The position numbers were made by a program, and so were the translations under genes. The notes beneath the pieces were generated by a model. The model was not told the origin of the DNA. It searched no databases and saw only the letters and a list, made by a program, of their open reading frames with translations. Shown here one piece after another: positions 1 to 64,000 of a stretch of DNA of 64,000 nucleotides. Within the stretch, counting starts at the first letter, position 1. Each line of letters opens with the position of its first letter. The stretch comes from Meghimatium bilineatum. Lineage: Eukaryota > Mollusca > Gastropoda > Stylommatophora > Philomycidae. The stretch spans positions 6,807,747-6,871,746 of the forward strand of contig CM067312.1 in NCBI GenBank assembly GCA_034231615.1, written 5' to 3'.

Positions 1-157
1 AATATTATCTTACCTGTTATGCTTGTTGTAGAAGATGATTATACAGTTTAGACTGATCTATCTTACAGAAGATATCTGCGCGTTTACGGGCATGCAAGGA
101 TGCTACAGACGTCACAAAGATACATGGCACAAAATTGCGGTCTTCGACTACGATATA

Positions 158-320
158 TTCGAGGGATTCCACGCAGGTCTGCAATAGTGTATTTCCGTTA
201 TTCAAGGGATTCCACGCAAGTTTGCAATAGGGGGCTTTCGTTATTCGAGGGATTCCACGCAGAACTGAAATAATGTGTTTTCGTTATTTGACGGATTCCA
301 GGCAGATCTCGAATAGTGGA
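158..320. repeat. 43-44 bp tandem repeat, 4 units
   Basis: Units start at 158, 201, 244 and 288, each with a GGATTCCA core (ACGCA or GGCAG after it) and a following TTCGTTATT-like stretch. No coding content. Confidence 0.85.
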
Positions 321-339
321 CTGTTACGATTGACTTGGA

Positions 340-785
340 GATTTACGACAGATGTATTGTTCGAGTATTTTATCAACGAATTATAAGAATCTGCTATAGA
401 GAGCATAAGAGAAATGTATACATAGGAAATAGAATAGAGATGTATGCAGTTGTACAAGAACCATTGCTTTCACTAGTGAAACAACGAAAACTAACATGGT
501 TTGGTCAGGTATGCAGACATGATTCCTTGTCAAAAACAACACTGAAGGGAGCCGTCGAGGAAGGGGGGGGGGCACGTAGGGCACATAAAGTAGGGCACAT
601 ATGTCTTACGTAGAGCACATAAAGACATGGACGGACAATATCAAGAAATTAACAGGACAAGATTTTTTCTTCACTCATTCCCATTGTTGAAAATAGAAAT
701 TGCTGGAGGACTGTGTGCTGAAGCATCAAATTTGGTACCCCTATGACCCTGACGGGTTACGGGTTTATAAATAGATATATAGGTT
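340..785 (+). mobile_element. LINE 3' end (family 'CRHD'), 5'-truncated
   Basis: Translates as the C-terminal tail of a non-LTR reverse transcriptase: IIRICYREHKRNVYIGNRIE and [20 protein letters not shown]. It then decays by frameshift. The 3' untranslated end is shared with copies at 22470, 35790 and 61005. Confidence 0.75.
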
Positions 786-984
786 TTATCAACATGCTGT
801 TGCTGTTGACTGATCATATATTTCGTCAGATGTGTGGCAGAGGCGTTGCTCGAATCCACAAGTTGGTTGGCTTGCAACGTTTACAGATGGTCAACCTATG
901 AACCGTGCAGACATGCTCAATGCTTTTCGTGAATAATCTACAAGATTTAAGGATTTCAAGTTCAATGCGTCTATAGGCTATACA

Positions 985-1140
985 GGTAAATTTAAGTAGG
1001 AAGCCAGAGGACAATTTTTAAAAATTTTTGAGACTAACGGGGATTGAACCAGTCCGTTCAACAGCACCAAATCGCCTAGCAACTATTGAACACGCGTTCT
1101 TCCGTACTTGACTAACTGCATCTCCAAAAAAAGATGCGAT
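985..1140 (-). mobile_element. tRNA-derived SINE (family C)
   Basis: On the minus strand it reads GGTTCAATCCCC, a good RNA polymerase III B box, inside a tRNA-like arm, followed by a short AT-rich tail. Related copies lie at 1366, 1511 and 6885. Confidence 0.6.
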
Positions 1141-1365
1141 TTCATCAAGCCATTCAAACCGCGCACACAAAGTCACCCGAACGGACCGATCGAGACAAGG
1201 ACTATTACAACAACAACAAACATCCCGTACAGGTATTGAAATATCCTCAGTAACAACAAACATATAACATAATATCCGTATTAGTTATACAATGGCCGAT
1301 AGGTCTTCTTGTAAACATGGATAACATATATGGACAATATAATTTTGCTTCGAATAATTGTTTAT

Positions 1366-1500
1366 ACAAGTAAATTAAGTAGGAAGCCAGAGGACAATTT
1401 AAAAAAATTCTTGAGACTAACGGGAATTGAACCAGTCCAAACAACAGCACAAAATCGCCTAGTAACTTTTGAACACGCGTTCTTCCGTACTTGACTAACA
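1366..1500 (-). mobile_element. tRNA-derived SINE (family C)
   Basis: Second minus-strand copy of the family with the GGTTCAATTCCC box. It faces the plus-strand copy at 1511, making a long palindrome. Confidence 0.6.
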
Positions 1501-1510
1501 ACAATCTTTT

Positions 1511-1620
1511 TTTGGAGATGCAGTTAGTCAAGTACGAAAGAACGCGTGTTCAATAGTTGCTATGCGATTTGGTGCCGTTGGACGGACTGGTTCAATTCCC
1601 GTTAGTCTCAAGAATGTCTA
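1511..1620 (+). mobile_element. tRNA-derived SINE (family C)
   Basis: Plus-strand copy with GGTTCAATTCCCG. Inverted relative to the copy ending just upstream. Confidence 0.6.
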
Positions 1621-1879
1621 TAGGCTAACTAATTCTTCTATAGCGTTTATTCTGGAATTTGCGCTTGAAATCCCTTGTAGCATGACCATGTCTCACTATA
1701 TTTAGTATCGATACTGCATGAATTGGAAGTGAGAATCGGAGAGTTCCGGAGAGTAACAAGAATGAAACAACCAACACAGAACCAACATTAGTCGTTATAC
1801 CCTGGGATATTAACTGAACCTGAGATCTGTGTAACTATGGACATGCCCGGTAAATATATAAGATAATCAATATCATCAT

Positions 1880-2556
1880 CATCATCAGGTGCCATGCCGG
1901 GTGGCGTAGGCGGTCATGGCTCTCCACAGCTCTCTGTCCACAGTATTATGTATCAAAGTCGTTGTTATTTCTTTGCCGTGCCAGGTTGTCAAACTGTCTA
2001 ATATTTTCTCACGTTGTCGCCCTCTGTCTCTGGTGCCTTCAATCTTGCCTGTTGTGATTATGTTCTCTAAACCTGCCTGTCTCATGAAGTGGCCAAAAAA
2101 AGAAGATTGCCTTTTTCTTATATTGTTGATTAAGGTCCGTTTCGCATTTAACTCTTTTAACACCTCTACATTAGTTTTTCTGGCAGTCCATGGTATTCTC
2201 AGCATTCTTCTGTAGAACCACATCTCCGTTGCCTCCAATCTCCCACTTTCCAGTTTGTTTATTGTCCAAGACTCGCACCCATATGTTAGTATAGGAGTTA
2301 TATAGCACTGCAGAACTCTCTTTCTCACCTCTAATGACAAGGTCATATTACACAGTATATTTTTCATTTTTCTGAATGTTGTTTTTGCCTGTCCTATTCT
2401 GCATCTTATTTCTGTTGAACTTCTTCCATCTGCTGTTATAATTGTACCTAGATATTTGAATTGGTGGACCTGTTTTAATACTATATCATTCACTATGATC
2501 TTGCAAGGTGTGTTATTTTCTTTCTTTGAAATAACCAATATATCTAACCTAAACAT
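1880..2556 (-). pseudogene. RTE-like LINE reverse transcriptase C-terminus
   Basis: This is an open reading frame of 223 codons. It encodes the thumb and C-terminal part of a non-LTR reverse transcriptase: FKYLGTIITADGRSSTEIRC, then RIGQAKTTFRKM, the usual ITPILTYGCESWTI motif, and LRIPWTARKTNVEVL. The catalytic palm motif (F/Y-A-D-D) is absent because the copy is 5'-truncated. The element ends at a short (CAT)n run at 1876-1887, typical of RTE-type 3' ends. The same 3' end recurs at 15940 (minus), 21995 and 47015. Not a host gene. Confidence 0.85.
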
Positions 2557-2599
2557 AAATCTAGTCCACCTTTAAATAGTCATCCTGGACAGTAATCTA

Positions 2600-2860
2600 T
2601 TCATTCATCGCATGATCTCTTCTTGTTCTGTTTGCTGGTTTTCGAATACATCTCATTTCACGCGTAGTACGCTTTCTCTCTTGTTCTTTTGTTAGTGTCC
2701 AGGTCTGCGGTGTAAAGACTGAATTTATGATTTGCCTTTTGGTTTTCATCGCAATAGATTTCTATTTAAAATTTGATGTAAGTTCATAATTTACGTAGTT
2801 GGCTTTTTGTACTCTTGTCTTGAGCTCTCTGTCCATTATTCCGTCATATGCTGGCCTAAA
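2600..2860 (-). pseudogene. Degraded LINE reverse transcriptase fragment
   Basis: The minus strand encodes TPQTWTLTKEQERKRTTREM, then RCIRKPANRTRRDHAMNE. This is the familiar W-T-L-T-K-E-Q-E-R-K segment of animal LINE reverse transcriptases. Stops and frame breaks interrupt the rest. Confidence 0.6.
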
Positions 2861-3043
2861 AATTCTCCCAAAATATTAACTTCCAGCACTCGTATAACTA
2901 ATTGATATATAAATACAATTAACAAACACAATTAATAAGCACAATTAACAAACATAAACATATTGCTTTACAAAGTAGATTTGTGTTGACAATCACTAAC
3001 ACAGTTACCGTTGTTCACTGTATGATCTTACTATTGCTTCCAG

Positions 3044-3175
3044 GTGACTCCACCTGTGTTACCTTTCACGTTCGATGAAATTGATTCTGGTGCAAGCGGA
3101 ATTGTGGACCGTTTTATTAAGTTCTTGCCTTCAGTCAAGTCTAACGGATGCTTCGTCTCTGTTATTTCTAGAGAG
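3044..3175 (+). CDS. Exon of unrecognised upstream gene
   Basis: This is a 132-nt open segment between the acceptor TTGCTTCCAG and donor GTAGGT. It encodes 44 residues including PFTFDEIDSGASGIVDRF and SNGCFVSVISRE. Phase is 0 at both ends and fits the next exon at 7351. I do not recognise the family. The mix of charged and hydrophobic residues looks like a folded protein rather than a transposon. Any exons further 5' would lie in the first 3 kb or outside the window. Confidence 0.5.
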
Positions 3176-3568
3176 GTAGGTAAAGTGTTGACCACTACTT
3201 TTTTTTAAATGTCAAGTACTGGATGAAGCCAGAAAAATGATTTCCCTCCGAGGCCAGATAAATGGAAACCTTATATGGAATAAAATAGCAGCTCATAAAC
3301 ACATGCATATATCGCACAATGACATTGGGTTAAATGGCATGAGACATGGACCGTTGGATCAGCAACTAACCAACCAACCAGAGAGGTAGGTCTACATTTG
3401 TTTCTTCATTACATGGTTTCAATACTGGACGTCGATTACTAATGTGAAACGTGTGTACTAACCACAAAGCTACAACGGTTCTATAATATATTGTTTTATA
3501 TACAGCTAAGAAACATGTGTGTACTAACCACGAAGATACAATGGTTCTTTAATATATTATGACAGTAT

Positions 3569-3730
3569 CTTCTTCTTTTTCATCGTTCATTCTCAAACTC
3601 CCGCTGGATCTCCCTTGTAGCAAGACCATTGTCCTACTAGATTTCTAGCAGGATGTAGTCCAGAGAAAGGAAATGCGTTGTGTCCTAGTTTTATTTGCGA
3701 CAATGGCCCGACACATCCGTCTTCGGTGGA
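3569..3730 (-). mobile_element. SINE-B copy with 13-bp target duplication
   Basis: Full-length member of the 160-bp family, with its GAAGAAG tail on the left. It is flanked by perfect direct repeats ATTATGACAGTAT at 3556-3568 and 3731-3743. Confidence 0.85.
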
Positions 3731-3743
3731 ATTATGACAGTAT

Positions 3744-5000
3744 GATAAAGAGGTGAAAAACCAGAGCTGTGTTTTAAAGGCACCAGTTGATTTCATTTCT
3801 CCCAGCATTATCCTAAGCGATAAGTCAACAGCCATAGTAAAGATGCAGAAAATATGGAAAACGCAAACACTTGGCGAACGCAGAGACACAAAGGTACTAA
3901 TACAAGCAGAAAAGTTTCAGTGTATGTCAAATCATGCAATGAAGGAAAGATTCCACAATCTAGCAATGGGGCGACTGAAAAGAAGCAGCTTTATCCACCA
4001 AGCTAAACGACTCTGAAGATAACTTACAGACCAACCTGAAGTTGACAGCCTTTTAAGGTCTGTACCAGAACAAACCCCCTGGAGTGAAAGGCATGGAATA
4101 CCAACATACATTCAGACCCACGTGAAAGGAATACTAAGCGAGGACGAACAGAAAAATGTGCAGCGAAGGACAGTCACCCTCAGTTTCCTAGACGAGGAAT
4201 ATCCACAATACACATGGGTCAGAGTATACACGGATGGGTCAGTACATAATGCAATGAAGAATGGAATTGTAGGTATATATATAGAATTTCCACACAAGCC
4301 TAAAGATACAATCAGAACACCAACAGGGAAATTCTGCAATAATTATGATGCAAAAATTCAGGTAATTATGATGATAACAAAAAAAAACTGTTGAACTCTA
4401 ACCCTGGTCCACAGCCCGTGGTATTCCTGACAGATGCAAGGTCAGTGCTTCAAGCTCTCCAGTCTGGAAAACTAACAGACTTGAAAAAACTACTTAGCGA
4501 ATTGTCTTACCAGTATAGGGTAACCATGCAGTGGATACCCTCTCACTGTGGAATACCAGGAAATGAAAAAGCAGACCAACTGGCTAAGGAAGGTGCTGCC
4601 GAAGACCAACCAGATATACCAATCACCTACCATCAGAAAAAACAGATGATCAAGTCAATAAGAAATCCACAAAAACCAACACAAGATGACTATCACATTA
4701 TGAACAGATCAGAACAAGTTATAATTCTACGCCTCAGAACGGGACACAACCGGCTCCGCAGTCACATGCACACAAAGTTCAAGATTGTAACACGGCCATG
4801 TGTACATGTGCACAGGCAGAAAAGAGTGCCAAACATATACTTCAAGAGTGTTCTGAGTATGAAACACTGAGGCCGACATATTGGCCAGAGGAAAACACTG
4901 GAATAAAAGTTCTATGGACCACTATATTACAAAAGTAGTGAGTTTTATTCAGGAGACAAAATTACAGATATATACATGTTTCAAGTGAACGGAAGAAGAA
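3744..5000 (+). mobile_element. RNase H LINE, 5'-truncated and broken
   Basis: The 3' part of a non-LTR element of the RNase H-bearing type. The sequence codes in pieces for VRVYTDGSVHNAMKNGIVGI (first RNase H Asp), [34 protein letters not shown] and a C-terminal region ending near RLRTGHNRLRSHM. Frame breaks lie around 4015 and 4380; the stretch that should carry the catalytic Glu is lost around 4360-4400. The element ends in GAACGGAAGAAGAAGAA. Other copies: 11600, 25736, 28690, 39330 (minus), 52198 and 62580 (minus). Confidence 0.8.
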
Positions 5001-5082
5001 GAAAAGGTACCAGTATTAGTATTTTAGTGAGACACCATAATTCTCATATAACATGTATATTACTTCAATACAATGTCCAGTT

Positions 5083-5215
5083 GTTAAAAACGTCCAGTGT
5101 AACAACGTCCAGTGTAACAACGTCCAGTGTAACAACGTCCAGTTGTTAAAAACGTCCAGTGTAACAACGTCCAGTGTAACAACGTCCAGTGTAACAACGT
5201 CCAGTGTTACAACAT
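5083..5215. repeat. 15-bp tandem repeat (AACGTCCAGTGT-type)
   Basis: Eight or more units of AACGTCCAGTGTAAC, with two longer variants containing GTTGTTAAA. The ORF across it is only the repeat. Confidence 0.9.
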
Positions 5216-5918
5216 TCATAATGTGAAGTACTTCATCTCAGTCAATATTAAACATCTCTTAGTTCACTGGCTTCCGCTTATACATTAATTCGTTCTGCTC
5301 TGGCATTCTATGATTCTTCTTCTACCTATTCTTCGAACTCCGTCCCCGATGGTAAGTGACTAGAATGTCATCCCACGGTTCCAATCTGGCTCTTGCCTAT
5401 TCTATCTGGCCGTACGACGATCGTAATTATATCTCCTATCAGATTCCTGCACAACTCTTTAACCTCAAGTCCAACGACTTGTATGATAATTCATTAACGT
5501 CCTGGAATTGTAGGTTCCTATTCATTCGACTATCCTTGGAACTGTCTGTTCAGATTATCAGCTATCAAGTGAGAAGTATAGTTTTCCTGGAGACTTATAC
5601 CGTCTCCCAACTTAGAGCTTTTCGAGCTCCAACTCAAAACTTCTAACTAACCGGGAATTTTACCCGGCCTTTACATCGGGCTTTTCTGCCGAGATACGCA
5701 TTGACAGACTAGATTTGATGCTCCCGCCTATTTTAGTCGTGCAGACTGACAGAATGAATTTACAGTACGGAAAGAATTACTCTCTCCCCGTTAAAAGTGA
5801 ACATTGGCTTATGATCTACACACGGCCAAACAATATTTAAAAGAATGAACACCGAAATTGGTTGTTCATCGATTTACCACCTGGGACGAATCATCTGAAC
5901 AGCATTATATTAAGACAT
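5216..5918. other. No gene or repeat recognised
   Basis: Unique-looking sequence with one short open frame (5356-5646) that shows no recognisable domain and no good splice sites. I see nothing to support here. Confidence 0.5.
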
Positions 5919-6090
5919 AAGACATTACGATATAATATAGAGCGAAAATGGCGCCAGGTTGAAGACATTACGACATAATATAGAGCGAAAAGGACGCCAG
6001 GTTGAAGACATTACGTCATAGTATAGAGTGAAAGGACGCCAGGTTGAAAATAGTACGACAAAGTATAGAGTGAAAAGGACGCCATGTTGA
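5919..6090. repeat. 42-43 bp tandem repeat, 4 units
   Basis: Units start near 5919, 5961, 6004 and 6045. Each carries ACATTACGACATA-like then TATAGAGYGAAA and GGACGCCAGGTT. Confidence 0.8.
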
Positions 6091-6884
6091 AAGTTAGTGA
6101 ATTCAGGGGCGTACGTTATTATCTAGCTAGTTGCTGCTGAGCGTGGATGTTGTAGGATTGAATGTTGTATAAGTGATTGTTGTAACTGGAATAAACAAGT
6201 GATTGTTGTAACCTTTGGTTGAAACGTTGAATGTGATTTGTGTATTGTAAATTTTATGATTACTTGTGTGCTCATCATTACCTACTAGTTTTAGCTATAG
6301 TCTGTCGTGTCCCATTGAAACGAAATATAAACCTGTGTTTTACGTAAGTCTAACTGGAATAAACAAACGTCTTGTATGTGGAGATACTGTTCTTGAGTTT
6401 AATAGCTCAGTTTAGCGAAGTACGAAAGTTGATATCTCGTAATAATCAGCTTAATAATAACAGCAAAACAGTTTTGTCATCATTGTCACAATTACACATG
6501 TGGGATCATTATGGGAAGAAGTGTCTACATTCCAGCTTTTTAAAATTATGTGTAACTTCATACATTTCTGTGACGCAGAGATTTCAAAGTAGCAACTTCT
6601 GCTGCCGATGAAAATTAATCGATCTGTGCACAACGTACTGAGAGGTCCCGTCCTCAGGATCATCCAGGGGGAAGGCAGTGAGAGGCTATCTGTGCGTAGA
6701 GTGTAGATCTTTGGATGTTGAGCTTTATATGTCTTTATTGAAATTTCGTTTCCTTGAGTGAGAACCCCTGGAATTGTGAGCAATTAGCTCTTATTTCCTA
6801 TGTGCATGGGGTGGTTTTTCTGAACTTTCTTTCATACCCAGGAGATACGGAGAGATGGAAGTGCGGTTTAGTAAAATATGGAAA

Positions 6885-6990
6885 AACCTGTTTACTCAAG
6901 TTGCAAAGCGATTAGGTGCTGCTAGAGCGGATCTGGTTCAATTCTCGTTAGTCTCGAGAATTTTTAATTTATCCTCTTGCTTCCTACTTG
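6885..6990 (+). mobile_element. tRNA-derived SINE (family C)
   Basis: Contains GGTTCAATTCTCGTTAGTC and the family's downstream TTATCCTCTTGCTTCCTACT; matches the copies near 1-1.6 kb. Confidence 0.55.
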
Positions 6991-7350
6991 AATTTATTCA
7001 TACCCAGGAGACTTCAACTTTCAGATTAGTGCAAAGGCTATTGAATGACCCTCCTACTCAGAGGGGGGTCTATAATTGTATAGACTACATGCTACAAAGC
7101 TACCATTTGAGATAGTTTCAATAGAACAGTATGTCGTCTACTAAAATTTTCTGTTGCATGGGTGGTTTGTCTAGTGGGCCATTGGTGAGACCGACAGAAG
7201 CAACCGCATGCGTATTTAGTTTCGTTAAATAATGTATGATTTATTTCGTTAAAACTGTAGACACGTCTCCCCGCAAACAACATGTGTGATGTCTTCCAAT
7301 TCTTCAAAACCATGTATTGCAAAAAATAAAATTGATTGTATTTTCTTCAG

Positions 7351-7706
7351 CCGGAGGATCACAAAAACACTGCAAGGAGTGCAATTCCAATAGCCAGGTC
7401 AAACATACAAGTAGGTAAAGCAAAATCCGCCCCTCACGCTTCAGGAGAAGAATATTCTGGGACCTCCAATACATCTAGGAAAGGGCTCAAACATAGCAAG
7501 AGCAAAAAAACGCTAAAGGGTGTTGTTTCCGCATCGGAAGCACAAGCTGGAATTACTTTCAAACTTGCAGGTCACAAATCTCCAGCAGCATTTGGGGCTC
7601 GTCTGTACCAAGTAGGACTGGTACACAAAATGGAGCAGAGAGCCAAACAAACACTTAATAAGAATGAGTTCATCAAAGTCATAAAACCTCAGCATATTAT
7701 ATCGAG
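7351..7706 (+). CDS. Exon of unrecognised upstream gene (119 codons)
   Basis: This 356-nt segment runs from the acceptor TTTTCTTCAG to the donor GTAACT. The first half is polar and low in complexity (many K, S, A: RKGLKHSKSKKTLKG), typical of a disordered linker. The second half looks folded: ITFKLAGHKSPAAFGARLYQ, then VGLVHKMEQRAKQTL and FIKVIKPQHIIS. It enters in phase 0 from 3175 and leaves in phase 2, which fits 12037. Family not recognised. Confidence 0.55.
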
Positions 7707-7794
7707 GTAACTATAAATAATGCTATTTATTTCAGGTTTTTTAACATTAAATGTTGCCTAAAAGACCTGTTCTCATGCATGCAGACTTAGTTAC

Positions 7795-7999
7795 TCAATG
7801 ATCATATCCCACCCACAAAGTTGAAGTGGGAGTCCTTGAGAACTAGAACCTGGAACCAGGAGACAGATCTGTAAGTGACGTTCTGTTGAAATTATCCCCT
7901 CCCCCCCCCCATCCCCATGCTGACAACTGAATTCATGGAAGCGGCCCTCCTGCCTGTATAGACTTCTGTACATGGGAAACTGGATCGCAGAAGAAGAAG
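7795..7999 (+). mobile_element. Unclassified element 3' end with GAAGAAG tail
   Basis: Short non-coding segment ending in GGATCGCAGAAGAAGAAG, the tail shared by SINE-A, SINE-B and the RNase H LINE. It contains a C12-rich run near 7908. Confidence 0.4.
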
Positions 8000-8314
8000 C
8001 GGGAGTCGCCCACCATCACTGGGTAGAGATCTTAACACAATCTCTGACCAGAAAGATTACTTTTATATTTATGCCTGGACATGCGGGGGTTGTGGGTTAT
8101 GAGTGAGCCAATACACTGGCGAGCACGGTCACAGGGTCAAAATGTGCATCAGTGGATTGATCTGGTATAGTTAATGTGTTAACACCCGGTAGTACGCTCA
8201 GAATATGTTCAAACGTGTGAATCATGGTTGTTCTCAAGACTGCCTGAGTTTGGTGTAAAGATCAGAACGTGAAGAGAAACATAATAGATATACGAAGATA
8301 CTGATAAATTAGCA

Positions 8315-8577
8315 ACGCCCGTGTGTTGCCGGTGCCAGAAAGCGGAGCAAAGAATAGCAACACTTTTTACCTTCCACGCATGTCGTAAAAGGCGACTAAG
8401 GAGGTTGTGGGATAGAGTTGGCTGTCCCATCCCATATACATGTTGAAGTCGGATGTGTCAGACCGAAAGGCGCAGATATCGCATCAATGCTGTAAACCAT
8501 GACACAACGCATTCCGTTCTGTGGACTACATCCTGCTAATCTGCAGGAGTTTGAGAACGAACGCAGAAGAAGAAGAA
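8315..8577 (+). mobile_element. SINE-A copy with 12-bp target duplication
   Basis: Full-length member of the 275-bp family, starting near CGCCCGTGTGTTGCC and ending ACGAACGCAGAAGAAGAA. Flanked by GATAAATTAGCA at 8303-8314 and 8578-8589. Confidence 0.9.
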
Positions 8578-8665
8578 GATAAATTAGCATCGAACTGAAA
8601 CTGTTGACTACTACACACTGATGTAATTATTGAGAAAGGGATAGGAGCATCTATGGACTTGTCTT

Positions 8666-8853
8666 CAGGGCCGGATTTAGACTTGATGGGGCCCTAAGCT
8701 AATGAGATATGGGGCCCTAAGCTATTTGAGATATGGGGCCCTTTAACGATTAAGAATATATAGATAGTGAAAGATAAAAATGGTGCCCCCCCCCCCAAGA
8801 AAGTGGGAGCCCTAAGCTATAGCTTGTTTAGCTTATAGGTGCATCCGGCTCTG
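8666..8853. mobile_element. hAT-type MITE, 188 bp, with 8-bp target duplication
   Basis: Begins CAGGGCCGGAT and ends ATCCGGCTCTG, imperfect terminal inverted repeats of about 11 bp of the hAT type. It is flanked by CTTGTCTT at 8658-8665 and 8854-8861. It is too short to code for a transposase. The homologous repeat at 18.5 kb lacks it and shows the empty site. Confidence 0.88.
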
Positions 8854-9219
8854 CTTGTCTTGTGAGTAAGCTGTTGATAAACTGCAGTCATAATTCATAA
8901 ATAACTTTTATAGCGGACATTGTCTCCACTCGTCTTTCGTAGTTTTGTTAATGTGTAGCCAATCATCTAGTATACGGTTTGGCACCGGTTTTTTTTTTAC
9001 CGAGGGAACGATACAGAAATACACAACTGGTCTGTTGTGTCCCTTGGCCAATTCTTTGCGACAATTTTTGTTTCTGGTACCTACTCTTTTCTTCTGCGTT
9101 CGCTCTCAAATAATTAATCAATACATTTGTGTTAATTGAGCTGGAAAGCCTGAAATACGAATGTGTGTGTTAATTGAGCGGGAAAGACTGAATGAAGGAT
9201 GTCTGCGTCCATTGCGTCG

Positions 9220-9900
9220 CCTCTCACCTCCATATTCCTTCCTTGTATGACGTGTCTCCGTTTTGGTTTGGGGCCCACATCGATCTGCCACTTTCATTTC
9301 TTTTCTTCTTTCACGCCTCTTTGTTTACCCCTTTTTATTCTCCTTCCTCCTCTCAGCCCCCTCATCTCTTTTCATCTCTTGCTATCTGTTTCAATAGGTA
9401 TAGGCCATCTGTTTCTAGTCATGAATACGAACAACCACCCACCCCCCTCCCATTTCATCTTCTACGCCCCTGCTTTTCGTTTATTTTTTTTTCTTGTTTG
9501 CCGAGCGCTCTCTTTTCTCCCTATTCTAGTTGATTCGGCTAGTGTACGATTTTATTGCCTCCTACTGTCCGGGATATATTTTATCTTGCCTCCACCTATT
9601 CTCACAATGAGTACCGGTTTCAGTCCGTATATAATCTGATCCCCTGGCCTCATGCGTACTTTTTCCCAAGCTGACCATTTTCGAGATAAGTATTTCCAAA
9701 TTTAGATTTATTTTATTTTACTTGCATTATATCTTATTTATTTTCACTTCTTCTGTGCCCTTTCCCATCCTTAGTTACCCCTCACGCCCTCTTTTCCCCC
9801 GTCATGCTGTCCTACCTTTGCTTTCTCCGCCGTCCATTCGCTATTGTCTTTCTCCCCTTTTCTGTTCTTCCTATCACAACCATGGGATAAATCTTCCAGT
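9220..9900. other. Pyrimidine-rich low-complexity region
   Basis: The plus strand is rich in C and T for nearly 700 bp (runs of TTTCTTTTCTTC and CCTTCCTCCTCTC). The overlapping open frames rich in F, S, L and P result from this composition and I do not call them genes. Confidence 0.6.
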
Positions 9901-9984
9901 GTAGGATGACAACCCTAAACATGAAGTAGGTGGCTTGGGTAACAAGGGCAAATTGTCAAGATATACAGAAATAGGTAGGTGAGT

Positions 9985-10110
9985 TACCAAAATAAAACAT
10001 AAAACAACTTAACAACGAGATACAGGGACAGACGACGTTTCGACTATAAAGCCTTCATCCGGACAAACAAATGACCACAATAAAACAAATCTTACATGGA
10101 GACAAATATG
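9985..10110 (-). repeat. Repeat with Penelope/hammerhead-like motif
   Basis: The minus strand reads GGATGAAGGC, TTTATA, GTCGAAACGTCG. This resembles the conserved core found in terminal repeats of Penelope-like elements (CTGATGA - stem II - GAAA). One core base differs and I could not pair the outer stems, so a working ribozyme is not shown. Confidence 0.3.
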
Positions 10111-10774
10111 GTTATAATGAGGAGGACAATAGCAGATAGGTAATGGGGGAAGCAAAAATGTGGAAGCATGGCAGGTGAGAAAAACGTATGGGGAGAAGTT
10201 GGTAGTAAGTAGGGAGGAGAAAGTATACTAAAGAAAGTGAGATGGACAAAGGAAAAGATATGGTAGCAAGTAAATTAATCTTCCCTTACATTATGATTGC
10301 TTGTCTGTAGCATTCAGTCTCTGTTGCAACTTTTGAGGTAAGTTTTTACTGAGGTATAATATCTATACCTCGTGTTCTTATTGTTCAAATAGTTTTCCTT
10401 TTTTTACATCCATCGTGGACGAGTCTGAGTCCCCTTCCCCAAATTATAATATGTTTCTTCATAACCCCCTCAAGTCTCCGTGGCCCCAGGTGTGGGACAT
10501 ATGCCTACATTGAAAATCACTCCTCTACATACCGAGTTTGTTCGACAGGCATATATCATTAGATAAGCAGATGATATACAGACAAGTTGGTACTGGTAGG
10601 TAAATATTTAGTTAGTTTGTTGGTTGGTTGTCGGTCGGTCAAAAGTGAGTGAGTGATCAAACAGACGAATTGGCAAACAAGTGACAAGACCAGTGCGATA
10701 ATATCAAATATTGTTACTAATTGTTAAGACAACTAATAAATAATGACAAAACTGAATCCTGAGAACATCATGGA

Positions 10775-11095
10775 AAGGTAATAAATAAAGAGGTGCTAAA
10801 AACACTTAATATGAAGAAAGAATTACTACGAGAAATAAATATCAGGCAAATAAAATATTTTGGACACATTAAAAGACATGACACCTTATTGAAGACTTTA
10901 CTTGATGGTAAAGTCAAAGGGAAGCGAGCAAGTGGTAGGCAAAGATACAAGTGGGAGAGTAACATCACACAGTCACATGTTACAGTCTAGGAGAGTGCAC
11001 CACCAAGACAAGAGACATGGGATGTTGGAGATCCGTTGCAGCCAACCTTCGTTGCGGAGACGGCACTTGATGATGATGAAATGCATGAATGAGGC
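10775..11095 (+). mobile_element. LINE reverse transcriptase 3' end (family 'KRHDTLL')
   Basis: Encodes [20 protein letters not shown], then TLLKTLLDGKVKGKRASGRQ and RYKWESNI, the C-terminal tail of a LINE reverse transcriptase. It ends near a TGATGATGA run at 11069. Copies on the minus strand at 27000 and 55868. Confidence 0.75.
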
Positions 11096-11344
11096 AGACA
11101 ATGGAACAAGAACTTTGTCAGAGAACATCCGACTTCCTTCATTTGTTATTTAGTTGTATATTGACATTATCATTGGTCTTACCATGAAGGGGATGAAATA
11201 ACTCTTCGTGTACAACTATTAGAGGGGGTGGCCAGTTTCCTTCCTTGCTGTTTTTTTACCTTCCCTAACACATGCGTCAGGTACTCATTGAGTCAGCTGA
11301 GTCGACTGGTCGTGTCAAGTGAGAAATCACAACCCGGATTTTTT

Positions 11345-11440
11345 TTAATTTTTTAAAGACCGGACGTGGTTTCGAACCTGGCACGCTGTAACCAGATGAT
11401 AGCAAGCAAGCTCACTATCCACTAGGCTACCACGCTCCTC
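11345..11440 (-). mobile_element. tRNA-like SINE head
   Basis: The minus strand has GTAGCCTAGTGGATAGTG (A box) and AGGTTCGAAACC (B box), spaced as in a tRNA, followed by an AT-rich stretch. I favour a tRNA-derived SINE over a functional tRNA because the acceptor stem does not close. Confidence 0.55.
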
Positions 11441-11599
11441 ATTAGTCTTATAACTTCTTATTGTTGTTAGTATGGCACACTACATTTTGTCGGAGGTGTT
11501 CTGACGCTTTAGTTATTTACTAATTAGCTAACACAGGAGATGAGTTCCTTCTGTCCCAGGTATCTCAGAGTTTCAGGGTGGTCAAGTGCTAAAAATAAG

Positions 11600-11985
11600 C
11601 TGAGGCTAGTGGCCAGAGAGATAAGCGGAAACTATAGACTGAAGCACGACGGCAACATCAACAGATTCAACAGAATCTAACAAGTCACGATATTTCGACT
11701 GAAAATAGGTGATTACCGTCTAAACGTTCACACAATCGAAATAGTAACTCTGTAACCTGCATCTGGGGTTTGGAGTTTGTATTTAAATTTGGAGTAGTAA
11801 AACAAACACCACAGCACATACTAATGATGTTCCCAGTTTCGCTGTTCACAGAACGACAGTGTGACCCACAGGAACATAACTGCAAAACAAACTGTTGGAA
11901 CTCACAACAGCCTAAAACAACCCGCTGCATACATGATCAATATCCGACTGGATGTACGAGTTGATCACAGAAGAAGAAATAGGAG
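11600..11985 (+). pseudogene. RNase H LINE 3' end, degraded
   Basis: Decayed copy of the C-terminal region (VTIFRLKIGDYRLNVH, then KQTPQHIL) and 3' end, closing with GATCACAGAAGAAGAAAT. Confidence 0.55.
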
Positions 11986-12036
11986 GAGTAAGTGACTGCA
12001 GGCAAACTAACATTTCATGATATTCTTCTGTTACAG

Positions 12037-12081
12037 TGGATACGCCGGATACCCCGGAGTGGAATTTATAAGTACAGAATG
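12037..12081 (+). CDS. Short exon of unrecognised upstream gene
   Basis: This is a 45-nt exon between the acceptor CTTCTGTTACAG and donor GTAAGT. It completes the split codon left at 7706 and encodes S-GYAGYPGVEFISTE-W/C. Its last bases and donor form the first unit of a 33-bp tandem repeat that carries four more donor-like copies downstream. Use of any later donor would add TGG TAA in frame, so only the first keeps the frame open. Confidence 0.45.
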
Positions 12082-12226
12082 GTAAGTGATTAATTAATTT
12101 ATATGTACAGAGTGGTAAAGGATTACTTAATTTATAAGTACAGAATGGTAAGTGATTACTTAATTTATAAGTACAGAGTGGTAAAGGATTACCTAATTTA
12201 TAAGTATAGAGTGGTAAGGGATTACT
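12062..12226 (+). repeat. 33-bp tandem repeat spanning a splice donor, 5 units
   Basis: GTACAGARTGG recurs at 12072, 12105, 12138, 12171 and 12204 (GTATAG in the last), an exact 33-bp period. Each unit has a donor-like GGTAAGT or GGTAAAG. The first donor is the one predicted for the exon at 12037-12081. Confidence 0.9.
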
Positions 12227-12327
12227 TAATTACTAGCAGCGCTTTTTTTGTCAAGGGATTCGCTGTGATATTTTTATTTTACTTTACCTGGAATTGTATG
12301 TTATTTAGGCTCCGCCTGTCAGTTTCT

Positions 12328-12471
12328 TCTCCGTCTTCTTCGTTCGCTCTAAAACTTCTGCAAATTATCAGGAAGCAGTCCGGAGAACAGAATGAATTGT
12401 GTCATGGTTTACAGCTTGGCTACGATATCTGCGTATTTCGACCTGACACATCCGACTTCAGTCATGGCTTT
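12328..12471 (-). mobile_element. SINE-A, partial
   Basis: 3' half of the family in reverse (CGTTCGCTCTAAAACTTCTG through GACACATCCGACTTCAG). Confidence 0.75.
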
Positions 12472-12647
12472 TTTTAATTTTTCTGACATTGAATCGTCCT
12501 GTTGGTCTGGATGTTTGACTTTGATTCCAAATCTTGTTGTGGTATGATACAACCCTCTATCATTCCACAGAAACTATCTTTACTAGAACTGTTCTATTTT
12601 GAGTCTGCAGCTAGTTTCTCAAAACTGGTCGCTCGTGCTCTAACGGA

Positions 12648-12755
12648 TTCTGAAAGGGGAACAAAGAATAGCGACACTTTTACCTTCTGAGCATTTCCTA
12701 TTAGGCTACTACGACGGTTTTGGAATAGAATCGGCTTTGCCATCCCATATTTATA
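12648..12755 (+). mobile_element. SINE-A, 5' part only
   Basis: Matches the first 110 bp of the family (GAAAGGGGAACAAAGAATAG onward), then breaks into an 18-bp repeat. Confidence 0.6.
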
Positions 12756-12845
12756 TAATGTTATGTTATGGTTTATATTTTGTTATGGTTTATATTTTGT
12801 TATGGTTTATATTTTGTTATAGTTTGTATTATGTTATAGTTTAGC
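12752..12845. repeat. 18-bp tandem repeat
   Basis: About five units of TTGTTATGGTTTATATTT. Confidence 0.85.
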
Positions 12846-13197
12846 GAGGACTTATGGTCGCATCAAGATTGTGACACAGACAAAAACTTCTTTGCTATTA
12901 AAATAAACATTTTGTACTTTTCAATAGAAAGCAGATCTACAGGATGTGCCTGAATAACATGTTTCATGCAACTATCGCAAACTACTGCATTAGCACCGAA
13001 GTTGGAATGCGACGACCCAAGTGGCACTGCCCTTTATTTCAATCCCGATTAATTATAAGCAATTGAGTTCGTGTATCCTTTTCTACAATAGGGAAGTTTC
13101 TCCCGAACTGTATTTCATATCCAGAAGACTCCAGCTGTCAATGGTGCGCAATGCTTTGAGAGCCCCCTTGTATTCATATGAGAGATTTCGGGGGTTT

Positions 13198-13310
13198 TGG
13201 TGGCTTTTCTACATTTCAACTACATGACGCTGATGATGGTGGCTTTTCTACATTTCAACTACATGACGCTAATGGTGGTGGCTTTTCTACATTTCAGCTA
13301 CTTGAAACTG
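13198..13310. repeat. 39-bp tandem repeat, 3 units
   Basis: TGGCTTTTCTACATTTCA recurs at 13201, 13240 and 13279; the intervening part is ACTACATGACGCTGATG-like. Confidence 0.85.
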
Positions 13311-13789
13311 ATGCCATGAGCCTCACTTCCCTGACAAGTAACCATTGCTGTCAAAGGTTTCCAAAGTATCCTATGTTGGGTCACATTCACAAGATTGAGT
13401 TGAGCTGACAGCCATGCATATCCCGCTATCTAAAAGAGCTCTCCGATTATGCAGGGCTAACATGTTTACCTGATTGTGCCGTCTCCGGGAATTGTCACGT
13501 CCTGCATAGCCACCCCTTACCACACTTTGTGCCATCTGTTGATAGATGACCACATGTACAAGCTGTCACAGCTGGAGCTCACCTGGTTTCCCCCAACGTA
13601 ATGCTGTTAGGTTTTTCAACTTCACAGATGAATTGGTGTGAATCTTCCATAAATAAAGTTAACCCATAGCATTTATTAATGCCGTAGGTGCGTGAGATGT
13701 TAGCGATCTTACGTTTCAGTGGTTCTGCTATATGCGAGCGGTAGTCTTCTCCATTCTCTCGCAGTCTTTACTTCCCGGATTGATCAGGT

Positions 13790-13960
13790 ACCCAATTAAG
13801 GCTGGGTCGACCTGGAAGCCATTACGATCTGAAAAACATTTCAGCCTCAACTGGGGAAAGAACCTAGGACCACTCATATGCGTAGCCAGTGAGCTAACAA
13901 CTGCGCTACGCGGTTCCCATAAGAGACACACTTCACTAGCTGGCATGTCATCTACTGGAA
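13790..13960 (-). mobile_element. tRNA-like SINE head
   Basis: Minus strand carries CGTAGCGCAGTTGTTAGC (A box region) and AGGTTCTTTCCCC (degraded B box), then a non-tRNA body towards 13790. Confidence 0.5.
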
Positions 13961-15636
13961 ATTTACTGCTGCATGATGATTGGTCTGGTAACGCCACTTG
14001 TAAGACCGTCGATGTTTCAGCATGTGCAGCACATGACTTAAAACGGGATGTCTATTCAACACTAATGAAAATCATGCAGTAGACTGTAAGCAGTTACAAT
14101 GGCAATGTTGTTGTAGAGGGCTCATGTAAAAGAAATAACAGGGGCCAAACAACCAGGACTAAATACAACTACAGTGTGGCCCACTGGTACATCTCTACAA
14201 ATAGAGTTGTAGGCAAAAGAAAAAGAACTATAAGCAGGAGAAAGTCTTCGTTGAGCAACTATCAAAGAGGATTTTGCTATTTGTCTCAACAGCATGCAAG
14301 AGCTATGCAAAGCAGCATGATATCATTCAAACTGAAGAGAAATGTGTCCTGTCATATGCTCCATATTCGGCGTTGACCGAACATACCATATATAATACTC
14401 GTATGTTTATTTTATCTTAAATAGACGCCATAAGATATTCTATCATATTATACATTGCCTGGCACAGGGTATTCCCGTAGCTTTATTGCATATCACGAAA
14501 ACTTCTATTCTCAGTGGTGTGCAATGCTGTGAGTAAAGGCCTCCTACTCGGAGCAGATGCGTTGAAAAAGATATTTTAAAGTTTATCGTTGTCTACCGGT
14601 AACCAATATTTTTATAATATATTATATAATCAATATATTTATTCTACTACATTGATAACTGATTTTGAAATAACAAATTCATGTTTCTGTGTTCAGACAT
14701 CAAGATCAAGGCTATTTCCCTCCATGCACATTTCATCAGTCATACTCCTCAAAAGTGTATCTTTTGAATATTGGACCCAGTGCCGCCTTATACGTGTGAT
14801 TCATCTTAACAATCTTCTGCGTGCTGCTAGTTAGCCACTATTGGATGAAACATTAATTAGAAAAGTTATGTTATTTATTTATGTCCATGATAATAGCCAT
14901 TTCAGTTTGAGCATATATTCAGGCGTAGATTCCGTACAAATAATGTGTTGGTTGGTATGTAGAAACAAAAGACACTTTCTGGGGTGAGTCATTGGCTCGG
15001 TTTCATCTTAGCTATATGCCTATCAGTCTTTTAAACATATGACAGATCGAAGTTCAGTTTAACCTTGACACCAATGCATGCCGAAGATACTCTGTTCAAG
15101 AAAGCGATGAATTCTAGATATTAAACGTATAACTGTTAGAATGTGTGGCTTTTTTTTTTTGGTTTTCTATTGGCGTTATCTTTTTTCCTATTTTGAAATC
15201 TTGAAAGTATGCAAACTTCCTTCCTAAGTGTCAAAATATGCGAATTAATTTTGTTCCATTTATAATTAGTGGCTGTCGATAAGTTACGTCCACAATTAGT
15301 CTGACAAAGTTTGACAGATGTTGATAATGAGGAGGGGAGGATTTAAAAAAAGTTGACGCTAATGAAACTTTTTTCTACGCCAATAAAAATTGATCCAAAT
15401 AGAAATTGTTTTTAAAAAATCTGAAAAATATGTCGGTTTTTTCGCATAGCCCCTGCACACACAAAAATTAAGGGGAAGGGTGATAATAATTTTGACATTT
15501 ATAAGCAAGGAAAGTCTCTGAATTCTTGACAAGTTGGCAAGGGGGAGGGAAATGGTCAAATATTGTCAACAAACTATTCACGTAATTTATGGACAGCACC
15601 TTAATCATTTTAAAATTGTCCAGAATCTTCTACTTC
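13961..15636. other. No gene recognised
   Basis: AT-rich sequence with short open frames and no convincing exon. The frame from 14694 to 14832 follows a fair acceptor (TTTCTGTGTTCAG) but its translation is not persuasive. Confidence 0.4.
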
Positions 15637-15639
15637 TTC

Positions 15640-15788
15640 TTCTTCTGCGTTCATTCTCAAACTCCAACTGGATCTAGCTGGTTCATGGTCCTGCTATATT
15701 TCTAGCAGGATGTTGTCCAGAAAATGGAAATGCGTTGTGTCGCCGTTTTATTTGCGCCAATGGCCCAACACATCCGTCTTCGGCGGGG
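15640..15788 (-). mobile_element. SINE-B copy
   Basis: Reverse full-length copy with the tail CTTCTTCTTCTGCGTTC on the left and ACACATCCGTCTTCGGCGG on the right. No clear target duplication. Confidence 0.8.
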
Positions 15789-15939
15789 AATATTGTACTA
15801 TTTACACGATTCATGTATTTCTTAAGGGAAAAAACATTTGCTCAGAAAATATTACCTAGTCTACAAGCACAGAGACAGATACTATTAACTTTTCCTTTTC
15901 CAGATGCTATTAAAGATAGTTTTAAATCAATAAATCAAT

Positions 15940-16345
15940 CGTGTCATACCAGGTGGCGTGAGCGATCGTCATGTTTCTCTACAACTCTTTGTCTCTTATT
16001 TTGTTAATAAACTCAGTTCGTGACATTCTCTCATGCCAAAGTAACAACCCATCCAGCAATTTCTATCTTTTGTCTTCAACTGTCTCTTCTCCCTTTTATC
16101 GTCCCGGTGATTTACTCAATGTTCAAGTTTCGCTCTTTTCGTCACATGACCTAAAAAAAAAAATTGTTTGCTTCGAATTTTTGCTATAATTTGTTTTTTT
16201 ACACGAGCATTTCTGAGGACTTCTGCACAATAGTTTACTTGGCTAACTATGAAATTTTTGCTGTAATGCGTCTTTTTACACCAGCTTTTCTGGTGACTTT
16301 TACATTAGTTTTCTTGACTATCAGTGGCATTTTCATATGGTTTTC
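15940..16345 (-). pseudogene. RTE-like LINE fragment, degraded
   Basis: Reverse strand aligns with the RTE-like element at 1880-2556 (ATACCAGGTGGCGTGAGCG corresponds to its 3' end) but with many changes and no long frame. Confidence 0.55.
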
Positions 16346-16361
16346 CACACATTCTTTATTA

Positions 16362-16515
16362 TTCTTCAGCAATCATTCGCAAACTCCAGTTAGATCTCTC
16401 TTGTAGCAGGACAATGATCCTACTAGATTTCCAGCAGGATGTATTCCAGAGAATGGAAATGCGTTGTGATGCCGTTTTATTTCCGCAAATGGCTTGACAC
16501 ATCCGTCTTTGACGG
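16362..16515 (-). mobile_element. SINE-B copy
   Basis: Reverse copy. A 9-bp direct repeat ACATTCTTT lies at 16349-16357 and 16520-16528. Confidence 0.75.
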
Positions 16516-16537
16516 ATATACATTCTTTCACAAATTT

Positions 16538-16815
16538 CTTCTTCTTCTGTGTTCGTTCTCAAACTCCTGCAGATTATAAGGATGTAGTCCGGATGACGGA
16601 ATGCGTTGTGTCATGGTTTACAGCACTGCTGCGATATCTGCGCCTTTCGGTCTGACACATTCTACTTCAGCATGGATTTGGGTCACTGACCCTATATGGG
16701 ATGGGACAGCCAACTCTATCCTATAACCTCCTTAGTCGCCTATTACGACATGCATGAAAGGTAAGCAGTGTTGCTATTCTATGCTCCCCTTTCCGGCCCC
16801 GGCAACATACGGGCG
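16538..16815 (-). mobile_element. SINE-A copy with 12-bp target duplication
   Basis: Full-length reverse copy, flanked by perfect TTTCACAAATTT at 16526-16537 and 16816-16827. It inserted right beside the SINE-B copy's own target duplication. Confidence 0.9.
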
Positions 16816-17019
16816 TTTCACAAATTTAACTTTGATACATATCATTCTGTTAAGAAGTGAATATACAAACTTATAGATTTGGAAATGCATGCAGATTCGT
16901 TATAACAAACGCTGTGATACACTTTGAAGTTTTTTATTTGATATACTGGAAAATACAGGAAGATTCGTTATAACAGAAGCTGTGATAAGTATACATTGGA
17001 GTTTTTTTTATTTTACTTT

Positions 17020-17350
17020 CTTCTTCGACATTCGTTTTCTAACTTCTGCAGATTAGTAGCATGTAGTCCAGAGAACATAATGTGTTGGATCATGGTTTAC
17101 AGCATGGCTACGATATCTATCTTATTCAGTCTGACACATCCGACTTCAGCATGGCATCTAGATCCCTTTCTTTCACCCTGTATGGAATGGGACAGCCAAA
17201 CTCCACCCAAAAGCCTCATCAGTCACTTCTTGCGAAAACTGTGAAAAGTAAACAGTATTGCCATTTTTTACTCCCTTCTCGAGCTCGGCAACGTAAGGGC
17301 TGGTTGCGATATTTGCATATTTTGGCCTGACACATCCGACTTCAGCATGG
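17020..17350 (-). mobile_element. SINE-A copy plus a second partial copy
   Basis: Reverse, diverged full-length copy to about 17293, followed by 55 bp matching the middle of the family again (GACACATCCGACTTCAGCAT). Confidence 0.7.
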
Positions 17351-17813
17351 TTAAAAATGCGATTATCTTCATATTTGCAACATTCTGCAGATATTATTTT
17401 TCAATGTGCAATATTTGGAAAATACTGGATATATGTTTCCTAGATTAGCTGCAGGATTAGGCCTATACATATATATCAGATGTGTGTTACATTACACCAT
17501 ATGATTTATTTTTATACGGGAAAAAAAATCGACTTTGTACAAACAAAAGTTCAATAAAATTCATGGATCAAAATATGTTTGTTTCACTTTGTTGTGTACT
17601 ATTGTTGTTGACGTCACTTGTTAGTGTGTTGTTGATCACAACGTTATATTTCAGATATATGCTTGGGAACTGACAGGCTAACACGATGATGATTACAGAG
17701 CCCAAAGGGAGTATGAGTTTGTCTCTTTTTTCTATGCCAGTCGGTGGAGTATTACTTTCTTGTCCAGTTTAGTGTTTCTCTGGCATTCTTTTTTTATGAG
17801 ATGTTTTTCACAT

Positions 17814-17956
17814 TTCTTTTTCGCTCTCAAACTCCCACAATATCTCTTTCATAACAGGACAATACTCCTACTAGATATCCAGTATATTGTAGTCTAGAGT
17901 ACGAAAATGCATTGTGTCGCTATTGTACTTCTCTCAATGGCCATAAACATTCGACC
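17814..17956 (-). mobile_element. SINE-B copy, diverged
   Basis: Reverse copy with many substitutions; the CTCTCAAACTCCCAC and CCTACTAGATATCCAG segments are recognisable. Confidence 0.6.
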
Positions 17957-18002
17957 TTGATTGTGTGTTTAAAAAAAAATATTATTTCCACTAGCTTTTA
18001 AC

Positions 18003-18615
18003 TCCAGTGGTCCGAGGTTCAAATCCCAGTTCAATTGATGTCTCAGGGTACATCAATGGATCGATATGGCATACTTAATGTGCTGAAAGACCTCGTTTGC
18101 TCAGAAGATTTCAAAAGTGGTCTCTTAGGACTGCGTATGAGGGGTGTTTACAATTCAAAACATCACGCAAACAGAAACATAATAGATACACACGCCCGTG
18201 TGTCGCCGGGGCCCGAAAGGGGAGCAAAGAATAGCAGCACTGTTTTCCTTCCATGCATGTCGTAAACGACGACTAAGGAGGTTATGGGACGGAGTTGGCT
18301 GTCCCATCCCATATAGGGTCAGTGACCCAAAGCCATGCTGAAGTCGCGTGTGTCATGCCGAAAGGCGCAGATATCGCAGCACTGCTGTAAACCATGACAC
18401 AGCGCATTCCGTTCTCTGGACTACATCCTGCTAATCTGCAGGAGTTTGAGAACGAACGCAAAAGAAGAAGAATAGATACACAAAAAGACAGATAGATCAA
18501 TATCGAACTGAAACTGTCAGCGCTATACTCTGAAGGATTTTTTGAGAGAGGATCGGAGTATCTATGGATTTGTCCGGTGTGCGTTGATGATAACTTGCAG
18601 TCATAAGCCATAACC
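18003..18615 (+). repeat. Old dispersed repeat, copy 2, tRNA-like start
   Basis: Begins with a B-box-like GAGGTTCAAATCCC, then aligns with the repeat at 8132-8925. It is interrupted only by SINE-A at 18193-18470. It lacks the MITE present in copy 1. Confidence 0.65.
18193..18470 (+). mobile_element. SINE-A copy with 12-bp target duplication
   Basis: Full-length copy flanked by AATAGATACACA at 18181-18192 and 18471-18482. It hit the same host repeat as the copy at 8315, about 20 bp away in alignment. Confidence 0.9.
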
Positions 18616-19160
18616 CATACTGTATGGACGTGACCTTTTATATGGTGTTAAGTACAGTAAATGCGAAATGTTAGTCACTATTTTTTTTAAAATTATGACA
18701 GATCGTCGCTACGGGAATTCTCACATTCCCGACTGGTGCTCTCGTGTCAAAGAATGTTTATTATTTTTTTTCCAGATCAGAGATGTTAGTTTAAAAAAAG
18801 TAATTATTTCATAACAGAGCTTAACACCTCTCTAAAAGGTCAAGTCCATTTACAAGAATCAGTGGACAGGTTTCTAAGGAACAAAAAGCTAACATAATTA
18901 AACGAAACGAAATTTCGATGAAGACACATATTACGACACAACCAATGCTCTACACTTTTAGTAATCAGAGCCCCCCCCCATCCCCCATCAGTCGATATAC
19001 GCGCTACACACTGAGTGGAGGGGGGGGGGGTTCAGTCAAATCGCAAATCGCTAGATCAGTATCTTAAGTCACATTTTTTAAAATCTCAGAAAAACTGAAA
19101 CTCAGTGCAATAACATATGAAATTAAAAAGTAGGACTGTTGTCACGTGATTTGTCCACAG

Positions 19161-19360
19161 ATTCTTGTATTAAACCATATATGTAGTATTGCTGTTACGA
19201 GGAGATCAGTGTTTGCTTTATTTTCGGCTCTCTGCAATCTTATTCCACTACCCGAACCTATGTTCCCTCTACAAATGTTTTTTAGTTATCGAGTCAAACA
19301 GCGTTTAAAGCAATCACTAAATCACATGTACAAATCATTAATCTGTTGGCACTTGAGGAG
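19161..19360 (+). CDS. Possible exon, doubtful
   Basis: A 200-nt segment follows the acceptor ATTTGTCCACAG and is open only in phase 0. It encodes SIAVTRRSVFALFSALCNLI and KQRLKQSLNHMYKSLICW-like sequence. The apparent donor GTAAAT lies at the edge of a dispersed repeat also present at 51174, so the 3' boundary may be a coincidence. Its phase does not chain directly with 12081 or 21507. Confidence 0.3.
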
Positions 19361-19425
19361 GTAAATCCAGGAATAGGTTAAAACAATTTTGCTAATAACT
19401 AAAGATACACATAATAACCTAGTTT
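19355..19425. repeat. Dispersed repeat edge shared with 51174
   Basis: GAGGTAAATCCAGGAATA followed by TTGCTAATAACTAAAGA matches 51176-51240 (GAGGTAAATCCAGGAATA, TTGCTAATCGCTGAAGA). Confidence 0.5.
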
Positions 19426-19511
19426 TAGGTACGCTATCCTAGCTTTGAGATTGGATAGCTATATTCAGTGCGCAGCGCTTCCTAAAAAGGCGCACAACTG
19501 AATAGCGTATT

Positions 19512-19672
19512 ATTTCCGCCGAAGACGGATGTGCCGGGCCATTGGCGCAAATAAAACGGCGACACAACGCATTTCCATTCTCTGGACTACATCGTGCTAG
19601 AAATCTAGTAGGACAATGATCTTGCTACAAGGGAGACCCAGCAGGAGTTTGAGAATGAACGATGAAGAAGAA
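19512..19672 (+). mobile_element. SINE-B copy with 12-bp target duplication
   Basis: Full-length copy starting at GCCGAAGACGGATG. Flanked by GAATAGCGTATT at 19500-19511 and 19673-19684. Confidence 0.9.
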
Positions 19673-19851
19673 GAATAGCGTATTGAAAATATTTACGTCA
19701 TCAGCTTCTTGAAGTCTGTAACAGGGCGGATGTTTACAAATACTATGTTTACATTTGTTCTCCTCTGAATAAAAAGTAGATAGTAATTCAACACTTACTT
19801 GTTGCTGCTCTATATACACATCATACAGCTATTAGTAGTCAACCGCCTGAG

Positions 19852-20033
19852 TATTGGTGGGGGGGCCGAAAGGGGAACACAGAATAGTCACACTGTTTAC
19901 TTTCCATGCATGTCGTAAGAGGCGACTAAGATTTTGAGTGGTGAAGTTGACTGTCAAATCCCATTTAAAATCAAAGTGACCCAAAAGTCATCCTGAAGTT
20001 GGATGTGTGATGCCGAAAGGCGCAGATACCGCA
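19852..20033 (+). mobile_element. SINE-A, 5' two thirds
   Basis: Follows the family from GGGGGCCGAAAGGGGAAC to GCCGAAAGGCGCAGATAC, then stops. Confidence 0.7.
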
Positions 20034-20075
20034 GTTAAACTTCGAAGAATGCTGAACATAAACTAAGCAGATTTT

Positions 20076-20233
20076 CTTCTTATTCAGCGTTCATTCTCAA
20101 ACTCCCAACGAATTTCTCTTGAAGGAGGACCATGGTCCTATTAGATTTCCAGCAGGATGTAGTCCAGAGAATGGAAATGCGTTGTGTCGCCGTTTAGTTG
20201 CGCCAATGGCCCGACTCATCCGTCTAGGGCGGA
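20076..20233 (-). mobile_element. SINE-B copy with 11-bp target duplication
   Basis: Reverse full-length copy flanked by AAGCAGATTTT at 20065-20075 and 20234-20244. Confidence 0.88.
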
Positions 20234-20699
20234 AAGCAGATTTTAAAACAAGTACTTCAATGCGGGAAGAAACATGGCAAGAATTTGTGTCAAATTTTAT
20301 AAGATGAAGACGTAGGAATTACATTGGCCTTGTAACTAGAATGGATAAAAACATATTTCCTAAACAAACCTTCGTGTGGTAAGTAGAGTTAAAATTAAAC
20401 TAGGTCGCCCAAACGAAACTCTACGAAGAACAATCAATAGAGAACGATCAATATTGGGCATCAGCAATACACAATAACTACATCAGCTTACAACAATGAG
20501 CTCAGCATAGAAAGAAATTACTACTGTTCTGTGTGTCACCTTTGACCCAAAGGGAACTATCTTATAGCTCTTATATTGTAGAAGATTGAGATATTCACTT
20601 TTTCAGGGTGTAGCCATCAACCCAGCATTTTTGGGCTGTAGTTATTTTCAAGACAATAAAAATATGTTCAGTAGTTTGTCACTGTTTTCTGAACGGTCC

Positions 20700-20785
20700 G
20701 GGTGCACAATTGTCTGTGGCGAGATTTGAACCCAGTACCTTGTTCGTTACACACGCTCTCTGTACCACGCAGCCACAAAGGAATA
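20700..20785 (-). mobile_element. tRNA-like sequence, probably SINE head
   Basis: The minus strand has GTGGCTGCGTGGTACAGAG (A box region) and CTGGGTTCAAATCTCG (B box), with partly pairing ends TTTGTGG and CCACAGA. It could be a decayed tRNA gene; no anticodon is assigned with confidence. Confidence 0.45.
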
Positions 20786-20887
20786 TCAATACACATAACG
20801 AGTAAAACTGTGCAAGGGTGGAGCGAAATCAATGCCGTTTTAAAACTCTTTTATTGTAGAATGTTATAGTCAAAGCTACTGGAGGAT

Positions 20888-21007
<120 letters not shown>

Positions 21008-21109
21008 CAGGTCGGCACCCCACCCCCTTACACAGAGTAGACACACAAAATCCCCATATTTTGTGTATTTCTTTGTAATTGCATACAGTCTATCTATCTA
21101 TACGATGTG

Positions 21110-21445
21110 GCCCTTGTTTGCCTTGCGGCGTCAGAGGTGGAAGAGTTCTCTGGAGATGGCCTTCTTGTGCGCTGTTTGTAAGCTTGTTCCTGCGGCTTTG
21201 ATTTCTGTGATCCATCTTTTACATGGTCTGCCTCTGGCTTTATAACAGTTATGTCTATGCGTCATGGCCATTTGTGGCATGCTATCTGTCGGTAGTCTGG
21301 AAGCGTGTGAAAACCACTTGATCTGTTGTCTTTTGATGTAAACAATCTCTTGCAAATACCTTGTAAACATTGCATACAGTAAAAAATATAAAATCGAGGA
21401 TGAAATGAGAACACAATATGATACATCTTTTTTAAAGTAATACAA
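21110..21445 (-). pseudogene. LINE reverse transcriptase C-terminal fragment
   Basis: The minus strand encodes IKRQQIKWFSHASRLPTDSM and [20 protein letters not shown], the G-R-P-x-x-R-W tail seen after LINE reverse transcriptases. Confidence 0.65.
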
Positions 21446-21506
21446 CGTTAAAAGTTCTTAAATTGAATTTTAAATTCTTATAAGATGCGCAATTTTTTTC
21501 CATCAG

Positions 21507-21721
21507 AAGTCTTGAAGTCTGCAACAGGGAATATGTTTCTGGAAGAAGTATCAAAACAGGTTCTCAAGTGCAGACACTTCCGTTTTTACAATAAAGTGGG
21601 TGCCATTCCGTTGAAGATTGCACACCTTTTTAAAAATAAACTGCTGGAAGTATGCAGTTTTACTGGAAGCAGCACTGTTTTAAGTAGGCATAATATAAAT
21701 ATATGTCCAGGCTTCAGCTAG
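21507..21721 (+). CDS. Possible terminal exon of unrecognised upstream gene
   Basis: The acceptor TTTTTTTCCATCAG is followed by an ORF that enters in phase 1 and ends at TAG. It encodes EVLKSATGNMFLEEVSKQVL, KCRHFRFYNKVGAIPLKIAH and LFKNKLLEVCSFTGSSTVLS. It has the composition of a real C-terminus and is followed 180 bp later by AATAAA. At least one exon between 12081 and here must be missing from my model, because phases do not match. Family not recognised. Confidence 0.45.
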
Positions 21722-21902
21722 TGTTTGAGTTTATCAAAATAATTGTAATATTTTTGCTTCTTTTCTACACATATTATTAACTGACAAATAGCGTCATTCT
21801 TTTAATGCCTCTGGATTTTATTCAGTGTTGCCTAAAGCTTCATTGCTCATATTGCCACTTTAGTTCACGCCCGAAGTGTTAAACATATTACGTATAATTC
21901 AG

Positions 21903-21908
21903 AATAAA
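21903..21908 (+). terminator. Poly(A) signal AATAAA
   Basis: Canonical AATAAA about 180 bp after the stop of the terminal-exon candidate at 21507-21721. It would end the upstream gene about 1.9 kb before the RRM1 start. Confidence 0.4.
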
Positions 21909-21994
21909 ATAATTTCAGTGTAGTATGTAACATATTTAAAAACATGAAGGTCATCCGCCTATTTTCTTGTGCAATTCCATCGTTTCTTAAGATT

Positions 21995-22155
21995 TTAGAG
22001 ACAGAGGGCGACAACGTGAGAAAATATTAGACAGTTTGACAACCTGGCACGGCAAGGAAACAACAACGACTTTGATACATAATACTGTGGGCAGAAAGCT
22101 GTGGAGAGCCATGACCGCCTACGCCAACAGGCATGGCACCTGATGATGATGAAAA
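21995..22155 (+). mobile_element. RTE-like LINE 3' end
   Basis: Matches the last 160 bp of the element at 1880-2556 (GACAGAGGGCGACAACGTG to GGCATGGCACC), ending TGATGATGATGA. Severely 5'-truncated. Confidence 0.85.
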
Positions 22156-22469
22156 TCGGGAGAATTTACCCGACTTTTGCCTAAATGTATAGTTTCTCAT
22201 GAAAGAAATCCCCAGATTAAGACACATTTGGCATAAATAACCCCAGCACTCCATACTATCAAAAACCAAGATCTGGTGGGGAAAAAAACCAGCTGTGGCA
22301 ACGCTGCTGCCTATATTTATATCGTTGATGCAATCTCCAACTCTGTTTTTATTGTGCCAAAATTCGAAATCCAAATGTATACGTGACTGAAACGTCGTTT
22401 TGTGTGTGTGCGTGTGTGTGTGGTAATATGACCAGATTAGGCAGCCAAACAATTGTATATTTTATCATT

Positions 22470-22765
22470 ATCTATTAACCATTCAGGGTCGTTGGGTTAC
22501 CACATTGGATCGTGATCGATCGGCAGTATGGTACTGTTGATAGCCACGATTGGATGCATCAAAACACAGCCCTCCCTCGATTTTCAACGATGCGGATGAG
22601 TGAGGAAAATTCTTGTCCTGTCCAGTCCTCGATGTCTGGCCATGCAAGTATTTGGTCCCCCTCATTTCTTCCACCTTGGACTGTTCCCTTGCAATTTTTT
22701 TGTGACAAGGAATCATTGTGTAAATGTTCAAACCATGCAAGTTTTCGGCGTTTCACGATTGACAG
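22470..22765 (-). mobile_element. LINE 3' end (family 'CRHD')
   Basis: Minus strand codes in pieces for KRRKLAWFEHLHNDSLSQKN and the following G-T-V-x-G-G-R region; frameshifted relative to the copy at 61005. Confidence 0.7.
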
Positions 22766-23033
22766 CTCACGAACACGTCAGTGTGTCGCTGTGTCATTCA
22801 TACTTGTTGTCTTTAGATAGGCCTATACTGTACTTGCTATCATATTAAAGGCATTTTGGTAGAAACGTCGATTATCTCTTGTTTACTGTTATTTGTATAC
22901 TTGTGTACTGTTGTATGTATCTTCCACGTTAGCATCCAATATTGATAGTGTGTTAGTCGTCGTCCAGTAAGACTAAATTACCTGTGTTCTACGTAAGTAC
23001 TATTTCTATACAGTTTTACAGCAGTATTACCTT

Positions 23034-23400
23034 TTATTGATTGTCATTTTTTTTTAAATGGTTCATGTGAACTTTTATACATTTCATTATATTTCTTACG
23101 GACACGCTTGTCTTCTGCTCGCTATAGGAAATTCTTAGAATGCTTATGTAACATTTGTATTCGAAGGCCTGTAATTTTCTCTCCATTTCCGTAGTGAGTG
23201 TCCAACTCTCACAACTGTACATCACAACAGAAAGCACCAGTGACTTATACAGTTTGACTTTCACTCCAACACTGATGTTGCTTTTCCAATCACCAATAGC
23301 CTTGACAAAGACGCTAAAGCCATCTTCAACCTTATTTTTAGTTCTGCTTTGCGTTTTCCATCGCTGCATATACTGGACCCGAGGTATTTGAAGGTATTTA
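23034..23400 (-). pseudogene. LINE reverse transcriptase fragment (family 'CRHD')
   Basis: Encodes KVKLYKSLVLSVVMYSCESW, TLTTEMERKLQAFEYKCY and LRISYSEQKTSVSVRN, just upstream in the protein of the tail seen at 61005. It lies 430 bp before the RRM1 ATG. Confidence 0.75.
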
Positions 23401-23724
23401 TCACCTCAAGGCACAAGCTTATGTCCACTCATCGTGATGTTAGTCTGTTCTTCTGTCTCTGCTGTTAATCAAAATCTTTCTCTTTCTGTAACTGTCATAG
23501 CTGTGTCCTATTTCTTTCTAGGACAACAATTGATTTCCGTTCTATGGTCATTACAAGAGACAGTTTATAACTCGTAATTATATTAATTAATTTTACTGTT
23601 AACTATAAATCGCTAAAAAATATGTCTGTATTTATCATGTTTTCAGGAATATAAGCTAAAAGACAGTATTTGTGAATAAATTTGATTGAAAGGCAGCAGA
23701 CTGCATAAATCTGGGAGAGTTACA

Positions 23725-23732
23725 TTTGGCGC
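23725..23732 (+). promoter_or_regulatory. E2F-like site upstream of RRM1
   Basis: TTTGGCGC matches the E2F/DP consensus TTTSSCGC and lies 100 bp before the RRM1 start codon. E2F control of ribonucleotide reductase genes at the G1/S transition is established in animals. The site is seen directly; its use here is inferred. No clear TATA box is seen between it and the ATG. Confidence 0.55.
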
Positions 23733-23824
23733 GTTTTTTAACGTGAACGCGCTATTTTATTATCAGAATTTATTATCGAATAGTAGTTCTACGTGTACTT
23801 GTCAACACAATTATTGATATCACA

Positions 23825-23843
23825 ATGTTTGTTCAAAAAAGAG
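23825..23843 (+). CDS. RRM1: RRM1 exon 1, coding part (residues 1-7)
   Basis: This exon has only 19 coding nt: ATG followed by codons for F-V-Q-K-R and one base of codon 7, then the donor GTAAAA. The start has A at -3 (ACAATG). Human RRM1 begins M-H-V-I-K-R-D-G-R; here the spliced product reads M-F-V-Q-K-R-G-G-R. With this exon included, every catalytic residue falls on its human number, which strongly supports the choice. The donor is phase 1 and fits exon 2. Confidence 0.85.
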
Positions 23844-26800
23844 GTAAAACTGTGAGTGTGTCAATGTAAGAATGCCGGTATTAGAATCGTATGCTTAATT
23901 AATGATGCATCGCAACCCCTGTGGAGCTTCATAATCATTTTACTTTTAGTCCTAAGCTGAAAGTTTACAGAGCAGTTGTACTTCTAGTGCTGCTATATAC
24001 GCTAGTGAAACATGGACTGTGTATAGACGTCATGTGAAAAAACTCAAATTATTTTCCTACAAATTGTCTCAGAAAAGTTACGAACATCAGATGGCAAGAC
24101 AAGATTCCAGATACCACTGTCCTTGATAGGGCTGGTATCCCAAGCATTGACACGATCCTGATGCAGACACAGATTCGTTGGGCAGGTCATTTGGTGCGTG
24201 GGGTGCATTGCTCTAGGCGGATCCAGGGTTAGCAGATAACCAAGATCCCAAATGTACCTCCACGCGGTGCACCCTGGAAACAAATACAGCAGCTCGAGCT
24301 GATTCTGGCCAAACCATTTGGGGATCGTGTCCAAGAATGTAGAGGTAGCAGATGGAAAGAGATTTGACTGCACAAGAGACAGACAATATCTCCGACACCA
24401 CCAGCATCACCACATATAGCGACACTGTCTACATACAGTGAAGCTAGTCAGTCCAGTCCGAACATTGGAGGGGCGGCCAATGTAAAATGCACGTAAAGGT
24501 AGATGCATGGCGGTAGACAAAAAAGATTTCATACCGAGTACAATGAAAGGGCAGAACAGCGCTAGAGGGCAGCGCGAACTGCAAATAGAAAGTGAAAAGT
24601 CCCTAGGAAAGGGGAACTACAAGCTCTGTCAGCTCGAGACGAGCTTCCTGTGTTCCTTACAGACAGAGCCCCAGACCTATTCATTGGCGTTTGGTACAGC
24701 AAGAAGACCTAATCCAACTCTAATGTCGAGCCTTCCTAAACCGGAAATATGCTCGCGAAGAGAAAGGGTTCTGTACCCGATGGGCTTAGGCAAGAAAGTG
24801 ACAACGATGGTAGTCCTGGCCCAACTCTACTGTCAAGGTTTCCTATACCGGAAGTACACTTGCAGAGAGAAAGGGTTCAGTACCTGATGGGCTCAGGCGC
24901 TATTGGGACAAGGACGCTCAGCTCAAGAACGCTTTGCTCTCAAACGCGTGGTGTAAGACTAGAACTAGGACAAGGGGTACACGATGTCGGTGAACGACAC
25001 CTCGGCTAAGAGGGTGAAAGAGCCAGGGTCCAACTCCTCTGTTGAGTTCTTCCCCTTAAGAAACCAGGCTCACGGATGAGAAACGGTTCAGTACCCAATG
25101 GGCACAGCACGTCCAATTACACGAGGCAAGTTCATAGACAGTGGAACACCTTGTGCGAGTCAGACGAGAGCAAAAATCGTCTGGACGAAGAGTCGCTAGT
25201 ACGCGTGCCTGGAGACAGATATAGAGGCTGTCACAGGCTAAGGGTAGCCCACCTGAATTGTCAAGGCATGCCGAATCGGATGTGCTAGGCCTACAAGGCG
25301 CACAACGTAATCACGCTCCCGGTGGAAATCGCACGGATATCCATGATGGTTACAATGGAGCGAACGCAAAACATACAAACAAACAAACATTTGGTGCGTA
25401 TGCCAGACCATCGTCTGCCAAAGATACTTCTCTATGGTGAGCTAGAGAAGGGTATACGATCTCAAGGTGACCAAAGGAAGCGCTACAAGGACTTGTTAAA
25501 GAACTCACTGAAAGCCTTTGAAATAGACCACGATACATGGGAAGAACTTGCACAGAATAGATCTACATGGCGTTCTAAAATAAAAAAGAGCGCATCATCT
25601 TGTGAAAAGAAGATAAATGCAGCAGCTCAACAGCGGAGAGCAGCTAGAAAGTCACGGATAGACCAAGATCCATCTAGTCATCATTCCATGTCCAAACTGT
25701 CCAAGGACATTTACAGCTCGAATAGGGCTCATTGGAGATGATAGAAATAAAATACAATCCCATGGATTGGACACATGCCTACACAGATGGATCGGCAGAA
25801 GGAGCAGTAAGGAATGGAGGAGGTGGAATTTTGATAAGACTCAAAGATGGGAAGACAAGATCAAAAGCTTTTCCAACTGGGAAATACTCCTCTAATTTTA
25901 GAGCAGAAGCAGTTGCAATCCATCAAGCACTGAAAGCCTTCACTGAACCAGGACTGCCAAGACCAAAGAAGATAGCCATATTCACAGATTGCAGATCCCT
26001 ACTGGAATCAATCCAGAGCAACAGAAACGAAAGCCTTCTGTACAACATCAGACATGAGCTAAGACAGATCCAAAAATCAACAGCTATTGCCCTTCAGTGG
26101 ATACCATCACACTGGAATCATGGGAAATGAGAAAGCGGATGCTCTGTCAAAGGCAGGAAGTGAAATGGAGCAACACAGACACCCACTGTCTTACGGAGAA
26201 GTAAAAACAATAATCCACAACACATACTCAGCAAAGTGGAAGAAAGAAATTGAATGGGAATACGAACATGATGCAATACATTTCCTCCAAAGATATCAAC
26301 AGACCACAATATTTCACCTTAGAACAGGCCACTGCAGACTATTGGGTCACCTTTATCGATTAAGGATCTCATACACAGATGAATGTCCATGTGGATCCGG
26401 AACCCAGACCCCGGAACACATACTTCAGGACTGCCCAACATGCAAAGACAGCAGACCTGGCCAGAGGATACAGACTTGAGGCAAAAGCTATGGGGCAGCC
26501 GCTCTGACCTGGAGAAGACAGTGGACTTCGTCTTGATGACAGGTCTGACAGTATAGCATGACCACATGCTGAGCGCAGAAGAAGAAGAAGGGCTCATTGG
26601 CCATCTACGAACTCATAATCAAGGACATAACTAAAATTGAATTTTCAAAAGTGGATGTAACAAATGGTCATCATCACTTGTGATGGACGAACAACACAAC
26701 ACACTTTTAGTCCTACTTTACCTTTTTGAACCCTAGCATCTCAGGCGTAGGTAGTCTAGTTTCCGTCAAATCGTTTCCGTCTTCCTCGAGCCTTATGTGG

Positions 26801-29800
26801 TTCCATAGGCTCATTTATGTAAATGTAAGTGCTTGGACACAATTTTCAAAAAGGGCTACATCATTGAAAATAATGTAGTTAGAAGTAGATAGCCCTAAAA
26901 AATTGCAATTCAGCGGGCGTACCATTCAGCGATACCTCAACCAAGTCTGCACGTCCATCCCGAAAAAGTTTTGATATTTTGTTCAAATTAATTTGGCATC
27001 AAAATAATTTACGTGAAAGATATCATCAACAAGTGCCGTATCGGCAAAAAAAGTTGGCTGCAACAGACCTCCAACATCCCGTCTTGCTTTTGGGGTGCAA
27101 TCTGCTAGACTGTAACCTGTCCATCTTGTGATGTTACTCTCCCACTTGTATCTCTGCCTACCTCTTGCTCGCCTCCCTTCGACTTCACCCACAAGTAAGG
27201 TCTTCAACAAGGTGTCATGTCTGTAAAGGGGGCCATATCTCTTTTCATGTCTGTGAAAGATATAATACTTATCAGTGGGGACTCTCAGTGTGTGGATCGC
27301 AGAAATAATGAGCGCGCAGTACACGATTGTCGTTTTGTTATATCTGGACGTTACAGAAGCACAATGAAAGTAATGGCGCTCTGCACATTGCACAAGTGTG
27401 GGGTGGTGTGGAATGGAGAAACAATACACACCCTGTCACATCTCTGTAGCACCTTAAAAGTTATCATGCAGATTTTATGTTGGTCAGCTAAGAGTTCGAG
27501 CCAACCTTAGTTCCATTCTACTTTCAAACATCATCTATATCAGAATTTGACTAATATTATAAAGGGTCTGTATCTGCCGACACAGGAGGCAACGGATCAT
27601 GGGTTTGTATCTGCCGACACAGGAGGCAATGGATCATGGGTTTGTATCTGCCAATACAGGAGGCAATGAATCATGGGTTTGTATCTGCCGACACAGGAGG
27701 CAATGGATCATGGGTTTGTATCTGCCAATACAGGAGGCAATGGGTCATTGGTTTGTATCTACAGACACAAGAGGCAATGGATCATTTAATTGAACAAGAT
27801 CAGTTCACAGACAGCAGAACATCTTGTACAACATAGTCAGTCAAAGTCCAATTTCCTGCCAACCATTTCCAGTTCAGCAACTGACAACCTGGGACATACT
27901 CGCCTACAAAGTACAATGGCACAGTGAAAAATATATTCATTGGAAGGCTGCTACAGAATAGGGAAAACCATGTAGAAAATATATGTTAATCTTTATTTCA
28001 CAACTTAAACAGCCCATATCCTTTGTGACAGAAGCATAGGTCTCCCAGTTAAGTAACAGATGTGACACTCAAATGTATAAGGTTTGGTGTTTCAAAGGCT
28101 GGGTTTTTTTAAGGGACTTAATGGATACATATTTAGTCCCAGAAGAGGGGCATTCCGTTGTGTGTCAGTATTTCAGGATCATCTCCTGCGGGAGTGTAGC
28201 ATAGTATATACATCTGGGCTAACTAGTTCATTCTTGTCAGATCTGTTGACTGCAGTGATGTCACACCTAGTATTCCCGTGCCACCTAGCAGTCTGCCACA
28301 TTAACACAAAGTTGCAATGTTTACTGACCTGCATCTTTCTGTATCCATGGTGACTATTTCACAGAAGGCAAAGCTAAGAACATTGAGGCAAGACAGTGAC
28401 TATTTCACAGGTGACAGGTTTTCAGCTTATCTCCCAAGATTCCTTAATCATTTCCTACGAAATGCCTGGAAAGAATACATTGGCCCTATTCTTTGTCTTT
28501 GCACTCTGAATTAGAAGTCCAGGGTCTCGGTGACTCACTGGTGAATCTATAACAATTGAAATACATATTAAAACCCACTTGATACATCAGTGTATAGAGT
28601 CTTAATGTCTGTAATATTCCTTTCCCAATTAACAACTGTAAATACAGTCACAAATGAATCAAAATCTATGTCCATTACAGAGAAAAGATCAACTTTGCAG
28701 CTGACAGCCCTCTAAAGTCTGTACCAGAACAAACCCCTTAGAAAGAGAGTATAGTGAATTACCTATTCGTATCCAGAGATAAAAGGAATTTTCGGTGAGA
28801 ATGAACTACTTTGCATTCGTTCTCAAACTCCTGGAGAATGTAGTCTGGTGAACGGAATGCTTTATCATGGTTTACAGCATTGCTGCGATATCTGCTCTTT
28901 TCAGCCTGACACATCTGACTTCAGTGTGGCTTTGGGTCACTTTGACCCTATATATAAATGGGGGAGCCGATTCCACACATAGCCTCTTTAGTCGTTTCTT
29001 ACGGATTGCATGGTAGGTAAAAAGTACTGTTCTGTGCTCCTCTCTCGGGCCTAGCATCAAACGGGCGGAGAGAATGAACTGAATAGTGTACAATGTAAGA
29101 CAGTTATTCTGTCTATTGGATGACTAATATTCACAAGACATATGGATAAGAGAATGTACACATGGGTAAGCAGAAAATGCAGTTAAATAGAGAAGCAGGA
29201 ATATGTGTGTATATCCCAAACAATCTTAGGTATAAAAAGTACCAACAGGGAAATCTTTCTTTAATTACAATTCAGAAATCCAGGTAATCATGTAGTAACT
29301 AAACAGCCTGTAGTATTTCTGACAGATGCAAGATCAGCATTCCAAGTGCTCTGGAAAACTACGAGACCTGCAAATACTTCTGACTGAACTAAGCATTCAG
29401 CATAAAAATTTGCCATGCAGTGGGTACCATCACATTATCGAATATATGGAAATGAGAAAACAGATCGTCTGGCTGAGGAGGGAGCTGCTAATGATCAACC
29501 AGATGTGCCAATAATATGCCATCAAAAGAAGCATGGTCAAAGCAATTAGAAAGCCAACTCCAACACAAATGAATACCAAGTTTTGAATAGACCAGACTAA
29601 ATTGTCATTCTGTGCCTCAGAGCAAGACACAATGGACACCACAGCCACATGTATAAAAAATTTCATGATTTGCAACACTGCCGTGTGTGCATGTGGACAG
29701 GCACCTCAAACAGCAGAGCAAATTCTTAAGAAATACCAGGAATATGAATTTCTGAGACAAATACACTGGAAATATACCAGAGAAACAAAAGTGGAAGAAA

Positions 29801-32800
29801 AACTATGGGCCTCTGTACGAGTTAAAAACACAGTGAAATTTATAGCAGAAACAAAACTTCAGATATAAGCACATACCATGCGAACGAAATAAGCTCCACT
29901 TATTTACAATAAATTTTATTGAATCTAAAACGTGTAATTTCTGCATACACATTTCATGTTATTTTATTTTTTGCAGGAGGTCGAACAGAGGCTGTTCATT
30001 TTGATAAGATTACTTCACGCATAAAAAATCTGTGCTATGGTCTGCATAAAGATTTTGTTGATCCAGTAAGTTCAGTAGAACATTTTGTTTCAATTCCACC
30101 ATTACTGATTGTTGTAGTTATAACCAGACATCATTTTACTCTAGGCAAACCCATAAGTGCAGAGTCTTCCCTTAATGATTTTTGCTGTGGCTCACTGGTT
30201 CTTCTTCAGCATTCATTCTCAAACTCCTGCTGGATCTCTCTTGTAGCACGACCATGATCCTGTCTAGATTTCCAGCAGGATGTAGTCCAGAGAATGGAAA
30301 TGCATTGTGTCGCCGTTGTCACACACGGGCAGCTTTATTCCATTCAAGGAGGGGGCAGCTTTATAAAATTGAAGTAGGACTTCCTCCTGACAATTCATGG
30401 TTCACTCTTGAATGTATTTTCTGAAGTAGTTGTTTATTTTTTATGCCTTCATTTTCAAACTCCCACCAGATCTCTCTTATAGCAGGACAATGGTCCTACA
30501 TGGTTTCCAGCAGGATGTCATCCAGAAAATAGAAATATGCTGTTATCTGTTTTATTTGCGCCAGTTGTCCGACACAACTGACGTCAGCATTGATAACTAA
30601 TCTTTTAGTGTTTTTACTACTCCCACTGAATGGTGATCTTTGACTGACCAGCTAGTATAGTAGGCCAACAGTATGAAAGAACTGTTTCTTGTACTTTGCG
30701 CTGGTCAACTAAGCTCATAGCTAACCAGTCATGCATGCTCTACCTTTTTTTCTGCTGTGTTGAATCACTATCAACATTTTATCGACATCCACTTTTGAAG
30801 CATTAAACAGGATAAGATGGTTATAATCAGAACCAGAGCAGGCTTCTGTCTGCTTAGAAGTTTTGTTTAGGAAATACTCACAGGAAGTCAGAATGTTTTA
30901 ATGAGGTTGAAATCCATAGGGGAAAAGAAGAAAAGACAAAGAAAACCATGAGAAGTGACTGAAATTTATCACACGTTTTACTAGAACCTAAAGGGAGCAA
31001 AGAACAGTAACACTGACCTGCTGTTCCTGCCATTAGAGGCAAATAAGGAAGTTTAAGTGGCGTTAACTGCCTTAACTCAAAATGATGTGCTGAAGTTGGA
31101 TATGTGGATCTTCTGCTTTCATTCTCAAACTCTTGCAGATTAACAGGATGAAGTCCGGAGAATTGAATGTGTTGTCATGGTTTACAGCATTGCTGCGATA
31201 TCTTCAGCCTGACATATCCGACTTCAGCAAGGCTTTGGGTTGCTGATCCTATATTGGATGGGACAGCCAATTCCATCCCATAACCTCCTTTGTCGCCTCT
31301 TGCGACATGCATAAAAGGTAAACAGTATTGTTATTCTTTGCTCCCCTCTCGGGCACTGACAACACACGGGCGATGTGTTAGTCTGAAAATGGAGATGGCA
31401 GCCAAGATGTTAGCTAGATTATATGTAATATACATTCTATTCTTTTGTCTATTAGGTAAGAGTTTTAACTCTTTCTGGGCGTAATTATTCAAAAATTACA
31501 CCATAAAGGGATGTTATATGAACAGAAACTTTTTTTTCACGCATTTTGTTCTACTTACCTTCAATTTTATTTGAAAATGTTGCTATCCAATCTTACAAAA
31601 GTATACCTTGACTGCCCATTTCCTGATCATAATTAGTTTATTTGAAATCTGTCAATTGCCTAGTGTTTTATGCCATTTTTGTGTGTTTCATGTCAAATTT
31701 CAGAACTGTACAAAATATTGTGAAGCTTTACAAAATGTTCCCAAGTATTGGATTTCTAAAGTTGAACTTTATTCCACTCAAAATTATCTTTAAGCCTAAC
31801 TCTGTATAACGTAGCGCATTGTTGTCACTAGGACTATCTGATTCTTCAGAAACAATAGCAGTGGGAGCAGTTTTATAATTTTTTAGCTGTTATTTTCAAT
31901 AATATTAGGTCTATTTCTTTTCAAATATTCAAGTCTCCGCTGTCAAAATCGGAAGCACTTGTTTTCTGCCACATTGCTTGAAATAAAATCTCCAATTATA
32001 AAACTCAAAGAATAATAAAGCCCGATGTTTGCTAAATCTTTGAGTTCTCTTACTAGTGGAAGATGAAGCCAATTTGTTAATTTCAGAAAAGCTAAACCTA
32101 CCTTGTTTGAATTTTAATTAAAAATAAATACCCGGTATGTCATGTGTCTAATCACACAGTACCACAAGAGTTTTGTTTCATTAGCCAGATTTCTAAAGTT
32201 TAAACAGCTAAATAAATAAATACTAATTCATTTACGACCGAAACTAAGCAAATTTAGATGGGCATATCTGCAAGAACGAATAATCGTGGATTTGCCATCT
32301 GGAATTTTATCTGCAATGATTAATGATTTTTATTGGCGGAAAGAGTTAATCTTAAAACGAACATGTGAAAAAGTAACCATTTTTATTTGTTACTCATATT
32401 GCCAGGGCTCACACAGGGAGAAATGATTAACTGTGGCACTCCTTGTATATTGTAAGAGGCGGCCAAGGAGGTTTGTAGTGAGTTTCTTCAGCATTAATTC
32501 TGAAAGTCTTGCTGGTTATGTCTTGTAGCAGGACAATGTTCCTACTAGATATCCAGCAAGATGTAGTCCAGATAATGGAAATGCATTGTTGCTGTTTAAG
32601 TTGTGCAAATGACCCAACACATCCATCTTCTGTGGATATGGCCATTTTATTCCAGTGTCACTTAAACTCTAAAGCATTGATGGGCAAAATACGGCCCACC
32701 AAGCTATTTTAGTCCACCATGCTGATCTAACTGTACTATATGTGGCAAGGAATAGCGCTATCGCTGGTGAACAGGTGTGGAGTGCAACGCTGGTCTGGCA

Positions 32801-35800
32801 GTTTCTGGTCAGCCATGGACTGAATACTTATAAGAAAAACCGTGTGGTTGTGGTTTATGATCTTACTTTTTACCTTCTATTAGAGAAAATTTGACAAATC
32901 AGCAAAAAAGTTAATGGTTTTTAACACTTGCTGCCATGGATGATAAAATCAGCAAAAGAATTAATGGTTTCTATTTAACACTTACTGCCATAGATGGTAA
33001 AGAAGATTTGTCATTTGTGAATATGTCTTTTTTCATGGGAAGTTTTCTGGCCAACTAGCAGAAATTTGAGAAGCATTGTTTCTTATTAATATTGCTACTT
33101 TTATTCCATGTGCTGATTTTTGTTTCATTGTTCTCTGAATACACTTTTCTCAGGCAGCAATCACTCTTAAAGTTATCAGTGGATTGTATAACAGCGTGAC
33201 GACTGTGGAACTGGACAATCTTGCAGCAGAGACTTCAGCTGCAATGACCACAAAGCATCCTGATTATGCTATTTTAGCAGCACGTATTGCTGTATCCAAT
33301 CTACACAAAGAAAGCAAGAAAGTTTTCAGTGGTATGCTATATTGTATTGCAAACATTTGTCTGAAATATATTTTTATAGCTTTAGATTGAATGAATGAAT
33401 ATTTATTTTAAATAATCTTACACAGGTGAGAGGTAGTGGAAGAATAAGAGAGAATGTGCTTGACAGCCTAGCATTGTGGCATGGGAGAACATAGGTATGA
33501 AAAATGATTGATAGCACATGAAATAGAAGACTGGAAAGACACAACAACCAACACCACATAGCATGGACCATAAGAAGAATAATCGTGCACAGATAGTAAC
33601 AATGAGACCGATTAACATGTAAAAATTTACCAGCTTTGATTAACCTTTAGAGTCAGCGTAAGCAGACTTTTTTTTTAGGCCGACACAAGGTTGTAGCCCC
33701 TGACAGCGTGCTAAAGATAAGCTTACTCTCTAAGGGTTAATCAAAATGAGTATATATTATCAAAAACAAAAACATTTTTTTCCATTTTCCAAATACCCTC
33801 CATAAATAAGAGATAAAGTCAAAATTGAATTAAGTGGCTGGGGAAAATTACATAATTGTAATGCAGCGTGCTTAAGATTAATTATAGATTACTATTTTGT
33901 AGGTATCTGTATTTTTCCAGTTGCAACACACGGCTGCGAGACTTAATATTGACTTAAATTCTTAATATTTCCTTATAACACTTCAGTTCAAATGCCAACA
34001 TTTTTTTGCCTATTCTATTCGCTGTTCTATTTATTGTCCATCTGCATTTGAACTGAAGTGTTATATGGAAATATGAAGAATTTCCTGGACAGAAAAAATA
34101 AGAAACAGTGAGGTTTTGAATATGCTGAATTTAAAGGAAGGATGGTTGGTGAATACAATTTTACATAGAAAATTGAAATATTTCAGATATATAAAAAGAC
34201 ACAATGGCATGTAAAGATGCATGTTAGAGGGCAGAATTCCAGGAAGTAGAAGAGGCAGACCTAGAAGGAGATGGACAGATGCCATCAAAGACTGTAGGAA
34301 GATATCATTGGAGGAGGCAGGCAGATTGGCACATGTTAGAGTCGGGTTCAGGACATCAATTGCAAAGACAACATTCTGGAAAGAATATGTCAGTTGATGA
34401 TGATGATTTTTTTTAGGTTATTTAGTTATGGATCATACAACATTTTTGTTAGAGGCTAAATTAAATTGTATTAGTTTTCTATCAAAAATAACATTTGTCT
34501 CATTATGCTCTTTGCAGAAGCCATGGCTGACCTATACAATTTTGTCAATCCTAAAACTGGCAAACATTCACCCATGATTTCAGAGGAGATCTATAACATA
34601 ATTCTCAAGAATGCTGATGTACGTAGTTGGTTGTGAATGTCATTTTATAGTTAGTAAACTTTAGACAAATTTGTTTACTTGTCTTCCAAGATTTGTTATC
34701 TTCAATTCTTATTTATGTAAACTAGCTGCTACTAGCTGTTATAAATAACCAAAATGTCAGAGGATATCTGACAAAGTGAAGTGTGCCACAGTAACCAAAC
34801 TATTTATATAGTAATTCTACTTGCTGTTACTACATTAATGGTTTCTTTAACATTTTTGGTGTCATTGATGATAAATGTTGTCAAATAGCAGTCCTTTCCG
34901 GGTCACAGATGACTTATCGTCTGTTAATAGGATTTTTTTCATGAGGAATTTTGCTGGCTCTGTGAAGGTATTATTCAGTGAAGGACTTCCTGTTTATTAC
35001 AAATATATGGCGACGTTCATGATTTATTCTGTGTCGATAATCAGATTTTATTGCATTTTTCCAATGAATCAAAATGGACAGTGTAGATAATGATACCCAG
35101 GTTCAAAATACTAATGTGAACTTTTTTAGCAAGTACTAGCGATAAAATGTACTCAGATTCACAATTAGTTTATGTTTCAAATAGTGATGATCATAGGTCT
35201 TCTACATTCATTCTCAAACTCCTGCAGATTAGCAGGATGTAGTCTGGAGAACAGATTGTGTTGTGTCATGGTTTACAGCATTGCTGTGATAACTGCACCT
35301 GACATCCGATTTCAGCATGGCTTTGGGTCACTGACCCTATATGGAATGGGACAGCCAAATCCATCCCATTACCTCCATAGTTGCCTCTTATGACATGCAT
35401 GGAAGGTAAACAGTGTTGCAAAACATGGGCGTGGTCATAGATGAATGCAAGATAGTTCTGTCCAAATTTATGGAGAAACGTGTTCTAAAAGAGAAACTTG
35501 TTCTATAAAAGAGAAACTCTTTCTATAGAAGAGAAACTTGTTCTATAGAAAAGAAACTTGTTCTATAAAAGATAAATTTGTTCTATAAAAGCTTGAGATG
35601 TTTTTGGAGTGCTTATTCCATAGCTGTCAACTTATTAGTTCCTAAATTCGTATATGTGCATTTTAATTTTAAAAATGTCCGTATTAGCACCAAATGGCCT
35701 TTTTAAAAAAAAATGTGTATCCTTTTTTTAGGGGCCCAATCCATATTAATATGGAAAGTCTTTACTGCTTGACACCTATGCTTGCCTAAATACGAGCATG

Positions 35801-38800
35801 GTTTGGACATGTATGCAGACATGATTCCTTGTCAAAAACAATACTGCAGGGAACGGTTGAAGGGGGTGGAAGCAGAGGAGGGCAAATAAAGACATGGACA
35901 GAGACATCAAGGAATTGACAGAGCAAGATATTTTCTCTCATCCACATCTGTTGAAGATAGAAATGGCTGAAGGACTCTATGTACTGAAGCATCCAATGTG
36001 GTTTCCCTCCCTCTTTCTCTCCCCCCCCCCCCTTCCCCCTCCTTACAACTCTGACAGGTTACGTGTTTACAGATAAGATTTCCTAAAATTGACAATTGCA
36101 AAATTCATGAAACTTTTTTTTAAAAGTCACTGGGAAATACGTAGCATAAACAAGTGTGGGAGCAAAAGTGTTAATACTTTCCTGACCAATTCTGTCGAAA
36201 TCGCTATGATAGATCCGAAAAATGGAAATACTCATTTCAGTAATGTTACTAAAAATAGGGTTTCCGGGAAATTATGTTGTGTAAAAATGACAGCACGTCT
36301 GGAACACAGATATAGACATAGAGTTTTTAATCAAGAAATATCCGATTTCGAAGGTAATTTTGTATGATATATAGAAATATATGTAAATCTAGGCCTAGCA
36401 TTATGATAAGTAGCATTTTGCACTTGAAATAACTCTGGAGGTTTCAAATTCATTCAGAAAGTGCAAACAGTTGTTACAACACATAGAAAGTTTTACGGCT
36501 TTCTTGCGTTAGATGGATTTTATATGGATTTTTAAAGATGGCGATGTCAATATATATATACAATTTTACATGCACCCTGGGTAATGGCGGACAAATACGT
36601 TCTGGATTGCTGATGAGCAAAGTGTTAAGCATATTTGGGATTCCAAATGTTACAAAATTATTTTGTCATTGTTAAATTTGTTTTGCCTGTCTGAATGATT
36701 TTACTACACATTAATATTCACAGATTTTGAACTCTGCAATCATCTATGACCGGGACTATTCCTACAACTATTTTGGATTTAAGGTATGATAGTTACAGAA
36801 AAATATGTTGTTTTTGTGTGTTTTTAATTCATTCTCAAACAAACTCCCTTTGGACCTCTCTTGTAGCAGGACAATGGTCCTACTAGGTTTCCAACAGGAT
36901 GTATTCCAGAGACGGAAATGTGTTGTGTCGCTGTTTTATTTACGCCAATTGTCTGACATGTGTGTCTTCTGTAGAATGGGTTCTTTTCTGCATGTTTTAT
37001 TAGTTACATGAAATTGAAATCTATTTTGACAAAATAAATTCTTTAAAATATAGAGGTAATTGTTTATATCTGGACATTTGACCGTTTAAAAAAACTCTGG
37101 GCAAAGCCTAGTGATTTTATTAGTGCAGTGTTGCATATCTCAAAAATTTGTGCAGAAAATAATTTAAAAGCCCAATCCATTGCCTATGCATGACGCCAGT
37201 TGATCTGCTCTTTCATTGCATCGATTACCCACATGTGATTGAAAATATTTCCATTTAACCTCAGATCACCAGACATGGAAGCTATTTCACTAAACTACTG
37301 AGACCCCCCATAGAAAGTAAAGTAGCTGATGCTGATGTAATCCTTTTGGCTGTGAACAGATAGCTCTTGACACATGATGTTGATGAAGAAATCCCTTTAG
37401 CTGAGCAGGAAGATCTTGATAGCCTATAGCTTTTCTTACAAAAGCATATGTCTTCCTCAGTTGAGTAACCAACTGATCTCATATAAAGCTTTTGCCACAG
37501 AGGCATGGTTGTGTTAGGGAGTTTGTTGCCTCATAGGCATGGTTGGATTAAGGAGTTTATGGTTGAATGTTTCGATTTTTCAGGGATGCATTCCAATGTC
37601 GTGGTATCCTATGGCTATGTCCTGCCAGTAGTGTAGCATGTTGTGCCTAATATCTCTGAGCCAACTAGTTCATCCTTCTACTGCCAGGTTTATAGGCCCA
37701 TCAGTAATGATAGTACATCAGGCATTCTCCACAACTTAGGAGACTGTCACAGAATGACAAAAGTGCAATGTCAGCTGCCCTGCATCTCTTTGTCATTTCT
37801 GGGGACTATTTTATAGAAAATAAAAGTAAGACATTGTGACATACATTTAACCATAGTCTGGGACAACAACATGAAATATTTAATCATGAGTGGAGGGCAT
37901 CAGAATATGAAACATTTAACAGTGAGTCGGGGACGACAGAACATGAAACATTCGACCATGGGTTGGGGACAACAGAATATGAAACATTTAAAAGTGAGTC
38001 AAAGTTCTATGGGCCACTGTGTGAATTACAAAAGACAGTAGTGAGTTTTATTAAGGAGACAGAATTACAGAAATAGACATGTTTCAAGTGAATGAAAGAA
38101 GAACAGTGAGTCAGAGACAACAGAACATGAAACATTCGACCATGGGTTGGGGACAACAGAATATGAAACATTTAAAAGTGAGTCAAAGTTCTATGGGCCA
38201 CTGTGTGAATTACAAAAGACAGTAGTGAGTTTTATTAAGGAGACAGAATTACAGAAATAGACATGTTTCAAGTGAATGAAAGAAGAACAGTGAGTCAGAG
38301 ACAACAGAACATGAAACATTCGACCAAGGGTTGGGGACAACAGAATATGAAACATTTAACAGTGAGTCAGGTACAACAGAATATGAAACATTTAACAGTG
38401 AGTCGGGGACAACAGAATATGAAACATTTAACAGTGAGTCAGAGACAACAGAACATGAAACATTTAACAGTGAGTCAGGGACAACAGAATATGAAACATT
38501 TATAACTAAAGATAGATTTTGTAGAGTGTCAATGGAAGAAAAATCTTACTATATAGTCACATCATCTACTAGAAGTATAATGTTGCATGGTGTTGCCCCC
38601 ACTAGTACAACCTGACGGCCTTCCTCGTGTGAGAGTAAACAAATTAGAAATACGTTTGTGTTTTAGCTGTTTTTATAAAATTCTTCCTTTTTTTCAGACT
38701 TTGGAGAGATCTTACCTGCTAAAAATAAATGGAAAAGGTATGTTTAAATTTATTGCGTTAATTTTTGTTTTTACATCTTTTAGCTAATTGCAAAGTTTAC

Positions 38801-41800
38801 ATTCTCAACAGACTTCTTCCATCCTGTCCTGTCTTTTGCTATTGCTTCTAGCTCTTTTCATGTCCAACCATCGCCTAAGTGGAGCATAACTTCTAGTTCA
38901 GGGTGAAAAGAATAGGGCCACTGTTTTGTTTCCAGGCATGTCGTGGAAAGTTGCAGGAAAGATAGCATGACTTCTAGTTCAGGGTGAAAAGAATAGGGCC
39001 ACTGTTTTGTTTCCAGGCATGTCGTAGAAAGTTGCAACTAAGGAAAGTTGCGGGAAAGATAGGCTGACGACCTAACACCTGCGGAAAAAAATTATTTTTA
39101 CATCTTGTCTCAGTTTCTTACTTTTGTCTTTTATCAAATAATCCCTATAGATTATGAAGAGATGCAGACCAGTGGACATTGCACGTTTGTCCTTTTGTGG
39201 TAGATTCCTAGGTGACGGAGAGTACTAGATGTACCATCACCGCTGGTCAGCAAATCTGACAGAAGAATGATGAGATAGTTGGTCCAAAAATGTGTACTGT
39301 GATCTCTGTACGACATGGTAATCCTTCTGCGTTCAGGAATCTTTTGGTCTCGCTAGATCTTCAGGCCAGTCATCAGGACGAAGATCCCAGTCTTCTCCAG
39401 GTCAGAGCGGCTGCCCCAAAGTTTTTGCCTCAGTTCTTTGTATTCTGGACGGTCTTAGAGTATGTGTTCAGGGGTTTGTATTCCTGTTCCGCATGGACAT
39501 TCATTTGTGTGGGCCACCCTGATCCAGTACAGGTTACTCTATTGCCTGCAGTGGCTATAGTCGAAAGATGATGGGTCTGTTGTTACCTATGAAGTTGGTG
39601 TATGAGGTCTGGTTTCGAGTCAATATCCATATCTTTCTTCCACATCGATGTATAAAGGTTACGGTTTAGTTATTTGACCATACTGTATGGCAGAGGATAG
39701 CTGAATTGTTCCATTTTACCTCCTGCTTTTGACTTTTTGGGTATCAACTCTCTAATTTCCAGTGATACCACAATGGGCGGGTGGCCATTGCAGAGTGATG
39801 TATGACTTTTTTTATGTTTGCCAGTTCTGGTAATCCTGGAATACTGCCTCACTGGAATGCTTCCCTTAGTGGACTAAACATGCCTCTATAAACTCCCCTT
39901 ATACCACCATTAAAGACAACCTTAAATGAGTCTTGGTGTCACCTCAGTTAGTGAACCTGGGTTTTTTTCTGCCAGTAAGGATATGGGCTGTCAAGAGCTA
40001 CCAGCTCACAGCTAAAGGAATTATTTCATCATCATCCATGTCTTTCCCTGATTTTGTGTCTCTGCATCTAATTATTTTTTCTTAATATTTTCCTATGAGT
40101 TTCAAAACAATTCCTGTCTTACTATTCTTGCCTTTGGTTTTCTTAATGTATGTCAAATTCATCTCCTAATGGAGTGTCAGCGCCATTTATTTAGTTTTTC
40201 CTGGTTGGTTGATTGCTCTTTGACCCAATGCCATTAAATGGCATTATATTGCTGGGAAGTGTGTGGATTTTCGGCCCACCCCGGGACAGAGAGAATAACT
40301 ATCACACCTCCAGGAAGGTAGGTTTCAACCTATGCGCTGCTCCTAGCCACTGTAGCCAAGATAGGGTTCACTGTGCTCATTCCCCGCCACCAAATGACTA
40401 CTGGTTATGCCCAACATCTCTATTGTTCTAGGCATGCAACCAAATGTTCACGTCAAAAGGATTATCACGTCCTGAGTCACTGTGCCTCTATGATGGGTCT
40501 CAGCCATAGGAAAAAAACAGTGCTGTCAGTTTTCTCCTCCCCGGTGCTGCACAGTACATCTCTGGCTCCCTCCCAATCACAGAGGGTGCATACATATATT
40601 CAAGTAAACAAGGAGCATAATTGTATAGATGACGTGCCATGAAGCTTCTCTAAGAAGATAACCTCAATATAACGACATGTCATCTACTAAGGTTTTCTGT
40701 TGCATGGGCCATTGGTGAGACTCACAGACGCAACCGCATGCGTTTGGTTTTTCTTCAACAGTAGTTATCTTGTTCTTTACATGAGTTTCTTATTGATGGT
40801 CTTATACCATGTCCAACCTTTTATTCTGTGTGACATTCAAATATAAGGCAATACTGCAGTGAAACGGAACAACAATAGCACTTACGTAGAACACAGGTTT
40901 TTGATGTTTCAGAAACAACAGAATTTGATGATTTAACAGGAAAATCCAAGGTAACAATGACATCCGTACACAAATACCTCGTGTACTATCATAGAGACGC
41001 ATGTTAAAAACATTGAGGAATGAGAATGAAATAATGACTTAAAACAAGATGGAATGGCAGCAACAGCTGAAGACGGATGTGTGAAAATAATCTTTAAGGA
41101 AGTGACCACTGGGACATGGAATTTCATGTGCCTGGAACGTAACGCATAAGCACAGCAGACATAAAATGGTGACGTTTGTGGAAATACGGTTGAAGCAACA
41201 TGATGTGATTGAATTCCTGGTGGCGGAATGTTGTGCGTCCATCGACTTGCATAGAAGAATAACTGTGATACCAGATGGTGAAGCCTGTGTGGATGTAAGT
41301 ACTGTCAGGAGGTAGGCAAGGACTGTAAAAGACGTCTGGCCTGTATGACCAGGAGCACAGCAGACGTTCAATTACAGCACTAAACTCACTTGGACGAATT
41401 GATTCATGCCAATCGCTGTATCAAGCAGAAAGATATCGCCATAATTCTTTGGATTTTGACTGAGCGAAGCCATCACATTATCCATGCCTTCCTTGGGTAT
41501 AAGAAAGTGTGTGCGAGATGGGTGCCTCGCATGCTGACATCGGAAATGAAATAAAACAGCAGGTATATCAGCAACTTCTGACGCGATATAAACAGGAAAG
41601 TGACGCTTTTATCAGCAGAATTGTCACTGGTGACGAGTCATGGGCACATCATGACCCTGAAAAGAAGCATCAGTCCATGGAGTATAGGGATAAGAACTCA
41701 CCGCTACCGAGAAAGTTCAAGGTTGTTGCTTCTGCGGGAAAAGTGTTGAAGACCACCTTTTGGGACTGCGAGGGTGTAGTCCACGTGGAATTTTTGAAGC

Positions 41801-44800
41801 ACAGCACTACCATCAACTCCGAACGCGGCTGCTGCATGTTTGTGTGGGCAAGTTCGCAGTTCTTCAGCATGACAATGCTTGACTACACGAGTCGACAAAC
41901 AGTGGCTGCATTGGAGCGTCTCAAGTTTGATGACATTTTACAGCACCTGTCATACAGCCAAGATCTGGCACCATGTTACTTTTTTCTCTTCCTGTAGCTG
42001 AAAGAACACCTCAACGGACACTTATGCTTCTGACAAGGAGGTACAAGCAGCCGTGCATACCTGGTTTCGGGGGAAAATATCTGATTTCTTTCTAGATGGT
42101 ACACAACAACTAGTCCGACGTTGGCATTTGTGTGTGGACCGGAATGAGGACTGTGTTGAAAAATAATGACACCTCACTTGTAAGGACATTCCAGGCTTTC
42201 AGAAAATGTAGAGTTCATATGTGTATCTTGAATATTAATAAAATAATCACCTATGTGGCAAAAATTTTCAATTCACCCTCGTATTTTGTAGTGATTAAGA
42301 AATCTGAATTAAGGTCAGCGATTTGTCAAATCTTTCAGTTGCTGAACGACCCCAACAGATGTTGATGAGAGTTGCTGTTGGTATCCACAAAGATGACATT
42401 GATGCTGCCATTGAGGTCAGTATGCGTTTGTATTTTATCTGGTTTATGAGTGTAAATGTCATGTGGTTTGTGAAAACTGTTTGATCAATTATGAACTGTC
42501 ACTGCAAACCCATAGTCGCTCAGTCTCTTCTAGCAAATACTGAAGTATATGTATACTAATGGTTCCTGTGGCTCGTTAGTTGAACACATTCTTCATTCTG
42601 CCCCTCAAATGCCCAGTCCTACTTGTATCACACTGAATACCGGATAAGATTCAATTGTGTGTGTTTATATATATATATATGTGTGTAATAAAAGAGTGCG
42701 TTATTGAAGGATTCCACTTTATTTATATGTGTGTGTGTGTGTGTGGTTTTTTTTATTTTTTATGTGATGTATTCTTTCCAGAACGTAGTCTTCCTTATGA
42801 GTCTCCTGAAATCTGCAGTCTCTGGCAAGTTTTAAACAGCTGTAAACCCTGACAACACATTCCATTCTCTGAACTACATCCTGCTAATCTGCTGGAGTTT
42901 GAGAATTAACACAGAAGTATAAGATACTTGATATGTATTCTATAGTCACAATATGCTCTTTAATATCATATTGTTTATTTCTTCTATTACAGACGTACAA
43001 TCTGTTTTATATCATATTGTTTATTTCTTCTATTACAGACGTACAATCTGTTTTATATCATATTGTCTATTTCTTCTCTTACAGACGTACAATCTGTTTT
43101 ATATCATATTGTCTATTTCTTCTATTACAGACGTACAATCTGTTTTATATCATATTGTCTATTTCTTCTATTACAGACGTACAATCTGTTTTATATCATA
43201 TTGTCTATTTCTTCTCTTACAGACGTACAATCTGTTTTATATCATATTGTCTATTTCTTCTATTACAGACGTACAATCTGTTTTATATCATATTGTCTAT
43301 TTCTTCTCTTACAGACGTACAATCTGTTTTATATCATATTGTCTATTTCTTCTATTACAGACGTGCAATCTGTTTTATATCATATTGTCTATTTCTTCTA
43401 TTACAGACGTACAATCTGCTTTCTGAGAAATGGTTTATCCATGCTTCTCCAACTCTTTTTAATGCTGGTACAAACAAGCCTCAAATGTCAAGGTACTATT
43501 TTTTACAAAACCTTACAACTCATGTATTCAAGAGCTAGTCTGTCTGAGAGATACTGAACACATCTCAGATATCCAAGACACAAGTTTCATTTTTCACCAC
43601 TGGTAGTTGTGCATCCATCCGGACTGTTCATAAAGTAATGGCAACCTGCTGAATATAAATAGGGCCTATAAATTACTGCAGCTTTTAATTCTAGGTTGAT
43701 CACTGTCCTGAATAAGGACATGCTAGCAACATTATAAAAAAATTAATTTAATGTTCCGTAATTTTCATTTATATAAAATATTTCGATAACTTTTACAAAA
43801 CATTAACGGAGTAAAAATGTTATTCACCGGGAGCAACCCAGAGAAAAATAATGCATACTTCCTCTGCCAGCCTGCCATTTTTTATGACTTCTGGTTTTTC
43901 TGTATGTGTTTGCTTTTTTGATGTAACTTTTATTTTTTGGGTTATTGATTTTAACCTTTAGCAAGCCGGATTAAAAAATACAAAACCTCTTCCTGCCACC
44001 GGATTCTTTTTTGAGAATTTTCATCTTTTCTGGTTGGTGTTACGGAAATGCAATAACTTTTTTGTTATTCGTGATAAAAAAAAAAAATTGTCCGTGCAAA
44101 TGCAGAATTGAATACCGCAAATGTATGTATATTTTAAAAAAATTTTATGTAACATACCCGGGGTTTGCGCAGGAAGTGAACACCTTTTTTGCGCAAAAAA
44201 CCAACAGAAACAACAAGACATGGGTGTTCGGAAAACTCAATAACATTTTTGCTATTAGAGATTTTAAAATAATTTCAACAGATTTAAATGCAGAATTGAA
44301 TACTGCAAATGGGTGTGTAATTGTTTTTTTTTTATGTATCTTACTCGAGTTTTGCGCAAGAGGTGAAGACATTTTCTCGAAAAAACAAAATATATGCAAA
44401 AAAGACACGGGTGTTCGGAAAACTCAATAACATTTTTGTTATTAGAGCTTTTAAAATAATATCAACACATGTAAATGCAGAATTGAATACTACAAATGGG
44501 TGTGTAATTGGTTTTTTTTTATGTATCCTACCCGAGGTTTGCGCAAGAGGTGAAGACAATTTTTATTTTAAAATTACATAAAAACAAACAACACAAATGA
44601 CTTACCCACTGGCCATGCAGCTCTGGAGTAAACCTACAGGCTGTGCTGCTCTCCTACATGCTGTGCAGCTCAGAGGAACAATCAATTTTGAAATGTACCA
44701 ATGTGTGGTATCTATGGAAGCAGGGGTAGGGGCACAGAGTGACCTGACATGCTGCGCACACGTACTGAGTCTGGTGACGCTTCTTTGACCGATCTGAACA

Positions 44801-47800
44801 GACTACACAGTCAGGAAGCGCAGGCTTGCCACTGGACAACCGTTTAGGATTTATAGCAATATGGTGTATTGCCAATCATGCTTTCATCGATACTGATTTC
44901 TTTGGAGAGGCCATAATACTGTTGGAACAGAGGAATAAGTTTGTCAACAAACCCCTGTATCTTGAACGCCTTGCTGTGACCCGGTTGCCCTCGTGCAACA
45001 GCTGTTGTGTTGTCTACAAGGTGCAGGAATGAAAGAATAGCTAAAATCTATTCCTACTCATGATATTCCTGAACCCAGGCATCTTGATGAGACCATCATT
45101 AGACCAATACAATTCAAAGGAGGAACGTTTGGTCAGTCCCATCATGAGCACCAAAGCAACAAAAGCTGTCATCTCATCAGCTGTGACTTCCTTCCACATC
45201 TTCACACGAGATGCATTGCCGGCGGCCTGTCCCTTCGAATCACTAACCTGCTTAGCGTAACGATTAGTTTCAGTTACCAACATGTTCACAATATCATCTG
45301 TAATAAACAGACGAAACACGTCTACCGCACTAATGTCATCAGCTAAGCCTATAGGTCCAACAACTTCATCGAAGTTGCTAAGCCAATCATGGCTATACCC
45401 CGAAGGAACACTAGAATTTCCAACAATTTCTTCTTCCAATATGTCGTCATCGGCCACGCTGCGAACTGAATCAGTATCACTATTATCTCTATCTAACAAC
45501 ACATCATCTATTGGAGCGATATCTGCATCTGTTAACGGCACACTTACCTCCTCATCCGAATCGGGATCCATTACGAACGCAAAATAAATTGTATCCATTG
45601 TAGGCCTAGGTTGCTGTCGGAAAATGCGATGGAACAATGTCTTGACGCTACTGTAAATTATAACAAATGGACAGGGCGGACGTGAACTGGTACCGGCTTC
45701 GATTGCGCATGCCCTGAACTACATACATGCTGTGATTTGGCTGTTGTAAGCCTATTTGGCACAATGTCTCATTGAGTGAGTGCACTTGACAACGGTAAAC
45801 AGCCGCCATCTTTTTTTTGTCAAACAGATTTAACAACGGCGCGGTGAAGGTTAAATTCTGAGACAATACAGATAAGTGGATGCTGGATATACTGGTTTTG
45901 TTTATGTGTGTGAGTGGATGCTGGATATAGTGGTTTTGTTTATGTGTGTGAGTGGATGCTGGATATACTGGTTTTGTTTATGTGTGTGAGCGGATGCTGG
46001 ATATAGGGGTTTTGTTTATGTGTGTGAGTGGATGCTGGATATAGTGGTTTTGTTTATGTGTGTGAGTGGATGCTGGATATAGTGGTTTTGTTTATGTGTG
46101 TGAGCGGATGCTGGATGTAGTGGTTTTGTTTATGTGAGCGGATGCTGGATATAGTGGTTTTATTTATGTGTGTGAGTGGGACTAACATAGAGAATAACAA
46201 AAACACACAGACATAATGACTTAAGTTTCCTGACAGGCCTAGACTAGACCTAGTCTACTCACGGAGCCAAGGATGATGACAGCGCTAGAAAACCTGTAAC
46301 TACTGACAGAATTTACATCACTATTATTATATATTATCATTTCCATTATTATACCTTGATCTTGAGTAACTAGCACACTGAAGCCTTCAAAATCTCCTTC
46401 GATGGAATCAATATCCACGAAGTATATTCCTACATGAACAATGGCTTTCCAAAGTGTAATAATGTGGCTTCTTAAAGTTAATAGACTAAATATAATGTAC
46501 AGGTCTTTCAAATACTGCTGAAAAATTCTGGGACACTCACTCTAGCAAAGAGTTATTATAAAATCATGATCGGAAAAGATAATGTGAGACTTTTTACCAT
46601 GATAACAATTGACTAATTGGAATGTGATATTCCGCTGTTGGGTTGCTATCGATCGGGACAAAAAAATATCTGACATTTTCTTCAGGTTAAGAAACACTCC
46701 TGTTATATGAAAGAAAATCATGAACAATAAAAGAATAAATTAGTAGGATCTAGTGGATTGCAAAGATGTACAAAGGAATTCTGATAACCCTATGAGTGGC
46801 TAGAAAAAATAGTGAGGAAGATTTTTTAGAAACTAATGAGTTATTGAGGTAATTTCACCGGTGTGTTGCCGGGGCCCGAGAGGGTAGCAAAGAATAGCAA
46901 AACTGTATATTATGTGATGTGTCCCTTTTTTTAGCGGAACAAATTACTACATTACAAACGGAACGGAATGTAGCATTTTACTTGAGCTATTACTGTTGCC
47001 GCATGCAGAGACTGCACTTTGATACATAATACTGTGGACAGAGAGCTGTGGAGAGTCATGACCGCCTACGACAGCCGGCATGGCACATGATGATGATGAT
47101 GCTGAGATTTGAAATATAATTGTGACAACAGGAAAATCTGATAGAATGATGAGACAAGAATTGTCAAAGGAAGAATATACAATTTGGACATGAGAGAATG
47201 ATAGTCAGTAGTGAAGTTAATATACATCATTGCAGATAGAATGTAGAGATTCATTATCACTTATGGCACATGGGTAAAAGTGGTTAATTTCCAAATGTTG
47301 AACAATAAATTTGTAAATATTTGCTATGTACTTGGATAGTAACACAATGTTGAACAATAAGTTTGTAAATATTTGCTATGTACTTGGATAGTAACATAAT
47401 GTTGGACAGATGTTAAGATTATATTTTTTCACTTTCCATATAGCTGTTTTCTGCTGACCATTGACTCTGACAGCATTGAAGGTATCTATAGCACTCTTAA
47501 AACCTGTGCTATGATTTCTAAAAGTGCTGGTGGAATAGGACTTAATGTTCACTGTATTCGGGCAACTGGAAGCTACATTGCTGGGGTAAGCTGCAAGTCA
47601 TTCTGGACTCTTCCTGGTGTAGTGGGAACACAGCCATTCGCTGTGTGCTCAAGTTGTGGGTTTGAATCCTGCTCGCTACATCTTGTTTATAAAGTAGATT
47701 TTTTTTAGGTTTCCAGGGAATATTCCTTGAAGCTAGAGCTATGTGTGGTACTCTTCACAGTCATCATACCGCTTCGTTGAGAGAGGCAGAGTGCATATGG

Positions 47801-50800
47801 AGTAACCTGAGCGCAATTAAATCAATCCTTTATACTTCTTTAACCTATTTTTTAGTTATTCTGTTACAGCAAGCTGTCATAATAGGAGATTAAGTCTGAT
47901 ATTTAGTTCATTAAGAAATATAGCATTTTTCTCACTTGTTCAGTTTCGGTGATCATTCTAAATCTTCAGTCTTGTCACTAGAATAAATCACATTGTATTT
48001 TCTAAATCTTGTCTTGTCACTAGAATAAAGCACATTGTACTTTCTAAATCTTGTCTTGTCACTAGAATAAAGCACATTGTACTTTCTAAATCTTCAGTCT
48101 TTTCACTAGAATAAAGCACATTGTACTTTCTAAATCTTGTCTTGTCACTAGAATAAAACACATTGTACTTTCTAAATCTTGTCTTGTCACTAGAATAAAA
48201 CACATTGTACTTTCTAAATCTTGTCTTGTCACTAGATTAAAGCACAGTGTACTTTCTAAATCTTGTCTTGTCACTAGAATAAAGCACATTGTACTTTCTA
48301 AATCTTGTCTTGTCACTAGAATAAAGCACATTGTATTTTCTAGGTAAGAGTCTTCCCTATTACTTCTTCCAAGATAAGGACATTAATTTTTCTTAAAATC
48401 AGAGCATGCTCCTGTGTGTTCACAGAGCCCAAGAGGGAAGCATAGAAGAGCAACACTGTTACCCACCATACATTTCGTAGGAAGCGACTAATGAGTTTTG
48501 AGGTGGAGTTGACAGTCCCATCCATAGAGGGTCAAAGTGATCCAGAAGCCATGCTGAAATCAGATATGCCAGCTAAGCTGGGCTTCAGATCACATCCTAC
48601 TGATCTGCAGGAGTTTAAGAATGAATAAAGAAGAATCACAGTATGAAATCTCAATAGCTTTTCATAAGTTAGCTTCACTTTAAAGAAGCTATTTCACATT
48701 CTGTGTATAATACATAATCTTGTGTATGTCAATGAGTTCTGTCCTTTTATTATTAATTATTTATGAAATAAACTGAGTTCTGTCCATTTGTTAATTCGTC
48801 AGACAAATGGAGTGTCTAATGGATTGGTACCAATGTTGAGGGTTTATAACAACACTGCAAGATACGTGGACCAAGGAGGGAATAAGGTATGAGTTTTGAA
48901 ATTGCTTACAGTTGTTGTGTATTATTGGTGTTTTTAATATCTTGAAATTAATATGGAAGTCATTACAGTTTTCGCCTGTGTGTTACTAAGTTCTAAAGGG
49001 GAGAAAAATAGCAACACTGTACCTTTGATGCATGTCATAAGAGACGACTAATGGGCAGCACACCTGAAATTTCTATATGTAAAGTTAGACTTTTAGTAAC
49101 AGCCTGAATCAGAGAATTATTGCTCGCCTGTGAGTAGTCTCTTTACTGTTATCACAGTTGATCTGTAGCGGCCGTTACTGACCCGAGGTACTTATTACCC
49201 GGCTGCTGATTTAATTAGCTGGTGTTGAGGCTAGGGGAATTCCAATCTGGACATTGGTGAAACGAAATGACTAAAACATTCTTCTACATATTACAGACAG
49301 GCGCAATTATTCAAACTTTCAACTAACTATATTAATCCTGGCAGTAATCCAAATTTAAAAAAACTGCTAAATTCATTTTGGATTGCTGTGCACATTTAAT
49401 ATTTATACAGGTACGGAAATATCTGTATTTTTCATGTTAATTCAGCAGGCCTAGTCTCATTGTTGACAAAATAAATGTGCAAAATAAACTATTATCTCAC
49501 AATTATGGTCAACGTGATCCGGAAGCCTTGCTGAAGTCTCATGTTTCAGGCCGAAAGGTGCAGATATCGCAGCAAAGCAGTAAACTATGACACAAAGCAT
49601 TCCGTTCTCCGGACTATATCGTGTTAATCTGCAGAAACTTAAGAACGAATGTAGAAGAATGTGAAGCATTTAGATCATTTAGCATTTTATAAAAATAGTG
49701 ATTCTTGACTGTAAGGTGCCTTGACTTATCGGAGAATACACACATTTTATAAGTTCTCGCAGTTTTAATGAATTTTGAAGACTACTAATTTTTATGGCTT
49801 AACAGCAAATGAGAAAATTTCAACTTGCGCAAACTGGCTCTAGGTTCAAATTAGTAGTCATTCTATTCACTTAACACTGGCAATTCTATGGAAAATGAGC
49901 TGTGTCTAAAATTCAATAATAGATTCAAGTGTCCTATACAACGTACAGATATAATAATAGATTCAAGTGTCCTATACAACGTACAAATTCAATAAGGAGT
50001 ACATATGTGCTTTATTCTTCCTTGAAGGCCGCAAGAGGTCAGTCTTGGTAGGGCAATACCTTGACTGTCCCCTTCCTTCTCTGTCATCCTATTTGTGCTG
50101 CATGACTTGCCAAGACATGAAAGAGAATCAAAGAATAGCAACACTGACATGTCATCAGAGGCGACCAATGAGATTTGTGATTGGCTGTCCCCATCCCACA
50201 GATCAAAGTGACTCGAAAGCTGTACAAGATGTTTAAGTCAATTTGCTTTATCTATTCCAGAGACCTGGAGCCTTCGCTGTATATTTAGAACCATGGCATG
50301 CTGATATATTTGAATTTCTGGACTTGAAGAAAAATACTGGCAAAGAAGAACAGCGTGCAAGGGATCTTTTCTACGCCTTGTGGATTCCTGATCTTTTCAT
50401 GCGTCGTGTGGAAGCAAATGAAAATTGGACACTTATGTGTCCTCATGAATGTCCTGGACTAGCAGATGTGTGGGGTGAAGAATTTGAGAAACTTTATCAG
50501 AAGTGAGTTATTTTAGTAGTTTCTTGTATCCAATTAGTGCCTACCTGTGTGATTATGTCTCTTGGCTACGTTTAATCGTTTATGTTTATAATTTATTAAT
50601 TTAAATATAAATATATTTAGGATTAGGGTTAGAATTAGTTATGTAAAACATAACTAACCCTAAAAATGAATATTTAAATTAATTATTGATATAATATTTA
50701 GATCAATTAATCACAAAATTAATTAATAAAAAAAATAACGGATGTGTTGGGCTATTGGCGCAAATAAAACGGTAACAACGCATTTCCATTTTCTGGACTA

Positions 50801-53800
50801 CATCCTGCTGGAAATCTAGCAGGACCATGATCCTGCTAGATCCAGTGGGGGTTTGAAAATGAACGCAGAAGAAGAAGTATGCTGTGGAAATAAAGGCCAC
50901 TTTATAACAGCAGTTACTATGATGTGTAGAGAAAGGATTTTTTATTGTACCCTTGAAATAAAAAAATGATGTCCTGTGGTTAGAACCCAAGATCTCATAG
51001 TTATGAGACCAGCGTTCTAGGCATGCGGTTCATCATGTTTTTGATTGTAGGTGTAATATAATACTATTCTGATAGTTACAAATACATTGGCCAGGACATG
51101 TAGTATGTATGTCAGATCATTTCAGCGTTTACCAAAGATACTCAGTAGAGAGATACAGAAGAGCATTCATTTTCAAGAGGTAAATCCAGGAATATGGTAA
51201 TGAAGTTTTTGCTAATCGCTGAAGACATACATAATGAAACACACAAATCGAAGTTTCGACCAAAAGGTCTTTATCAAGATAAAAATTAAAACATACAACA
51301 GAAAACGGACAGTAAGAATATGGACGTTCACCTTGGCATGTGTAACAAAATTCATTCATATTCCTGAATTTACCTGTTGGATTTAACTTTATCTCAGTAA
51401 GCACATATTATCAATTCATTTTCAAAGTGGTCTAAAGAAGAGAAACAAGGACTCGTTAAAGATCTCACCAAAAGCTTTTGGCATAAACCTAGATACATGA
51501 GAAGATATATAAATAACCAAATAGTCGGAGGGTGTTCGACAAAATGGAGGGTGCCGCAGTAACCAAAGTAACAAATAGTAATTCAAAATTAGATGAACAG
51601 GTTACTGGAAATACCTAACTATGAACAAATTTAGATGAAAAGGTATATAAAAAACATGCAATAAAACATGGAGAATTGTCCTGTTTTGTTTTATTGCATG
51701 TTTTTTATATACCTTTTCATCTAAATTTGTTCATAGTTAGGTATTCCCAGTAACCTGTTTATCTAATTTGGCATTACTATGCATTTGTTTATCAGTCTAT
51801 TTCTACCAACTGTGATTCTTCCTGTAAAACCATTTACAATTAGTGAATTATTACATTTTAATTTCATTTACGATGGCATGAGTAAATTGACTTATGAAAT
51901 GTATGTTCCATTTCAGATATGAGGCTGAGAAAAAAGGAAGGAAGACAGTTAGTGCTCAGAAACTGTGGTATGCCATCATAGAGTCGCAAACAGAAACTGG
52001 CACGCCATACATGCTGTACAAAGATAGCTGCAACAGAAAATCCAACCAGCAGAACCTTGGTACCATCAAATGCAGTAACTTGTGCACAGAGATTGTGGAA
52101 TACAGTTCTCCAGATGAGGTAATTTGTTGGGAGAATTTTACATATGCACAATTTTAGTTCAGGCAGATTCTTAGTCCATATCAGTCAATTGAAATATATT
52201 CACAGATTGCAGATCCCTACTGGAATCAATCCAGAGCAACAGAAACAAAAGCCTTCTGCACATCAGACATGAGCTAAGACAGATCCAAAAATCATCAGCT
52301 ATTACCCGTCAATGGATACCATCACACTGTGGAATCATGGGAAATGAGAAAGCAGATGCTCTGTCAAAAGCATGAAGCGAAATGGAGCAACATAGACACC
52401 CACTGTCTTACGGAAAGGCAAAAACAATAATCCACAACACATACACAGCAAAGTGGAAGAAACAAATGGAAGTGGAATACAAACATGATGCAATACATCT
52501 CCAAAGATATCAACAGACCACAATATTTCGCCTTAGAACAGGCCACTGCAGACTGTTGGGTCACCTTTACCGATTGAGGATCTCATACACAGATGAATGT
52601 CCATGTGGATCCAGAACACATATTCAGGACTGCCCAACATACAAAGAGCAGAGACAGCAGACCTGGCCAGAGGATACAGACTTGAGGCAAAAGCTATGGG
52701 GCAGCCGCTCTGACCTGGAGAAGACGATGGACTTCATCTTGACGACGGGCCTGACAATATAGCATGACCACAGTTGCTGAATGCAGAAGAAGAAGTCAAT
52801 TGAAATATGAACGTACTATTTTACCATAACTTACTGGTTATATACATTTTTCATCCATTATCTCATGTCAAATTAGGTTTTTGAAATCTAAGATGGTGTT
52901 TCATCTTTTGTCTAGTACAACTGCAGGATACTGCTAGATTTTAAGACCCTGGGAGTGTGGGCCAGGGTTGGGTATAATGTTTACAATACATCTAACGCTA
53001 GTACATGTCACTATGGTCATGTATTATTTCCCCTGACACTCAGTGGCATCCCAAAACAATAAAAACTTTTACGGGTACAAAATTATTAAAAACTGAACAG
53101 GGAGTAGTAGGGGGGTATGCTATGTAATTACAGTTCCAACTTTTGTCATGAGGCAACAGGTCATATATATCCATTATTTATCATGAGCCATAGGTCATGT
53201 GTTCATTATTATCCAGAGCCAATTGTATGTCACATTCATTATTGTCCAGAGCCAACTAGGTGTCACATATTCATTATTGTCCAGAGCCAACTAGTTGTCA
53301 CATATTCATTATTGTCCAGAGCCAACTAGGTGTCACATTCATTATTGTCCAGAGCCAACTAGGTGTCACATTCATTATTGCCCAGAGCCAACTAGGTATC
53401 ACATTCATTATTGCCCAGAGCCAACTAGGTGTCACATTCATTATTGCCCAGAGCCAACTAGTTGTCACATATTCATTATTGCCCAGAGCCAACTAGGTGT
53501 CACATTCATTATTGCCCAGAGCCAACTAGGTGTCACATTCATTATTGCCCAGAGCCAACTAGGTATCACATAGTCATTATTTACCAAGAGTCAACATATA
53601 TGTATACTATTGTCAACATGTAATATTTTGGAGCCTTCTGTAAGGAAAAGATTAGGAAGCTAGTCTGTATTTCTTATTCAGCATTTACTCTCAAACTCTT
53701 GCCTATTTGGATGTACACCAGAGAATGAAATACCTTGCCATGGTTTACAACTTAACTGCAATACTTGCCTTTCAGCCCAACACATCCAATATCAGCATGG

Positions 53801-56800
53801 CTTCTGTGTCACTTTGACCCTCTTGGATAGGACAGCCAACCCTACCACTGAAACCTTATTTGCCTCATGGAAGGTCACAGTGTCGCTATTCTATGCTTTC
53901 CTTTTAAGCCCCGACAACACACAGCCACCTGCAATATTTCATTTCTAATAATTGTTTTTTTATAATAATTGTCTGTGAATTGCCTCTAACTTAAATGTGT
54001 TTCTACTTTATTTCCAGGTTGCCGTCTGCAACTTGGCATCAATTGCACTAAACATGTATGTCAAACCAGACAAGACATTTGATTTTGATAAACTACAGCA
54101 AGTGACTAAAGTAATTGTTCGCAACCTGAACAAAATTATTGATGTCAACTATTATCCAGTCCCTGAGGTAGGCCCTATCATGGTTTAGTTCTTTAAGCTA
54201 CATAAATCTTCAGTTTTCCTTATTTTGTGTTAGTTTTTAAATTCATTCCCTATGGTACTGTTGATTTAAATTTATTTATTGTTTGTAAGATTAGTGTAGA
54301 TCAGGTGTAGCCAACCAGTGGTGCATGGAATGGTTATGTACAAAAGAACCCAATCTCCTATTGGGTCAATGGTCAGAAAGACATCAACCAGCAAATGTCA
54401 TAGAGATTTATTATTAATGTTGTTTTCACGTTCCTTTTTTTGCCTACAGTCATATTTAGGAAATGAGATGAATGGACACTTCAAAATGTCCTACATCTAG
54501 TTTCATTATTTCTTGAATTATCTTTCAACTAACGTACAGTTGGTTCTAAATATATGTTTATATATACATTACTTCTATAGGCAGAGCGTTCTAACAAACG
54601 CCATCGTCCAATTGGCATTGGTGTCCAAGGGCTTGCGGACACTTTTATTCTCATGCGCTTCCCTTTTGACAGTCAAAAAGCTATGCAGCTAAACAAAGAG
54701 ATTTTTGAAACTATCTACTTTGCTGCATTGGATGCTAGCTGTGAACTGGCTGAGAAACTGGGCCCGTATGAGACTTATGAAGGAAGCCCCATCAGCAAGG
54801 GCATTCTCCAACATGACATGTGGAATGTGAAATCAGTATGTATAAATTTTGTTTTCTGAAAATCTTTGTGTAAGGTGTTTATGTTTCTTTACTATGAGAT
54901 GTGTTCAAATGAAACCTGTCTGGTGCTACACCACCTATGCAAAATGGAAGCATTGGAAGGTGGGTACCATAGTTACTGAGTAAGGTTTAGTTATTAAGGA
55001 AAATTGAATGGGGTGGAGTTGTAACCATTTGCAGCGTTACTATGCGGAGGTTAATACATTTCTGTCGTCATGAATCTTGTCACCAAGCAGCCACATTGCA
55101 ATTGAAATATCCTGAATCACCAAAGAGCAAAAACTTCAAATCACAAATTTCCGCAAGAAAGGTTATGCTTACTGCCCTTTTTACCAAGGACTCTTGTGTG
55201 TAGACTTTAAAAAGCCATCAATGCTATCTTATGATGTAGTCCAGTGAACATCAGTTCTATCTGCCTCATGAACACACTAGACAAGCTGCATACAGCCATA
55301 TTTCATGTGATCTTCTGTGACAGTCTTCCTATCTGTCATCGGGCAATTACGAGTTTCTACTCTGTCATGATGGTTTATCATCCACCGTGCCCTTGTACCT
55401 TAAAGGTCAAAACAAGATCTAGCATGTCCCGTGCTACCCGTAAGTCATCAATGAATGCTTTTGCTGATAACTAGATATAAAATATAATTTGTGACATAAC
55501 TCTTTGCTATATACCATGATCAGTAATACTTTCGAAACGTTACATTATAGATAACTAACCTCAACTGGGTCGGTCTGAGACAACGTATTGGCAGATTTGG
55601 AGTAAGGAACAGTCTTTTGTTGGCTCCAATGCCGACGGCATCCACAGCACAAATCCTCGGAAATAATGAATCTATTGAAGCATACACAAGCAACATTTAT
55701 ACAAGGAGAGTTTTGTCTGGAGAGTTTCAAGTTGTCAACCAGCATCTGCTGAAAGGTATGTAGTAATTACAGATATCTTAAATGTACAGACCACGCCAAA
55801 GTCGAATTATCGGGTCATTTACATAAATAAAATAGTGAGACTGAATTTCCATTCATTAAACTCATCATCATGTCTCCGCAACGAAGGTTGGCTGCATCAG
55901 ATCTCCAACATCCCCTGTCTCTTGTTTAGGTGGTGCACTCTGCTAGACTGTAACGTGTCCATCTTGTGATGTTACTCTCTCACTTGTATCTCTGTCTACC
56001 TCTTGATCGCTTCCATTTGACTTTTGTAGATCAATCAAGTAAGATCTTCAATAAGGTGTCATGTCTTTTAATGTGTCCAAAATATTTTATTTGCCTGATC
56101 TTCATTTCTCTTAGTAGTTCTTTCTTTATATTTAGTGTTTTGGCACCTCTTTATTTGTGAGCTATGTCCTGCTAGAAATCTATTAGGACCATTGTCCTGA
56201 TACAAGAGAGATCTAACGGAAGTTTAAGAGCGAACAAACAAAATATATGTATTGTTCAAGTAACTTTATTTCCTGATGTCTTTAACATTCAAGGTGTGCT
56301 ATCCATCCGTGAATCTTACCTTTACTAACATCCAAGGTGTGCTATCTATCCGTGAAACTTACCTTTACTAACATTCAAGGTGTGCTATCCATCCGTGAAA
56401 CTTACCTTTACTAACATTCAAGGTGTGCTATCCATCCGTGAAACTTACCTTTACTAACATTCAAGGTGTGCTATCCATCCATGAAACTTACCTTTACTAA
56501 CATCCAAGGTGTGCTATCCATCCGTGAAACTTACCTTTACTAACATCCAAGGTGTGCTATCCATCCATGAAACTTACCTTTACTAACATTCAAGGTGTGC
56601 TATCCATCCGTGAAACTTACCTTTACTAACATTCAAGGTGTGCTATCCATCCATGAAACTTACCTTTACTAACATCCAAGGTGTGCTATCCATCCGTGAA
56701 ACTTACCTTTACTAACATTCAAGGTGTGCTATCCATCCGTGAAACTTACCTTTACTAACATTCAAGGTGTGCTATCCATCCGTGAAACTTACCTTTACTA

Positions 56801-59800
56801 ACATCCAAGGTGTGCTATCCATCCATGAAACTTACCTTTACTAACATTCAAGGTGTGCTATCCATCCGTGAAACTTACCTTTACTAACATTCAAGGTGTG
56901 CTATCCATCCATGAAACTTACCTTTACTAACATCCAAGGTGTGCTATCCATCCGTGAAACTTACCTTTACTAACATTCAAGGTGTGCTATCCATCTGTGA
57001 AACTTACCTTTACTAACATTCAAGGTGTGCTATCCATCCGTGAAACTTACCTTTACTAACATCCAAGGTGTGCTATCCATCCATGAATCTTACCTTTACT
57101 AACATTCAAGGTGTGCTATCCATCCGTGAAACTTACCTTTACTAACATTCAAGGTGTGCTATCCATCCATGAAACTTACCTTTACTAACATCCAAGGTGT
57201 GCTATCCATCCGTGAAACTTACCTTCACCTTCTCATACAGTGCACCTCCTTCTCTGTATTAAAACTATGCAGTAATAATAGGCCTACACTCCAATTATTT
57301 AACGTGAGAATGCACTAGGCAAATTGGTTAGTGGAAACAAATTGAACAGCTCTTGAAATTTCCCTGCACTGCAGTTACAGTTTGACCTTTTCATTCGGTG
57401 CAGCTAAGGGGTTACGTTTTGGTTGGTTGAAAGAGAAACGAAATTATGGTGAAAGTCTGTGTAATTGGCAACGAGACTGTATCTGTTTCACAAGGAAAAA
57501 ACTAGCTGATACTTGGAGAAGCAGAACATTGATAACCATTCTCTTAGTTGACAGGCAGTGATTACGTCATGGAAAAGAATGCACAAGGGAAACAATAATT
57601 GAAATAGGCATATAAAGTATGTTAATAATTGTCATAACCATATATAATAAATTTTGGTTATAACGCACTCATTCTGTCAGGACCAATTGGTTATAATGGG
57701 ATTTCACTATACTACTAAAATTCTTTCATGCTTCCATATGATTGCTTTTCTGAATACAAAATACTGCCAAAGATGGATGTGTCTGACCAAAGGCAGAAAT
57801 AAAACAGAGACACAGCACATTTCCTCTGGATTACATCCTGCTGGAAGTCTAGTAGGATCATTGTTCTGCTATAAGAGAGATCCAGCGGGAGTTTGAGAAT
57901 TAATTTTGAAGAATACAAAATGGTGGAACATATTTTCAAAATATATACACACACACACACACCCTTCTCTTCTTCCCCACCACCCCCCCCCCCCCTTCTC
58001 CTGAATAACAGGCTTCTTAACGCATTGCACATGACCGTTGGAGTCTTCTTAAAACACCCACATTGCACTGCACACAGGGCACAGACTTTAAATTCCAAAG
58101 TGCTTTAAATTCTAAAGTATGTCTACACATTAAAACATAATATATTCTTTTTCCTTAATTGGGAGTGAGGATGGACGTGGCCAGTAGAGAACCCCTGACA
58201 AAAATTTCAAAAAGAGGAGTGAATCAACATAGAACCGGAACCATCCACTGTTATACCCTGAGATATTTACTGAAGCAGAGATCTGATCACCCATGTCTGG
58301 TATGCGAAGAGGATAATCAACAAACTTAATACCTAATATTCTTTTTCATTCACATTAACTATTCTTGTATTACAATTTTTAGTGTGATCCTGGGGTGCAA
58401 AGGAAACGCTTTGCTCTAGGCAGACCCAGGGTTAGCAGATAACCAAGATCCCAAATGTACCTCCTCGCGGTGCACCCTGGTAACAGAAAACAGCTCGAGC
58501 TGATTCTGGCCACATCATTTGGGGATCGTGTCCGAGAATGTGGAGGTAGCAGATGGAAAGAGATTTGACTGCAAGAGAGACAGACAATATCTCTGTGTGA
58601 CACCATTTGCATCACCACATACAGCGACACTGTTGACATACAGTGACGCCAGTTAGTCTAGTCAGAACATTGGATGGACGGCCAATGTAAAAGGCACGTA
58701 AAGGTGGATGCACAGCGAGAAATAAATATGTGTTATAATGAGTACAATGACACAATGAAAGGGCAGAACAGTGTGAGAGGGCAGCGCGAACTGCAAATAG
58801 AAAGTGAAAAGTTCCTAGAAAAGGGGAACTACAAGCTCTGTTAGCTCGAGACGAGCTTCTAGTTACCTGTGCTCCTTTTAGGCAGAGACCCAGACCCAAT
58901 TGTGGGCTTTCGGAAAAGCAAGAAGACCTAAACCAACTCTAATGTCGAGCCTTTCTAAACCAGAAATGTTCTCGCGAAGAGAAAGGGTTCCGTACCCGAT
59001 AGGCTACGGCAAGAAAGGGACAACGATGGCAGTCCTGGCCCAACTCTGCTGTCAAGAATTCCTATACCGGAAATACACTTGCAGAGAGAAAGGGTTCAGT
59101 ACCTGATGGGCTCAGGCGCTATTGGGACATGGTCGTTCAGCTCGAGAACGCCTTGCTCTCAAACGCGTGGTGTGAGACTCAAATTTGGGCGAGCGGTTCA
59201 TGATGTCTGTGAACGACGCCTCGGGTAGGAGGGCGAACGAGCCAGGGTCCAACTCTTCTGGCGAGTTCTTCCTCATACAGAACCAGGCTCGCGGATGAGA
59301 AACGGTTTAGTGCCCGATGGACACAGGCAAGAGTATGTTCAATTGCACGAGATGGGTTCATAGACGGTGGAACACCTCGTGCCAGATAGACGCGCTCTAC
59401 AAGCATCTTGGCGAAGAGACACTACACACCAGCGTGCCCAGCGACAGATAGAGGCTGTCACTAGGGACCAAACCCAAAATAAAGAAATGACGAAAACGGG
59501 TGTGCTGGACCTCGGACGTCCTGACCACAAGTGGCCAACTGGGGTGCAAATAATCACAGTTCTACTGTGGAACTTGCAGCACAACGTACTTCACGCTCCC
59601 CGGCAGAAATCACACGAAATATTCGTTGTGGTTATTTGAGAGCGAACGCTGAAGAAGTGTGATCGTTAAAAAAACCGACTTTGAAACGTGCGTCTACAGA
59701 TTTGTCGTTTAAGTTATTGGCAAAGTTCAGGTGATGTAATATTTTTAAGTGTTTGCAATAGTTCATCATAATGATGGGTTATGATTAGAATTAGCAAGAT

Positions 59801-62800
59801 TTTTTTACAATTTTTAGCAGAACTGACACAGAAAATAATGATATACACATACTATGAGTGCTCATGTGAACCACAAATTATTCTATGGAAGCCTGTGTAG
59901 ACAAATTTTAAAAGTTGGGTGTTATTTTAGAAATATGTATAAAATTTATAATTCTGTTGTTTTTTTTAAAATTTTCTGTGCTGATCCAGATCTGACTGAT
60001 CTTGGTTTGTGGAATGAAAATTTGAAAAATGAGATCATTGCATCCAGTGGATCTATCCAAAGAATTGCCTCCATCCCAGAGGATCTGAAGGCACTTTACA
60101 AAACAGTGTGGGAGATCAAGCAGAAGGTATACTTTTTTCTTTCTTCTTCTTTCCTCTAGTTTTAATGTAACACCAACAATTATCATGTGATTTTGATGTT
60201 TCAATGTAGCACCAACAATTGTCATGTGATTGTGAAGTTTTTAATGTAACACCAACAGGAACTTAACCCTACCTTATATTTCGTCTAGAAACGGAATGTG
60301 TATAAACTTAGGTATCCAGCAAAAGTTCATTGCAAGTGCGTTACGGTGCACATAGTTTTCACACAGGCAATGATATTACTTCATGTACAGATCTTATTGC
60401 TAAAAAAAAAATTTTAAAAATGACTAATGTTAAATTTGGTTCAACTGTACCATGATGTAATCCTGCAGAATAGTAGTGAGCAGGATTATCCTAGAGTTTA
60501 GGAGGGGTTGCAGTTACTAGGAGTGGTTGCAGTTACGGATCATGTTACACAATGAGAGCCCATTCCCAATCACTGGATATGCGCACTACACACTTTGGTG
60601 GGTTGACGGTCAGTGCGTTGCACACAAATCGCTAGTTCCGTATCTGAAGTTACAACTTTTTAACATTGATGCTGCATTTTGATATAAAATATTTTAAAAA
60701 TACAACCAGACAATTATTTAAAGACTATGACCATTGTAAACATTGGTAGGCACTAATTGGACACAAGTTCCCACCAGCAATTATCATGTGTTTTTTATGA
60801 AGTTTATGTTTCCAGTGTCTTAACCCTTTCAATCCCAGCAGCTGTTCAGGAAATACTCCTGGCTTAATTTCCCAGGGCAAGGAGAATAGCTCCACACAAA
60901 TCTGAAGTAATTGTGCAAGAAAATTAATATCAAGTACAATTTGCAATCAATTTGTATGATTCAAAGTCCGATTAACAGATAATTGGAAGAGGTACTGATC
61001 TGTGAACAAATCAATCAATAAACCCATAACCCTTCAGGGTCTTAGGGGTACCACATTGGATGCTTCAGCACACAGAGTCCTCCAGCGAATTCTATCCTCA
61101 GCGATGCGGATGAGTGGAAATATCTTGCCCTGTCCATTCCTTGATGTTGTCTGTCCATGTCTTTATTTGTCCTCCTCTGCTTCTTCCACCCTCGACAGTT
61201 TCCTGCAGTATTGTTTTTGACAAGGAATCGTGCCTGCATACATGTCCGAACCATGCTAGTTTTTGTCGTTTCACTATTGAAAGCAATGGCTCCTGAACAC
61301 CTGCACACATCTCTACTTTATTTCTTACATACACATTGGTCTTATGTTCCCTATAGGAAATTCGTAGAATTCTTCTGTAGCATTTGTACTGGAAAGCCTG
61401 TACATATAAATCTGTGAACATATCTTTGTGAATGTCATGTAAGATAAGTTTACTTGTCATGTGACATGCAAGAGAGAGAAAAAATTAGCACCAGTTTCAT
61501 GTCGGCTTCATTTACTTGTGCCAATTTGTTTGCTGATAAATGTTCAAATTAAAGCCGCAAAGCAGTCTCCCTTGCACAACATGACAACAACATTCTGTAA
61601 CTGTTAACTACTCCAAATATATAGGCCTAGTTCACATAAAGAAAGTCCTAGATATTTAGTCCCAAAGAAGACGGATGTGTCGAGCTATTGATGCAAATAA
61701 AACGGCAACACAACGCATTTCCATTCTCTGGACTACATCCTGCTGGAAATCTTATAGAACCACTGTCCTGCTACAAGAGAGAACTAGTGGGAATTTGAGA
61801 ATGAATGCTGAAGAAGAAGAAATCTGAAACAGGGTTCCAAAACGGATGTTTTTCTGAAAATTTTGATACCAGCATACAAAATTTGTTCTACGCGTACCAC
61901 CAAAGAATGACTCATGTAGAAATATTGAAAACTGGACCTAGCCACAAAATCATAGTAATCTTGATCAGTGTCGCTTGCAGGACCTGATTTCTTGTGATCA
62001 ATATTGACAGATCATGTGTTGACTATTCTCAAACATTACTAAGTCTATGGTGTGCAGGATGGGACGCACACATTCATCAATTAGGCCTACACTACACATC
62101 GCAGCTAATTTCAGCTAGGTCTACTAAATACTGAACTACTACCCCAACAACATCTGATTCATTCACGTTATGTAGAATTTTATTTAAGAATTGTGTATCA
62201 TCATATGTGGGTCCATTTTTACCAGGTTTTGACAAAAATTGAAGGTCATAATAAACCTTGCACAGTTCAAAAACGGCAGCTACTAGAAACAATCTTTAAA
62301 AAACAACACTGGAAGGCGCCATTACCATTAATCACGTGCTAAATTTAGCATGTCTATTTGCATGGAACCAGTAACAGACATCAACAAAATGACAGTGTGT
62401 CAATCCGACGAGAACGGCCGCAACAGTAATGTACATATAGCCAACGATTTTGGCTGCGAAGGAATTGAATGAATTATAGGGGAGCACAAAATAGTGCCTC
62501 TTAACCTATCATGCATGTAGTAACAAGGATTGGCTACCCCGTTAGAAAGAGTTTTTTCTTCTGCAATCAGCTTTCTATGCTCAAAAGTCTATACAGGCAA
62601 GTGGGTTGTCTCCATGAATTGAGTGGCCAGCAGGAGGTCCTCGCAATTGCCCCAGAGCTAAATTTCAGTTCTGCCTCTTGGGGCTAGGTTTTGCTCTTCA
62701 GGTCACCAAAGAGTGGACATGCCTGCATGATGTGTTCTGGAGTCTGCATATTCATTAAGTGATCTCCCATTTTCAATTGCTTGTACCCATGCCTGTTTGG

Positions 62801-64000
62801 CTAACATTTCAACACCAAATTGATCTGTGATTGCCTATTCATCCAGAGGAATTCTGGCTTATATCGTAACTAACACGGTATGGAAGCAAATCATCTGCCA
62901 CATATGGGTGCTCCTGGTAGTGGTAAACTTATTACAGTTTATTTGGGCGATTTATTTGGTTTATTTATTCTTATACATTTGTTCTCAAAATCTTGCTAAT
63001 TAGCAGGATGTAGAATGGAATGCATTGTGCCATGGTTTATATGACATCTTTGACATCACACAACTAACTTCAACATGGCTTCTGGGTCACTTGACACTAT
63101 GGGATGGGATAGCTAACTCCAAGACCTTCTTAGTAGTCTCTTACAGTGTGCATGGAAGGAAACTGTCATTATTCTTTGACTCTGTTTGGATCTTGGCAAA
63201 ATATGGCCGCCATTTTCATTTAGATCAGTGCTCGTTTTCCTTGTGTTTACCATCTCAACTGTGAGTCATTTGTACAGCTGGGTTGATTGAAGAGAAGTCA
63301 TCCTGGGAGTTAAACACAACTTTTGTACAGCTGGGTTGATTGAAGAGAAGTCATCCTGGGAGTTAAACACAACTTTTGTACAGCTGGGTTGATTGAAAAG
63401 GAGTCGTCCTGGGAGTTGAACACAATTTTTGGATGACAGATAAATCAGTATGCTATTGACAGATAATTCCAGTATTTGGGGGATAATAGATGCAGTTGCG
63501 CTTGTGGGTTGCTAGGGTCTTCCCCCCCCCCCAAAAGGGGTAAAAAAATAGCAATACTTACCAGTCATGCATGGGGGAGGGGGTGGAGGTGTATTGGTTT
63601 GGCTATCCTATAGGTCAAAGTGACTCAAAAATCATGATGGGGTCGAATGTATCAGGTCAATACGTGCATATAATAGCATAATCTATGACACGACATTCCG
63701 TTCTCTGGACTACATCTTGTGAATCTGTAGTAGTCTAAGCACGAATATAGAAGTTTGAGGAGATCATGGTCAACATAAGGAATGGACAGAATTTTGATAA
63801 TTCTACACACTTGTCTGTGCTACAGACGCATTAAAGGATGTCTCTATGTCGTTTAGTCCTCTGCAGTCACTGCAATATACCATTACAGTTGTTTATATAC
63901 TTATAATTTCAGGTTATATTAGACATGGCTGCAGATCGAGGAGCATTTATTGACCAGAGTCAATCTCTCAACATACATATTGCAGAGCCAAACTATGGGA
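23825..64000 (+). CDS. RRM1: Ribonucleoside-diphosphate reductase large subunit, 17 exons seen, 3' end outside window
   Basis: The product is the catalytic alpha subunit of class Ia ribonucleotide reductase. It reduces ribonucleoside diphosphates to deoxyribonucleoside diphosphates in the cytosol, working with the tyrosyl-radical RRM2 subunit. The exons, in order, are 23825-23843, 29977-30065, 33154-33331, 34518-34618, 36724-36783, 38698-38737, 42339-42415, 43407-43492, 47444-47585, 48803-48886, 50261-50502, 51917-52118, 54018-54167, 54581-54835, 55551-55755, 59990-60126 and 63913 onward. Every intron is GT-AG and all phases chain, giving 2155 nt (718 codons). The model is collinear with human RRM1 as I remember it. 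Lys5 and Asp57 of the ATP cone, Cys218/Cys444 (redox pair), Asn427/Cys429/Glu431 (active site) and Asp226/Arg256 (specificity site) fall at human numbering without gaps. Human RRM1 has 792 residues, so about 74 residues remain downstream, including the tyrosine pair and C-terminal CxxC. Introns hold most of the transposons in this window. Confidence 0.96.
23930..24215 (+). pseudogene. LINE reverse transcriptase fragment, degraded
   Basis: In shifting frames it reads [16 protein letters not shown], then RQDSRYH and [20 protein letters not shown], a LINE reverse transcriptase C-terminal region. Lies in RRM1 intron 1. Confidence 0.65.
24220..25365 (+). repeat. 1.2-kb dispersed repeat, copy 1
   Basis: Non-coding repeat that aligns over its length with 58395-59660 in RRM1 intron 15. 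It has several short open frames but none conserved between the copies. It ends near GAGCGAACGC, like the SINE tails. Confidence 0.75.
25385..26640 (+). pseudogene. LINE reverse transcriptase C-terminus, split by a younger LINE
   Basis: Encodes [40 protein letters not shown] and [18 protein letters not shown], the usual tail of LINE reverse transcriptases. The frame is broken at 25736-26589 by the RNase H LINE and resumes after it at 26601. Confidence 0.8.
25736..26589 (+). mobile_element. RNase H LINE copy with 11-bp target duplication
   Basis: A 5'-truncated LINE flanked by GGGCTCATTGG at 25725-25735 and 26590-26600. It codes for an RNase H domain with YTDGS (Asp), [12 protein letters not shown] (Glu), FTDCRSLL (Asp) and GNEKADALS (Asp), then [20 protein letters not shown] and the CPCGSG/HILQDCP cysteine region. 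A 2-nt deletion near 26113, seen against the copy at 52198, shifts the frame just before G-N-E-K-A-D. It ends GCGCAGAAGAAGAAG. Confidence 0.92.
27000..27280 (-). mobile_element. LINE 3' end (family 'KRHDTLL')
   Basis: Minus strand encodes [20 protein letters not shown] and [20 protein letters not shown]. Same element as at 10775 and 55868. Confidence 0.75.
27560..27790. repeat. 37-bp tandem repeat, 6 units
   Basis: Units of TTTGTATCTGCCGACACAGG plus AGGCAATGGATCATGGG, with one variant step (CCAATACAGG). Located in RRM1 intron 1. Confidence 0.9.
27990..28560. repeat. Dispersed repeat shared with 37280-37860
   Basis: Diverged alignment, e.g. GAGTGTAGCATAGT with AGTGTAGCATGTT and CTGCATCTTTCTGTATCCAT with CTGCATCTCTTTGTCATTTC. 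No coding content seen. Confidence 0.45.
28690..29880 (+). pseudogene. RNase H LINE, degraded, split by SINE-A
   Basis: Starts with GACAGCCCTCTAAAGTCTGT, matching 4045 onward in the LINE at 3744. The match resumes after the SINE and continues through [10 protein letters not shown]-like and [17 protein letters not shown]-like segments to about 29880. Many stops. Confidence 0.7.
28808..29069 (-). mobile_element. SINE-A copy with 11-bp target duplication
   Basis: Reverse full-length copy flanked by GAGAATGAACT at 28797-28807 and 29070-29080, nested inside the older LINE. Confidence 0.85.
29977..30065 (+). CDS. RRM1: RRM1 exon 2 (residues 7-36)
   Basis: The acceptor TTTTTTGCAG and donor GTAAGT bound an 89-nt exon. 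It encodes the start of the ATP-cone (overall allosteric activity) domain, including the conserved FDKITSRI and LCYGL stretches and ending V-D-P. It enters in phase 1 and leaves in phase 0. Confidence 0.95.
30203..30322 (-). mobile_element. SINE-B copy, truncated
   Basis: Reverse copy lacking the family's 5' 40 bp; lies 140 bp after RRM1 exon 2. Confidence 0.75.
30440..30592 (-). mobile_element. SINE-B copy
   Basis: Reverse, diverged full-length copy in RRM1 intron 2. Confidence 0.7.
30983..31109 (+). mobile_element. SINE-A, 5' part, diverged
   Basis: Matches AAAGGGAGCAAAGAACAGTA to GCTGAAGTTGGATATGTG. It abuts a reverse copy and may form a hairpin with it. Confidence 0.55.
31110..31374 (-). 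mobile_element. SINE-A copy
   Basis: Reverse near full-length copy ending AACACACGGGCG. No clear target duplication. Confidence 0.8.
31380..32484. other. Intron 2 sequence without recognised repeat
   Basis: AT-rich and apparently unique. Short frames at 31290-31793 have no splice support or domains. Confidence 0.5.
32485..32640 (-). mobile_element. SINE-B copy
   Basis: Reverse, diverged copy (CTACTAGATATCCAGCAAGA, CACATCCATCTTCTGTGG). Confidence 0.7.
33154..33331 (+). CDS. RRM1: RRM1 exon 3 (residues 37-96)
   Basis: The acceptor TTTTCTCAG and donor GTATGC bound this exon. It encodes the remainder of the ATP cone, with VTTVELD (Asp57, the residue whose change makes mouse R1 insensitive to dATP), [20 protein letters not shown] and KKVFS. 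It leaves in phase 1. Confidence 0.97.
33966..34074. repeat. Inverted repeat, arms about 29 bp
   Basis: ATAACACTTCAGTTCAAATG at 33975-33994 and its complement at 34044-34063 are perfect over 20 bp, with further matches outside. The loop is 49 bp. Confidence 0.85.
34075..34405 (+). pseudogene. LINE reverse transcriptase 3' end, degraded
   Basis: Shifting frames give R-R-G-R-P-R-R-R-W-like, then [20 protein letters not shown] and TTFWKEYVS, followed by TGATGATGATG. In RRM1 intron 3. Confidence 0.7.
34518..34618 (+). CDS. RRM1: RRM1 exon 4 (residues 96-129)
   Basis: The acceptor CTCTTTGCAG and donor GTACGT bound this exon. It encodes the [10 protein letters not shown] and GKHSPMIS stretches that join the ATP cone to the catalytic barrel, and it ends L-K-N-A-D in phase 0. 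Confidence 0.95.
35199..35430 (-). mobile_element. SINE-A copy, short internal deletion
   Basis: Reverse copy, flanked by near-identical TGATCATAG and TGGTCATAG. Confidence 0.75.
35478..35600. repeat. About 20-bp tandem repeat, 6 units
   Basis: Units of TTCTATARAAGAGAAACTTG. Confidence 0.85.
35790..36085 (+). mobile_element. LINE 3' end (family 'CRHD')
   Basis: Reads CATGTATGCAGACATGATTC through AGGGGGTGGAAGCAGAGG and the family's 3' end (ACGTGTTTACAGATAAG). Coding frame broken. In RRM1 intron 4. Confidence 0.75.
36724..36783 (+). CDS. RRM1: RRM1 exon 5 (residues 130-149)
   Basis: This 60-nt exon lies between the acceptor ATATTCACAG and donor GTATGA. It encodes [20 protein letters not shown], nearly identical to the human segment. 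Phase is 0 at both ends. Confidence 0.95.
36825..36978 (-). mobile_element. SINE-B copy
   Basis: Reverse, diverged copy starting 42 bp after the donor of RRM1 exon 5. Confidence 0.7.
37280..37850. repeat. Dispersed repeat shared with 27990-28560
   Basis: Non-coding, diverged second copy in RRM1 intron 5. It borders the 36-bp minisatellite. Confidence 0.4.
37855..38505. repeat. 36-bp minisatellite containing a duplicated LINE 3' end
   Basis: Units resemble ACAACAGAATATGAAACATT plus TAACAGTGAGTCAGGG. Two blocks (about 38003-38107 and 38186-38290) are not the unit. They match the 3' end of the RNase H LINE at 4908-4998 (TTCTATGGGCCACTGTGTG to GACATGTTTCAAGTGAATG). The block plus flanking units is repeated at a 183-bp step. 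In RRM1 intron 5, 190 bp before exon 6. Confidence 0.88.
38698..38737 (+). CDS. RRM1: RRM1 exon 6 (residues 150-162)
   Basis: This 40-nt exon lies between the acceptor CCTTTTTTTCAG and donor GTATGT. It encodes [13 protein letters not shown], identical to the human segment, and ends in phase 1. Confidence 0.95.
38890..39052. repeat. 81-bp tandem duplication
   Basis: TTCTAGTTCAGGGTGAAAAG recurs at 38891 and 38972. The unit contains a SINE-A-like piece (AGAATAGGGCCACTGTTTTG). Confidence 0.8.
39330..39600 (-). pseudogene. RNase H LINE 3' end
   Basis: Minus strand encodes [38 protein letters not shown] and FVLMTGLKI, matching the LINE at 25736 and 52198. The frame has one stop. Tail reads GAACGCAGAAGG. 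Confidence 0.75.
39601..41150. other. Intron 6 sequence, mostly unassigned
   Basis: Includes a short piece (40680-40760) also found at 7125-7215 (TTTTCTGTTGCATGGG, GCAACCGCATGCGT). No gene recognised. Confidence 0.45.
41160..42283 (+). pseudogene. Mariner transposase pseudogene
   Basis: A Tc1/mariner element of the mariner type. Fragments in order: an N-terminal helix-turn-helix region near 41166 ([18 protein letters not shown]), [50 protein letters not shown] then GDESWAHHD (first catalytic Asp), [35 protein letters not shown] and [13 protein letters not shown] frame break at about 41548 and another near 41880 disrupt it, and the position of the third catalytic Asp reads C-Y. A 3' terminal repeat ending ACCCTCGTA lies at about 42255-42283. 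I did not find the 5' repeat. It sits in RRM1 intron 6. Confidence 0.88.
42339..42415 (+). CDS. RRM1: RRM1 exon 7 (residues 163-188)
   Basis: The acceptor AAATCTTTCAG and donor GTCAGT bound this exon. It encodes [20 protein letters not shown] followed by IDAAIE. The donor departs from the usual GTRAGT. A degraded mariner element ends about 55 bp before the acceptor. Confidence 0.95.
42826..42922 (+). mobile_element. SINE-A, 3' end only
   Basis: CAGCTGTAAACCCTGACAAC to GAGTTTGAGAATTAACACAG. Lies between exon 7 and the 46-bp array. Confidence 0.65.
42958..43418 (+). repeat. 46-bp tandem array of the RRM1 exon 8 splice acceptor, 10 units
   Basis: TCTATTACAG (or TCTCTTACAG) followed by ACGTACAATCTG occurs ten times. 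The exon-start ACG falls at 42993, 43039, 43085, 43131, 43177, 43223, 43269, 43315, 43361 and 43407, an exact 46-bp period. Only the last copy leads into conserved RRM1 sequence. Each unit has a pyrimidine-rich tract, AG and the first 12 nt of the exon. The unit has no stop codon in any of the three forward frames. Confidence 0.98.
43407..43492 (+). CDS. RRM1: RRM1 exon 8 (residues 189-217)
   Basis: This exon encodes [10 protein letters not shown], then [17 protein letters not shown], ending in phase 2 before the donor GTACTA. Its acceptor TCTATTACAG and first 12 nt (ACGTACAATCTG) are also present nine more times upstream at an exact 46-bp period. The acceptor used here is therefore the last of ten near-identical sites. 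I chose it because only this copy continues into conserved RRM1 sequence. Confidence 0.94.
43985..44580. repeat. About 187-bp tandem repeat, 3 units
   Basis: TGCAGAATTGAATAC recurs at 44101, 44289 and 44476. Each unit also has TTTGCGCAAGAGGTGAA and GTGTTCGGAAAACTCAATAA. Frames crossing it in both directions are not genes. It ends next to the piggyBac pseudogene. Confidence 0.88.
44654..45637 (-). pseudogene. piggyBac transposase pseudogene, internal deletion
   Basis: A PGBD4-like transposase on the minus strand. The first 198 codons are open: an acidic N-terminus ([10 protein letters not shown]), then the start of the transposase domain ([57 protein letters not shown]). A frameshift at about 45041 leads to [18 protein letters not shown] and [20 protein letters not shown], which keeps the first catalytic Asp. 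From about 44878 the middle of the catalytic domain is missing. Sequence resumes in the C-terminal zinc-binding region ([40 protein letters not shown]). It cannot be active. It lies in RRM1 intron 8, antisense to the host gene. Confidence 0.9.
45868..46182. repeat. 38-bp tandem repeat, 8 units
   Basis: Units of GTGAGTGGATGCTGGATATA plus GTGGTTTTGTTTATGTGT; one unit is shortened near 46130. Confidence 0.92.
46183..47010. other. Intron 8 sequence, mostly unassigned
   Basis: No gene recognised. A short 5' piece of SINE-A (GTGTTGCCGGGGCCCGAGAG) is at 46859-46906. Confidence 0.5.
47015..47098 (+). mobile_element. RTE-like LINE 3' end
   Basis: CTTTGATACATAATACTGTG to GGCATGGCACATGATGATGA: the last 80 bp of the element at 1880-2556. 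Confidence 0.85.
47286..47405. repeat. 52-bp tandem repeat, 2.2 units
   Basis: ATGTTGAACAATAARTTTGT recurs at 47295 and 47347, with a third start at 47399, 45 bp before RRM1 exon 9. Confidence 0.85.
47444..47585 (+). CDS. RRM1: RRM1 exon 9 (residues 217-264)
   Basis: The acceptor TTCCATATAG and donor GTAAGC bound this exon. It begins with Ser217 (split codon) and Cys218, one of the redox cysteines, then FLL. It also carries Asp226 in the dNTP specificity site, the [10 protein letters not shown] stretch, and [11 protein letters not shown] with Arg256. Confidence 0.96.
47612..47705 (+). mobile_element. tRNA-like SINE head
   Basis: TGGTGTAGTGGGAACA (A box region) and GTGGGTTTGAATCCTGC (B box), 27 bp after the donor of RRM1 exon 9. 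Could be a decayed tRNA. Confidence 0.5.
47955..48345. repeat. 42-bp tandem repeat, about 9 units
   Basis: Units of CACTAGAATAAAGCACATTG plus TACTTTCTAAATCTTGTCTTGT in two parts; occasional longer unit with CTTCAGTCTT. Confidence 0.92.
48405..48636 (+). mobile_element. SINE-A copy, diverged
   Basis: Near full-length, ending GGAGTTTAAGAATGAATAAA then GAAGAA. In RRM1 intron 9. Confidence 0.7.
48803..48886 (+). CDS. RRM1: RRM1 exon 10 (residues 265-292)
   Basis: This 84-nt exon lies between the acceptor TTAATTCGTCAG and donor GTATGA. It encodes [20 protein letters not shown] and YVDQGGNK, part of the catalytic barrel and the flexible loop region next to the specificity site. Phase is 0 at both ends. 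Confidence 0.96.
48975..49066 (+). mobile_element. SINE-A, 5' part, diverged
   Basis: CCTGTGTGTTACTAAGTTCT to CATGTCATAAGAGACGACTA. Confidence 0.5.
49508..49662 (+). mobile_element. SINE-A, 3' half
   Basis: GTGATCCGGAAGCCTTGCTG to AAGAACGAATGTAGAAGAA. In RRM1 intron 10. Confidence 0.7.
50118..50235 (+). mobile_element. SINE-A, 5' part, diverged
   Basis: AAAGAGAATCAAAGAATAGC to AAGTGACTCGAAAGCTGT; ends 25 bp before RRM1 exon 11. Confidence 0.5.
50261..50502 (+). CDS. RRM1: RRM1 exon 11 (residues 293-373)
   Basis: The acceptor TCTATTCCAG and donor GTGAGT bound this exon. It encodes [51 protein letters not shown] and [16 protein letters not shown]. This is the most conserved block of the barrel. 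It leaves in phase 2. Confidence 0.97.
50739..50878 (+). mobile_element. SINE-B copy
   Basis: Full-length, ending GAAAATGAACGCAGAAGAAG. In RRM1 intron 11. Confidence 0.8.
50960..51035 (-). mobile_element. tRNA-like fragment
   Basis: Minus strand has GGTCTCATAACTATGAGATC then TTGGGTTCTAACC, an anticodon-arm and T-arm arrangement. The acceptor stem does not close. Confidence 0.4.
51170..51330 (-). repeat. Repeat with Penelope/hammerhead-like motif
   Basis: The minus strand reads CTTGATAAAGACC-TTTT-GGTCGAAAC. The GACC/GGTC hairpin is perfect and is followed by GAAA, as in stem II of Penelope-associated hammerheads. The core CTGATGA is changed. The left edge matches 19355. Confidence 0.3.
51567..51790. 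repeat. Fold-back inverted repeat, arms about 100 bp
   Basis: The left arm (to 51667, ...CATGCAATAAAAC) and right arm (from 51688, GTTTTATTGCATG...) are complementary over about 100 bp with few mismatches. The loop is 20 bp. It lies 125 bp before RRM1 exon 12. Probably a fold-back DNA element; no terminal duplication identified. Confidence 0.85.
51917..52118 (+). CDS. RRM1: RRM1 exon 12 (residues 373-440)
   Basis: The acceptor TTCCATTTCAG and donor GTAATT bound this exon. It encodes [40 protein letters not shown] and CTEIVEY. It holds the active-site triad Asn427, Cys429 (thiyl radical) and Glu431. It leaves in phase 0. Confidence 0.97.
52198..52794 (+). mobile_element. RNase H LINE copy with 14-bp target duplication
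   Basis: A 5'-truncated LINE flanked by GTCAATTGAAATAT at 52184-52197 and 52795-52808. It begins inside the RNase H domain at the third catalytic Asp region (ACAGATTGCAGATCCCTACT). It keeps [19 protein letters not shown] across one frame break and the C-terminal [20 protein letters not shown], and ends AATGCAGAAGAAGAA. It is very similar to the copy at 25736. It lies 80 bp after the donor of RRM1 exon 12. Confidence 0.92.
53155..53582. repeat. 33-36 bp tandem repeat, about 12 units
   Basis: Units of CATTATTGYCCAGAGCCAAC plus TAGGTGTCACATT, some with an extra ATT. In RRM1 intron 12. Confidence 0.93.
53681..53932 (-). mobile_element. SINE-A copy, diverged
   Basis: Reverse copy with small deletions (TTACTCTCAAACTCTTGCC to CGACAACACACAGCC). 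Ends 85 bp before RRM1 exon 13. Confidence 0.65.
54018..54167 (+). CDS. RRM1: RRM1 exon 13 (residues 441-490)
   Basis: The acceptor TTTATTTCCAG and donor GTAGGC bound a 150-nt exon. It begins V-A-V-C-N-L-A-S, where the Cys is Cys444, partner of Cys218. It continues through [20 protein letters not shown] and ends P-E. Phase is 0 at both ends. Confidence 0.97.
54581..54835 (+). CDS. RRM1: RRM1 exon 14 (residues 491-575)
   Basis: The acceptor ACTTCTATAG and donor GTATGT bound a 255-nt exon. It encodes [40 protein letters not shown] and [20 protein letters not shown]. Phase is 0 at both ends. Confidence 0.97.
55060..55215 (+). pseudogene. Mariner transposase remnant
   Basis: In broken frames the segment reads [12 protein letters not shown], then [12 protein letters not shown], recalling mariner P-x-K-F-K-x-x-x-S-A-G-K-V-M-x-T-V-F-W. 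Strongly decayed; in RRM1 intron 14. Confidence 0.45.
55551..55755 (+). CDS. RRM1: RRM1 exon 15 (residues 576-644)
   Basis: The acceptor TACATTATAG and donor GTATGT bound this exon. It encodes [40 protein letters not shown] and [14 protein letters not shown]. The first 14 residues diverge from vertebrate RRM1. It leaves in phase 1. Confidence 0.96.
55868..56162 (-). mobile_element. LINE 3' end (family 'KRHDTLL')
   Basis: Complement matches 10780-11075 (e.g. TTAAAAGACATGACACCTTA). In RRM1 intron 15. Confidence 0.75.
56164..56236 (+). mobile_element. SINE-B, 3' half
   Basis: TGTCCTGCTAGAAATCTATT to GAAGTTTAAGAGCGAAC. Confidence 0.6.
56285..57226. repeat. 43-bp satellite array, about 22 units
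   Basis: Units of AACATYCAAGGTGTGCTATC plus CATCCRTGAAACTTACCTTTACT. Variants at two positions (ATTC/ATCC and CCGTG/CCATG) recur in an approximate three-unit pattern. Each unit contains TACTAAC on the plus strand and AAAGGTAAGT on the minus strand. In RRM1 intron 15. Confidence 0.97.
57764..57912 (+). mobile_element. SINE-B copy
   Basis: Diverged full-length copy, CCAAAGATGGATGTGTCTGA to GAGTTTGAGAATTAATTTTG. Confidence 0.7.
58395..59660 (+). repeat. 1.2-kb dispersed repeat, copy 2
   Basis: Aligns with 24220-25365. It ends TTGAGAGCGAACGCTGAAGA, i.e. with the same tail as the SINEs and the RNase H LINE. No conserved coding frame, so possibly a long non-autonomous retroelement. Confidence 0.78.
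59990..60126 (+). CDS. RRM1: RRM1 exon 16 (residues 644-689)
   Basis: The acceptor GCTGATCCAG and donor GTATAC bound this exon. It encodes [20 protein letters not shown], then [12 protein letters not shown] and [11 protein letters not shown]. Phase 1 in, phase 0 out. The preceding intron 15 carries the 43-bp satellite array. Confidence 0.95.
60155..60262. repeat. 39-bp tandem repeat, 3 units
   Basis: GTAACACCAACAATTATCAT and variants, starting 30 bp after RRM1 exon 16. Confidence 0.8.
60263..61000. other. Intron 16 sequence without recognised repeat
   Basis: No gene or repeat family recognised here. GAAACTCAGTGC-type text near 60545-60650 weakly resembles 18970-19075 (CAGTCGATATACGCGCTACA against GGATATGCGCACTACACACT). 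Confidence 0.4.
61005..61460 (-). pseudogene. LINE reverse transcriptase C-terminus (family 'CRHD')
   Basis: The best copy of this family in the window. The minus strand is open for 120 codons: [70 protein letters not shown] and [19 protein letters not shown]. The catalytic part is missing. Confidence 0.85.
61665..61822 (+). mobile_element. SINE-B copy
   Basis: AAGACGGATGTGTCGAGC to GAATGAATGCTGAAGAAGAA. Confidence 0.8.
61823..62575. other. Intron 16 sequence without recognised gene
   Basis: A weak SINE-A-like 5' fragment at about 62480-62530. Short frames only. Confidence 0.4.
62580..62860 (-). pseudogene. RNase H LINE 3' end, diverged family
   Basis: Minus strand reads [20 protein letters not shown] and a following L-W-G-N-x-E-D-L-like segment, corresponding to [10 protein letters not shown] and [11 protein letters not shown] in the LINE at 25736. 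Confidence 0.6.
62978..63182 (-). mobile_element. SINE-A copy, diverged
   Basis: Reverse: GTTCTCAAAATCTTGCTAAT to GAAACTGTCATTATTCTTTG. Confidence 0.6.
63266..63428. repeat. 53-bp tandem repeat, 3 units
   Basis: TTTGTACAGCTGGGTTGATT recurs at 63269, 63322 and 63375. Confidence 0.92.
63515..63757 (+). mobile_element. SINE-A copy, diverged
   Basis: CTTCCCCCCCCCCCAAAAGG to TCTAAGCACGAATATAGAAG. Ends 155 bp before RRM1 exon 17. Confidence 0.65.
63913..64000 (+). CDS. RRM1: RRM1 exon 17, runs off window (residues 690-718+)
   Basis: The acceptor TTATAATTTCAG is followed by [20 protein letters not shown] and IHIAEPNYG. The reading frame is open to the window edge. The radical-transfer tyrosine pair (737/738 in human) should lie within the next 20 codons. 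Confidence 0.96.

Follow-up and report, generated by a model that had tools for sequence, protein, structure and literature searches.

In the RRM1 gene of Meghimatium bilineatum, the 3′ splice site of one exon is repeated ten times by a minisatellite with a 46-bp unit. We put the probability at roughly 80% that this is a tolerated minisatellite of the kind called "mirage" in amphioxus, with the exon-proximal acceptor being used and the nine others being intronic decoys. Boundary minisatellites are known from amphioxus; the RRM1 case is new, and a repeat-rich genome most likely produced it as a tolerated by-product. Positions below refer to the window, which is the whole stretch of 64,000 nucleotides analyzed, and a slash in a sequence marks a splice junction.

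RRM1 and the exon behind the array

Human RRM1 matches placed the gene at 29977 to 64000 on the + strand. Sixteen exons were located there, the last of them cut short by the window end, and an additional coding exon lies beyond it (about 65244 to 65513 in window numbering). Each of the 16 exons matched human RRM1 and, with the coordinate of the fifth set to 38698, their joined sequence forms an open frame of 711 codons. A peptide assembled from several of them matched the human protein with an E value of 3e-196.

The preceding exon (42339 to 42415, +, identified by its human RRM1 match) ends in the donor GAG/GTCAGT and is followed by a 991-bp intron (42416 to 43406, +), the 3′ end of which is the array. 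The real exon (43407 to 43492, +) was defined by the human protein match and the reading frame. It is entered at the tenth acceptor, where GAG/ACG TAC gives DIDAAIE/TYNLLSE as in human RRM1, and it ends in the donor AAG/GTACTA. It is exon 8 if the window lacks one exon farther upstream, and it leads to the segment ahead of the RRM1 active-site cysteine, which we take to be catalytic. The matches, the frame, and this junction confirm the gene and exon named in the initial annotation. When exons 6 to 9 were joined and searched in the genome, there was no processed RRM1 copy among the seven matches; the same query matched a second RRM1.

Extent and variation of the array

Tandem Repeats Finder (TRF) reported the array at 42959 to 43422 on the + strand, with a period of 46, 10.1 copies, 97% matches, 0% indels, and a score of 872. 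The first repeated exon start is at 42993 to 43004 (+), behind an acceptor AG at 42991 to 42992, and all ten acceptors fall at exactly 42993 + 46n (n = 0 to 9), the final one being 43407. This is the arrangement that had been proposed from inspection, that is, ten acceptors at 46 bp ending at the true exon. The unit is made of 34 intronic bases (tract plus AG) and 12 exonic bases. The latter, ACGTACAATCTG, are present in 10 of 10 copies, with a single A-to-G change in copy 9. The array is not a chance alignment.

Any two copies differ by 0 to 3 bases. Copies 4, 5, and 7 are identical to one another, as are copies 3, 6, and 8. A T/C variant at one tract site separates copies 1 and 2 from copies 3 to 10, an A/C variant 7 bases ahead of the junction is C in copies 3, 6, and 8, and private changes occur in copies 1, 9, and 10. 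Tandem repeats are often mis-sized in assemblies, and the copy number given here comes from one assembly. Even so, we think it very improbable that the copy number is wrong or the copies false, since variants are interspersed among the copies, which would argue against a simple assembly duplication, and since many arrays of the same style occur elsewhere in the genome.

Searching the genome with the array, where best candidates only were scored and very common words skipped, gave one full match and 12 others at 64 to 71% identity. With a single full match, an introner-like dispersed element was rejected. The one further match read among the 12 (L002) is an unrelated AT-rich repeat, and we did not retain these matches as relatives.

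Comparison with known boundary repeats

In structure, the RRM1 array is a mirage. As excerpted, PMC3087553 describes amphioxus mirages as minisatellites across exon-intron boundaries in Adh3 and in the globins BflGb6 and BflGb9, and those in Adh3 and the globins are said there to leave regular splicing undisturbed. PGBD5 and a remark on troponin C add further cases (PMC3902484, in excerpt). The RRM1 unit likewise spans an exon-intron boundary and carries splice signals (all ten copies have the AG and the tract), its 46 bp lie within the 10 to 72 bp given for Adh3 in the same excerpt of PMC3087553, and acceptor-side and donor-side cases occur in the amphioxus excerpts as they do in the present genome. 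The host gene is different, however, and the ten copies here differ by so few bases, whereas the BflGb6 mirage is described with units of 150 to 160 bp, repeated 6 times in one haplotype and 3 times in another, at 81 to 100% identity (PMC3087553). Splicing and instability were studied in amphioxus, whereas the RRM1 array is known from the sequence of one assembly.

Minisatellites at exon-intron boundaries also alter gene structure in human segmental duplications, where, according to the excerpt of PMC2812944, they differ from one paralogue to another and may give rise to novel introns; the RRM1 intron, in contrast, is present in the paralogue too. Tandem acceptors of the NAGNAG type, as outlined in part of PMC3250501, resemble the array in having multiple AGs ahead of one exon but differ from its 46-nt spacing and from its separate tract and branch-like motif for each AG. 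Among the matches listed from the open-licence literature, to queries in which RRM1 was not a term, no title concerned boundary minisatellites in snails or other molluscs.

Splice signals and the outcome of each acceptor

Each unit looks like a complete acceptor, with a branch-like motif, a tract, and one AG (ten of ten). Of the 17 tract positions, 14 are pyrimidines in copies 3, 6, and 8 and 13 in the other seven copies, so by this count the real acceptor is not the strongest. The sites had been called equal in strength, which stands as far as pyrimidine count goes. A branch-site-like yTnAy motif lies 30 nt upstream of the junction in every unit (TTTAT, or TTAAT in copy 1), and copies 1 and 2 have a second one at 16 nt.

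In the scanning model, as summarized in part of PMC1431707, the first AG after the branch point is chosen, and AGs within about 12 to 15 nt of that point can be skipped. With an AG every 46 nt, use of 43407 under this model requires a branch point within the last unit or immediately upstream of it, and we infer that the branch point of the real exon lies there. The suggestion to consider scanning was therefore a useful one, as one AG and one branch-like motif per unit constrain the branch point to the region of the last unit.

Because 46 equals 3 × 15 + 1, the acceptors 3, 6, and 9 units upstream keep the frame, with predicted insertions of 46, 92, and 138 residues. The other six shift the frame: splicing 1, 4, or 7 units upstream runs into a stop just inside exon 8, and splicing 2, 5, or 8 units upstream stays stop-free to the end of that exon. 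With six of the nine upstream sites frame-shifting and three giving an in-frame insertion, a functional enzyme most likely depends on the tenth copy. The last acceptor is also where, and the only place where, the protein reads as in human, which is why we take it as the one used. In a working RRM1 mRNA, the spliceosome would pair this acceptor across the short exon with its donor and with exonic signals (exon definition), and the nine acceptors upstream would be intronic decoys, probably reflecting tolerance rather than function. They could be used at some rate. Exclusive use of the last acceptor would mean that downstream exon context counts for more than transcription order or nearness to the donor.

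The unit is stop-free in all three frames. This was reached by 6.2% of dinucleotide shuffles and by 15% of those with the acceptor core kept. The difference is not significant, and the stop-free unit was rejected as a sign of coding; it speaks neither for nor against a coding role.

Ten sites of similar pyrimidine content might also be read as a redundant acceptor platform, one of the options offered in the initial annotation, which selection against splice-site loss would have kept. The frame analysis speaks against that reading, as an upstream copy cannot substitute for the last without a frameshift or an insertion of 46 to 138 residues. Moreover, no further RRM1 exon edge in the window lies within an array. 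A platform or timing role finds no support here, and we regard selection for redundancy as extremely improbable.

The second RRM1 as a control

The genome (1.61 Gb in 32 contigs) holds the second RRM1 on contig C22 at about 35972436 to 36016056. Its coding segments align from human residue 7 to the C-terminus, with small gaps between segments and no stops within the aligned segments. Its introns are at matching places by eye, with some exon ends off by a few bases. At the matching exon, there is a single acceptor, TTTTCATATCAG/ACGTACAATCTG, and no array was detected there by TRF at score 40 in a 3.1-kb locus. By comparison of coordinates, none of the 26 arrays in the 100 kb around this gene spans a junction. 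A short array at about 36016039 to 36016210 of C22 (76039 to 76210 of the 100-kb stretch) repeats the last codons and the stop of the gene.

The two paralogues are 86.8% identical, with a dS of 1.87 (near saturation) and a dN/dS of 0.047 over 711 aligned codons. Paralogue codons read as stops were skipped by the script, but none of the 711 positions was left empty. At exon ends, a few codons were perhaps aligned to intron, which would raise dN. The low ratio indicates that both genes have been constrained since an old duplication. Most simply, the array would be younger than that duplication, unless it was lost in the paralogue. A 46-bp segment straddling the exon acceptor was probably duplicated in tandem and grew to ten copies in one of the two genes. 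Intron gain by tandem duplication was rejected, since the paralogue also carries an intron at this position. The host had been described as an essential catalytic gene; it is indeed RRM1, but "essential" is weakened by a second RRM1 whose aligned coding segments are free of stops. Taken together, ten near-identical acceptors, one constrained exon, and a paralogue with a single acceptor as a control make a natural experiment on acceptor choice.

Tandem repeats at other exon edges

The window contains 29 merged tandem arrays covering 9.2% of it. Eighteen lie in the RRM1 span, where one contains an exon edge. When the 18 were placed at random, the mean was 2.7 edge-containing arrays, with 0 in 4% of trials, 1 in 16%, 2 in 26%, 3 in 26%, and more in the remainder. 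The shortfall is not significant (0 or 1 in 20% of trials). Arrays are thus not aimed at RRM1 exon edges, and, in DNA so rich in tandem repeats, one at an exon edge is unsurprising.

Two other arrays in RRM1 introns carry splice-like motifs. At 56283 to 57225, a 43-bp unit is repeated 22 times, and the reverse complement of its consensus holds a strong donor-like AAG/GTAAGT, antisense to RRM1. At 47956 to 48342, nine copies of a 42-bp unit hold an acceptor-like TTGTCACTAG/AATAAAGC on the + strand. Pfam also recognized fragments of Transposase_1, DDE_Tnp_1_7, and RNase H in the window at 41503 to 41994 (+), 45044 to 45718 (−), 25726 to 26127 (+), and 4352 to 4867 (+).

We surveyed 70 exon matches with 140 edges in the same genome, made up of 30 myosin-head matches, the first in a list of 67, and 40 kinesin matches, the first in a list of 123. 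The sample is small and covers two families, and the edge of a match need not coincide with that of an exon. An array contained seven of the 140 edges. At 15 loci, an array overlapped with the open frame of the match. Fourteen of these were read; at the fifteenth, L082, the array stops 75 bases short of the match. At 3 of the 70 sampled exons (about 4%; 95% interval, 1 to 12%), the array repeats a splice junction. L048 has five copies of a myosin donor (...NYLLEK/GTAATC), the first being real. L080 has at least six copies of a kinesin donor (...DSKLTRLLQ/GTAAGC) in a 47-bp unit, again with the first being real, in an array that runs off the fetched stretch. L060 has seven copies of a kinesin acceptor (TTATAG or TTATAAG ahead of GT(C/T)AG), the last being real; it is the weakest case, since few exonic bases are common to the copies, and its paralogue L061 has a single acceptor. 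Arrays come close to a junction without crossing it at L054, L061, L070, L092, and L093, and at L094 the pyrimidine tract is repeated and the AG is not.

The idea that the RRM1 array is unusual or unique does not fit with published amphioxus mirages and three more junction arrays among 70 sampled exons. The alternative raised with it, a tolerated expansion, agrees with these other junction arrays, with the frame consequences, and with the single-acceptor paralogue. Should the survey rate hold more widely, boundary minisatellites would frequently generate variation in splice sites here and could mislead gene annotation.

Array cover was 5.0% within 10 nt of an edge, 7.5% at 10 to 50 nt, 13.1% at 50 to 100 nt, and 16 to 17% beyond 100 nt (flanks overall, 7.6% for myosin and 18.6% for kinesin). 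This thinning fits with most hits near splice sites being removed, although part of it follows from the design, since a number of matches end within an exon and the flank there begins with exon DNA.

These distributions also bear on whether the array tunes RRM1 output, with some transcripts splicing upstream and copy number setting the fraction of unproductive mRNA. Ten near-equal acceptors would allow this, as would the six frame-shifting upstream sites, three of which meet a stop soon after the exon begins. However, these outcomes are predictions, the paralogue has no array at the matching exon, RRM1 exon edges are not enriched in arrays, and arrays thin out toward the sampled exons. Tuning is, in our estimate, quite unlikely, and tolerance remains the preferred reading. 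A broader picture, speculative and rather unlikely as a whole, would have thousands of junction-repeating minisatellites in the genome (extrapolated from 3 of 70), with exon definition picking among near-identical sites and copy number setting a heritable, frame-dependent leak of unproductive mRNA.

Two surveyed arrays have further splice-like motifs. The unit of L080 (kinesin, contig C21) also holds CATTCCTTACAG/AGATTC within the coding exon, an acceptor-like stretch with a donor after it, which gives each unit the look of a miniature exon. Near a myosin exon on contig C23, L041 repeats a 50-bp unit about ten times at 94 to 625, with a donor-like GATGAAG/GTAGGTTTG (GAAG/GTAGGT) on the gene strand to which no exon could be tied.
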